Assembly (NCBI RefSeq): GCF_040807025.1
Contig: NC_090953.1
Location: forward strand, 23,172,997 to 23,236,996
Source of the DNA: Struthio camelus
Lineage: Eukaryota; Chordata; Aves; Struthioniformes; Struthionidae
Length of the DNA stretch: 64,000 bases
Reading direction: 5' to 3'
The translations under genes were made by a program, and so were the position numbers. Shown in pieces: positions 1 to 64,000 of this stretch. Below the pieces are notes generated by a model. That model was not told where the DNA came from. It saw only the letters and a program-made list of their open reading frames with translations, and did no database searches. Position 1 is the stretch's first letter; every line of letters begins with the position of its first letter.

Positions 1-45
1 CATTGTAGTGCTTTTGTGTGGAAACTTTTCTCTCCTTTTTTTGTA

Positions 46-51
46 AATAAA
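46..51 (+). terminator. poly(A) signal AATAAA (putative SIN3A, proximal)
   Basis: Canonical hexamer on the + strand followed by GT/T-rich sequence, in the position expected for the 3' end of the gene upstream of MAN2C1. Confidence 0.4.
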
Positions 52-1736
52 AATGATGTCTTTGTTCTTACTGGAGGAAGACACTCGCTCACCCACAGCC
101 CTGTTCCTGGTCTGAGAGGCACCGTGCAGCATGCAGTTTTTGGGGTGGGGAAGAGGGGGCGCATCCGCCCACTTTATTATTGGCTTCACAATCTGAGAGG
201 AAAAAGCAGAGGCAGTGTGCGTGTTTTGTGGTTGACACAACCGAGTTATAAGGAGTCTGTTAAGATATATAAATATATATTATATAATTTTTAAGTTTTT
301 TTTTTTTTAATTTTTGTTTCCTGGTGGGTGATTTTTATCCACCTAGTCTTCCAGCTCCAAGGACCTTCGCTTTTGGGAAGTGTTGCTGAGCTACTTAGCT
401 GGGGTTGATTGTGCTTATGTATTTTTCCCTCTCAGTATTGGAGAAAACATCTTAAGTACCAAACCAGTATTTGATAGAGCTGCTCTGTGTGTGTGTTTGT
501 GCGTGGTGCGTGCGTGCGTGCAAGAGAAGGGCGAGGGGGCGGGGTGGGTTTTGGTGCATTTCACTAGTGAAATCCACATATGGGATATATATTTTTTTAA
601 GTAGAGAAGTTTAGCGCTGGCAGATATTTAAACACAGGGAAGATTCCGATTTTAAAAAGAAGTCGGCACGGACTTCGTAAGCCACGACAGACACAACTGC
701 ACTGTCTCTCCTCCTCAAAGGAGGCAGCTTTCCTTGCACAAACCAACGCTGCCAGCCCTAAGCGCCCGAAACTGCTTCCGCTGTCCCTGGCGGGGGGCTG
801 CGCGCTCAGCTGCGCCGCTGCTCCCTTCTGTCCCAGGGGCTTCAAAGGCAGCAGGTTGGCTCCTTGCGGGGCTCGCGTTCCCCTCCTTCCCGCAGGCAGA
901 GAGCTGGAGAAGCGTGTGTGTGGAGGACGGAGAGAGGCTTGGGCGAAGGTGGTGGCGGGGGGCAGCCGTCGTCCCTCGCGGACCTTCCTGCAGCCGGGGC
1001 GAGCGGAGGTGAAGTGCACGGCCCGGAGGGGGTCACTACTCATTGGCAGCCAATGTGCAGAAGGCAGATCTAGCCGTGGAGATGAACGGGAGCCTCCTAT
1101 GGAGAGAGGGCAAGAGAGGGAAGAGCCCGTCGGGCAATATTCAGAGTTTGCCAGCAATAAGTTACCTGTCTCGTTTCTCCTCCTTTTGCTGTAACCGGAC
1201 AGGAAGGGGTTCTTGCGTGTCCTCTTCCGTTGCAAAGGTTTCGCCCGCGCTGCCCTGCTCCTCGCCCTACCTCCCTCAGCCGCTGGTCTTGGTCCTCCCC
1301 CCCTCCCCGTTTTTCCTGTGTATGCTCAAGGTGATCTGGAAGCGGAAGTCTGGGTGGTTTAGACTTTTTACCAGCTTGGAAGTAACAGCTGCTGCTGCTG
1401 CTTTGTGGGTGTCTTGTCCCGAGTCTGTGCCTGCATGTCCTCTGAGCGGAGGGGGGCTCCCGTGGATGCCTGCTGTCTACGGTGCCCAGGAAAAACCAAC
1501 CAATAAACCACGCGGAGACCTCTCCCTTTCGCAGCAGGGTTTTCACAAGCGGCTTTCCTCCCTCCCCGTGTCTGACATCTGAGCTCCAAGCTCTGATCCC
1601 AGCCTGTACAATAGCAAAGATTTTTTTTTTCTTTTTATTTGAACTTGCTTTTTGTATTCTGTAATGTGATCCTTGGCCCACTATCCATGTGATTTCTATA
1701 CAAATGTTGTAAACTTGACTGTAGTGCAGTATTTCC

Positions 1737-1742
1737 ATTAAA
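1737..1742 (+). terminator. poly(A) signal variant ATTAAA (putative SIN3A, distal)
   Basis: Common variant hexamer at the end of a T-rich, 3'UTR-like stretch; GT-rich sequence follows. The next clear landmark is the CpG-rich MAN2C1 promoter. Confidence 0.35.
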
Positions 1743-1959
1743 ATATCAGGGCTAATCATTGTGCACAGATTTTTCTTCCTTCCTGATCATACACAATGAA
1801 ACCTGGGGGTGCATCGGAGGGAGAAGGGTGCAGGGAGGAAGGGGGGGGTGCGCAGAAGCGTTTAGACGGAGGGTCCAAGAGGACATCCGGCTCTTGGGAG
1901 CGCTGGCTTAGCGCTCGCCTGGGCTGTAAACGTCTCTGCTGGGGGGCACTGCCGCCGGT

Positions 1960-2376
1960 TTCCAATTAATTGACTAAGACGTGCAGTGGTCTGTGGTGGC
2001 CGGAGGCAGTAACTGCCTGCTCGTTCGTCGCCTGAAGTTGGGAGGGAGGGGAGTCAGCAGATGCTGGTGGAGTAAGGGACGTCATCCTCGGCGACGCCTT
2101 TCCAGCCCCTTTAAAGCTCTCGGAGAGCAGAGGGAGGAAAAGAGACCTGACCCCCCCAGCCCCGCTCGTAGCCGGGTCCGCGCCGCCGGGGGACCCCCGC
2201 CTCGGCCCCCGCCGCCGGCCCTCCAGCCGCGGCGCATGCGCCCAGCCCCGGCGGCCTTCGGCCCTCCAGCCGCGGCGCATGCGCCCAGCCCCGGCGGCCT
2301 AGGTGGCGGCGGCGGCGGCGCGCCCGGCTGGCGCATGCGCCCAGCGCGGCGGCGAGCGAGGCGGGAGGCGGCCGCC
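1960..2376 (+). promoter_or_regulatory. MAN2C1 CpG-island promoter with three NRF1-type sites
   Basis: CpG-rich DNA directly upstream of the MAN2C1 ATG, without an obvious TATA box. The palindrome GCGCATGCGC, the core of the NRF1 consensus, occurs at 2232-2241, 2275-2284 and 2331-2340. The first two copies lie in a local tandem duplication of about 43 bp (roughly 2221-2257 and 2264-2300). The island runs on into intron 1. That the sites are occupied is inference. Confidence 0.6.
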
Positions 2377-5300
2377 ATGTCGGCCCCGCAGCACCGGCGT
2401 ACGGCGCTGGAGCGCGTCGAGAAGTTTCTCTCCGAGACCTACTTCACCGACTGCAACCTGCGGGGCAGGTGGGCGCCGCGGCGGCGGCGGCGGGGGCGGG
2501 GTCCGTCGGGCCCGCGGGCCGCCCCCCAGCTCCCTCCTCCCCCCCTCCCTCGGGGCGGGCGTTGCTAGGAGACGCGGGCGGCGCCGCGGCCCGGCGCTGC
2601 CGCCCTGAGGTGCTGCCGACCGGGGGCGCCGCGGCCCGGAGCGACCCGGCCCCGATCCCGACCCCGGCGCCGTCCCCGACCCCGACCCCGGCCCCGATCC
2701 CGACCCCGACCCCAGCCCCGATCCTGACCCCAGCCCCGACCTCGACCCCGGCCCCGATCCCGACCCCGGCCCCCACCCCGGCCCTGGCCCCGATCCCGAC
2801 CCCGGCGCCGGCCCCCACCCCGGCCCCAGCCCCGATCCCGGCCCCGATCCCGACCCCGACCCCAGCCCCGACCTCGACCCCGGCGCCGTCCCCCATCCCC
2901 ACCCCGGCCCCGATCCCGACCCCGGCCCCGATCCCGACCCCGGCGCCGGCCCCCACCCCGGCCCCAGCCCCGATCCCGGCCCCGATCCCGACCCCGACCC
3001 CAGCCCCGACCTCGACCCCGGCGCCGTCCCCCATCCCCACCCCGGCCCCGATCCCGACCCCGGCCCCGATCCCGACCCCGGCGCCGGCCCCCATCCCGGC
3101 CCCGATACCGACCCCAGCTCCGGCCCCGGCCCCAGCCCCCATCCCGATCCCGACCCCGGCGCCGGCCCCGCGGGCGCAGCGCAGCTCCTCACCCCGCTCA
3201 GTGCCGTGCTCGCTGCCCTTGGCCGCAGGCTCTTCGGCGCCAGCTGCCCCGCCGCGTCCGTCTCCTGCTTCCAGAGCCGCCGGCGGCTGCCGTACGCTGA
3301 GGCCGTGGGGCAGCAGTTCAGACCGGCGAGGGTCGGAGACGCCTTCGGGCCCACGTGAGTACCGGCTCGGGGCGGCGGGTGCCCTCTCCGTGGCCTCGCG
3401 CCTGGGCAGCGACCAGCGGGCGGGATGGTGCTTCGCCCCCTTTGCGTGTTTGACTAGGAACTGATCGCCCAGAAAAACTACCTCAGCCTGCGTCCTGCCT
3501 CAGACGGGACAGCGTTCAGAGAGGAGCCCTAGCCTGGGTTAGGGTTTGTGCGAGCAGGGGGTTTTGAGCCCCGTTTCAGGGCAGATTTTCCTGGAACGCC
3601 GTGCAGGAAGCCGAGGGCAGCTGTCGTCAGACAGGGATCCCCCACTGAGCTTCACCGGGTGGCAAAAAGCGACGGTCTCTGTTTCGGACAATGGGGTGGG
3701 GCTGGGTGAGGGTTTGTGAAGAGCCCGGTTTGTCGGCCGTTCCTGATGAGGGCTCCTGTTAGCGGAGTCGTAGTCGTTATTCTGACATTTAGAGCTGCGT
3801 GGGACCTACAGGCTTTGCCGGGGCTGGGAGTATGTTTGGGGTTTTCCCTAGCAGCGGTCAAAGACCTGGTTTTATTGACTGTTTCTCTTGGGTCCAGGAA
3901 CGGCCAGTTTGGGGCCAGTTATATGGCCTGCCTTCTGAGAGCCTGTCTGTTCCCAGGGGTAATTCAAGTCTGGGCACTCTCGGATTTTGTTGTCTTCTGC
4001 ACCACTGTGTGAGATTGCCACCCTGCAGACTATGCCGTGTCTGCGAGTGTAGATTAAAGCAGGTCTGTTGGACACATAGCATTGTTACAGCTGTATCACA
4101 ATGAAATCTCATGCGTGGTCCTCGCTGTGCTCCGAGGACTGGTTTCTGGTCGTCTTCCAGGTAAAGATCTTGACAGTGGGGTGAACTTGCTGCATGCTCT
4201 CTTCCAGGTGGGAGACCTGCTGGTTTAAAGTGGAGCTGAGCATCCCTCAGGCATGGGCAGGGCAGGAGGTGCACTTTGTCTGGGAGAGCGATGGCGAAGG
4301 CATGGTGTGGCGAGATGCTCAGCCTGTCCAGGTAAAGAGACACGGGCGAGGTGTGTGCCAGTTGTGCCAGGCACTCTGCTAGCTGCAGAGCCCTTTCTGT
4401 AGCACTGCGTCTTTCTTACCCTTCCCTAATGGGGCAGTGGAAACTCCTTTCCATTTGTTACCCACTCTTCAGAGTAATACCTGCAAGTGTTGGGGGGAAG
4501 CGATGTAGCAACTGCACTTAACAGGAGAGAATCTAGACAGTGTGATCATGAGGAAAAACATAAGAAGGATATTTACTTGTAAGACTGTTAAGCTTCGAGA
4601 AGAAGTCTCTGAGACAATAGGAGAACGGTCTTTGAATACCTGAAAAGCTGCTGTGCAGGGAAGGGCAATGTTTGTGAAGAGGCCGCTATGTAGCGTGGGA
4701 GGGAGGGTAACACTAGCGGTTTGCATGCTGTGTTGGTGGACAGGCAGAACAAGGTGCAGGCACTCTGAGGGTGTGCGGACTATTTCCAAAGAGCCTGGGA
4801 ACTCAGCCCAGAAGAGCAAGCAAGGTAGTGGGTTTGAGTCTGTTTTCTAGAGGTTGCCACCTCCACAGGAGTTAAAAATTCAGGTCTGCAAACCAGTAAC
4901 AGCTAAGTATCTCTTGCTTAGGCATTAGCAAATCTGTCTTGCAGGGCCCACAGGCAAGCACTGGGCCTGAGATGTAAATCTCCACCACTGTCAAGAACAG
5001 TGGGACAGACTCCTGTTGGGACTAGAACAGGTCAAAATGAGTCCTGCTTTGGGGTAGTGGAACAGCCCGGGTGACCCTTTGTAGTCCCTTCCTGTTTTCT
5101 TCTCTGTGGTGGTGTCCCCAGGCCTGGAATGTCCTCAGGGTTCATGCTACTGCTGAGTAGTAGCAGTTTCTGTGCCAGTTGTTGTTGTGGGAAGCTTTGT
5201 CCCAAGATGTGTGGGACCAGGCCCCTTCCATCCAGCAGGGTTTTGTGCTGTCTTGTCCTGCCCGTCCAGCAGCTGTGGAGCCCACTGTCCAAGAACTGTG

Positions 5301-8300
5301 GAGCTCTGTGTTTTAAGTGTGCTGTCTTCCCCACTTAGGGTTTGACTAGAGAAGGTGAGAAGACTAGCTACATCCTGACCAGCAGCCTGAAGGAGACGGA
5401 GCCCCACAGGTGGGTGGTCATCTGGCCAGAGCCCCAGGGAGCACCCTGCCATGGGGGAACTTGGAGTCGTTTGAAGCCAAGAGGCTGGGATGAGATATCC
5501 ATGGCTGCTCAGAGGTGTGTGGAGTCAGTGCCACCTTCTGACCATCCAGCCCCGGCAAAGGCAGTCAGCTGGGCCATAACCAGCTTATCAGTGGAGTAAG
5601 CTGTCCCTTCTCTCTCCAAGGTAGGGCCCCACAGTGAAGTTGTGTCTTTTGTCGCCTAGAGAGACAAGCTTACCTACTGTTGGGGTGTTAGTCTGACGCT
5701 GTGCCTTTGGGGCGTCTGTTTTTGGCTGGCAGGGCGGCGTCAGGGTGCTCTGGGCTCTGAGAAGGAGCCAGCGTTCAGTGGTCTGTCAGGAGTTCAGGTC
5801 GGGCTGATCCGGACTTGGGGAGGGGAATGGACTTTTGCAGCCGATTGCTTGTGATCTGCTCCCTGATGGTTTCCTTTTGATCTCGACAGCCTGACGCTGT
5901 ACGTGGAGCTGGCCTGCAATGGTCTCTTTGGGGCCGGTAAGGGCAGCATGATTGCCCCTCCCGACCCTGACAAGAGGTTCACCCTGAGCAAGGCAGAGCT
6001 GGCCATCTTCAACAGGGATGTCTACGAACTGCTGGTGGATCTGGAGATACTGCTGGACATGGCCCAGGTCTGTGCGCTCATTCTCTTCCCTTCTCTCACC
6101 CTTTCCCCCTCCTTCCACAACATCTTCATTTCATCCCTTTCCTTCACTGTTCCAAGAGCTATCTCCCCTCACCAGGAGGCCCAGGAGGAACAGGCATTTG
6201 CTAGTGCTGCTTTAGCACAATTGACGTTTGTCTAGAGTGGGAAAAAACTGAGCAGAGAGAAGCCGCGAGAAGTTATTTCATCCACTCCCTGCTCCAGGGC
6301 CGAATCTGTTTGGCCAGAGCCATCTGTGATGGTTGTTTGTCTAGCCTGTCTTTAAAAGACAAAAGTGCAAAGACAGTAGGTTGTGTCTGTGAGGCAGGGG
6401 GCATGGTGCTTGCCTGGCACCAGTAGCAGAGGCAGATGCCAGAAGGAGGTAGCAGGTTCTCCCTGGGACAGGTGGCTCCCATATTTGTATGGAGAGCTGC
6501 TCTGAGCTGAGGGATGTGCTGAGCTCAGGGTCAAGCTATTCTCACTCCCGACCCCAGCTCCTCGGGGAGGAAAACCAGAGGAGTTTTCAGGCGCTGTACG
6601 CTGCCAACCAGATGGTCAACTTATGTGATGTCACGGACCCGTCCACCTTCCCTGCTGCCCGTCGCTTGGCTGCGGCAATCTTCAGCCAGAAGAACGGCGA
6701 GAGCCAGCACACCATCCATGCCATGGGTCACTGCCACATTGACACTGGTGAGAGCAGCCCAGTGCTCCCCCTCTGCTGACCAGGAGGCCAGTGTGTGCCG
6801 CTCAAGGGAGAGCGGCTGCTCTTGGGCTCCAGGCATCAGGGCACCGAGCCCCAAGGGAAGGGAAAGGGACTGCTGTGCTGCCCTGCAGAGGGTCTGCCCA
6901 GGGCACTGAGGCCGGGGAATGTGTATCTGGCTAGCTGTGCTCTTTGGAGCTCTGATGGGGTAGACGATGAAGAGTGGGTTACAGCCAACTCTCCCCCACC
7001 TGTTGGATCTCAACCCTCAATTTCCAGTCCCTAGAGAGGCTTTCAGTCTCAAAGGCAGCAGGACAAGCAAGAGCAGGTGGTCCCGGACTGTATTGCTGTG
7101 AGGCACTTTGGTCAAAGGACAGCACTTTGCTCTAGCGTTTTCTCTGGCTGATCCTTAGAAGGCAGCACAGCCCTATTCCCAGAGGAGTCTGGCTCTACCT
7201 CACCCAGGTAGCTTGTGGCAAATAATAGCCATGGCAGGGCCATGTGTCTGTCCCCGCAGCCTGGCTGTGGCCGTATGAGGAGACCATCCGTAAGTGCGCT
7301 CGGAGCTGGGTCACAGTCGTCCGTCTGATGGAGTGCAATCCGGAGCTCACCTTTGTTTGCTCCCAGGTGAGTGACCTCCCTCCTGCCAAGGGTGAATCAG
7401 AGGGTTGGGATCCCTGTGCTGACAACTTGGGGGGTTGGGGGGGTCAGGTTCACGAGCAAGATTTGACTTGCAGGACTGTGTTGGCTTTGGGGCCACTGGG
7501 TGAACCAGGCCGTTGCCCAAGGGACACAACAGAGACCCTGGAAGCCAGGATTGCTGCATGAGCAGCTCACCCCTTGCCTCGGAGGGTTGACAGCACTCCA
7601 GGGAGTCCTTTGAGGGATGGGGGTCGTCTTGAGGCTCTCAGCTGGGCAGCCCGAAGAGTCAGGAAGGTTGTGTTTGGCCTGAACAGCATGGTGACTTGTT
7701 GCCGGGCTCTCTGAGGAGTTCTCCCTCTGCTTGTAGCATATTGCTTCTTCAGCATGACTCTAAATGAGAGAGGGCGTTGACCAGGAGCATCCTTTGCAGT
7801 TGCACAGGGCAGGGACTTGTGCGTGGAGTGGTGGGGTGGGAGCTGAGACTGACTGCTGTGTTCTGGCAGGCGCAGCAGTTCGAGTGGGTGCGGTGCTGGT
7901 ACCCTGGGCTCTACACGCAAATTCAGGACTATGTTGCAAAGGGACGGTTCGTTCCTGTCGGAGGCACCTGGGTAGAAATGGTGAGAAACAAGGGGACCCT
8001 GGCTCATTGCACTTCCCTGAGCCACCTCTGTCTGGGACAAGCTGTGAAACTAGTACTGGCCAGAGCAAAGCCTTCTCCGTGCCCGTCTGACTGGTGGTGC
8101 TCTCAGGGGCCAGAAAAGAGCCACTGTCTGCATTGTCCAGCCTAGCAAAAATACTGTCCTCCCCCCCGCCTCCCCAATCACCTCATTGCCTGAGAAAGGA
8201 GCTTTGATCTAGACTCTGCTCCTCCCATCACCAGGACCCTTCCTCAGCATGTCAAAGCTACACGTGACTGCACTGTGAGCTGGAAACTGGTCTAGGGGCT

Positions 8301-11300
8301 CATGCACTTTCTGGGCAGGCAGAGAGAGGATTGTCACAGATCCTTGCTCCACCCAGAATCCCTCAAGGTTGCTGTCCAGACCCTGCTTCACCCTGTCTTG
8401 GGTTGGGTCTCTGTTGTGCAGGGCTGAGCTCTGTCCTGTCAGACGTTTCCTGCGCTCTGCCAGGGCAGGATGACAGGGAATGGGGGGCTTGCAAGACCTC
8501 CGCTTCCTCTGTGCCTGACTTGACGTGCGCGTTGGAGAAAAGGGCACCGAGTCCCTGTGCTTTTCCCTTAGGATGGGAACCTGCCCAGCGGGGAGTCCAT
8601 GGTGCGGCAGTTTCTCCAGGGTCAGCGGTTCTTCCAGCAGCAGTTTGGCCGGATCTGCTCAGAGGTTACCTGCTCCTTTTCACCCTGCCTCCCTTGCATG
8701 TGCTCTCCTTCTATCCCTCCTTGCGGAAAGGGGTTTCTCTGTGGTTTGCCTTCCGATCTGATGTTCGGGCGCCTCACATAGGTCTGCTTTTGGCAGCTAA
8801 AGCCCTGATGAGTGAATACACCATCCCCCATGTAGAGCTTGGATCATGACCGTTAGCACAGGCCTAGGCCTTGGTTGTATTGCCCTGAGAGGTCTTTAGA
8901 GTAGCTGCTTGTCTACCACCTCTGGGGTCCCCTTTGCAGCAGGGTCTCGGAGCCTGAATCCAGGTTACCCCCCCTCCATGCTCTGGCTGTGGTGTGTGTT
9001 CAGAGTGTGACTCGTGTGTTTTTCTCCCTCTGCTGCTCCCAAGTTCTGGCTGCCGGACACATTTGGGTACTCAGCCCAGCTGCCCCAGCTGATGCGTGGC
9101 TCTGGGATCAGGCGGTTCCTCACCCAGAAGCTCTGCTGGAACCTGGTGAACACCTTCCCGGTGAGCTGTGCTTCTCCTGTTCCTGGGGGATGGACATGTA
9201 GTTGCTGGAGTCAGTCTCCAGGGCCGGACCAGTTTGTTCCGGGGTTGAACCAGTCCTTTGGCTTAGCTGACGTAGGCTCTTTTTCCAGAAGCTCAAAGAC
9301 GTGGGCAGTTTACGGTGGTGGCAGTGTCCTTCCTGTCAGGCCATAGGATGAGGAAGGACACGGTTAGAGATCCCTGCTGAGCCCCTGGCCTGCAAACACT
9401 TGCTGCTTCTGTTTTTCTTGTGCTCCTCACAACCCCCCAGATGGGAAGTTGTGATCTGTGTGCAGGGCTGGCAGACAGCAAACCCAGGCTCTCCACTGCT
9501 ATCCCCTGCCCTGGTGGCACTCCCCATCCTTGTGCAACCTTGGATGGTGCAAGACGGAGCAGTGGTCAGCCTGTGAGACTCGTGTGCCCATGACAGAAAG
9601 CCTCTCCTTGCACTGATCTGTCAAGACATCCTGTGGAGGAGAAGCGAAGACCCAGTGGTTAGTGTTCTCAAGGGCACAGAGGTTCCTGACCCCTGGGCAC
9701 TTCCCTGCACACATGGGCGCTGGGCTTTGTGTTTTTGACAGGGCTTGCAAGGGAGTGTGGGCTTTTAGTGAACGAGTTCTGCACTGATGTAGTTTGAAAT
9801 GAGCCCTCCATGCACACACCTGTATGTGGGAGAGGAGTTTGGGAGCTTTGAAACCAAGGACAAAGGGTGAATTGACCACTGCAGGTGCAGGTGTCACCAG
9901 AGATTTCCTTTTGGGAGCTCTCAGGAAAAATGGCTTGAGCTTCAGCTGTTTGGCAGCTGTGTGATACAGGGAGGCTGTTCTAGACACCGCACTTTCCTTT
10001 GGCTCCCCTCCAGCATCACACCTTTTTCTGGGAAGGCATCGATGGCTCCCGAGTCCTGGCCCATTTCCCCCCTGGTGACTCTTATGGGATGCACGGGCGA
10101 GTGGAGGAGGTGAGTGAAGTTGCCAAACCTGCACTTGAAGTGTGGTGCCAGATCTTGGGGCCAGATCTGAGGCTCCTAGGAGAGGGTGCTGCCTAAGAAA
10201 GGAATGGGAAAGCCAGCAGCATTGCTGGCAGCTGATTGCCTACCTCTGGGATGCGTGTATGCCTGATCCCTACAGCTTGGGGTGGGAAAATGGGGCAGGG
10301 CCAGGCTTTGCACCCCGAAGACTGACCTGGCATTGTTGTGTGGGTCTGTGGAAGCTGGGGCTGGGCGCCTGAGGAAAGCATCTGCCCAAAAACCCCTCTA
10401 GATGTTGAAAACGGTGAAGAACAACAAGGACAAAGGACGTGTGAACCACAGCGCTTTCCTCTTTGGCTTTGGAGATGGAGGAGGGGGCCCCACGCAGAAG
10501 ATGCTCGACAGGATGAAGAGAATGAGTGACACAGACGGGCTCCCAAGGTGAGAGGACAGCTCCCTTCCTCCCTCCTTGTGCAGGCACAGAGCGCTTGTTT
10601 TGAGTTGGACCTGGCCTTCAGCAGCACCGAAGGAAAGAGTGTGCAAAGGAGGGCAGGGAGCAAGCGAGGCAAGCGGAGCGCTAAGAAGGGTTATCAGGGA
10701 GACGGGGTCTCTTTGATTGCTTTTGAGCTCTCAACGGAGCTGTGGGGTGAGGCGCTAACGCCGCAACCTCCCTGTCTGGGGTACAGCCTTTTCCCCAAGG
10801 CAAGCAGTGTGAGCAGATGGGAGTGAGAGAGGGGCCGTAGGAGGTTGTGGGGAACACAATATGTGTGGGGCGGAAAGGGGAGAGGCAATATGTTGGTGAG
10901 GTGGCAAGGCGTGCATCCATGGTCTTGAGTTGGGAGTGTATGTGATGCAAAGATGAGAAGTAGTAGATGGAGACCTCTTTTTACTAATGTAGCTTTGAGT
11001 CAGCTTTGTTTGGAGCAGGACGTTGGCCTGGGCGCTTCCAGAGGCCCTTCTAACCTACGCTTTTTGAATTCTGTGTGCGTGGGATCTGGCAATCCACAGG
11101 AGCCTCCAGAGGCTCCCATTGCTTCTTACAAAGCAACTATGTCCAAGAGCTCTGGATAAGGGAAAAAGGTTTGTTGGGCCTGATTTGGGGAAAACTGCTC
11201 TGGCCACGAGGCAAGACGTGGACTAGCTGCTGCCCTTCAGCTGGCATATCCCATACCAGTCCTCCGGCCTTGCTTCTCTCCTGCCTACAGTGTGTAGCTA

Positions 11301-14300
11301 GGGGTATTTCTGAGCTAAAAGTTGCATCTAGACCTTCATATTTAACCACCAGCACTGGATATATGCTCCATTGGTTTATCTTTTGGGTCAAAGTCTGCTT
11401 TGGGCATGTGACATCCTGGGCAAGGACTTACTCTGCTTAGAAACGCTCTTTGTGGAAAAATACATCTTTGTGCTTGTTTCAGGTAATCCCTTTGGGCTTT
11501 GCCATCTCATCAGATGTTCCCAGGTTCTTGTATCGTGATGGACTCTGATTTCCCCACCACCACTTTGTTTGCTCTGCACTGTGGTGGTCAACGTCTTTGG
11601 CTTCACTCAGCCATATCTTCCCGCACACCCCTTCGAGCTCTGCAGGGTGGGTGGATTGGGGTTTCTGAGGCCATTCCTTTCTGATTGGTATCCACTGTTA
11701 GCTGTGTTGTGGGCTTCTCTCCCAGCTCATCACTGTCTGTGTGTCTCTCCCACAGGGTTCAGATCTCCACTCCTGACCGACTCTTCTCTGCACTGGAGAG
11801 GGAGTCATCACAGCTGTGCACCTGGGTGGGAGAGCTCTTCCTGGAGCTGCACAACGGCACGTACACCACCCAGGCGCAGGTGAGTGTGTGTGTCGGGACC
11901 GGGGTGGGTGGGGGGACAGCTGTCTCCCTCACCGCTAGGGGAAGTGGCCATTTTCAGTTCTCTTTGCTTCTGCTCAGGTGGCTTCAGGGTTTGGGCAGTG
12001 CCCGTTAGGTCTCGACTGGGAGCCACTGTGTAGCCAGGGCTCCAGAAGGCAGATCCATTCTTAGTCTTTAATCAGCCTTTCTTCAAGGGATGAGAAGAAA
12101 GCTGACCACAGCACTGACCCCTTGGTCAATAGCTTCTGCATCCTTCAGTTTGGCAGGGCCCTGATAGCCACAGAGATGGCATGAAGAGACAGGAAAAAAA
12201 AGGACGGTGAGAACAGAGCCAGGAAGAGTTGGGCCTGGGAGTTAAGCTGTGTCCCGTGCTGGCAGCTGCAGGGCTGAAAACCACCTTGGGCTATGGCCAA
12301 AAAAGAAAAAAGAAAGAAAGAAAGAAAAAGAAAAAAAAAAACCCTCACTAGTAATTTGAAATTCATGACACCTGTGAATAACCAACCTCCATGTACTGGA
12401 GCTGGGTTTTTACTTCTGGGGCAGGTGATCTATTTCTAACTACCACTTTCCTAAGCATCTTCCTTCTCTCCATGCTTTGGCCCCAGATAAAGAAGGGGAA
12501 CCGGGAGTGCGAGCGCATACTCCACGATGTGGAAGTTCTCAGCACCTTGGCTCTGGCACGGGGAGGCAAATTCCAGTATCCTGCCAGTGAACTGCAGCGG
12601 CTCTGGAGGTGAGGGCGTAAGGGAGTGCCGCCAGCACTGGGGAGAATGTGATGAGTGCCATGCCCAGGGATTATAAAAGTGCAGCAGCATGTGACAGCTG
12701 GGGACTTCACAGGGGCACAGGCACAGGTGAGCTGGCTGTTGTTGCGTTACTGCTATCCCATCCCCTGCAGATCCTTGTCCCTGCCTGAGCGTGGTGAGAA
12801 ATCCCTGCTCTCAGCGCTCTGAAGCTAGCCTGGACCAGTCAGACAGAACCAGCGCAGGCAATTACCTGGCTGCTTAATGAAGTGATGGTGGGCGATGGTC
12901 TCTTATTTCTTGGCCCGGTTCAGCTGGAGCCAGAAGGGTGCCCAACCACATGATCATTTTGAGACCCTCTAGATGTGAGTGGAAGAGTTAAGATTTAGGG
13001 CCTTTTGCAGAGCCAGTACTGCACTGCGGCATGTACATGTCCCCCTTCTATAAGGTGATCAGGAGTCCACCTGGCAAGTGTTTCAGGGCTTGGCTTGATT
13101 CTCCCATTGGAGAATCTCCTCTGATGGCTGGAAACTTAGTTTGCAACCTAAGCTTGTTCCTAGCCAGTTTTGACTTGTCTGAGCTTGTGCTACAACATAT
13201 TTAGTAGCCCCAAGCAGGAGAAAACAAAGTAGCTCTTACCTCCCATGTTTGTGGCTTACTAGATGGCAACTAACAGGTCCTAACACAAAAGGATGTAAAG
13301 AGTGCTATGGAAAAAAAAAAATCCTTTTCTCTCATTTATTTGCAAACAGGACATAGGAAACAGTTAAGGCTGTTCATCTTGCAAACAGGGCTTGGTAAGC
13401 TAGAACAAATCCACTGCACTCCGCTGCTTCCTCACATGGCTTCTGTTCTTTGCTTTAGGTTGTTGCTCCTCAACCAGTTCCATGATGTGTTGCCAGGCAG
13501 CTGTATCCAGCTCGTGGTTGAGGATGCCCTCCGATACTACACGGGTGAGCAGAGAGTTTGGCTAGGAGGGGGGGAGGCCTTATCCATTTGAGCACACAGT
13601 GTGCTGGATAACGCGTCCTGCCTTGAGGGGCTGCAGAAGTTTCATTCCTGCAGCTGGAACGCCAGGCACTATGGATCGCACGTCTGCAGGATGGCATGTG
13701 TGGGCATGTGTCAATAGTAGTGTCAACTCAACCAAAGATTTGGCAGGAGTGTAGATAAATAACATCCTGTCTTGTTTACGTCTCTGCCTGCTCTTTTGCA
13801 TGCCAGGATAGACTTTAGCAAAGGCGGGAGCTGAAGTTTGCTCCTGCCTACTGCCAGGCAGTTACCATGGCTCGCTTCATTACAGCTTAACAATTTTCAG
13901 TTGTGCTGCAGTAGCAGCTCAGTGTAATCTGGTAATAACAGGGTTAATAAATAAATGAAGTTTACAAGTATACTTAGATTTACATTTAGGGTAAATAAAC
14001 CTGTATTAACAGGGTTAATAAATAAATGAAATTTAAGTATACTTAGATAGTAATTAATATTAGCAATAATTAATAATTTTAGCTTGGCAGTAGCTAAAGT
14101 GTGTGCATACTGCATGGAAGCTCCAGAAACTATCTATCTATCATCTCAGACATGTGAAACAGCCTGGCTGAGTCCAACTTGGGCCTTTTTTTTTTTTGTC
14201 CAGAGATCCGCAGGGCTGGTGCCCTGCTCCAAGAGGAAGCCGTGCAGTCCTTATGTGGGGAACTGCTGCAGCCCAAGTCTGAGAGCGCTGAGAGCACCCT

Positions 14301-17300
14301 CGTATTGAACACTTTGCCTTGGGACCGGACTGAAGTCATCTCCAGGCCTGGGCCAACTGGAGCAGAGACTTTAGGTATGCCTAATTTGGGGTTACTTCTG
14401 TATTAGAAGACAGAGACAGATAGCAAAGATACGCTCCGCCTCTCCCTGCCCTGGAGAGGGGGTCACTGACTTGGCAAATTGCTCCTTGGGGCTGATCCCA
14501 CTTACACTGTCTCTATGGCTGCAGAAGCAGAGGATGTGAAAGGAGGTGGTAGGTCCGGCTTGAGAGCAGGAAGGCAGTGTAACGTGACCTAAGGATGTGT
14601 CTGGGGAAGATGGTGGAACAGATCCTCTTTCCTTTCCAGCTCTGGTGACAGCCCCCAGTATGGGCTACTCTGTGGCCAGGGAGCCCTTGCTGCCCCCTCA
14701 GCCTGTGTCAGTAATGAAACAGGTAAGCACAACTGCAGCTGGCATTGGGGTGCTGTACCCGCACACCAAATGCTTTGGTAGGGGCGATGCTTAGGGAAGC
14801 TGGCACACTCGATTTGCAGACGGGACATTTCAGAACCAGTCCAGCCCCTGCAGGTTTGGGTCTGTGAAGTCTCCTTCTGCCCTCTCCTCTCAGGAGGATG
14901 GCTCCGTTGCCATGGAGAACGGGGTGATTGCAGTCTGCCTGGACACGATGGGACGCCTGACCTCACTTCGGCTGGCCCACTCTGAAAGGTACGTCTCTCA
15001 CCCAGTTCCTGGAACCGAGGCTCCCCTAACATGCTGGAGGCTGAAGTAGAACTTCCTCCACTCTACTTCAGTCCTCCTCTCCTCCACCCAGTTCTTGTTA
15101 ATCTGCTTGTGAAGCCAGTTCTTGTTAAGCTGCTGTTCCTGTGTTCCACTTTGTTCTAGAGAGTCAGTCCCAGATGGATGCTGTGCCAACCAGTTTGCAC
15201 TCTTTGATGACATTCCCCTGTACTGGGATGCTTGGGACGTGATGGATTATCACCTGGAAACCAGGTAGAGGAGCAGTGCATGCAGTACTCAGGTCTTGAC
15301 TTACCTCCAAGCTTCTTGCTTCCCTCTCCCTCAGGCCCAATTGTAACCAAACCCTACAGCTGCTCCTGCACTTCACAGGAGGCTCTGTGCAGTCACTCTG
15401 AGGGAGTGACTGCCTGCTGTCTTATGAGGGGGGAATCAGGATTTGGGAACCCTAGAGCAACCGGGCTTGGAGACCAGCCCTGCCTTTACCCTTTTACTCT
15501 AGGAAGCCCGTCACAACTCTGCTAAAGCCTTTGGAAGTCACCCTGGCTGGAGGGCTGCGAGGAAGCGCAAGCTTCTCTCTGCGGATTGGGGAAAGGAGTA
15601 CCTTAACCCAGGAGATCATCCTGGATGCCGCCTGCCCGTATATCCGATTCCTGACCCAGGTATGGCTTGTCCCTGTGTGCTTTGCAGGAAGGGCCCTGGG
15701 GAACTAAACCTCGCTTGTGAATTACATCTCCCTCCTGGTTCCTCCCTTGGAGCCCGCTGCCTGTCCTTCTCCACATGAGGGGAAGGCAGCCCAAGGATGG
15801 GAGCCCTGCACCTGGGAGGTAATCCAGGAAAGGTGCCAGGCACCTTGGCTAGTGGAGGAGTGGCTGTACCCTCCTAGCCCTGAGATAGGAGGGCAGAGGA
15901 AAGACCCATCAGTGCAGCTAGCTGGCTTTGGATTTGAGTGCTGTTGTGTTGTACCTGGTTCAGCCTAGGTGGGAGCTGGCTGCTGCAAGCGAGGGAAGGA
16001 CAGCAGTGCAGCCTCTGCCTGTCAGCTGTCTGTGCTGATGCCATTCTTCTACTACATTTAGGTTGAGTGGAAGGAGGCTCACAAGTTCCTGAAGGTGGAG
16101 TTCCCTGTGCAGGTCCGGAGCACAAATGCTACCTATGAGATCCAATTTGGGCACTTGCAGCGGCCAACGCACTGGAACACATCGTGGGACTGGGCCCGAT
16201 TCGAGGTGAGAGGGAAGGTGGTCTGGGCCTATGGCCAGGCTAGTCCTCCTGTCGCCAGCTCTTCGGGCACGCAGCAGGGCAGCTCTTTGCCCTCCAACAA
16301 CGGGACAGCCAACCTCTCTATGGTGGAGCTGCTTTTGTTCTCAGGCAGACACTTGGTGTCCTCAGGCAGTATCTTTATGTATGTGGTAAGTACTTCCCTT
16401 GGTGCCTCCTGCAGGTGTGGGCTCACAAGTGGCTGGATCTCTCTGAGCACGGCTTTGGGGTGGCATTGCTGAACGACAGCAAATACGGTGCATCTGCCCA
16501 CAGGAACATCCTCAGCCTCTCACTGTGAGTACGTTCGGGGCGAGGGCGGAGCTGCAGCTGTCGCTTTTGGCCTCTGAAGTGTCTCTTTGAAGTCAAGGCA
16601 GTGCTTGGCCCTAAATGATCATAGTTAATAAGGAAATACTCTAGTATTAGTTGAGCTGGCTGGTTGTCTCCTAAGAACTTCTGGCTAACTTAATCAGTTT
16701 TAATTAAGATAATATAAGTCCCATGAGTTATGCTCAGCTCATTCAGGAAAGGAGAGATCGGATCCATGTTTGAACCATATAATTTCTCTGTTGCTGGGCG
16801 AAATACACCCCAGGAGGGAAGACATGAGGAGAGGGAAGGAATGGCAATGCTATGGCTACAGGCAAAGCTAAGAGAAGCACCACATATTCCAGTTTGAGTC
16901 CATCAGCTACAAGTTTCATGGGAGACCACCCTTCAAAGGTCCTTCTTAACCTCAGGGACACCTAGTCCAGGGTCTGTTTCCTGCTGCCAGAAACCAGAGG
17001 CTCATTGGCTTCAAAGGCAGGGCCCAGTGTCAAGGTGGAGGAGGGCGACAGCTGACTTGTCACAGTGCTTGCCTGACACCAAACTGGGTGATGGAGGGGT
17101 AATGGCAAGTTCAGGGGCTGCGGGACGAGATAGTGCTGCAGAGACACCAGTCTCACCCACCTCTCACCTTAGGCTGAGAGCACCCAAGTCCCCCGATGCC
17201 ATGGCAGATATCGCACACCACCAGTTCACCTACGCTGTGATGCCTCACCGGGGTGAGTGTTGAGCTGAGCTGCACCCTGTCAGGAAACACAGGATGCCCC

Positions 17301-18462
17301 AGCAACCCTCGGCGTGAGAACAAGGTGCAGCATCTCTGGGTATGCCTGCATAGAGGTCGGCTAATCATTCTCGTGTTGCAGGTTCCTTCCAGGATGCTGG
17401 TGTGATCCAGTGTGCGTACAACTTGAATTTCCCTCTCCACACGGTCCCAGCCAGCTCTGCCCAGTGCCCAGCCTGGAGTGCCTTTTCTGTGAGCTCACCT
17501 GCAGTCGTGCTGGAGGCTGTCAAGCAGGTAAAGGCCCAGGGCAGAAAGGGGGAGGCTAAGGTGCGGGCCTTTGACCAGACCAGTGAAAGACAGCAGCGTG
17601 ACTGGCCCCATAGGTAGCAGCAGGAACCCTCCAACACAGTGAAAACCAGCTTCCGCGTTGAGTTTTCCTCTGGCACTTCGACTTAACTGTTGTCTCATTC
17701 CCAGAGTGTCGTGAAAAGACTCCTGGTGCTGTGGGTGCTGGGGGCTCTGAGTTAAGCTGTTGCTTCTTCTACCCATCTTCTAGCCCATGTAACCCAGGCA
17801 GGCATGGTCTGCTCTGCACTCGGCACTGCCAGCCCTGGGTGGCTGTCGGGCTCAGTCAAGTGGACGTAGCGCGCCCTCTGGATTGCATGTCCCGTTACAC
17901 CATGACAAGAGGGGGTTAGCGCACCTCTCTGCCAGCCTGGACAGGCGCTCACCAGCGATCGCTGCAGCACCTGCCTCTGTATGCCCCGGCTCTGCAGCCT
18001 CCGTTGCCACAGCTCTGTAACGCTGCACACCAGGCAGCTCGGAGCGCATGTGCACTCAGTCATAGCAGTTCAGCCACAATCACATGGGTCTGGCTAGATC
18101 CGGAGATGTAGGATAGGATGCTCATGTCTTGTTTGTGCGAACTTCCTTCTGCTCCATCCCTGAAGGCGGAGGACAGACCCGAAGCTGTGGTGGTTCGACT
18201 GTATGAGGCACATGGCAGCACTGTTAGGACCTGGCTCCAGACCTCCCTCCCAGTTAAAGAGGCGATGCTGTAAGTCGGTGCTGGAGGGATGGGCAGGCAG
18301 GGGAGATCAATCGCTTTAACTTCACAAGCTGCTTCCTTCCCTAGCTGTGACTTCCTGGAACGGCCGGATGCAAGGAGCTGCCTGCCGCTGGAGCAGCAGG
18401 GCATGAGGCTTTCCTTCACGCCATTCCAAGTGCTCTCTGTCCTCTTGGTCTTGAGGCAGTGA
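2377..18462 (+). CDS. MAN2C1: alpha-mannosidase 2C1 (cytosolic, GH38), 26 coding exons
   Basis: Cytosolic, cobalt-dependent GH38 alpha-mannosidase that trims free oligosaccharides. Exons: 2377-2468, 3229-3354, 4208-4331, 5339-5408, 5890-6067, 6558-6747, 7260-7365, 7870-7980, 8572-8664, 9044-9160, 10014-10109, 10402-10547, 11756-11879, 12487-12608, 13459-13544, 14204-14374, 14640-14722, 14894-14988, 15162-15264, 15503-15659, 16062-16205, 16414-16524, 17173-17252, 17382-17527, 18166-18269, 18345-18462. They join in frame to about 1030 residues; I recall human as 1040. The start [17 protein letters not shown] matches the family N-terminus. Metal-site CHID lies near residue 257; the nucleophile Asp is in LPDTFGYS (about 368); NQFHD is near 570. 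Donors after exons 5 (GTCTGT) and 9 (GTTACC) are weak. The gene is intact and convergent with NEIL1. Exon ends are hand-read. Confidence 0.95.
2640..3170. repeat. C-rich GC minisatellite in MAN2C1 intron 1
   Basis: Almost pure variants of a CCCCGA / CCCCGG hexamer-like unit fill most of intron 1. A higher-order duplication of about 140 bp is visible: the block from about 2804 recurs from about 2942, and a third, shorter copy starts near 3079. The opposite strand has regular G-runs, which could form G-quadruplexes. Long open frames here, on both strands, are by-products of the repeat. Confidence 0.9.
12298..12343. repeat. A-rich simple repeat, MAN2C1 intron 13
   Basis: Run of A with interspersed G (AAAG-type) inside an intron. 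No flanking element was recognised. Confidence 0.7.
13935..14050. repeat. local AT-rich tandem duplication, MAN2C1 intron 15
   Basis: An AT-rich segment beginning ACAGGGTTAATAAATAAATG and ending in AAGTATACTTAGAT occurs twice, about 72 bp apart (near 13937 and 14010), with small indels. It is the only strongly AT-rich stretch in this gene. No target-site duplications or known element ends were recognised. Confidence 0.7.
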
Positions 18463-19055
18463 CACTGGTCCCCCTTGCTGGTGACACTGCAACCTGGACT
18501 AACACTGTGAGCTCAAGTCACTGCCTGCGGCTTCCCTGCCACTGCTCACAGTTAACCTGCTGGGGGTGCCACCTCTCTATGCTGAGCCCAGCCATCAGTG
18601 CCCTCTTGCTGGAGCAGGGAGGAACAACAACCATGAGGCATTTTTCCACTGACCCCAGTCCAGTAATCATGTTTCCCCAAGAGACGTGCAGAGTGGGCAG
18701 TGGTTCCAGAGAAGGCGTAGCTGCCCTCAGCTAGCCAGCTACAGCCTTGTGGGGCAAGGGACCAGCCTGGATCCACCCCTCTCACAGCACAAGCGGCCAT
18801 CAGGAGCACAAAAAAACAGCCCAAGCAGGCCCTGGCTACGACGACTCTGCTCACCCCCCTCTCCTTTCTGGTCAGTAGGGTTAGATGGCCTGGTCCCCAG
18901 GCCAAGATCCTCCTCAGACCCTGTTGCTGGCAACAGGCCAGCAAATACAGAAGTACACTAGAGTATTTCCCTCTTGCCTTCTGCCTCTGTGAAGCTCCCG
19001 CTTCTTGCACGGGCCTTACAGAAAAGACGTAAATAAACAAGAGCCTTTCACAGAA
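18463..19055 (+). other. MAN2C1 3'UTR
   Basis: Non-coding sequence from the MAN2C1 stop to just past AATAAA at 19032-19037. No other gene or repeat is seen in it. Confidence 0.75.
19032..19037 (+). terminator. MAN2C1 poly(A) signal AATAAA
   Basis: Canonical hexamer about 570 bp after the MAN2C1 stop, the first good signal downstream. The convergent NEIL1 signal lies about 300 bp further on. Confidence 0.75.
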
Positions 19056-19337
19056 ACAGGATCAAGCCTATTCTCTTACCTTAGTTCCAGATGTCTACAC
19101 GGATGAGCCTCCTCCCAGGGGCTCTATTGCAGCTGCTGTTCACTCAGTGTCCTTCTCATCAGGCTCTCATCACTCCTGGGATGGGGCAGGGCCAGGGGAG
19201 GACACAACAGCTCTTACCTTTTTGGGGGGGGAGGGGCTCCAGCCCATCAGAGGAACAGGCTGGGCATAGGGTGGAGGTTACATTTGGAATTAAAAAAAAA
19301 AAATGCACATAGGGTGATTGCTACACAAAATACTTCT

Positions 19338-19343
19338 TTTATT
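19338..19343 (-). terminator. NEIL1 poly(A) signal AATAAA
   Basis: TTTATT on the + strand is AATAAA for NEIL1, about 880 bp downstream of its stop. The resulting 3'UTR (about 19320-20223) contains homopolymer C runs near 19692-19712 and 20041-20060 and a T run near 19948-19970. Confidence 0.65.
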
Positions 19344-20223
19344 AGTCAGCTTAAAAACCACTTGTGGCCTTTTCAGCGAGTCCAACTACCAGCCAGAAAA
19401 GGGAGAAAGGAAGGAAGCAATGCACTTAAGCAAAGGGACGGGACAGAGTCCAGTGCAATATGCAGTCAATGGCTCTCCCTCCCCCCCCCGCCCCCACAAG
19501 CCCTAGGGACAGCAGGAAGAATTTGGCTACATGCCCACCATGACTGACCCTTGCTCCCACACGCACAGCAATAGCGAGCAGAAATGAAACTGGGTACAGA
19601 GACGACCTGTTTTCCCTGAGTACTACCCTGGCTTGCTCTGGCCAGGCCCCTGCCTGTCCTTCCTTGACACTTCCTGCTGATCTGAAATACTACCCCCCCC
19701 CCCCCCCCCCCGGCCAAAACCCCAGATGTGGGCAGGGACATGACCTGCCTGTGCCTGCACACCTCCCCCAAAACCCCTGGAACAACACCTAGCAGGCGCT
19801 GTGAGCATGCAGCGGTCCGTACCAGGCAGGTCTGGTCTGGCCCTGTCGTTACGCTGCCTTTGCTAAAAGCAGAGCTATGGTCCTGCCAGGAATTGAGCTA
19901 AAAAAACTATGCTGTCAGGCTGGCTCTAGCCAAAGACAGCCAAAGCTTTTTTTTTTTTTTTTTTTTTTTTTAAAGTTTAAAAAGAGAAGGAGAGGAATGC
20001 ACATCATCTACCCTCGTCTCAACAGCTGTGAGGGCCATGGGACCCCCCCCCCCCCCCCCAGAGGGGTTTGAAAAGCAGGCTGGCGAGCGAGGGAGGGCTC
20101 AAAGTGTCACCTGGCAGTCCAGGCCAGCACGTCTGCCCGTGACACTGCAGCCGAGGTGGCAGCACGACACACCACACGGTGCCAGAAGCCAAAGCGCAGC
20201 AGGGCAGCACGTGGCAGTCGCAC

Positions 20224-23200
20224 TCACACTGCAGGGGCTGCGCCTGAAAGATGAGAAGGGAAACGAGTGAGATGGCAGCACATGCCGCAGGGTCTGGTCC
20301 TGCCCCGAGACGCAGCATCCCGCCTCCCCCGGCCCCTTGCCATCCCCTCAGCCACCCAGCACACAAACTGCCCGCCCCGTGCATTTGCACCATGGGGAAC
20401 AAGCCTCACCTGAGCCCCTCCGTGCAGACACCCGGCCTCTTTTCGCTTTTACAGGAGCCTCAGGCTCAGATGAGGCCGGAGCAGCTGCAGCTAGCTTCCT
20501 CCTGCGGGCACGGCCCTTCCCTGCCTCATCAGCCAGTACCTTCTCCACCTCCTCGGTTGGCTTTGGGGGGCTCCCCCCGGCCCTGGCACGCCGTTTCGAG
20601 GCACGTGTGGTGACCTGGGTGGAAGTCAGAGGTGGTGCTCAGCTATAGCATTGCGTACGAGTAAGGCCAGGGCCTACCCTTGAGCAGCACTGAACTGGTC
20701 CAGGACAGGCTCCTTTCCTATTCATAAGAAACGCCCTAGGCAAGAGAGCTTTATCCGGTTCGAGCATGGCACGAGGAACAGGAGAGCCTCTGACCCAGGA
20801 GCGGACACATCAACCACAACGCTTTGTACCTTGGGGGTCACAGCCTCAGGATCTGCCTTCAGCTGGGTGCGCTTCTTGCGGGACTTCCCTCCTGCGTGAA
20901 GGGAGACAACCAGGTTAGACGGGGTCAGCAGGACATGGGGCAGGCCCTGCTCTCTGTCCTCCCCCTCACCCCCAACAGATCCCCCCCAAGACACAGCGAT
21001 CGCCACGCTCTCTCACGCTCACAGCCCAAAAGAGAGCACCACCCTCCTGCTCCAAGCCTGGCAGGCCCAGAAGGCGACATTGCTGCAGGTCTGGAAAACC
21101 ATCCTGCAAGTGCAGACAGGTGTGCTGGAAGGTAGGAAGCCGGGGCATAGCTGGCTCCATTCCCCAGGGCCATCACGCTGCCACAGGGCTGTCAGGGCCC
21201 CAGGATCCTGCAGGAAGCACCCCCAGAGAAGAGGGCTGGGACCTTGCTCCCCCGGCTGTGGGCTGCTTTGTTCCTCCCTTTGCCTCCGTGCCTGCACAGC
21301 AAGCACGGGGCTTCTCCCTTCCCAGCCCTCCCACAGCAAGAGCAGGTCCCACAGGGAGGGGAGAGGACACTCACCTTTGGGAGCTGCGGGACCAGGCTCT
21401 CCCTGCAAGGAAGGGCGACAGAGCATTGACTGGAACGTGATCAACCCACAGGCACTAGCGCCACCACAACAGAGCTTTATCCTACCCACCTGCACACTTT
21501 TTAGAGGGGGAGAAGTGAACGGGAGACAACATCACCTACCCACAGATATAGCATGGGCTGGGGGAGATGGGCCTGGGGCTCCAGGAACAGCCACACTGCC
21601 TCACCCAAGGCCCTGTTGCCCCACTGTTCTTTGTTCACAAACTGCTTTCCTTCCGGGCCCTCCTCACCCTGCCCCTTGCAGGGCTGCCCAGCTTGGTTTG
21701 GAGGGGTGGGTGGGGAAAGCAGGGTTGAGGTTCAGGCTAGGATGCATTTAAGGACCATTCCCAAAGAGGCACAGTCCCAGCTGGTACCCCAGGAGGGGCA
21801 GAGGCCACCTCTCGCAGCCCTGCTAGCTCCTCCAGCACCAGGGAGGACACAGAGTCTGGGCACAGAGACTCGTGCATCACTTGGACTACTGGCTCACAAG
21901 AAACTCTGGGGAAGAGCCCCACAGCGAACCCAGGACCGGCCCGAGCACGGCATGGGGAACAGGAGAGCCTCTAGACCCAGGAGCGGACACATCAACCACA
22001 AAGCTTTGTACCTCGGGGGTCACAGCCTCGGGATCTGCCTTCAGCTGGGCGCGCTTCTTGCGGGACTTCCCTCCTGCGTGAGGGGAGACAACCAGGTTAG
22101 ACGAGGTCAGCAGGACATAGGGCAGGCCCTGCTCTCTGTCCTCCCCCATGCCAGCTAGCAGAGCACCTCAGGGGAGAGGTTGTAAGGAGGTGACCTTTGG
22201 GGGACACCACCCTGACTGATGTGTGAACTGAGCCAAGATGGTTGAGGCAGGCAACCCTGCGTTCACATGGAGGACGGACTCAGGGGGCTTCTTCCCCCCT
22301 CTCCCCGCCCAACAGATCCCACCCAAAACACAGCGATCGCCACGCTCTCTCACGCTCATAGCCCAAAGGAGAGCGCCACCCTCCGGCTCCGAGCCTGGCA
22401 GGCACAGAAGGGGACTTCCCTTCCTAGCCCTCCCGGAGCAAAAGCAGGTCCCACAGGGAGGGGAGAGGACACTCACCTTTGGGAGCCATGGGACCAGGCT
22501 CTCCCTGCAAGGAAGGCGACAGAGCATTGACTGGAAGGTGATCAACCCACAGGCACTAGCGCCACCGCAAGAGAGCTTACCTGCAGATGCTCTCAGCGGG
22601 GCCGCTGAGATCCATCATCTCCACCCCACAGCCAAGCTGGCATTAGGCAAACAGCCACATTGCCCGGGGAACTGGAGGAGCTGGGCTTGCTCTGCCTGTC
22701 TGCACCCCCCCACGTCAAGGGGGGACTCTCCCGTCAGCCCACGATCGTTCTGCAGGGCATCATCACACCGTCTCCCCTTGGGAACGTGGCTCAAAAAGGA
22801 GGAACAGGGCTGCCAGACCACCCTGCAACAGCAGAGCCCTCGCCTCCTGCAGCCAGCCCCTCTGGCCTGGAGGGCATGCCATCCCTCGGGGAGCGGGGGG
22901 GGATCAGCCGCTGCATGGTGGGTCCCTGTCACCCCACCTGCACATCCAGGGATCACATCAGTCTGTTGGATGGGGAGATCTCCAGGGATAGGGCCACAAC
23001 GTGAGGCTCGGTGACCCCAGGAAGCAGAGCGTGAGAAAGAGAAAATGGACTGGTGCCCCCTAGGAGGAGCGGTGGGGGAGACCCAGCCCCAGGCCCTAGA
23101 CAGCAACCTTGGCCTCATACCTGGAACCAGATGGTCCTGCCCATGTTGTCACGCAGAGAGCGCATGCCAGGCACAGAGTAACACTGCAGCCAGTTCTTGA

Positions 23201-26200
23201 AAGCAGTAGAGTCACCTGAGTGCTCCGGGTCATAGCCCTTTCCTCCTGGGAAGGGAGAGAAGTGAAAGGACTGAAATAATTAGAGTTGGAGAGGAAGCAA
23301 GAGCCAGTTTGGCAGAGCTCTCCAGCCAGACCCCAGGCCAGGGGAGGTGCTGGGCCACAGCTCAGCAAGCATGCACCACCGCGGGCTTCTCTTGCAGCAG
23401 GGCTCCAGGGATCTGCCTTCTACCATGACCATGATGTTGGGGTACCCCCTCCTCCCAACCTTCTGCTGCTGGCAACACAGGAGGGGCTGGTCCGATGCCC
23501 AGGTCTCCCCCGACTGCCCAGCTCCCCCGGCTCCCTGTCCTGCAGCCTCACCCAATTCGACCACCTCCATGGGCACCGTGTGGCACAGCTCCAGGAGATC
23601 CGGGTTCTCCCGCTTCAGCTTCAGCTTCTTGCTCAGCGTCAGGGAAGGATCCTGCAAGGGCAGATGAAGGAAGGAGAGTCACCTGCCACCTACACTGGCC
23701 TCATCTGGGTCTCTCCTCCCGAACCCCAGCTACATATCCCATCATAGCCTGCCCTCCTGAGGACAGGCTGCCAAATCCTCGACCTGCTGCCTCGCCGCAG
23801 CACGCGCCAGCTCTGATCTCACCCCACAGGTGCCCTAACACTGGGTCAGCCCCAGCCCCTGCACGAGCGGGGTAACTGTGGGATGCAGCCTGCTCCACAG
23901 GAAACCAGCCTTTGTCTGAAGCTTGCGGGCCCCGTTGTAGGCTTCAAACTGAGTATTAGCGTGTTCCCCACAGCTACAAAAACAGGAAACGGGGAGCACG
24001 CAGGAGTACTAGCAGTTTGCAAAAATAGTCCTCGGGTCGTGTGAGTTTTTTCAGGCTCCTTAAAAATAGCCACCCCCTCTCCCCCGGGGCCTTGAGATCA
24101 GAGTAGCCCGACAGCAACTCAGTCCTGGGCTCTACTGCAGCCTTCCCTAGAGATTTTTGAGCTTGCGAGGTGTTTGTTTTCCTCGTCCCTTCCTCTTCAC
24201 CCTTTCACCTCTCGGCCTCAAATATACCCAGAGATTTCCTGAAGGCAGAACACGTGCATGGGCGCAGCTGAGCGCAAACGCAGCAGTGAGGCATGTGCCC
24301 TGGGAGCTGTCATAGCTCATCAGCCCAGCCACGTGCAAGCGAGCTCCGTAAGCGTGATGTTACAGCAGAACTGCTGCACGCGTTTGCCGCTTCATTGGAG
24401 GGGCAGACGTGCTCAGACATGGGTGTTTACGGCAAACGACAGCAACAGGCTCGATGGGAAAGATCCCATGCAGCAAGCGTTACGGTTGCAACGGGGAAAG
24501 TCCTTCCTGCCAGGCTGGAAAACCAGACTGTGGCTGCTGGACAGCAACCACAGCGAGGCTTTGCTCCTAGGTGTACCCTGAGCGCTGTGGCAACCTGTCC
24601 ACAGGGTTCTCAGAGCAGTAAACACCTCCTGATGCGGTACGGGGAGAGGCAGCGGGCTGTGCGAGCTCGCCAGGGGCCCTGCGACAGTGTTCTACCCCAT
24701 CAGAGCGAGGAACCAAACATGAACCGAAACCGGCCTGAACCCTGGGCTGGAACAAGTCTCTGAAGCAGAGCTGAACCAGAGGCAGAGCTTGGCACCCAGC
24801 TAAGCCCAGACGCCGAGCAGGGCACTCGGCTCAGCCCAGACTGGGATCCAGAAGCAAACCGAACCACTTCCATCACTGCTGAGCTGAAACCTGAACCAAT
24901 AACGTTTCTCAGCTCAGTCCTGCTCCCTGCACAGAAGGTGAGAGAGGCTCCTGGGGCCTGGGACAGCTGGTGAGAAGTCCTGCAGGGCTACAAGCAAACA
25001 CGTCCCTGAAATCACATCTTTCTGGAAACCTGTCTCCTCCTGGCCCAAGGCAAATCAACCAATACACAGGCAGGAGCGCGGCCTGGCTCAAGGTGAGCTG
25101 GAGAGACACTGCCAGCACTTGTTCCTGCGCAAGGTTTCCCACGGGAAGAGGGCTGAACCAGGCAGAGAGCCCCAAGGGCTGCAAATCCCCCATGCACTCT
25201 CTTAACAAAAGTCATCATGAGAAGTCAGCTGGGCCCTTAAATCACAGCTCCGGAACAGTCCTCCCTCAGGAAACTTAGGGTGAAAAATCCCATAGAAGCA
25301 GCAGTTGCACTGGGAGCTGGAAGGGAAAAGGCAAGGCCTGCGATCTTGTGGAGCGATGCTGTACAAGAAAGCACCCGCACAGTCTCCCCTTTCCTCACCT
25401 GCTCTCGATGCTTCAGGGCCTCCAGCACAGTCCGAGCCTTTTCAAAAGGAGGGATCTTCAACCTAGGAGAGCCCAGCTGTTACACGCGAGCCCCAGCTCT
25501 CTTTCGCGAGGCAGCCGAGCACTAGCCCGTGACTGCCAGCAGAGGAGCCTCAGCTGGCTCAGCTGAGGAGCCACCAAGCTCTGCCAAACACCGGCAGACC
25601 AAACGTGGCCTCTGGGCAGCGCAAGATTAAAGAGGCCTCAAGGCTTTTCAAGTGATGCTGTAGCCACCGAAGCCTGAGCAGTAACCTGGCCCAAGGGTTG
25701 ATGCAGTCAGCGCTTACAGCAAGCGGGTTCTCTGATCTCGCAGAGAGGCCGAGCGGGGCAGGCAAAGGCCCTGGTCTTCGGCCTTGGAAGACGCTGGACC
25801 CAGCGTGGTGGGAGCACAGAGGAATGCTGGTACCTGCACTGTGTGACCCGGCTGGCCACAGGGGGCCTGGGGAGCTGCCCCAGGCAGAGCTGGGGGTCCC
25901 AAGGACACCGAAGGTTGGGGGGGGAGGGGGAGGAAGGGAAGGGGAGTAGCAGAGCGGGAGCCGAGCAGCTCAGGGCTGTTATCAACGCCTAGGGCCGCGG
26001 CTCGCTCACAAAGGCTCGGGGGACCTCAGATAGCTAGTCGGAGCTACAGGCAGGAACCGCGGGGTTTTTCCTCCCTCTGCTTTCTCCTGCGGACATCGGT
26101 CACCCGCGGACCGGAGGCGGCGCCGCGTCCCCTCGGCAGGACAAGGGGACGGGGCAAGCTGGCGGCCGCGGAGGAGGACCGGCTGGCTCGACCCTCTCCT

Positions 26201-27382
26201 TTCCCGGGCGCTGGGGCCAGCTCACCTGTACAGGATCTCGGCCCGGAGGTAATTGCCGATGCCGTTGAAATACTTCTGGTTCAGGAGGGCCTCGCAGATG
26301 GGCTTGTCAAAAGCTTTGTCAGCCAGGTTCCTCAGCACGTTCTCCCTGCAAGAGAGCGCGGCGCTGGGCTGGGCTGGGCGAGAGCCGCCGCGGCCCAGCA
26401 GGCCCGGCCTGGGGGGCGGCCAGGGAGCCAGGCCCCCGGGGTGCGGGGGGGGGGGAGCGCCCGGGGGGGGGGGGAGGCCAGGCCCCTGGGGTGGGGGGGA
26501 GGTCCCGGGGGGGGGGGGAGGCCAGGCCCCCGGGGTGGGGGGGGAGCCCCTGCGGGCGGGGGGGGGAGGCCAGGCCCCTGGGGTGGGGGGGGAGCCCCTG
26601 GGGGCGGGGGGGGAGGCCAGGCCCCGGGGGGGGGGGTCCAATCTCGGGGAGGGGGGGGAGACCCGGCCCGGGGGGGGGGCCAGGCCCCCGGGGGGGGTGG
26701 GGAGGCCCGGCCCCGGGGGGGGGGTCCAATAACGGGGAGGGGGGGGAGGGAGGCCCGGCCCCCGGGGGAGTGGTCCAATCCCGGGGGGGGGGAGGCCCGG
26801 CCCCCGGGGGGGTGGTCCAATCCCGGGGGGGGTGGGGAGGCCCGGCCCCCGGGGGGGGTCCAATCCCGGGGAGGTGGGGAGGCCCGGCCCCCGGGGGGGG
26901 TCCAATCCCGGGGGGTGTGGGGAGGCCCGGCCCCCGGGGGGGGCTCACCTGAAGGCCGGGTACTCGCCGAGCACGCAGGGCCCGCGGCCCGGCTGCCAGG
27001 CGCCGCCCAGCCGCCAGCGGCCGAAGCGGCGGGCGTCGACGAAGCAGAGGGCGCGCGGCGGGCGCTCGCGCGTCAGGAAGCGGAGGTGCGCGTGGCGCGG
27101 GATGCCGCCGCCGCCGCCGCCGCCCGCCGCGCACAGCCGCAACGAGCCCGACATGCCGAAGCGCAAGACGAGCGCCAGCGGCTCCCCGGCGCCCAGCGGC
27201 GCCAGCGTCAGCCGCACCTCCTTGCCCCGCGCCGCCGCCGTGATGCGGTAGGCCGGGCTGGCGAAGGGCACGGCCGGCCCCTTGCCCACGGCCGAGCGCT
27301 CCACGCCGCCCGCGAACACCAGCCCGCCGCACACGGCGTTCACGTAGCGCTCGGCCAGCCGCAGCTCCGGGCCCTCCGGCAT
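20224..27382 (-). CDS. NEIL1: endonuclease VIII-like 1 DNA glycosylase, 11 coding exons
   Basis: Bifunctional DNA glycosylase/AP lyase that starts base-excision repair of oxidised pyrimidines in the nucleus. Exons in transcript order: 27382-26949, 26345-26226, 25462-25399, 23651-23552, 23245-23121, 22505-22478, 22073-22012, 21402-21375, 20891-20830, 20614-20410, 20243-20224. All phases join, giving 415 residues (human about 390). It begins MPEGPEL, the Fpg/Nei start in which Pro2 is the catalytic nucleophile and Glu3 the acid; Lys54 lies in ARGKEVR. The helix-two-turn-helix segment follows (FNGIGNYLRAEIL, near residue 171). Lys242, the residue recoded by A-to-I editing in human, is present as AAG. 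Exons 8-9 are a tandem copy of exons 6-7, adding 30 residues in frame with a second KSRKKR basic patch. The C-terminal tail is basic. Use of both duplicated exons in mRNA is inferred. Confidence 0.92.
20764..22585. repeat. tandem duplication within NEIL1 carrying two exons
   Basis: Two diverged copies about 1.1-1.2 kb apart: roughly 20764-21480 and 21949-22585. They match over the intron flanks as well as the exons. Each copy contains a 62-bp exon (20830-20891; 22012-22073) and a 28-bp exon (21375-21402; 22478-22505) with intact splice sites. Differences include scattered substitutions and copy-specific segments (about 21085-21290 in one, about 22141-22300 in the other), so the duplication is not brand new. 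Fresh assembly stutter is unlikely given the divergence. Confidence 0.9.
26425..26942. repeat. G-rich minisatellite filling NEIL1 intron 1
   Basis: Variable-length G-runs alternate with GAGGCCAGGCCC- and GGTCCAATCCCG-type units on the + strand (C-rich in the NEIL1 transcript). Units of roughly 35-60 bp repeat about a dozen times and occupy nearly the whole first intron (26346-26948). Long proline- or glycine-rich open frames on both strands are repeat artefacts. Confidence 0.9.
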
Positions 27383-27560
27383 CGCCGCCGCCGCTCCTGC
27401 TGCCGCCGCCGCCGCCCGCCCGCCCCGTTGCCTGGCGACACGCCCCGCTGCCTGGCGACACGCCCCGCTCACCGCCCCGCCCGCCTCCCATTGGCTGCCA
27501 GGGAGGGGTGGGCGGGCCCGGGCGCCGCGGGGCACGCCGGGAGTTGTAGTCCTTCCCCCC
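27383..27560 (-). promoter_or_regulatory. NEIL1 promoter region: CCAAT box and ZNF143/THAP11-type motif
   Basis: CpG-rich sequence upstream of the NEIL1 ATG. In the NEIL1 direction there is ACTACAACTCCCGGCGTGC (about 27533-27551), a close match to the ZNF143/THAP11 consensus, and an inverted CCAAT box at 27490-27494. A repeated GCCTGGCGACACGCCCCGCT unit lies at about 27429-27470. The COMMD4 poly(A) signal begins about 80 bp beyond the outer motif, so the promoter is compact. Function is inferred from the motifs. Confidence 0.55.
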
Positions 27561-27628
27561 CCCCAGGCTTTCCGCCCGCCGCCCGCGACACACGGCTGCA
27601 GGACACGGCCCTCGCTCTCCCCGCCGCC

Positions 27629-27634
27629 TTTATT
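27629..27634 (-). terminator. COMMD4 poly(A) signal AATAAA
   Basis: TTTATT on the + strand, AATAAA in the COMMD4 direction, about 745 bp after its stop and immediately upstream of the NEIL1 promoter motifs. The intervening 27635-28377 is taken as COMMD4 3'UTR. Confidence 0.65.
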
Positions 27635-28377
27635 GGAGCGCCCCCACGCGGGAGCGGGGGGTCTTGCCAAAAGCAGGCCCACGCGCCCCGGATCCGAGGG
27701 CCAACGCGGCAGGCAGGGAGGGTCCTTGCTGCAGGTAGCACGAGAGAAGGGATCTGCCCCAAAGGAGGACTGGGAAGTGACCGAGGCAGCAGCAGCCGGA
27801 CCCGTCCCAGCCCGTGCCAGTGAACGGCAGAGTCAGGCCAGGCAGCGGCCAAGAGGGCAGGAGGCTGTCAGAGCCCAGGGGAGCGACGCTCACCGCAGCA
27901 CGGGCAGGACGGGGTCCCCCTGCACGCCCTACCAGAGACCGGGGGGGGGCAAGGCACCCTTTTGGAGCCAAGAGCAGAGGGGCTCATCGGCTTCTGCAGG
28001 CTACCTGGAAGCAGAGCTGCCTGCAGCAAGGCAGGCTAGGCACGGGAGCGCCTGCACCCCGCAGGGCACCGACTGCCCGCAGTGCCTTTAGCCCAGCTGC
28101 GGCAGGGTGTTCCTGCTCAGAGGAAGACGCTTTCGGTCTTGGCCCTGGGAACAGGGCTGGGGAAAGGCGGGAGGGCGGCTAGAGTGTTTTGAGGAAGGAA
28201 GGAGGGAAGCAGCAGCAGGGAACGCTGCCCCCATCACCAGCCTACAGGCAAAAGAGAGAGCCAGGGTCATCTTCCCCCTCTCCACTTGGGCAGAACCCAG
28301 GGCCAAGTCGGTGCACTGAGTCCTGCCGTGAGATCCACTGGCGGGTAGCTCCTGTGGCTGCTCCTTCCTCCTGCTCC

Positions 28378-31139
<2,762 letters not shown>

Positions 31140-31186
31140 GGCGCCGCCGTCCGCCTCCGCCACCCGGAACCGCTCCCGGGCTGCGC

Positions 31187-32420
31187 GTGCGTGCGCGTGC
31201 GCGTGCGTGTGAACGTGTGCGTGAGTGTGCGTGTGTGCGTGTGCGTGCGTGTGTGCGTGTGCGTGAGTGTGCGTGTGCGCGTGTGCGTGCGTATGTGCGT
31301 ATGAGTGTGTGTGTGTGCGTATGTGTGTGTGTGCGAGCGTGAGTGTGCGCGTGTGTGTGTGTGCGCGTGTGTGTGTGTGTGTGAGCGTGCGTGTGTGAGC
31401 GTGTGTGCAAGCGTGAGTGTGCATATGTGAGTGTGTGTGCGTGTGTGTGTGTGAGTGTGTGTGCACGTATGTGTGTGTGTCTGTGTGAGCGTGTGTGTGT
31501 GAGCGTGTGTGCAAGCGTGAGTGTGCATATGTGAGTGTGTGTGCGTGTGCGTGAGTGTGTGTATGAGTGTGTGTGCGCATATGTGTGAGCGTGTGTATGT
31601 GAGTGTGTGCGTGTGTGCGCGCGTGTGTATGAGTGTGTGAGTGCGCGTATGTGTGTGAGTGCGTGTGTGAGTGTGTGTGCAAGCGTGAGTGTGCATATGT
31701 GAGTGTGTGTGCGTGTGTGTGAGTGTGTGTATGAGTGTGTGTGTGCCTGTATGAGCGTGCGTGTGTGAGTGTGTGTATGTGAGTGCGCGCGTGTGTGCGC
31801 GCGTGTGTATGAGTGTGTGAGTGCGCGTATGTGTGTGAGTGCGTGAGTGTGTGTGTGTGAGTCTATGTGAGAGTGTGTGAGTGTGCACATGCGTGTGCAT
31901 GAGTGCGTGTGTGAGTGTGCACGTGTGTGTGTGCGTGTTTGTGCGCGCGCGTATGTGTGTGTGCATATGTGTGTGCATGTGTGTGCGTGTGAGTGCGTGA
32001 GAGTATGTGGGGTGTATGACTGTGCATGTGCATGCATGTGTGTGTGTATGCCTGTGTGTGTGTGCACGTGTGTGAGTGTGCATGTGAGTGCGTGTGTGAG
32101 TGCATGAGTGTATGTACGTGCACGTGCGTGTGCATGAGTGCGTGTGGCGTGCATGTGTGTGAGTGTGCATGTGTGTGAGTGCATGTGTGTGAGTGTATGC
32201 CTACGTGTGCATGTGCATGCGTGTGAGCGTGAGCCTGTATGTGAGAATAGGTGTGTGTGAGTGCGTGCGCATGCATGTGTGTGAGCGTGTGTGTGAGAGT
32301 GAGAGTGCTTGTGTGGAGCGGGGGTGTTCTGCCTGGGTGTGCGGAGGGGTGCTGTGTGAGTGTGGGGTGTGTGGGGAGTGGTGTAGGGGGTGTGTGTGAG
32401 TGTGTGTGTGTCTGCATGCA
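31187..32420. repeat. long interrupted GT/CA microsatellite upstream of COMMD4
   Basis: About 1.2 kb made almost entirely of GT steps interrupted by GC, GA and CAT (units such as GTGTGTGAGC and GTGCATGTGTGTG). Internal blocks repeat at larger scale: a block containing GTGTGCAAGCGTGAGTGTGC occurs near 31405, 31506 and 31678. Alternating purine-pyrimidine sequence of this kind can adopt Z-DNA. Frames of up to 801 residues (His/Thr-rich) across it are not genes. Confidence 0.95.
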
Positions 32421-33235
32421 GGACAGTGCATGTGTGTGATGGGGGATGTGGGGGGTGAGGGTGTAGGGGTGTGGGGGGGGTGTAGGACAGTGCGTGTGTG
32501 TGATGGGGGATGGGGGTGAGGGTGTAGGGGTGTGTGGGGGGGGTGTAGGACAGTGCATGTGTGTGATGGGGGGTGTGGGGGGTGAGGGTGTAGGGGTGTG
32601 TGTGTGTGTCTGTGCATGCAGGACAGTGCATGTGTGTGATGGGGGTGAGGGTGAGGGTGTAGGTGTGTGGGGGGGTGTAGGACAGTGCATGTGTGTGATG
32701 GGTGTGGGGGGTGAGGGTGTAGGGGGGTGTGGGGGGGTGTAGGACAGTGCATGTGTGTGATGGGGGATGGAGGTGAGGGTGTAGGGGTGTGTGTGTGTCT
32801 GTGCATGCAGGACAGTGCATGTGTGTGATGGGGGATGGGGGTGAGGGTGTAGGGGTGTGGGGGGGGTGTAGGACAGTGCATGTGTGTGATGGGGGTGGGG
32901 GGGGTGAGGGTGTAGGGGTGTGGGGGGGGTGTAGGACAGTGCATGTGTGTGATGGGGGTGAGGGTGAGGGTGTAGGTGTGTGGGGGGGGTGTAGGACAGT
33001 GCATGTGTGTGATGGGTGTGGGGGGTGAGGGTGTAGGGGTGTGGGGGGGGTGTAGGACAGTGCATGTGTGTGATGGGGGTGGGGGGGTGAGGGTGTAGGG
33101 GTGTGGGGGGGGTGTAGGACAGTGCATGTGTGTGATGGGGGTGAGGGTGAGGGTGTAGGTGTGTGGGGGGGGTGTAGGACAGTGCATGTGTGTGATGGGG
33201 GGTGTGGGGGAGGTGAAGGTGTAGGGGTGTGTGTG
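32405..33235. repeat. G/T-rich minisatellite, about 13 copies of a 60-73 bp unit
   Basis: The core AGGACAGTGCATGTGTGTG recurs near 32421, 32486, 32547, 32621, 32679, 32740, 32810, 32871, 32932, 32992, 33054, 33115 and 33176, separated by GGGGGTGAGGGTGTAGGGGT-type spacers. The array adjoins the GT microsatellite and shares its GT-rich core, so it probably grew from it. Confidence 0.93.
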
Positions 33236-36195
33236 CGTGCACATGCGTGCGTGTGTGATCCCGCGGGCTCCGCCGCGCCGCCCCGTCCCCGCGCACAGCC
33301 GCCCCGCGCACAGCCGCCCCGCTCGAGCGCGGCGCCGCACCGCCGGTGCCAGGCGGCGGAGGGCAGGCTGTAAGAAACGCCCTTCGCGAAGGCGCCCGCC
33401 GCCTCCGTGCCCGTTCTGCGACGGCGGCCTCGGCTTTCAGTCACGGCTGGCCACGCTAACCGAATGTCCTGCGGCGGTCCCAGGCACCGTCAGAGAACAG
33501 TCGTTTGGGGCAGTGTCCTAAAACCCATGGCACTGCTCCACAGCCGCTTCTAGATTTACCAAGAACCCCTAAGTCCGGGCGTTGCAACGTGACCCCGGCC
33601 GCGGCGCCCTCGGGTGTTACGGCACCAGCAGGTTCTCCTTGCGCCGCGCTTCCGCCTCTGAGCCGGCGCTCACGCGAATCAGTCAACGTGAAATTTGGCT
33701 CTTTGCGCAGGCGATTACAGAGGGCAGTGGTCTGCTTGCACACCAGAATCGGTGACGGCAGACGGACAAACGTCACCAGACGCTCAGGCCCCTGTACGCT
33801 GTTCCAGTCGGTCGACGTGTGGCGAGCACAAAAGAGGACCGTCGTCGCCGTAGCGTGGCAATCCGATTACCTGTTTTCTTGTTACGCAAGCCGAGTAAAT
33901 ACCGGATTGCTCTAGTGTGACTTCACAAACCAAATATTTATTTCTAGTATATAAATATTATGCAATATTTGCTTCTTTGCTTTTGGGGGAAAAAAATCTA
34001 TAAACGAGGCCACTGAAAATGTAGTACAAAAGCAGGACCACTTATTTTATCACAAGTTGCACTAAATCATCGGCACCAACAAATAAACAGCAGGCGCTGT
34101 CCCATCCGCTGACATAAATAACTGCAACGCGTGAGGGGTGCAAGAGGTGACATTATTTTCAAAAAAATCCATCTACAATTGTATTTTGTTCATACTTGTG
34201 CTGTGGAGGAAAACACAATTTTTTGGTTTTTTTTTTTTTAAGTTTGCCTCAGAGTGCAAACCTCAGAGGATCATTTCTGGGGGGAGCTTAGCTGAAAAAG
34301 TCTAAAAGATTAAAAAACAACAACAACAAAAGGACTTTCCCTGCCTTCTGCCCCCCATAGCGAAGCCCCTTTTAGCAAGGCGCTTGGCTGCAGCTGTAAA
34401 CCGCCCTTCAATTTTGCAGAACGTTTTCGTAGGCATTGCACAAGCCGTGCCATTTCCCTGGAAAAATTAGAGACCGGCCAGTTTCCTCTTAAACAACTGG
34501 CCTGTTTTGTGTGTTGCACCGACTGGAAATCCGGCCCTCTCGAGCACCGCTGTCCTCAGCAGGAGAAAGGCGCACGTTTTACCTACGACGCGTGCTGGGA
34601 GCACGCCAGCTCCCGTGGCTGCACAGGACGCTTCCAGAGGGGCTGTGAAACCCCAGGCGCAGCTGGCAACGGTTAGGACGCAGCCCAGAGACCGGCAGCA
34701 AGCGCAGCATTTGCGTTTGCCGACGGAAGACGTGAGTCACCATGAGGCTCGTGCTCTAGCCCCAAGTGTTTCGCTGCAGCTCTTTAGTACCTGGCTTTGC
34801 AGCACAGAAAGGACACTGGGTGGTGGGGACTGAGCCTGAGGTGAGGCAACGCCACCCACAGACCCCTGGGAGAGGTGAGAAAGGGGCGATGGGGGAACAA
34901 GCACCCTCCTTGGGGTGGGGGGCCCCGCGGGGCAGCGAGCTGGCACCCGTCTCCAGCAGCTCCTGCAGCTCCTGCCAGGGCTTGCAGCACCCGTGACCTT
35001 CACGCTCCCATCCATCCCTGACACGCCGAGCCAGTCATTTGCCCTGACGACCTTCGACTGCCAAAAAGCCCCATCGTGTCATTTCTAGATGGCCCAGCAC
35101 ACAGTAGGGTTTTTTTGTTTTTTTCTCCTTTGCTTTTCTTTATTACAGTTCATTTTTTTCCAGGCAGAGATTTCATAATCGGCTCAAACACTTTGTTGGG
35201 ACTTCCCTCTTTTTTGCATCCTCTCTTCCATCAGCTCAAAGCAGTTAGTTCCTTCCTGTGCCTTAGCGTGTCACTTTTCTAGAAAATAAGCATTTGAAGA
35301 AAATTCTACAGAATGGTTTCCTTTTTTCCCTTCTGAGTGCAGAAGCAGCCCGTTCAGCCCTTTGGTTTATTACCTTTTGTTCATGTGCTCCAGGGCAAAT
35401 AACATCAAAGGAGATGATTCATTTCTGAGGAAGCTTGCAGCCCTTGGTTTGCAAAGTAACACATACAGACTTGAATTGACAGCCAGCAGCAGTGCTTTGC
35501 ACCCTCAGAAACCCCAAGCTCTGATTCTGTTACTCTTTGGGGACAGGGCAGGATCCTTGCCTCGTGCATGCCATTTCCAGGCAGGACATGACACAGGAGG
35601 GCAGCTGTAGCACCTTGCCCCACATCAGGTTTGCCAGGACCCAGATGTGCTGAGCTGATTTCTTGCCTTGCAGAGGGTGGGAAGGATGATGTCAGCCACA
35701 CTTTAGGGGAAGCTCTGGATTTTCAGCCTTGCACCAGTCAGCACCTCACTACCAGCAGCCTGCTGAGAGGAAGGCTACCTCCTACCAGGGAGCAAGGAGG
35801 CTGTAGACAGAGACCCTGCTCCTGGAGGAATAACCCTCACAGGGGTGCAAGAGCTGCCAGGTGACATGGGAACAAGCACCCTTGCAGAGCCCCACTGCCC
35901 TCTTGGGCAGGGGACATCTTCATCTGTCCCTACCCTTGCTGCCAAGGGCAAGGCTGCAGCTCTAGGTATCAATGTGGCCATGCACAGCCTGAATCTTTGT
36001 CCAGGGCAAGAGGCAGAGGGTGCTGAGCTGTGAAGCACTGAGCTATCTCGCCACAGCCCTCAGCCATGCTCAACAGGAGCACAGAGGTTACAGCCCTATC
36101 CTGGGCAAGAGCTCCCCGGGACAGGTAGCAGGGTCTGCCCCAGAGGAGAGGGCTCTGCACCACCATGGAAAAGGGGCAAAGGACAACTGCAACCA
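33236..36195. other. intergenic stretch, no gene recognised
   Basis: 33250-33480 is CpG-rich and could be a displaced part of the COMMD4 CpG island (inference). 33900-34330 is AT-rich, with a T run near 34222 and a short AAC repeat at 34313-34328. 34500-35060 is GC-rich unique sequence. From about 35060 CpG becomes rare. No conserved coding exon, RNA gene or transposon was recognised. Confidence 0.5.
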
Positions 36196-36217
36196 GTTCT
36201 GATGTTTTTATAAACAG

Positions 36218-36223
36218 TTTAAT
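36218..36223 (-). terminator. poly(A) signal variant ATTAAA of the SEA-mucin gene
   Basis: TTTAAT on the + strand is ATTAAA in the direction of the upstream gene, about 160 bp after its stop, in AT-rich sequence. It is the best signal downstream of the last exon. Confidence 0.5.
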
Positions 36224-36382
36224 AAAGTTAAAGATACAAATATGTTCCTTCATACAGGGACAGCCTGCACCCTTTGGGAGCAGCCGACAGTTTGAGTTGA
36301 AGTAGGGTGGCTTTTTAGTCTATCTTTCTCTCCACACAAGCACCTCAAACTCCGCTGTAGAAAGCCCATCTGCAGCAACTTC

Positions 36383-39300
36383 TCAGGCAGAGCTTTTTTG
36401 CCAATGTGTATGAACATCCTCACCACCCTGCAGGCAAGAGAGGAAGAAGTCACAGCTCCAAAAGCAATGGGAGAATTCAAGTGCCACATGCCACAGAGGG
36501 CTCCTGAGCAGCACAGAGCCTGCAGGCTCCAGTGCTACAGTCTGCAGCAGGTCCAATGCCCCCCTGACACTGCTAGCAGAGCTCAGTGCTGTGCATAAGG
36601 CAAACAAGTTCAAGGAAATATTTGCCCCTTCTAGAGGCTGCTTGCCTCTTCAGAAGCTGCCCAAAATCCTTGGTTGTCCATTTCCAGGGTCTGGGTCCCT
36701 GCTTCAGGGTCTCTCCTGTCCCAGAGGGCTGCCACATCCTGCCAGGCCAGCCTCTTGGTCCTCAGGCACTGTGGAGGAGAGCACCATGGCTGCAGGCACC
36801 CCAGCACCACCCCAGTGCACCTGCTCCCTGCCCTGAGGTCTTCCCAGAGAGGCTAGTTGCTGCTGCTTGTTTCCCTGCTAATCTTTCACCCCAACCATCC
36901 CAAGCAGGGCTGCAACATCAGCAGCTTCTGCAAAAGCCACTCTGGCCCATTTGGGTCTGCGCTGAACAGCACAGCCCTCCTATTACTCTAAGTCACTATT
37001 TGAGCCTGGGTAGCTGCATGGACACCGCAGCAGTTGCATTATCCCACAAAGGAGACAGAGGCAAATATTGTCCTTACCACCAGCAAGACAATGGGAATAG
37101 TAATGATGCCAAGGCCACACATGACAATGATCACCACTCCATACTCAGGAAAGCCTGAATCAGCAGGGGGAGGCTCCAGGGTGTCCTCTAGAGCAGAGCA
37201 CAACAGTTAGCACCATTCCTGCACAATACAAGAACTCTACCTGGTGCTATTGCAGCCACCCACTCTCCTTTGGAGCACAGCAAAGAGTATGAAGGATGCC
37301 AGCATCTCTAGTCAACACCTTCAAGACCCTTTTCCAGATAACCCTTGTCTGCCACTACACCAGCCTTCAGCAGACCTGTCTCTCCAGCTCCACTCCCTGA
37401 AGGCTGTGCAGAGGGACAGCTGACTGTAGTTGTTACCAGCATTGTGTTTTCAGCCTTACTCAGATCAACCACCGCAAGCTGGGTTCTGCCTCCTTATCAG
37501 CCCAGACATCTCACCCTCCTTTTGGGTAACAGGCAGCACAATACACTGTGGATCTAACTCAGCTCACGCTCCAAGCATGGAGCTTGGAGCTAGGGAAATG
37601 CATGTTCCCCACACACCCAAGGGCAAGCTTACCTCCCACAGCAAGAGAGAAGGGGTCCACCTGGAAGCCTGAACCAGCCCAAGCCTTGTCTGGCCCAACT
37701 GAGACAGCAAGTGCCTCCAAAACCTCCAGGCTGGTTGGAGCAGGGTGCTGGAAGATCACATCCCCATGACAGATCAAGGAGCCAGGCCTACGGACAGGGT
37801 TGGAAGAGTTCCAGCAGCTGCCAGCCTCACCATGACCTGGTAACAACCCATACTTCCCACTGGTTTTGCCCAAAATAGTATCCCTGCATTCAGCTATGAG
37901 GCATTAAATTAACAGCTCCTTTTTTATGATGTTAGGGACATCCCTGGGAGTCTAGGAAGCTACTCCTCAAACAGTTACACTGGGTAGCTCAAAAGCTTGT
38001 AGTTAAGTGTTTGAGCTCAGCTGCCTGCTACAAACCCTTCTAGGGCTGAGGCAATAGGCCGGAAGCTGGGATCTATTGGTTGATGTGCATGCATGCATAT
38101 TTAGGGAGACCTCCCTGAACCTGCATCCCTCACCCCTCCCTCCAGCTCCTCTGCACGAGTCCTCCTGCCCCAGCAGACTATTCCTACTCACAGGAATCCT
38201 CTTATGACCACTTGCAGGAAGCTCCTGTGATCCCTCAGGGCTCTTCCCACCTGGAAGAGAGTTTTTGCTCAGCTCCCCACCAGCCTTCTGAGCATTTCCC
38301 CCAGTCAGACCACTGCTTCCATAGCCACAAGGCAGCTGGGACAGCTGCTACAGCAAGGATAAGACAGATGAGACTAGTCCTGCAGCCAGGTCTCTGGTTT
38401 CATTGTGACAGCCTGAACTACTGAAACACTATCAGCAGTGAGAGCATCCTAGCACTGGAGTCCCTGGGGGTAGTGTCCTCACATGGGAAAGGTCACAGCA
38501 GCACTCTTTCTCCACACAGGAGGCATTTATCAAATGCTCTTAGCTGCCATCCTTGATCTAGAATAAGTTCGTCCTCAGTCTTTCCGAGGAAAGGCTTCAA
38601 GGACCCCAGAGCTCAGGGTCTTGTTCTTTCAGCATGTTTCAGCCATGGCACTGGCGTTGTAAGGGCCTGGTTTGGACAACCCTGAAGCATTTCCTTTCCT
38701 CCAGCCCCAGTGGCCTCCTTTTCTCAGAGGAGGCTGCTCCCCTTCTACCAGCCATGCCTACCACATCACCAAGCTCTCTTGTGAGCTCCTGGTACTCTAC
38801 AGAAAATGGATCCAGAAGGTCCTCACTGAAGTGTCTGTTGGTGACCAAGAAGGAGACTGGGTAAACCTTCAGATGAAGTCTGGCTCCTGAGGAGGAAAAA
38901 CACCACTGCTAGGTGACTGCCCCTGGCAGTAAGCCCTGCCACAGAGGGACTGTCCTTACCCTCCACTGAGAGAGAGATTAGATCCACAGAGCAGGTTGAG
39001 AGCACCTTCAGGGCCTGCAGAACCTTAGCAACATCAGCATGGACAACTGTGTTGAGATAGACCTCTCCGCTGATCTCCAGGTCCCCTCTGAGGTTTCTAA
39101 GAGAAGAGAAGGGCTCTAAGCAAGGCAGGAAGGCTGGAAACACTCATAGAGCCTCACCCAGCCTTTCTAGCACACTCAGTTCAGCAGTTCATGTCTACTC
39201 AGCCCAGGAAAGATCCTCAGACCTGGACATCATCTGCAGTGAAATCTAGTGGTCATTCTGTCCCTTCCATCTGTGCTGAAGGGTCCATGAAAGGATGGTC

Positions 39301-42300
39301 CCCACTCACACTTCTGGGTCCAGAAGTAAGATGAGGATGTTTCATGTCAGCTGCCTCCTGCCTTGCTCAGGCTGAGTGAGGAATCACCACATCAGGATCA
39401 ATGCTCCAGTCTCCCACGTTCAGGAAGGGAGACAGTTACAGTATTTGGCAGTATTGTTTGACATCACTCTAGTCCCTGCCTTCACAGGGAGGGCTACCTT
39501 CCCGAGACTTTAAAATATCCATGCCTCTACACTTCCAGCAGCCCAGTCAGGGCAGCTATGAGGAGACTCTCTCCAGGTCTCCTAGTGTAGGAGAACCTCA
39601 CCCTCCCCATCTTTGCAGCATTACCAATAGGCTGCTGAGTGCCTTATACAGCACCAAGTTAAATAAGTGAGACTTCATTAAAGAGCTCTAGAGAGGGGTA
39701 GTCCTCTCCCATACCTGAGCTGGGCAATAGTGAAGTTCTTCACATGGTATAGGACGCTGAGTGACTGGATCACCTATAGGAAGATGAGACAACAGCTCAT
39801 ACCCTACCTCTGCTTTCAGTGGAGGTGATATTATTTTGCAGAAAGCCGAGTAGTCAGCCTGTGTCCTTTTGCCCATAGGCAAAGTTCCCAGCATCATTCT
39901 TTGGAAAGAGCCACCAGCATTCCCTGCTATACCCTCTACTGCCAGCTGCCTGTTCTCCAATGTTACATGCTTTCCTTTAGGAGGCCTCAAAGAAAAAAGC
40001 ATCCCTCTGACCAGAGGAAAGGTCACTAGTGAGACAGACAGGTGCTGTCCCTCCTCGCAGAAGCCATTCAGTGCTAGCCTCCCTCCACCCCATCTCACTC
40101 CAGTTCAGCATGGAGACCCCCAGTGGGCAGGAGCATCCAGTCTCAGCATGCAGACCAAGACCTGCCGTACCTCACTGATCAGTCTGTCCAGAGGGTCTGT
40201 CCTGCCCATTCCACCAGATGCAACAGAGCCAAGTCGGAGAGCAATGAGAGAGATGGACAACTTCTCGGGGTCCAGGTTCTCTAGACTGAAGCCTACAAGA
40301 TTTAAAAAGACTTATACCCTTACCTGTTCTTCCACCTTGCCTGGGAGATACTAGCCAGGCTTGAGTTTATCATCTTTAGCACACAATGAAAGCTAAAGCC
40401 AGCAGGTCAACTAACGCCAGCTCAAGACCTAATCCTTTTGTGTTGAGAAGGGTTTTGGATGTACAGCCACCTCTCAGAGCAGAAGCAGGTTAAGGAGAAG
40501 TCAGAGTTTAGCAGAAGTAGTGGGCCATGTATTACTGCACAGTCTCCAGCATCCTTTGTACTGAAGAGTTTTACATGGGTCGGAGTGGAAAGATTAAGGG
40601 TAGGTGAAGACTGAGATCCAAGCTGGTCAGGTTTCAGCTTTGAAGGACCTGCAGGAACAGATGATGGCAGCTGTCCTGATGCAGTAGGAGCTCCATGGCT
40701 TACCACTTGACTGGATGGACTGCACCTCCAATTGCCAGCTGAAGGGGTCTCTTCCTCTGCTCACTTCTGTGACAATTGTACGGATGAGGTGAGAGCTTGT
40801 GGGAGCAGGACTGTCTCCCCGGAACAGAGCCTCCCCTTGCACGATGACAGAGCCATTCCTAGGAAGCACACAAGCTGACAAAGCCTTGTCCAAATGCACA
40901 TGCTTTGCACAGGCCTAGCCAGGGAAGCTCTGCTCCCATTTGGGAGCAGGTTACAAGGCATCAGCCCAGCCTTAACACCCCACCCAGGGAGGTGTTAGGT
41001 GCAAGGCTCCTGAGAAGCTTTGTCTGGAGCCGAGGACACTTTTGACCAGGAATCCCCTGGGAAGATGATCCTGGGGAGGGAGCATAGCCCCTCAAGAGCT
41101 GTTTGTTTTCTCTGGAGCATTTTGATGGAGAAAGGCCTTCCTCCAACCCAAACCCACCCATCTCCATCTGTTACCCCAGAGCAGAGCTGTCTACTCACAT
41201 AAACTCAAGGATATTTGCTTGGAGGAAGTTCTCATAGGTGGATAGCATTCCGTTTAGCTAGAAGAAATATATTGTAGTTGAGAAGCTTTTGCAAGCTCCC
41301 CAGTATGAATGTGGCACATACCAGGAGCTGTGCAATAAAGATAGAGCTGGAAAGGGAAGTCAGCTTGGCTTGCCCTTGGGTAGCAGGCTAGCTGCCCCAG
41401 TAGAACCAAGGCCTCTAAGATTAGGACAGCTGAGCTAGCCTATCCAGGGCACCAGACAGCCTGAGGCAAGCCTAGGAAAGCAGGCAAGAGGAAACACCTC
41501 CACCACCAAGACAGTATGTGATGGCCCCATGGGCCCACTAGCTACCAAGGTTAGGCGAGTCCAGTCCAATCTCAGACTTGGCATCCAGGTTTAGCTCCAG
41601 TGCTGTAGCACCAGGACTTACCAAACCAAAGGGGAAAGGGTGTCTCCACCACTCACAGTAGGGGATTACAAAGAGCAGCTGAGGACAGTGGCTTTTCAGC
41701 TACTTGGCTCAGTCCCATTCACCCAGAAGTAGAAACACCTCCACAGACAGGGTAAAGTCCACTAGCCAGCTCTGGAGGAGTCAGTCTGCACTTACCATTA
41801 GCCTCACTTCCTTCTCAAGCTTCTTGTAGCTCTCTGAAGACTTGCTGCTCAGAGCCTCGCTGTAAGCAATGCCTGTGAGTCTGAACTGCAAGGGCAACAC
41901 ATGCACATGTGCAGGAGAGAGGAGTCCAGGGGCTTGGGACACAGGGAGCTTTGCCTCAGGGGAGCCCAGCTTGCTTGCAGCCATGGACTCGGTTGGGGGT
42001 GCAGCTGCAGTGAAGCCCTTCCCTGCAGGTGTGGGTCTGGTGGCTGCAGAGAGGTCCTCTCCAGCTATGAAGGGGGGCTGTGAGGTAACAACCAAGCGAC
42101 TGGACACAGAGTGAGTGACAGGCATGAATCCTGTTGGTACAGTCATGGTCTGAGAGGTTAGCAGAGACCCAGGGCCATATACAGCTCTGGTGGAAGTTGA
42201 CACATAGGAGAGAGATGAGAAGGCTGTCTTGCCAGTCTGGAATGCAGTGCTGGCCTCAGGCTGATGCCCTGGAGTGGGGTCTTTCAAAGTGGGAGAAGAG

Positions 42301-44906
42301 GCAGAGCTCTGAATAGCACAGGTGGGCTCTGGAGGTCCTGATGGAACAGCTGCATCTGAAGTCACCCTAGGCTTCCCACTTGTGGCTCCTTCTGCCACAG
42401 CTGCCTCTGCAGGCAGCACACTTCTCTCTGCCACCTCTGTGGCCACACGTGCAGCCTGGTATTGCCCTGGAGTCCCAGCAGTGGGCCCATCCTCATATGC
42501 TATTGCAAAGGAGGACATGGGGAAGAGCTTGGGGTGCAGAGAAGGCCTCCAGGTAGGTTGACTCAGGGGGGCACCATCTGTCACACCTGCAGCTTCCAGA
42601 GAAGAAGCCACTGCAGCAGCTCCACCCTTGCAGGATGTTTTGGACACTCTAGGCTCTGAGACAGTGTCAAGAGCTGCCAAGCTCACTCCAGCCACAGTAT
42701 CACCTGCAGTTCTGGTGTCTCTTGTCAGAGCAGAGGAAGGAGGACTGCCACTAGATGTAGACAGAGTCTGCTTTACAGAGTGGGAAGACAGATTGCCTTG
42801 TTTCTCTGAGGTGACAGCAGGTCCCCTGAACTCCTCTGCAGCAGGGAAGGGAGCCAGCGTTTGCTGGTGCTTGACATCGTGAGTAGCTGATGCAGCACTG
42901 GGAGGTGATGCAGAGACAGCAGCCAGAAGGCTGGACCCATTTTTCAGTACCTTGGCCAGGACTGTGTCCGCCAGCAGAGCAGCTTCTCCATGCAGGAAGC
43001 TATCAGCAGGATGTGTGCCCCAGGCCCTCTTAGGCTTCGCAGCTGAGGGTGCCCCCATGGTGCCAGGATGTATTTCAGCTAAGCTGGATGTCCTTTCTGA
43101 TAGCAGAGTTGGAAGCACCCCTGGAAGCGGTACCAGCCTAGAAGCAGCAGTGGGGTCTTTGCCCATACCAAGGTCAGGCAGGCTGGTTGAATGGCTGGAG
43201 GAGTGCTGGCCAGGGCTTGGTGTCACCACCTCCTTCTGCCTATTATGACTCCAGTGGCTCATCAGCAGGGATCCTGTTGTGGCTTCAGCAACCACAGCTT
43301 CATGCTGGACATCAGAGAAGCTGCTGGCTGTAGATCGGTCCAGCAAAGGCATACTCCTGGGAGCCTGAACCACAGTCACAGCTCTGGCCTGAGAGGGCAC
43401 GTTGTGGGCTGTGACTCTAGCAGGAGGCTTAGAGCTCACCACCAGGCTGTGGTCAGCTCTGCAAAGCGTGGTCCCACAGTCAGAGGATGCCCCAGCTGAG
43501 GCCAGTTTGAACAAGGCCCTTGTCACATCTGGGCCAGCAGAAATCTCAGGGTCTAGCAGACTAGCAGCAGGCCAGGCTGACTGGCCAGCTGGCTTCAGGG
43601 ACAGCAGCAAACCAAGTCTAGACTGGTCTGTTGTGGTATGGCTCAGGGAAGGAGTACCTGCCAGCATCTCTGCTGAACCCACACCTGATGGGGCATCGGA
43701 TGGGACATGAGCCTCCCTAGCAGCAACTTCTTCAGGCAAGGCCAGTCGCGTAGGCACCACATCCAGCAATTCAGTCCCTGCATCCACAGCAGGCTTCTCC
43801 TCAGTCCCTGCAGAGGCACCAGAGGGGGTTGCAGCCAGGCAGGGAGCCCGCAGCAGTGCCAGGGTCATGGGTGACAGCGGTGCTGGGGAGGAGGCAGCAG
43901 GCACCCAGGGCTGCCTGTCCATAGCAGCTGTGGAGCTCTCCACCAGAGCAGGTTTCTGGTCAGGCATCCTCACAGTCCGAAGAGTGCCCCAAGATCTCCT
44001 CCCTTGACTCCGCATCTTGGAGATGAGCTGTGCCATGCCTGTTGGAGGGAGGCTGGGGCCACCCTTGCTGCTCAGGAGAGGGGAAGACCCTGGTCCTGCC
44101 CTCATAGGCTCTGCAGCTGGACCAAGCTCAGTGGCCACCTGCCCACAGCCACGGGCTGAAGCCATGGCCACTGCAGGCAGACGTGTAGCTTCATGTAGGC
44201 CTGCTCCCTCACCAGGGAGGCTTTCCAAAGCCACATCATGCCTCAAGGCAGAGCCAGGAGGTGAGAAGCCAGCAGTTGGGGTAGCCCCTGCAGCAGCACG
44301 GAGGAGCTGAGCTGACACAGTAGGCGCTTGGGAGAGCATCACAGCAATGGCTGCAGCACCAGACCCCTGTGCTTCCCCTGCCAGGGATCCGGGCTGTGGC
44401 ACCAATAGGGTCTGAGGTGTTGAGGGAACAGCAGTATCTTGTGTCAGTGCCCCCAGGCTCAGTCTCTCAGCATCAGCACTGTGGTACAAGTCTCCTTCAA
44501 CTCCTGGGAAGGTGCCAGGTGCCACCAGTGCCCTCTCAGATTGTTGCATTGCGGGGGAGGTATGTGGATCCTGATATGCTGCCACCAAGTCATCACTCAC
44601 CCTGCTCTGGGAGGGTTTTAAGCCTGGCTGAGCATGAGAAAGAGGCTGGGAGGCAGGAAAGGCCTGAGACAGGGCAGCCAGAGACCCCACGCTGTATGGG
44701 AGCACAGTAGCAGACAGACAGATAGCCAGCACCAGGAGAGCTTTGCATCTCCACCCACTGGTAGCCTCAGCCACATTTGCAGCAGGACACAGAGTTGTGC
44801 ATGCATCCCCTTCTCTCTCACTCCAAAGTGCCATCTTTGGCCAAAGGCTAGCAGCATCAGCAGGGTTTGGTGGTCCTGCACCTCGGCTCTGCTTGGGGGA
44901 TCCCAT
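36383..44906 (-). CDS. TRCG1: SEA-domain mucin-like membrane protein, likely TRCG1 (taste receptor cell gene 1) orthologue
   Basis: Predicted single-pass surface mucin. Exons: 44906-41796, 41257-41199, 40858-40704, 40292-40171, 39773-39715, 39096-38960, 38886-38762, 38250-38192, 37787-37633, 37187-37078, 36427-36383; all phases join, about 1378 residues. Exon 1 carries a hydrophobic segment near residues 55-78 (late signal or anchor), then about 950 Ser/Thr/Pro/Ala-rich residues. Three SEA modules follow, each centred on a 59-bp exon. SEA1 contains NGSVIV, matching the GSxxV autocleavage motif; SEA2 has RGDLEI and SEA3 PGSLIC there. The transmembrane segment is in exon 10 (EYGVVIIVMCGLGI onward); the tail is about 14 residues. 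The symbol rests on position between COMMD4 and C15orf39, as for mouse Trcg1, plus SEA content. Human has no clear counterpart that I recall. An IMPG-like relative is the alternative. The last exon is least certain. Confidence 0.7.
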
Positions 44907-45570
44907 GGCAAGAGCTCAGCTGTGAAGAGTTGCAGCAGAAGCCTTAGGTTGGGTCCTCCCACCTCAAGGTGCACCAGCCTGCCCCCAGAGCACCCACAAG
45001 CCCAGCCAGTGCTGAGCTGCAGCCCCAACAGCCCAGCACACCCCAAAGGGCCTGGCCACAGCAGTGGCCAGAGCCAGGGAAAACAAGATAGACCAACACC
45101 AGGACCTCTGCAGGCTCCAGCTGCATTAAATGATTTTTCTGTCTCAGGAGCAATTTGTGCCAAGTCTCAGCATCAGGTGTTCACTTTCCCAAGAGCCTGG
45201 GAAGCTCCTGTTTCAGGAGACCTGTCACCAGTCTCCTAGTCAGACATTACCTCACCTGCCACCTGGAGCATCCAGCCTCACGGGGAAAAGCAAGAGCTGC
45301 CACCCCTTCAGCCAGCCAGTAACCCCTTCTTCTCCTTCCAGCCTCTGCCACCAGGCTGGGGGCAGCTTCCCCCACAGCTTTCTGCTGCACAGCCTCTCCT
45401 GCAGCCTGCTGATGTCCTTCTGTCCTCACACCAAACACACACACCAATGCACACCTCACAGCCCTTCTCCACCCAAACCCCTCCAGCACAGCACAAAACA
45501 CACCAGCCCAAACCCACCACCAAGTCAGCATGCTCCTACCTGGCAGCACCCAGGCAGAGAAGAGAGCACA
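44907..45570 (-). other. SEA-mucin gene 5' end: non-coding exon and intron 1
   Basis: The coding exon is preceded by a pyrimidine tract and acceptor (exon start at about 44919, 13 bp before the ATG). Upstream, a donor CCAG|GTAGGA near 45541 would end a short non-coding first exon starting about 30 bp below the TATA-like box. An alternative small frame starting at 45549 or 45531 looks like a signal peptide (MLTWWWVWAGVFCAVL) but lacks a convincing in-frame junction to the main exon. Confidence 0.45.
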
Positions 45571-45591
45571 AGCCTTAGGCTCAGCCCTGCG

Positions 45592-45598
45592 CTTTTAT
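45592..45598 (-). promoter_or_regulatory. TATA-like box (ATAAAAG) of the SEA-mucin gene
   Basis: CTTTTAT on the + strand reads ATAAAAG toward the gene, roughly 50 bp upstream of the proposed first donor. A TATA box in CpG-poor sequence suggests a focused, tissue-restricted promoter, unlike the CpG-island promoters of its neighbours. Confidence 0.5.
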
Positions 45599-45649
45599 CT
45601 CCTTCCCCTGCTCGTGGCCAGGCAGGCCCAGTCCCAGCTGTGCCCCGTT

Positions 45650-46600
45650 AACCCCCTCGGCCGTTCACACTTCCCCAGGTGATGCTGTTCCCCAGCACAG
45701 CTGCCTGGGGACCCCCCGCGCCCCTCTGCTCCTCATTAAGCCTTGGCACACGCAGGGTTTTACCTGGCTGTTTCTGCAGGTAGGTTGTTCCCCAAGCACC
45801 GTCCCCGCGGGTGCACTTCAAAACGCCGTACTCGCCCGGACAAGACTTTGTTGTGAGAGATGGGGGAGAGGAAGAGAAACGTTTGGGGTGCAGACATGGG
45901 GCAGGGGTTTGAAGGCAGCCGTGTGCTGCTGCTCCCCTTTTATGTGCCAGGAATTTGGAGGGAAAGGGAGCCTCTGTGCAGCCTCCAGCAGCCACAGCGC
46001 CTCCGAGCGCCGAGCCGAGGCTCGGCGGGCGAGAGCTGGGTACCTCCGTCCGCACTGCCGCACGCCGCGGCCGGCGGAGGGCTGCAGCCCTGCGCGCCTT
46101 CGCGCCGTTCCCCGGCAGGAGCTGCCGGCTGCTGACAGCGCTGCTTGCTGCTGCGCCGGTAATTTGGGTTGAATTTGGGTAATCTGGGGGTGTTTGGTGC
46201 TGGTGCTGCGGGGACCAGGCGCTCGGCACCCCAACACCCGCAGCAGCTGGGACCCTGCATCCTCCTCTTTGCCAATAATCTCCGGAAGGAGGCACCGGAC
46301 CGATCGCTTTTTGCCCGTTGCATGCAAGGAAAAGCATATCGGCCGCAGGATCGAGCCCCAGTAAAGCGAGCGGGAGTGCATCCAGCCGGTCCGGTGGCGC
46401 AGCCTGCCCGTTCGGGACGCCCTCCATCCCCGGAGAAGTCCCAGGTGCCCGTCGCTCCGCGACCCGCTGCCGGCTCCGACCGCGGCGCTCCCTCCCCACC
46501 TGCACCGGGCGAAGCCTCGCACGGGGCGGCCGTGGCCGTGGCCGCCCCCGGCCGCGCTGGCAAGCAGAGAGCCAAGCAAGGTGTTCCAAAACGAGCCAAA
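45650..46600. other. CpG-rich intergenic segment, no gene recognised
   Basis: CpG density rises sharply after about 45645, peaking at 45980-46560 (CpG-island-like). It lies upstream of the SEA-mucin promoter and beyond the presumed 3' end of the C15orf39 homologue. Open frames on both strands look like compositional artefacts. Confidence 0.5.
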
Positions 46601-46605
46601 AACAC

Positions 46606-46683
46606 TTTAATTAGGTGAGGCACCTCTTAAAATCCATATTCTTACAAAACATTTAAATAAAGTGAAGGAACTTTCTTTCTGGG

Positions 46684-46724
<41 letters not shown>

Positions 46725-49015
46725 CACACATATATATATATATATAAAAGGACAATATTATTAACAAACACGGCTTTCAGAATCGCTTTACAATGCTACT
46801 CACAGACTCCGCGTGGCAAGAGGGAGCAAGGAGGACAGCAGAGTCCCCCCGACTGCCCGGGCATCTGCACGCTCGGTATGTCCCACTGGAAAACAGAAAC
46901 GCACCTGCACTAAACAGTGCGGCAGCAGCGACTGCCTCCCAAAGTCAGGAACGCAACATTGGGCTAAGATGGGTCTATGGTGCGGTTTGGGTATTTTTTT
47001 GTTTTCATTTTCTTAGTATAAAATAAATACTTCCTGTAGTGAAAAAAAACCTCCTCATCTAAACTGGTTCCTCCGCTCCCTGCAACAGCTGGAAACACCT
47101 GAGTGCTGAGTTTTTAAGGCCTCTGCTCCGGTCTGTACGTCTGCAGCAGGCAAAAGCCAGCCGCGCTCGGCCGACTGGGCAAGTGCAAGTACGTCCGCTC
47201 TTAGGTGGCCGCCGCGGGACGGGGGAAGCCCGGCGCCCCGAAACACGTCGGGATGGAAGCGATCTCCTCTTTAGAGGTCCGGCAGCACCGTTCCTGTCCC
47301 CCTCGCCTTCCCCTCCGTCTCCAGGCGCTGGCATCACCCGTCACTCGAGGGTCGCCGCTCCTTCGTCAAGTATAAAGGATCACCACCAAATACGCGCCTC
47401 CAGCTTCCTTTCAGGACACCCAGCTGACTGTCACTGCGCTGTGACAGTCTGGCGGTTGCCTTTGTTAGCTTTAATCGTCTTTCAAAACGTTCTTGAAGCC
47501 GCTTGCCGGTGTGATCCAGGACTGAACCTCTCACGCAGAACGGTATCTCTCGCTCCACCTTGGTCCGGCACAGTAAAAAGGTGAAGCCGTTTTAAGTTTA
47601 AATAAACAAAAAAAGACAAGTATAAATTACTACTTTAAAAAAAAACCACATAACCTGAAGGCAGCAGCTCCTTATAAAGGTAATTCCATAACATTTTTAA
47701 AATGTCTTCGTTTAAAACAACAAAAAAATCAGTCCCGTAACTGCGGAAGTCGTGATTTCCCGCGCCCCTCAGCGTTGCATTAGGTCCCGGTAGCGCTCGA
47801 AAGATTAAGGAAGGGGAGGGTGCCGGCGGGCAGGCGCCTTTATCGGGAGCCGCGCGCCCGAAGCGGCAGAGGCGGCTTCCGAGGAGAGCGGACGGGACGC
47901 GCCGGATGGTCCCTGCCACGCTCGGCCTTCCCGCGGGGCCCCGTCGCGTGCGCGAAACGCCGGCGCCAGCCTGCGGCTGCGCGAGACCCCGCGGCGGGCT
48001 GCGGCCGGGGGACGGGGCGGGAGCCCCCTTCCAGCGCCGCCGCGGGAGCTCGACGCCGCGCCGGACCCCCGCGGGCGGCCGAGCGGCTACGGAAGGAAAC
48101 CGAAGGCTCCTGCTGGAAACCGAACGCCGAAGACGCTGTTTCGGGAGCGGATGTGCGAGCCCAGCGAGGCGGCGTCTTGCCGGCCTGCTCGGGCGAAGTC
48201 GCCCCGCTGGTGGGAGCCGAGGCTCTTCCCTGAGGTCTCCCAGCAAACGGCCGCTCCGTCTCGGGATCGGAGAGACCCCGCTCCAGCGGCGACAGGGAAC
48301 TCCCCTTCCCCGCGCTTCCCCCTGAGGACGCGGACGGGCTGCTCGGCACGTTCCCCGGCGCATCCCTTTTCCTCGTGCCATCTCTGGCCATCGGCTTTCG
48401 GGGTCTCCACGCCGGCCCTACCTGGGAGAGGAAAGGGCAGGAGGTCAGGGACACGGCTGCTGCACCTCCCCGCCGCGCTCCACCGTTAGCACGGAAAAAC
48501 GTGTCTCCGGTACCGACTGCCAGTGCGGGCGATGCTGGTGGCTTCGGGCTTTTTTTTTTTCCTCCCCTGCTCCGTCAGGTTTAATCACGTTCAAATCGTG
48601 GGCAGAAATCCCCTCCTGGGAGAGCGGCAGTGGTGCCCACAGAGGGTCCCGGCAGAGCCGGGTGGGAGGGCAGCACGGACCGCGGGAGCGGCAGAGGCGA
48701 GCGGGGGGCGCAGCCGGGGCCGTCTCCTCCGAGCGACCGGCGCTGGGACGGCGGGACGCGGGTCCCCGCAGCTCCCTCAGAGCCCTCTGGCTGGGATTTT
48801 TCAGGAGGAAAGGGACAGACCCGGCTCCCTGCACGAGGAGCTGGGTGGATCCTGCCAAAGCACCACAAGCTCTCTGAGGCTCGGGCCCCCCGCCCGCGCC
48901 AGCGTAACCTCCCCCCAGCCACGGCTTATATATACATATATACATACATCTTTATAAACATGCACAAAGAGCAGTTACCTACTTGGAGGCATGCTGGCCA
49001 GCCTGTGAACTGGAA
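46606..49015 (-). other. probable 3' part / 3'UTR of the C15orf39 homologue, with a CpG-rich block
   Basis: Downstream of the giant coding exon on the minus strand. ATTAAA (TTTAAT on +) near 46606-46611 could end the transcript. 46650-47060 is AT-rich with a TA repeat. 47780-48500 is CpG-island-like, unusual for a 3'UTR. A strong acceptor (long pyrimidine tract then CCCAG) at 48422 could start a coding terminal exon; in the phase required it would stay open to a stop at 48087. Confidence 0.35.
46689..46747. repeat. (TA)n microsatellite with short CA interruption
   Basis: Alternating TA for about 30 bp, a CATACACACA-like interruption, then further TA. Confidence 0.95.
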
Positions 49016-49016
49016 C
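48979..49016 (-). other. candidate terminal coding exon of the C15orf39 homologue (alternative)
   Basis: A good acceptor (TTTATTTCTTGCAG) ends at 49017. In the phase left by the big exon the sequence encodes about a dozen residues, SSSQAGQHASK, then a stop. The competing acceptor at 48422 would give a longer tail, and unspliced read-through would stop at 50685. I cannot decide among the three without transcripts. Confidence 0.3.
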
Positions 49017-50692
49017 CTGCAAGAAATAAAGTTATTGGTGGTCATCTCGAGCAGCAGCAAAGAGGAGAAGGGCGAGGAGCGAACAGAGAGGGGCGGTCGG
49101 AGCTAACGCCGTTGAGATGAGACGCTCGGGAGCGACCGTCGGCCTCGCTCCAGCACCCCGTGCGCACGTCGTGGCGCCTCCAGCGTGCTTCCCAAGCCTC
49201 CCGCGCTGCAGGACTTCTTGAGCCGCTGCTGCTAGGACTTCTGCCTCCAACAGCAGCCCCTCCACAGCCCCCGCGCTCCTCCGGCTCCCCCATCAACGCC
49301 CAGCTCAAGGCTTTTCCCCCACAACCCAGGGGAAGAGGCTGAATGTTCTGCCCTGGGGCGCGCGGGGGATCCCTCAGCCGCTTCCCACTCGGCACAGCCC
49401 ATCAGCTGGAGCACGTGGTGCTCCCCAGCCCAAGAGCCCAGTACCGGGAGGAAGATGAGGAAGATCCGGGGGCCATGGCCACCTCGGCAGAGACAGGCTG
49501 TCCGGTGTCTGCTGAGCGGGAGGGACTTGTTTGTGACTTGGGTACAGCCCCAGCCAGACGTTGCGCTCAGGACTGTGGCCTCCTGGGGAAGGCGGCCGGG
49601 GAGGAGAGCCCGGTTCCCCCAGCTGCACCGTGCTGCACCGTGCAGGATGGACCCGCAGCAGCAAAGGCCCCTCCACATCGGCAAGCGTTTCCTGACACCG
49701 CTCAGGGGAGCTGCGAATTCCTGGTATGAGTTTTACCGCTGCCAATGCGCAAGACCACAAAAGCTCCTCTGCCAAGAAGTTATGCAACCTCCCCCCGTCT
49801 GCCAGCATCTGGGAGGCAGATGCAGTCAGAGCTTTCCTGGAATAGGTACAGCGAGAAATCTGCAAGCATGCCTGGGAACCGCTGCCACTACCTCCAGGCT
49901 GGATCCGCTCTCAACCGAGACGGCAGCTTTCCAAAATTTAATTTTCCAGAAATTTAGCAGGTCTCGTGGTTTTGGAGCGCCTGCCCTGGGACACCCGGCC
50001 GGGGCTCTGTCCGTCACAGCAGGCAGTGCCCTTTCTGGTAGGTCAGGGAAGCCCTCAGGAGATGTAGGCACCTGGGAGATCACCTAAAGCCTTGGGGGCT
50101 GGTTTTTGCAGCGTCCCTGCCATGTGCAGGCCGGCCTTGGTTGAAAAAAAGAAACAACCAAAAAAACCCTCAAAATCTTTGTTCTGTGGTAAATCGCCCT
50201 CCCTTGCCTTCCATCACTGTCAGGGCTGCAATATGTCAAGAGCAGCAGGCTCCAGCCCAGGCCAGCGGCACCGGTGGCCTAATGCATCCAGGAAATTTCA
50301 CAATTCAGGAACTGCAAGTTCAAATCATTTCCACAGAAAGGCAGAAAGAGGTTACAAAGACCTGATTGTGACACCGAGTGAGTCAGACGGGGACCGTGGC
50401 AGCGGGACCTCTCGGAAAGGAAACACGTCTACAGACTAATTCACCTTGGTCAGCTAACAAGAAGCAGCAGGGAAGAGAACTCAGGGAAGGAAGAACAAAG
50501 TGCTGGATTTATTTCATTACTAATTCCTTGCATAGAGTATCAGTGCTATTTTTAGTGTCTCTGGTCGTTAGCTCCAGACGGGAAATGCCGGTTTCTGGCA
50601 GTGGGTAGCTGCCTCCTGAGGGGCAGTAGCCTCCCCGTGGCAGCAAGATCTCAGGGGTGGGGAAGGGCTTGGGGAGAAGCTGAGCTACCTAC
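49017..50692 (-). other. probable last intron of the C15orf39 homologue
   Basis: Lies between the donor TTG|GTAGGT at 50692 and the candidate acceptors. No conserved coding sequence, RNA gene or repeat family was recognised. Open frames on both strands are short and show no family resemblance. Confidence 0.4.
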
Positions 50693-53600
50693 CAAGCTGT
50701 TGCTTGACAGAGTCATGCCAGTGGAGGTTCAGCAGGTCTGGGTAGATGTCGGGGAGCTGCTTCAGAGCCAGGAGCTTCAGCATGCGGGAAGTGCAGCTCT
50801 TGAGCTCCAGGTCCCTCAAAAGCTTCTCCTCCGAGAGGGTGGTCGGGCGCAACTCCACCTTATGCTCCTGCAACACTTGGTCGACAGAGGCCCCAGGGAG
50901 CTTGGGGAAGAGCTTCTCCTTCACCACATGGATGGGAATGAAGATGGCACCTGCCCGAACCACATGGGGGAAGGGGCACTTGCGAGTGAACATGAAGGTC
51001 TCCAGCTGAGACAGGAGCTTGTTGAGGAGAGCAGCCACATCCTTGAAAGCCAGCCAGATCTCCTTGCCTTTGGTGGGCTTCTGGGGCTCAGAGAGCCTGG
51101 AACCGTTCTTGGGTTTGGGAGGAGATTTGGGCATCTCTTTGAGCTCCTCCTCAGGCTCTGCCCTCTTCAGCCACTCCCGGAGCAGCTCTGGGGAGGACCC
51201 AGACACAGAACACGAAATAACATTGCAGAGAGAGGCGTGCAAGGCAGTAAAGTACTGGCTGGCGGAGGTCTGCTGGCCAGGGGATTCACAGTGGCTGGGC
51301 AGCGAGACGTTGTCCTCTCCTGGCGCGCGGGGGGCTTCTGGCGCACCGGGCAGCAGGGGCTTTGAAATGTCAGGGAGCTTCAGGTTCAGGCAAGTCACCT
51401 GAAGAACGGAGGTGCTGGGCTGGGGGTTGGCGTGGAGCGCAGGTGGCACGGGGGGGCTGCGGGGCTGCGGTGACACATGCGGACTTTGCGGCGCGGGGAC
51501 GCTGTCAGATGGAGCCACTGCCGGTGGACTGGGCTGCATGGCCTGAGGTCTGGCAGCCTGGCGAGGGGGCACGGCGCCAGGCGGGAGGGATTTCAAGATC
51601 TTGTATTTTTTGAACATGAAGGTGGCTGAGCTCTGGAAATTGCTCTTGTCCCTGGACCCAACCTCTATCAACAACGGCAATGTCTGAGCCTTGGCTCCCT
51701 CTCCCGTCTCCAGCTTCCTTGGTGGCTCCTCTTTCTCTCCGGCTGCATCTTCTCCTTTAGATGTCCCCTTCATGTGGCCAGCAGGGCCTTGGGTTTCTCC
51801 GGGTTTCACCAGTCTCTTTTTCAAGCTAAGATCCAACACAACCTCGTCGGGGGCTGGCTCCCTGCCCTCTGCGCTGCCGGGGCCGCTCAGGCTGCCGTCC
51901 TGAGGTTCCGGATCACTTGTTGCCGCCCGGTCACGGGGTAGAAGCCTTGGTTTGTGACTCTTGGGGGCCCGTTTGCAACAGCCGCCCCCTTCGCCAGCCA
52001 TCGACTTGCAGCTGTGAACCACGCTGTCCCCTGCTTGTAACGCCTGGCTGGCCTCCTTCCGAGCAGGCAGTGCACCGGACATCTCCGAGATATCTTTGAC
52101 CGCAGCTGGCTCTGACAGAGACCTAAAAGAGTCCTTGCTTCCCAAGCTGTTCCCCACGTTTTGGAGCGGAGTATCTACCTTTGGATGGTCCTTTGAGAAG
52201 GGAACCTCGGCTGAGCCTTCGGACCCTTCCAGATAGTCTCGGTAAGGCGCCAAGCTGAAGACGTTGTTGATAACTGGCATGGGTGGGGACGAAGGAGAAA
52301 TCTCGCCACTTTGTAGGTCTTTCAGCCTACCCTCTGGAGATGCAACCTGAGAAGAGGAAACCAGCTCTTTGGCTGTGTCTTCGACCTTGGAGGGCTCTCC
52401 CTTCCCTAAATGCTGGTGGGAGACCGGGCTGTCAGCTGTAAAGACTGGAGCTGCTGGGGGGGCTTCGAGAGCCCCTCTGGTGCCATGGGTGCTTTCCCTG
52501 AGGGTCAGGCTTGTCCTCCTCTTCTCCAGGTAGGGGGGGTCCTGCTCCCGCGCGGTGGGTTTTGCTGCCGGGCAGAAGTCCAAGCTGTAGCCCAGTTCCC
52601 CTTTGGGAAACGTTTCTAAGAGTCTATCCGAGCCCCTGGGCAGCTTGTCCAGGGCGCAGACAGGTTGGAAAGCGCTATTCTGGCTCACCACCGCCTTCCT
52701 GCGGGAGCTTTCCAGGGGTGCCTGAGGCCCGCGGGGAGCAGCGGCTCTGCCGTCCCCGGGCCGTTCGCGAGCCGGCTCCGCTCCGGCGAAGGAGGCGCTG
52801 TACAAGGCGGCGTCAGGGGGACCGAAGGCAAAGCCGGGGTTCGGCTGCAGGAAGTCCACCTGGTACGCGGGTGGCCGCTGCTGGGGCTCGGCGTCTCTCG
52901 GCAGCGCGGCAGCCGGGGAGGGCGGCGAGGCCACCGCGCTGGAGCCCGCCGCCCGAGGCACGTAGCTCTCCAAAGGGCCCACGAAGTAGCTTCTTGGGGC
53001 TTGAGGCTTAAGGTAAGTGCTAGGAAAAGGCTGAGGTTCCCCGCTCCCCGGGAAGCCGAATCCTTTGTAGCTGCCAGGCACGGACGAGAGGGCGTTGGCC
53101 TGCTTCTCCAGGGCGGCAGCCTCCGGATGGTACACCAGGGCCGGCTTGTGGACGGGCAGCGGGTAGGGAGCGTGCGGGTAGCAGGCTGGCGGTCCCTCCC
53201 GAAACGCCGGGGCCGGGGAGAGGGGCAGCGGGCTGGCGGCGGGCGCGCGGACCTTGGACCACGCGTCCTGGCTCAGGCCGCCGCCGGCGAGCTCGGGGCC
53301 CTTCCTGGGGTCGCGCGCGGCCGGGTAGCTGGCCTCCAGGAACGGCGGGCAGGCGGCGGGCCCGTATTGCTCCAAGGCGGCGGCGTAGTACGGGGGGAAG
53401 CCGAGAGGGGAGCCCACCCGCGCGTCCTTGCCGGGCGGCGCCAGGCCGGGGGGCAGCGGCAGGAGGCCGGGCTCCGGCGGGGGGCCCGTCCGGGGCCCGG
53501 CGGGGCCGCAGCGCCGCTGCCGGTGGGGCAGAGGGTGGCTGGCCGGGGCCGGGGCAGCGAGGGCCCACTCCGCCTCCCCGGGCCGCGTCCGCAGGCCCTC

Positions 53601-54170
53601 GCCCGGCGTCGCCAGCCGCAGCGGCGCCCCGGCCTCCACGTAGCAGACGGGCGCCCCGTACACGGGCTTGGGCACGGCCAGGGTGCCGCAGCCCGCCTGA
53701 GCGACGGCCACCGGCTGCTTGACCGCGAAGGGGCGGCCCGGGGCCGGCGGGTCCTGCGGGCCCAGCTGGCTGGCCCACTTCTCCCGCGCCATCAGCAGCT
53801 CCCGCACCAGGCTGTCCTTGCCCTTCTCGGCGCTGGGCGGCCGCGGCCGGGCCCCCAGGCTCTCCGCCTGGCGCCGGTAGAGGAGGCAGTTCACGAGCGC
53901 GCCCTCGGCCCGCAGGGGCTGGCCGCCGGCGTAGCGCAGGTAGGCGGCCGCCGGGCCCCAGCGCGCCAGCACCTCGGGGCCATCGTGGCCGGGCAGCGGG
54001 CAGGCGAAGTAGGAGCCCTTGTAGTTGAAATGGGTTTCCGAGGCGGGATTCGGCGCAGGGCTGGCTTTGCAGAGGCCGGCGGCCAGGCCCAGGCCCGCCT
54101 CGGGCTCCAGCCGAGGTAACTTGTTGAAAACCACGGGGTCCAGGGCCTCCAGGTGCCGTTTCCCGGCCAT
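50693..54170 (-). CDS. C15orf39: C15orf39 homologue, giant coding exon (C-terminus unresolved)
   Basis: Uncharacterised conserved vertebrate protein. One exon (54230-50693) encodes about 1159 residues, starting MAGKRHLEALDPVVFNKLPR, which I recognise as the family N-terminus; the human protein is about 1047 residues. The centre is long, Pro/Ala/Gly-rich and probably disordered. At about residue 778 is VVLDLSLKKR, resembling the PxDLS core of CtBP-binding proteins and followed by basic residues (nuclear role inferred). The C-terminal 130 residues are compact and conserved-looking (KEIWLAFKDVAALLNKLLSQ through LNLHWHDSVKQQLG). An acceptor lies at 54231, so the ATG exon has about 60 bp of 5'UTR. 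The exon ends in phase 1 at a GTAGGT donor; if unspliced, translation stops at 50685. Its position beyond COMMD4 matches human synteny. Confidence 0.88.
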
Positions 54171-54230
54171 CTATAGGTTGCTGCCGGCGTCTCGACCCGG
54201 GCGCGCGACGCAGGAGGTTAGCTGGCCTTC

Positions 54231-57200
54231 CTGCAGAGGGGGAGAGGGACAGGGAGGGAGGAAACGGCAGACACGCTTGTTATTCACTGTCAGCAAAGCC
54301 AGTCCCAGACCCGCCGCGAGCCTCCCCGGGGGCCGGGGGGCCGTTTCGGAAGGAGCGCACCCTCTTCATCCCCCCCCCCCCCCCCAAGACACTCCGGAAA
54401 GCTCCTGGCAGATTGGCTCAAAGCCTCCAGGAACGTCTGCTCCAGGGAGCAAAGCCAGGTCAGTGGAGGTGAGGAGCCAGCAGGTCGCAGAAGGCGCCCG
54501 TGGCAAGGTACAAACACAGCCTGCCTTCCGGAGGGGCAGCCCAGACGCTGCCTCCATTGCCACCCGGACCGTCCCCGGTTCGCTGCGGCTGGATGCAGCA
54601 CCTAAGCCAGTCCAACGGTGCTAAAAAAAAATCCCCAGCTCAGTTTAACCTTTTTCAAGCTAATTTGAGGCTCTTCCCCCACGCAGCAGCCCGGAGGGAG
54701 CCTCTCGCACCAGGGAACGTCTGGTGGCTCCCATCCCCGCCGCCGCCACCCACGCCTCGCTGCACCTCGCTCCTGCCTCTGCGCGCCCAACCTCAGCTCC
54801 CCGCAGCCCCGCGGCCGGCCTGCCATCAGCTCAGCGCCTCACCCTGCCTCCTCTGCTTCGGGGATGCTGCCGCGGCGGGGGCCGGGCCCAGGGCAGCGCC
54901 GTGCCAGCAGGTGGGGCTGCCAGACCGTCGCTGCGTGCCCCGCCTGGCCCCAGCGTTGCCCGCATCCTGCCGGCATCCCCCGAGACCTGCCCAAGCATCC
55001 CTCCGAGCATTCCCCCGCACGGCCCGAGCAACCCCTGGGCGTCGTGAGCGTCCCCCGAGCACTGACCGGCGCTGCCCGGGCACTGCGAGCATCCCCTGAG
55101 CACCGAGCGCGGCCGGGCAGCCCGCTGATGGGCTCACCGCAATGTCCCCCCCTCCCTTGGGACCTGCTGTCTGCTCTCCCCCTCCTCCCTTTTTTTTTTT
55201 CTACTTTCTGTTGCAAGGGTTAGTGGAGAAACAAAGAGGAAAATGGAGCAAAAGAGCACGGAGGTAAGATAAAAGCCTTGTCTACAGAAGGGGAAGCAGG
55301 CCAGATAACTTGGTAGACTCGCTGCGGGAGATAAAGGGACCTGGGTATGGTGACGCCACTCTGCAGCGGGGTTTGAGCCCAGAACGGAGCCCACCCAGAG
55401 CCTGTTTCGGCAGGGCCGGGGCCACTCACTGCAGCCCAGCGGCTCTTCCAGCCGGCTCTGTTTGCGCAGGCAAAGCCCAGCAAGCGGGTTTGCAAGGAGT
55501 GATGGGGCTCACGCTTCCACCAGCCGCCCCTTCCCGCGTTGCACCACGGACCGGGCAGCCCCAGCGCAGCACCAACAGCTCTTCCCGGGGAGACCCAGCG
55601 TGACCGAGGCCGGCCCCGAGCAAGAGCACCCACCGCCTGGATCCCACGGCCGGTGCGCAGAGGGGGTGGCCCGCACAGATGTCCTGCCCCCGGACGCAGC
55701 AAGGGCGATTTTCACAATAACCTGCCCAACGATTTCCTTTTTTCCTTTGAAGAGGAGGCATGTTGAAGAAGGCTTCCTCTGCGTGCAATGGAAAAGGCGG
55801 CTTCCTTGCAATACCCCCAGCCCGGGGGGATTTAGTAGAGCGGCACCTCAGTCTCCCCGGCACGCGGCTCCGAGAGGGAGGGCGGCCCGGGGACATCCGC
55901 AGGGCGCCGCCAGCCCAGCCCCGCTCGTCGCTCGGGTAGGCAGCCGGCTGCCACGCCGAGATGCCCTCTCCCCGGCTCTGCCCCTCTGCTGTAGCAAAGC
56001 CAGGCAAACCGGGTCGTTTGCCGCAAAACAGCAGTTCTGCCGTGATCGAGGCGGGTTACAAACCTCTGGCGTTCATTTGCGTTTGTTTTCTTTTTTTAAA
56101 CTTCAACAATTTCTCCCTTTCTGGGAAGGGATCTACTTTCTCAAATTCGTCGCTGTGTCAGAGGCTGCAGGAAGAAAAAAACTCTTTGGATGGTCACTTC
56201 TTCCTTGCGGTTGACAATGAAACCAATTTCCCCTTTTATACCCCTCAGAATAGGCTCCCCAAGGAAACGGGGTCCTTCAGCTCTCGGGGACACCTCACGC
56301 TTTCTGAGAGGTCTCCTTTCGGCCAGAGCTTTACCGCTGCGAGCCTGGCGGCTATTACCAACACATCCATTACCAGCTAAGTTTGCCATCCGTATCTACG
56401 CTGCGATCCACTGAAAACTCTTCCCACAAATTGGAAAAGACTGGAGGAAAGAAGAAAACAGAAAAAAAAAAAAAAATCACTGCCGTCCCCACAAAGCGCC
56501 GGCTCCACGGCACGGCGGGCGCTGCCGCGGGCTTCACGACCACTGCCCCAGGCGGAGCAGCCGGCGCGACGCCCGCGGACCGAGCGGGTTTCCCCTGCCC
56601 ACCAGCCGGTCCGGGGTGTCGCGCGGGGAATTCCCGGGCCGGGCTGCGGCGGGGGCCGTGCGCGGGGCGGGAGGTCGCGCGGCCGCCCGGGACCGCATCC
56701 TGGAACAGGACGCGACGCTCCCGATAAGCCGGCAGATAAGGGCAGGAAGGCGGTGGGCAGAGAGCCCCGGGCTCGGAGCAAACGCAACAGGAACCGTCCC
56801 GGCAGGAGGCTGGCGTTTACCGCTCCGCTTCTTCCTTTCACTAGGAAGCTGCGCGCAGCACCCACTTCCTCACCAGAATAATAGGGTGATTGTTAGGCTG
56901 AGGCCAGATGCTGGCGTGACACGGTTGGGCCACGTCTCCGCCACGTTATCGGTTCCGGGCTGCCGCAGGCTTTCGGCGCGCGGTCAGCTTTTGCGGCAAG
57001 GCAGCGGCGGGGCAGGCAGGGCCCCGGCTTTCGGGGCTCCCTCGGGAGCTCGCTCGGGACGGCGCGGGAGCCTTGCGCGGGAGCCAGGGTCCCCGTCGTG
57101 CCGCGCGGCCACGTCTCCCCCTCCGGCGCGGCTGTTCACTGACCTTTCCCCAGGCAAGGCAGCGGCGCAGAGGAGCTCGCTGGCGAGCCGCTTTTGGCCT

Positions 57201-60200
57201 CCTTTAATAAAAAGGCCGTCGCCATGCTGGCTGTTTATGGTCCCACAGTCCTGGGAAATGATGCTCAGCTGCCAAAATCCACCGAAATACCTTCCTCACG
57301 CCCTCTCCCTGGAGGAGACGGAGCCAAAGACGCCAGCTCAACACGTAAGGATGCGCTGCAACTTAAGCGGAGGGAGGATCTGCAGAACCACCAGGCGCTC
57401 TCATTCAACTTCGCACCAGCCCAGTTATCGGGCCCAGTAGAGACGGGGAAACTGAGTCATCGAGCCAGACGTGGCAATACGCCCCAGGGCTCAGCTGAGC
57501 TGTTACAGGGCAGGGATGACACTTGATCCTGTGAGTCGGAGCGTCGCACCGGGCTCCCCCCCTCAGCCCCAGCTTCCCCGGCTCGTGGCCTCGGTGCCCC
57601 CGCAGCCCCCGCGGGTCCGGTCGCCGAGCCGAAGGGGGCTCGCAGCTCCCAGGGCTCGCAGTCAGCGCCCACGAACGTCAGCTTTCGGCACCTCGGGTTG
57701 CACGCTCTGCTGCCGCTGCCCCTACTCTCTTTCAGTCTGAGCGCAGAGCGTACAAAAATGGATTATTTCTCGTTTCAGCCAGCTGTTCTGCCCACCTACG
57801 ACGGGCTTCGCTTGGCCCCGCAGCCCCCGAGGGCTTCCCGGCGTGCGTCTCGCGAGGGCGGTGGCGGATCCATCTCCACGAGAGCGGCTGAGCGCAGGGA
57901 GCTCCAGGCGTGGGATCCTTTTCCACTGTAGCACTTTTTCCCCGCACGGTCGTGCTATTCGGGATGGAAAAGCTGAAAGTCAGCATAGAAAGCGGAGATC
58001 TTGTGATTTCACACGTTTCCATGCTTCTTTTTCCCCTTTCCCTGAAGCGCACAGATCTACAAAACCTGCAGCTTTTCGGGGAGGTTGTGTAACCGCCCCT
58101 GCTGTCCCCGCAGCGACGTCAGGGGACCGAGTTAGGCTGCCCTCCGCGTCTGCAGCGTGAACGCAATCACCCCGTTTCCAAATCAACCGCAACCAGGTCC
58201 CGGCTTCGCCACGATTTCCCAGCACAGCAAGGTCCCGATTGCACCGCGGATCTATTTTGCAAGCACAAATCAGCGGGACAGCTCCTTTCCTCGACTCCCA
58301 CGGCTTCTTGCCCGAATGATCCCAGCTTCTCCAGTTGCACCTGTGAGCTCAGGGAAAAGCGCAACTACAGAGGCCGGTGCAGGGAGCAGAGCTCCCTCTC
58401 CTTCTGGGCGCCCTTTCTCTCTAGCAAGGAAGGAAGGAAAAAGCATTGTAACCCCATTCAGCAGCTTTAAACAATCCCATCGCACGGAGCCAAAAAATTA
58501 AAAAAAAAAAAAAAAAAAAGCCCGGTGTGGAGCGCATCGCGCTGAGTAAATGCCCACGTTAAAGGCGCTGCAAAGCGAGCAGAGCCCTCTCGCCCCCCAC
58601 TTCCCAGCGGAGGGAGTGCGTACGCGCGTGTGGCTTTCGGTGTGTACGTTTTCAGTCGAATTATCAGAACTTTTCCATTTGATTACACGGCGACGTGAAG
58701 GCTGTTGTTGTCAGCACTGGAAAGTTGGCAGCTGTTAACAGCCCCGGCACTATCAGTTTTCACCCTCACTACTGTAAAGGGCTCTAGGATAAGCAGACCT
58801 GAAAGCCGCAGCCCTGACATTGCAGTCCAGGAGGCACTGGGCTTTTCCCCCGCGGAGGGGCCGGGCGCCGCGCTCGCGCCCCGTCCTCGCTGCCGCGCGG
58901 GGAAGCCTTCCCGCGCGGGAACAGCCGCGGCCCGTTTCAATCTCTGGGCAATTTGGTGGCAAAGCAGGCAACCGGCTCTGACCTCCAGCCTTTATCAAGG
59001 GTCCCAGAGCGAAGCAAGTCACCTCAGGGCAGCGACGCTGAGCCAGGCGCCCTCCTGCCGCCCTGCACACGTGGATTCTCTGATGTCTGATACGGGCTGT
59101 GCTAATTAGCCTCGCCCTCGGTGACGGCATTAATGCGCTCTCTCTGCCATCCAGCTGCAACATACAGTGGCACTTTACAGCTCGCCTCTCTGCCAAACCT
59201 GGCTCGAACTGCCCCGCGCGTCTAGAGATCGCTGGCAGGGACAGACAGACAGACGGGCAGCAGAAGATGCACAGCCAGCGTTAAAGCCAGCCGCGGTGCA
59301 CAGGGAAGGAACTAAACCTGCGCACGTTGCCATCTGAGACTGAGGAAAACATCTCTGCTTTTGCTTTCACCTTTCAGCTCTCCCCCTGGGACTATTTCCT
59401 CGCGGGCTACGGCTGCAGTGCCCTCCTTCCCTGGAGCTGCGCGGGGAGAGGTGCCCAGGCCGGGGGCTGGGCCGGGGCCGGGAGGCCACCAACAACCCCG
59501 ATCCTGCCCGAAATGCAGGCGCTCGGCTGGTGCTGGTGCGCGCAGGAAGCGGGGGCTAGGGGAATGCCTGAGCGAACGCTAACACGTGCAGCGTCCTCCA
59601 CCAGCGAGACTGAAACCCCACTGCAAATACTGGTCTGGGGAAAGCAGTGGGCGGATTCAACCCAATTGATTTATTCCTTTTCTTTCTTTTTTTTTTTTTT
59701 TCTAACTTCCTTGCAGGGGTTTTTCCCAGAAGCAAACGTTTTGGCAGGGGAAAGCAAGGGAGATCAGAGCTGCAAAGGGAGAAAAAAAAGTAAAACCAAA
59801 CAGAAGAGAAGAACACGTGCGGCTCTGCTGTGTGCAGACTAAATCTCACTGATAAGCGCGTGCAGGCCACAGCCAGCTTTATCTGGTGCATTTCGGATGT
59901 TTAAAGGGCGCTGGAGAGCTCCCAGCCCCGCCGGGACTCCTTCGCCGGCGGGAGGGCAAGGAGGCCCCCGGGAGCGGGCCGAGCCCTGCCGCCCAGGCTG
60001 CCGGGGGGCTTTAACACATCTCTTTGCGCTCCGACAGCCCCGCGCAAGCATGAGCGGCCGCGTTCTCGCTTGGGCCCTGGGGGCTGCGGCAGCCCCCAGC
60101 AGCTGCCCCACCAGCCGCTAGCGAGGAGGCGGCAGGGCGAAGCGGGAGCCTCGGGCCGCCGCCGCCGCGCACAAACGGGCAGCGACGACCGAAGCCCGAC

Positions 60201-61703
60201 GCGGCCTCGGGGGCGGCCGGGGAGGCTCCCCCAGCGCGGCCCTTCTCCCCCCGCCCCGCAGGAAGCGGCTTCCTTCGTGTCCCGGCGGCCGTGCCGCTTT
60301 CGCAGCCTCGGGGACCTCGGGTCGCTGCCGAGGAGGTCACCTTTCCGAGAGCGATATCTCCGCCGGGCTCGGAGGCTCCCCCCGCCCGCCCCGAGGGCGT
60401 TTGGAGGATCAGCGAGCGGCCGCCGCGGCGCCAGCCCCGCCTCCCGCGGCGCTTCGCACCTCTTGCAAACTGCCTTTGCACCCCGCGAGCTTTTTTTCCA
60501 AGGCAGGCGAAAGCCCAGAGCGAGTTTCCACTCGAACCGAGCGAGCTTCTTGCTGAGCTGCTTTTTAAGACCCCGTATCCTTACCCAAACGCGAGCACAT
60601 GCACAGCGAGCCGTCGTTTTTATTGCAAATCGGGTGGCTGCTCCTGAAAGAGCGCTAGCAATATTCACTTCTGCAGAGGAAGCCTCCAGCGTGTAGCAGA
60701 CGCGAGGAAGTCAGAGCGGCTGCCTCCAAAGCGACAGCGCTGCCGGAACATTTGGGGCAATGCAACCCCTCTCACAAAGACGTGCATCTGCACGTACGGG
60801 CTTCACACAGATCCGACTCCAGCCCAGCGGTTTAACATGCCGGGTTTAAGGAGGTCAGGCACAGGCATCCTAGCGCTGGCGGAGCCCTCGCAGACCCAGG
60901 AAGCGGGCGAGCGAGGCGCTGCCTCCATCCTCGCCGAGGAGCCGACCCACACCGCGGCGCAGGCTGGACGGCAGCGAGCGCAACCGTCCAGCTTTCTCTT
61001 CCATCCGCACATTCACGGCAATGGCATTTCCTAATTTCTGCCCGCCGAGCGCGTTTGTGTAGGCAAGTGCTATAGTTACCATCCAAATAAACGGCCGGGG
61101 CGCGCTCGCACCGCGGAGCCGTCCGCGCAGCGCCTGCCAGTTTCGAGGGGGGTTGAACACATGGCTGGGAAAGCGCGCTTGGCCCGATGCACACATTGTG
61201 CACAAACCACATGATCTAAACTGTCCATAAATGGGTAAAAAGCTGCCACAGAAGTCTGAAGCCCATTATTCTCTTAATCGCCCAACAAGAAACAGATGAT
61301 CTGCAGGAAGACGTAAAAAAATCTGGTAGAGTCAGAGGGGGAAGAGGAGCGGGGGGGGGACGGGACACGAAAAACCAAGCCCCTCTGCCCCATAAACCGC
61401 GCAGGGCTCCGGGCCGCCGCCGGCCGAAGGCGGCCCCGTCCCAGCGCCGCAGCCCCGCGCCGCCCGCCCGCTTCCCTCGCCTCCAGCCCGGCGGGGCGCA
61501 GCACGTTGCTGGCGCTCTCCCAAAGCCGCCGAGCAGACTAAACAGCCCGATAAAACAGCTCTGTTTACCCGCCGCGGGCAGCGGGCTCCTCGGGCTCCCG
61601 CCGCCCCAGGGTCACCGCCCGGCGCGGCGGCGGCGGCGGCGGGAGCCCCCCCGGGCCCGGTCCCGGTCGCGGTCGCGGTGCCCGGTCCCGGCCGCTCACT
61701 CAC
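54231..61703 (-). other. probable 5' intron of the C15orf39 homologue
   Basis: About 7.5 kb between the acceptor at 54231 and a candidate donor at 61703. It is GC-rich and CpG-rich in patches (54700-55100, 56500-57200, 58850-58950, 59900-60500), with a C run near 54371-54386, T runs near 55190 and 59689 and an A run near 58500-58519. No coding exon, RNA gene or transposon was recognised; all open frames look compositional. Regulatory elements are possible but not identifiable by eye. Confidence 0.45.
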
Positions 61704-62120
61704 CGGCGGCGGCGGCGGCGGCCGCGCTGCGCTGCGCTCTCCCCGCCGGCGGCGCGCTCCTGCCCGCCGCGCATCTTACGGGGCCGGGCCGCGGCGGGGG
61801 GCTCCGCTCGGCGGCGCCGCGAGCTGCCGCTGCCCCGCTCGGCCGGCCGCCTGCATTGTGCGGAGGAAGTGGGAGGAGGAGGAGGAGGAGGAGGAGGAGG
61901 AGGAGGAGGGCTGGGTGTGCGTGTGGGCCGGCCGGAGGAGGGGACGCGGCGGGACGGGACGGGACGCGGCGGGGCTCTGCCCGCCACACGTGCGCTGAGC
62001 CCGTCGGGGCTCTGCCCGCCCCCCGCCGCGCCCAGCGCTGCCCGTCGCCGGCAGCCCCCGGTGCCCAGTGGGCCCCCGTTGCGGGGAGCCGATGCTGCCG
62101 GGCGCCCCTACTAAGGGGGG
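61600..62120 (-). promoter_or_regulatory. CpG-island promoter and candidate non-coding exon 1 of the C15orf39 homologue
   Basis: Very CpG-dense segment with GCG/CGG repeats. In the minus direction a consensus donor GTGAGT (61703-61698) would end a GC-rich non-coding exon running from roughly 61860 to 61704. It could splice to the acceptor at 54231, just upstream of the ATG. A GGA-repeat tract (61871-61910, CCT in the transcript direction) sits just upstream, as is common near TATA-less starts. Inferred from motif placement only. Confidence 0.45.
61871..61910. repeat. (GGA)n / (TCC)n trinucleotide repeat
   Basis: About 13 uninterrupted GGA units on the + strand within the CpG island; a polypurine tract capable of triplex (H-DNA) formation. 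Confidence 0.95.
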
Positions 62121-64000
62121 GCCCCCACTACCGGGAGCCCCTGCTGTGGGCAGCCCACGTTACAGAGGAGGCCTGTTTTGGGGGTTCTCCGTTACAGAGC
62201 ACCCCCGACCCCTGCCCACAGCCTCCAGCCCTGGGAGGCTGCATGCAGGCGTGGAGGCAACCACGGGGCCCGGGTGCAGCTGGACACGAGTCCACCCCTC
62301 CATACACAAGCACCTTCCCCATGTCCCACATACAGGCACAGGCCAAAGCTGAGGCATCTGTTAAAGGCGCGGGGTGGGCTGGATTTTAACCGGCTTATTT
62401 TCTGCTTTGAAGTGATCTTGCAGCAGCTCAGAAGACTTTTTTTCTTGCCGGGCAAGAAATGTCCAGCAGGGATACCAGCAGGGAAGGGACTGGCCTCTCA
62501 CGCATCCCTGGGGGCAGTTTCTGAGGCTTCCAAGCCTTCCTATTAAAATCACAAACCCACCTTTGACCAAAGAATGAAAACACAACCAAAGGAAGGCACC
62601 TTTGGAGCGAGACCTGGTGCGCGGCCGGTGGAAACGGTCGGTCCCTGGGAACCGCCTCCGCTCCTGCTGCCACGGCATCGCTCGCAGCTTTGCAGGCTAA
62701 GTCAGCAGAAACGTCCGTCCGAGTGCCTGGAAATGCAGGTGGAGCGTGTTGATTCTGGAAGGAGAGCGGTTAAAGCAAACACACACTCCCTCGTCCCTCG
62801 CTCCCCCACTCCATCAGCGCCAGTCTGGTTCCCAGACGGTTTCGCCCGGCAGCCGGCACTAAGACAATTTAGTTCTGATAAACACGGAAACGTAGGCATT
62901 ACACGCACGGTCCCAGCCCTCCCCGTGAGGTGGGCTCTAAACTGAAGGCCAGCCATGTTAGGAAACCCAGGAGTAATTTCTCCTGGTCCAGTAACACAGG
63001 AAAGCCTCTGGTTTTACTCTCTGAGAGGTCAGGTGACGTTTTCTGTCCGTATCCCTCAGGAAGCAACGCTAGAGACACAGTTTCTCTGCTTCCTGCTGTC
63101 TTCTCCAGCCACAGGAACAGCCGATTCCCACTTGGCGGCCCCAAAACACGTCACGGGTGCTGCACATCCTCTCCCTGCTCTGAGACCGCACACCTCAACG
63201 TGGTGGGTCCCCGTGAGGCTGTGAACCCCAAGCAAAGGGCTCTTCCCTGGGCAAGAGACTCTCCTCCTGGATTTAACCTCTCCCCTCCGCAGGGGACCCC
63301 ACGCGGTGCGAAGGGTCTAGCCTGGAGCCTGCTTGCCAGCGCTAACGTTCGGTGTTTATCCAGGGACTCACATCTTGAAAGGACTGCGCAAACATTCACC
63401 GACTAATAATTAACCATCATAAAGTCCTGTAAATACCATTAACCCAGTGACACAAATCCTCCGAGGCGAAGCGAGTTGCCCAAGGCCATGGAGTAAGGCA
63501 GCGGCAGGGGCCAACCCGCGCCTCCGAGCTTCTGCCGGCGCGCTCACGCCGAACGCGTGCTGTGTCCGTGGCACGCCGTACCCACCGTCGCCCATCGCCA
63601 CGGCGTCCGCCTCCCGCCCTCGCTGGCTGTCCGCCTTCGGACGGGGGATGGGTGCCACGCTGGAGCGCGGCCCGCTGGTTTCTCCTCCCCGGGAAAGCGC
63701 GGAGGGGGCGAAGGGACGAGGGAGCGCAGGTTTCTCCCTGCTGGCCACCACGCTCTCCGCTGGGACGCAGAGAGAGCCAGGGCCTGGCAACGCCTGCCTA
63801 GCGCGGGGCGCCCGATCGCTAGCACCATCCCTCCGTGACGCCTCCATCGGCAAAGACACGGCTGGAACCGACTGCGTTTAATTAACGAAGGGCCCTGCCG
63901 GGACGGCGCTGTACTTAGCGTATGCGTGAGTTCAGCCTGACCTTAGACGGTGGACAGGGAAGGACCGAAGCCCGGTGTTAGTCACACTTTCGGCGCCGGG
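62121..64000. other. window end, no gene recognised
   Basis: Moderately GC-rich unique sequence, CpG-rich again from about 63470. No conserved exon, repeat family or RNA gene was recognised. By synteny PPCDC or SCAMP5 would be expected further out, but nothing here supports them. Confidence 0.4.

Follow-up and report, generated by a model that had tools for sequence, protein, structure and literature searches.

The minus strand of the 64,000-nt stretch of DNA analysed here (the window) carries an intact gene for the DNA-repair glycosylase NEIL1 (Fpg/Nei H2TH family), inside which a pair of small exons, 28 bp and 62 bp long, is present twice in tandem on the same strand. The questions raised by this locus are whether the doubling is a genuine feature of the genome, how it came about, and what it may do to the NEIL1 protein.

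An exon pair present twice in NEIL1

The gene opens with an ATG at 27382, closes with a TGA at 20224 and comprises eleven coding exons separated by ten introns, all of the GT...AG type; when all exons are used, the joined product has 415 residues. Exon 1 (26949..27382) begins with the initiation codon and is followed by exon 2 (26226..26345), exon 3 (25399..25462), exon 4 (23552..23651) and exon 5 (23121..23245), which ends with ...TIWFQ in phase 0. Behind the four duplicated exons, exon 10 (20410..20614) encodes the distal tail (VTTRASKRRARAGG...), and the last coding stretch (20224..20243) contains the stop codon. The product starts with MPEGPE, the catalytic end, and scores above the Pfam cut-offs for Fapy_DNA_glyco (PF01149; E 7.6e-12, 46.3 bits, cut-off 25.5) and for the NEIL1-specific zincless finger Neil1-DNA_bind (PF09292; E 1.6e-21, 76.2 bits, cut-off 25). 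The H2TH domain (PF06831; E 5.2e-07, 30.0 bits) stays under its cut-off of 34.7, and the respective region aligns closely with human NEIL1. In a phmmer search against PDB, the best NEIL1 chain was matched with E 4.8e-134 over query residues 1-387, the alignment being poor past about residue 302.

Upstream of NEIL1 the same strand carries a COMM domain exon, and past the 3' end of the gene alpha-mannosidase (GH38) exons are found on the plus strand; judging by the human gene order, we take these neighbours to be COMMD4 and MAN2C1. Tandem repeats of the GTGTGC type and of 60/183 bp, about 2 kb in all, lie inside the COMM-domain gene or immediately upstream of it (31185-33233), and intron 1 of NEIL1 harbours a G/C-rich minisatellite with a period of about 42-44 bp and about 11 copies (26444-26943). 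Elsewhere in the window, a 526-bp GC-rich tandem array (2645-3170; periods 18, 60, 78 and 138) contains long open frames in several frames, likely as an effect of its composition. An open frame of 1,044 codons on the minus strand (41781-44915) has no Pfam match at E 0.001, and another of 1,161 codons (50685-54170) matches DUF5525 with E 8.9e-100 and presumably represents the C15orf39 gene. As for the NEIL1 coding sequence itself, the residue in exon 5 (23245-23121) that matches the RNA-edited Lys242 of the human protein still bears the number 242 and is encoded by AAG, a codon that A-to-I editing at its second position would likewise turn into one for Arg. The human codon is given as AAA in a review (PMC12320393).

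The first pair consists of exons A28 (22477..22504; GEPGPMAPK plus one nucleotide) and A62 (22012..22073; GGKSRKKRAQLKADPEAVTPE), the second of B28 (21375..21402; GEPGPAAPK plus one nucleotide) and B62 (20830..20891; GGKSRKKRTQLKADPEAVTPK), and the two pairs are translated as GEPGPMAPKGGKSRKKRAQLKADPEAVTPE and GEPGPAAPKGGKSRKKRTQLKADPEAVTPK, respectively. Each of the four exons is bordered by an AG acceptor and a GT donor, and the intron flanks match between the copies. Since 28 and 62 nt add up to 90 and each pair is entered and left in phase 0, every pair contributes exactly 30 residues without a change of frame, just as the initial annotation of this DNA had proposed. The coordinates it had given for A62, B28 and B62 are likewise exact, with only A28, placed at 22478-22505, having been set one base too high.

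The similarity of the copies extends into the introns. Unit A (21478..22578, minus strand) comprises 1,101 bp from the first base of a direct repeat to the junction, and unit B (20752..21477, minus strand) has kept 726 bp. By blastn the two share segments of 212 nt (93.9% identity), 196 nt (89.3%) and 131 nt (88.6%), in the same order and with slight overlaps, which is far beyond chance. Unit B is devoid of counterparts of about 22286-22148 (around 139 bp) and 21935-21481 (around 455 bp) of unit A, and has around 205 bp extra, at 21283-21079, that are absent from A. When these three segments were compared with the whole window, they matched only themselves (E 0.001), and searches with both units and with the 62-bp and 28-bp exons against the window at the same threshold revealed no third copy of the pair. 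The exon pair of NEIL1 is a true genomic duplication, real and well preserved, as had been suggested.

Origin and age of the duplication

A 12-bp direct repeat, present in three copies, marks the borders of the units; all copies are read here on the minus strand. The sequence AAGCTCTCTTGC occurs at the start of unit A (22567..22578) and again at the end of unit B (20740..20751), and a version with two changes, AAGCTCTGTTGT, sits at the new junction (21466..21477). The junction copy has the same left flank, GGATA (5 nt), as the end copy, and to the right 38 of 40 nt are common to it and the start copy. The longest run common to the outer flanks is 12 nt, a length reached by none of 400 random pairs of 81-bp stretches drawn from the window. 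Three repeat copies with flanks shared in this manner are the footprint expected of recombination or slippage between short direct repeats. We infer from this anatomy, which is itself directly observed, that a 1,101-bp segment of NEIL1 containing the 28-bp and 62-bp exons and their introns gave rise to a tandem copy, probably by unequal recombination or replication slippage between two 12-bp direct repeats, the AAGCTCTCTTGC microhomology. Unit B would later have shed most of its tail, the simplest route being a deletion between GG dinucleotides and the alternative an insertion in A.

The aligned introns of the copies differ at 27 of 395 positions when each base is used once (Jukes-Cantor distance 0.072, bootstrap range 0.047-0.100), and at 16 of 283 when the middle block is left aside. 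Substitution rates in birds are 1.0-3.0e-9 per site per year, and a rough clock with these rates puts the duplication at about 12-36 million years, or 10-29 million years without the middle block; gene conversion could lower the divergence and make the event look younger. On this reckoning the duplication is moderately old. We also considered the possibility that two haplotypes were joined head to tail during assembly, but such an artefact is extremely improbable and was rejected, given the divergence of about 7% (measured over the 395 alignable intron positions), the large indels of about 139, 205 and 455 bp and the orderly microhomology in three copies.

Tests for selection on the copies and their expected splicing

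The exon copies differ at six of 90 positions: three of the changes fall in one Met/Ala codon, one makes an Ala/Thr and one a Glu/Lys difference, and one is silent. The initial annotation had reasoned that copies which have diverged and yet both remain open may be under selection, but this argument does not hold up. The exons are no less divergent than the introns (6/90 versus 27/395; Fisher p=1.0, or 0.80 without the middle block), the NG86 estimates (dN 0.068, dS 0.076) give a dN/dS of about 0.9, and the frame survived six random changes in 86% of 20,000 simulations. Similarly, that none of eight pairs of essential splice-site bases was lost has a chance of about 0.57 without selection, and the indels (none in the exons versus three in the non-overlapping aligned introns) are too few to weigh. 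Neutral drift fits the exon copies, and weak constraint is also possible.

With regard to splicing, the acceptors of the A and B copies are nearly identical, and the donors of the two 28-bp exons are identical and, by a scale built on general base frequencies at donor sites, score 12.32, which is near the maximum of 12.61. The donors of the 62-bp exons are by the same scale the weakest of the ten in NEIL1 (2.80 and 3.68 versus 7.56-12.32 for the other eight). Because the splice signals hardly differ between the copies, both pairs are likely included, and the normal transcript would most probably encode a NEIL1 of 415 residues; this is the simplest and most likely forecast from the splice signals, some leaky skipping being possible. 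Indeed, the weak 62-bp donors make skipping plausible, and the 28-bp exon is also small. Besides the 415-residue product of both pairs, the combinations that stay in frame are one 28-bp with one 62-bp exon (385 residues, three ways tried) and no pair at all (355 residues), whereas the loss of A28 alone or A62 alone breaks the frame. The hallmark of an ordered translation of both pairs would be the peptide ADPEAVTPEGEPGPAAPK: it crosses the A62-B28 junction and could arise in no other way.

The doubled tail segment and what it may mean

Human NEIL1 (Endonuclease 8-like 1; PDB 5ITX, 5ITR, 1TDH and others) provides the closest frame of comparison. The match to it is strong after WFQ through GxPGPxAPKGxKSRKK and poor in the tail beyond this segment. 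The corresponding human stretch, GDPGPLAPKGRKSRKKKSKATQLSPEDRVED (residues 283-313 with Met = 1), is present a single time, and the matching segment is likewise found once in the PDB NEIL1 chains among the alignments listed (three chains from one search, one from another), which agrees with the earlier claim that the region is single-copy in human. Its assignment to the basic disordered tail is supported as well. Where human NEIL1 has one segment with KKK, however, there are two with KKR here, 30 residues apart; both copies read KSRKKR, so that each retains two of the three human lysines. If translated, the doubling would extend the tail from 104 to 134 residues, raise its net charge from +15 to +20 and make the flexible linker that joins the catalytic core to the distal tail 30 residues longer. 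Such a patch could, as the initial annotation suggested, affect nuclear localisation or partner binding or give rise to isoforms.

Acetylation of human NEIL1 has been described at K296, K297 and K298, with the chromatin complexes of a 3KR mutant being less stable (PMC12320393). With Met counted as 1, the KKK of the human protein occupies 297-299 and position 296 holds an Arg, so the numbering in that review presumably starts at Pro 1, making its K296-298 equivalent to residues 297-299. A putative RPA32C-binding motif has been located within residues 305-331 of human NEIL1, inside the common interaction domain 290-390 (PMC11387677), and the duplicated stretch thus reaches into the start of that region. 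In viral contigs, 312 stretches encode a relative. The 80 loci kept are 33-42% identical and end at or before query residue 118, seven residues at most past the beginning of the doubled segment at query residue 112, and they were left aside.

In our view the best explanation, to which we would assign a probability of roughly 60%, is an old duplication of 1,101 bp between direct repeats, with both pairs spliced into a 415-residue NEIL1 and with a neutral or slight effect. With the extra 30 residues the GGKSRKKR patch, the counterpart of the acetylated KKK cluster of the human protein, would come a second time, adding positive charge and acetylatable lysines, which a disordered tail probably tolerates. 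It is possible, if less probable, that cells make both 415-residue and 385-residue forms (the latter with pair A, pair B or A28+B62) and so tune the number of lysine patches, as these combinations are in frame, both copies of the 62-bp exon have weak donors, and exon duplication has often been linked to mutually exclusive splicing (PMC9013439). No obvious switch is offered, however, by splice sites that scarcely differ between the copies, and a statement in PMC9741552 has it that mutually exclusive splicing of duplicated exons is not common. The starting anatomy resembles that of genes with mutually exclusive duplicated exons, such as DSCAM1 (named in PMC9013439), but here both copies together are in frame and nothing in the sequence points to exclusion.

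Rather unlikely is a routine skipping of one pair, which would leave an ordinary 385-residue NEIL1 and a second pair reduced to neutral debris: the weak 62-bp donors and the lack of any sign of selection on the exon copies would suit it, but splice signals and both frames are all intact, although chance could have kept them so. The notion that the doubled patch has been favoured, by making the anchoring to chromatin or the binding of partners stronger or more lasting, draws on the match of the segment to the acetylation cluster reported to stabilize chromatin complexes (PMC12320393) and on its leading into the partner-binding tail (PMC11387677); with a dN/dS of about 0.9, an exon divergence equal to that of the introns and one genome only, we consider it decidedly unlikely. 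We also think it unlikely that a lineage-specific NEIL1, with both pairs constitutively spliced, has a serial arrangement of two acetylatable lysine patches and a tether longer by 30 residues that alter its chromatin dwell time or the reach of its partner-binding tail.

In the literature searched (mainly open-access, by titles and the starts of abstracts) we found no report of an exon duplication in NEIL1, though a predicted protein record may exist; nor is one mentioned in the 12 of 29 places covered in PMC9001079, whose alignments were screened with Gblocks. Tandem-duplicated exons are present in about 10% of animal genes according to a 2002 study cited in PMC9013439, and the doubling in NEIL1 is a new case of this common kind of event. 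It shares with the others the adjacent exon copies with flanking intron within one gene, but its unit is a pair of exons, 28 and 62 nt long, each of which breaks the frame alone while together they are frame-neutral. The duplication shows that two individually frame-breaking exons can be copied together without harm. Should the second pair be skipped or neutral, this is an ordinary exon duplication; if both pairs are translated, it would be a natural experiment on the NEIL1 tail, with the chromatin-anchoring patch present twice, and a comparison of single-pair and double-pair forms would show how the number of patches and the length of the tether affect repair.
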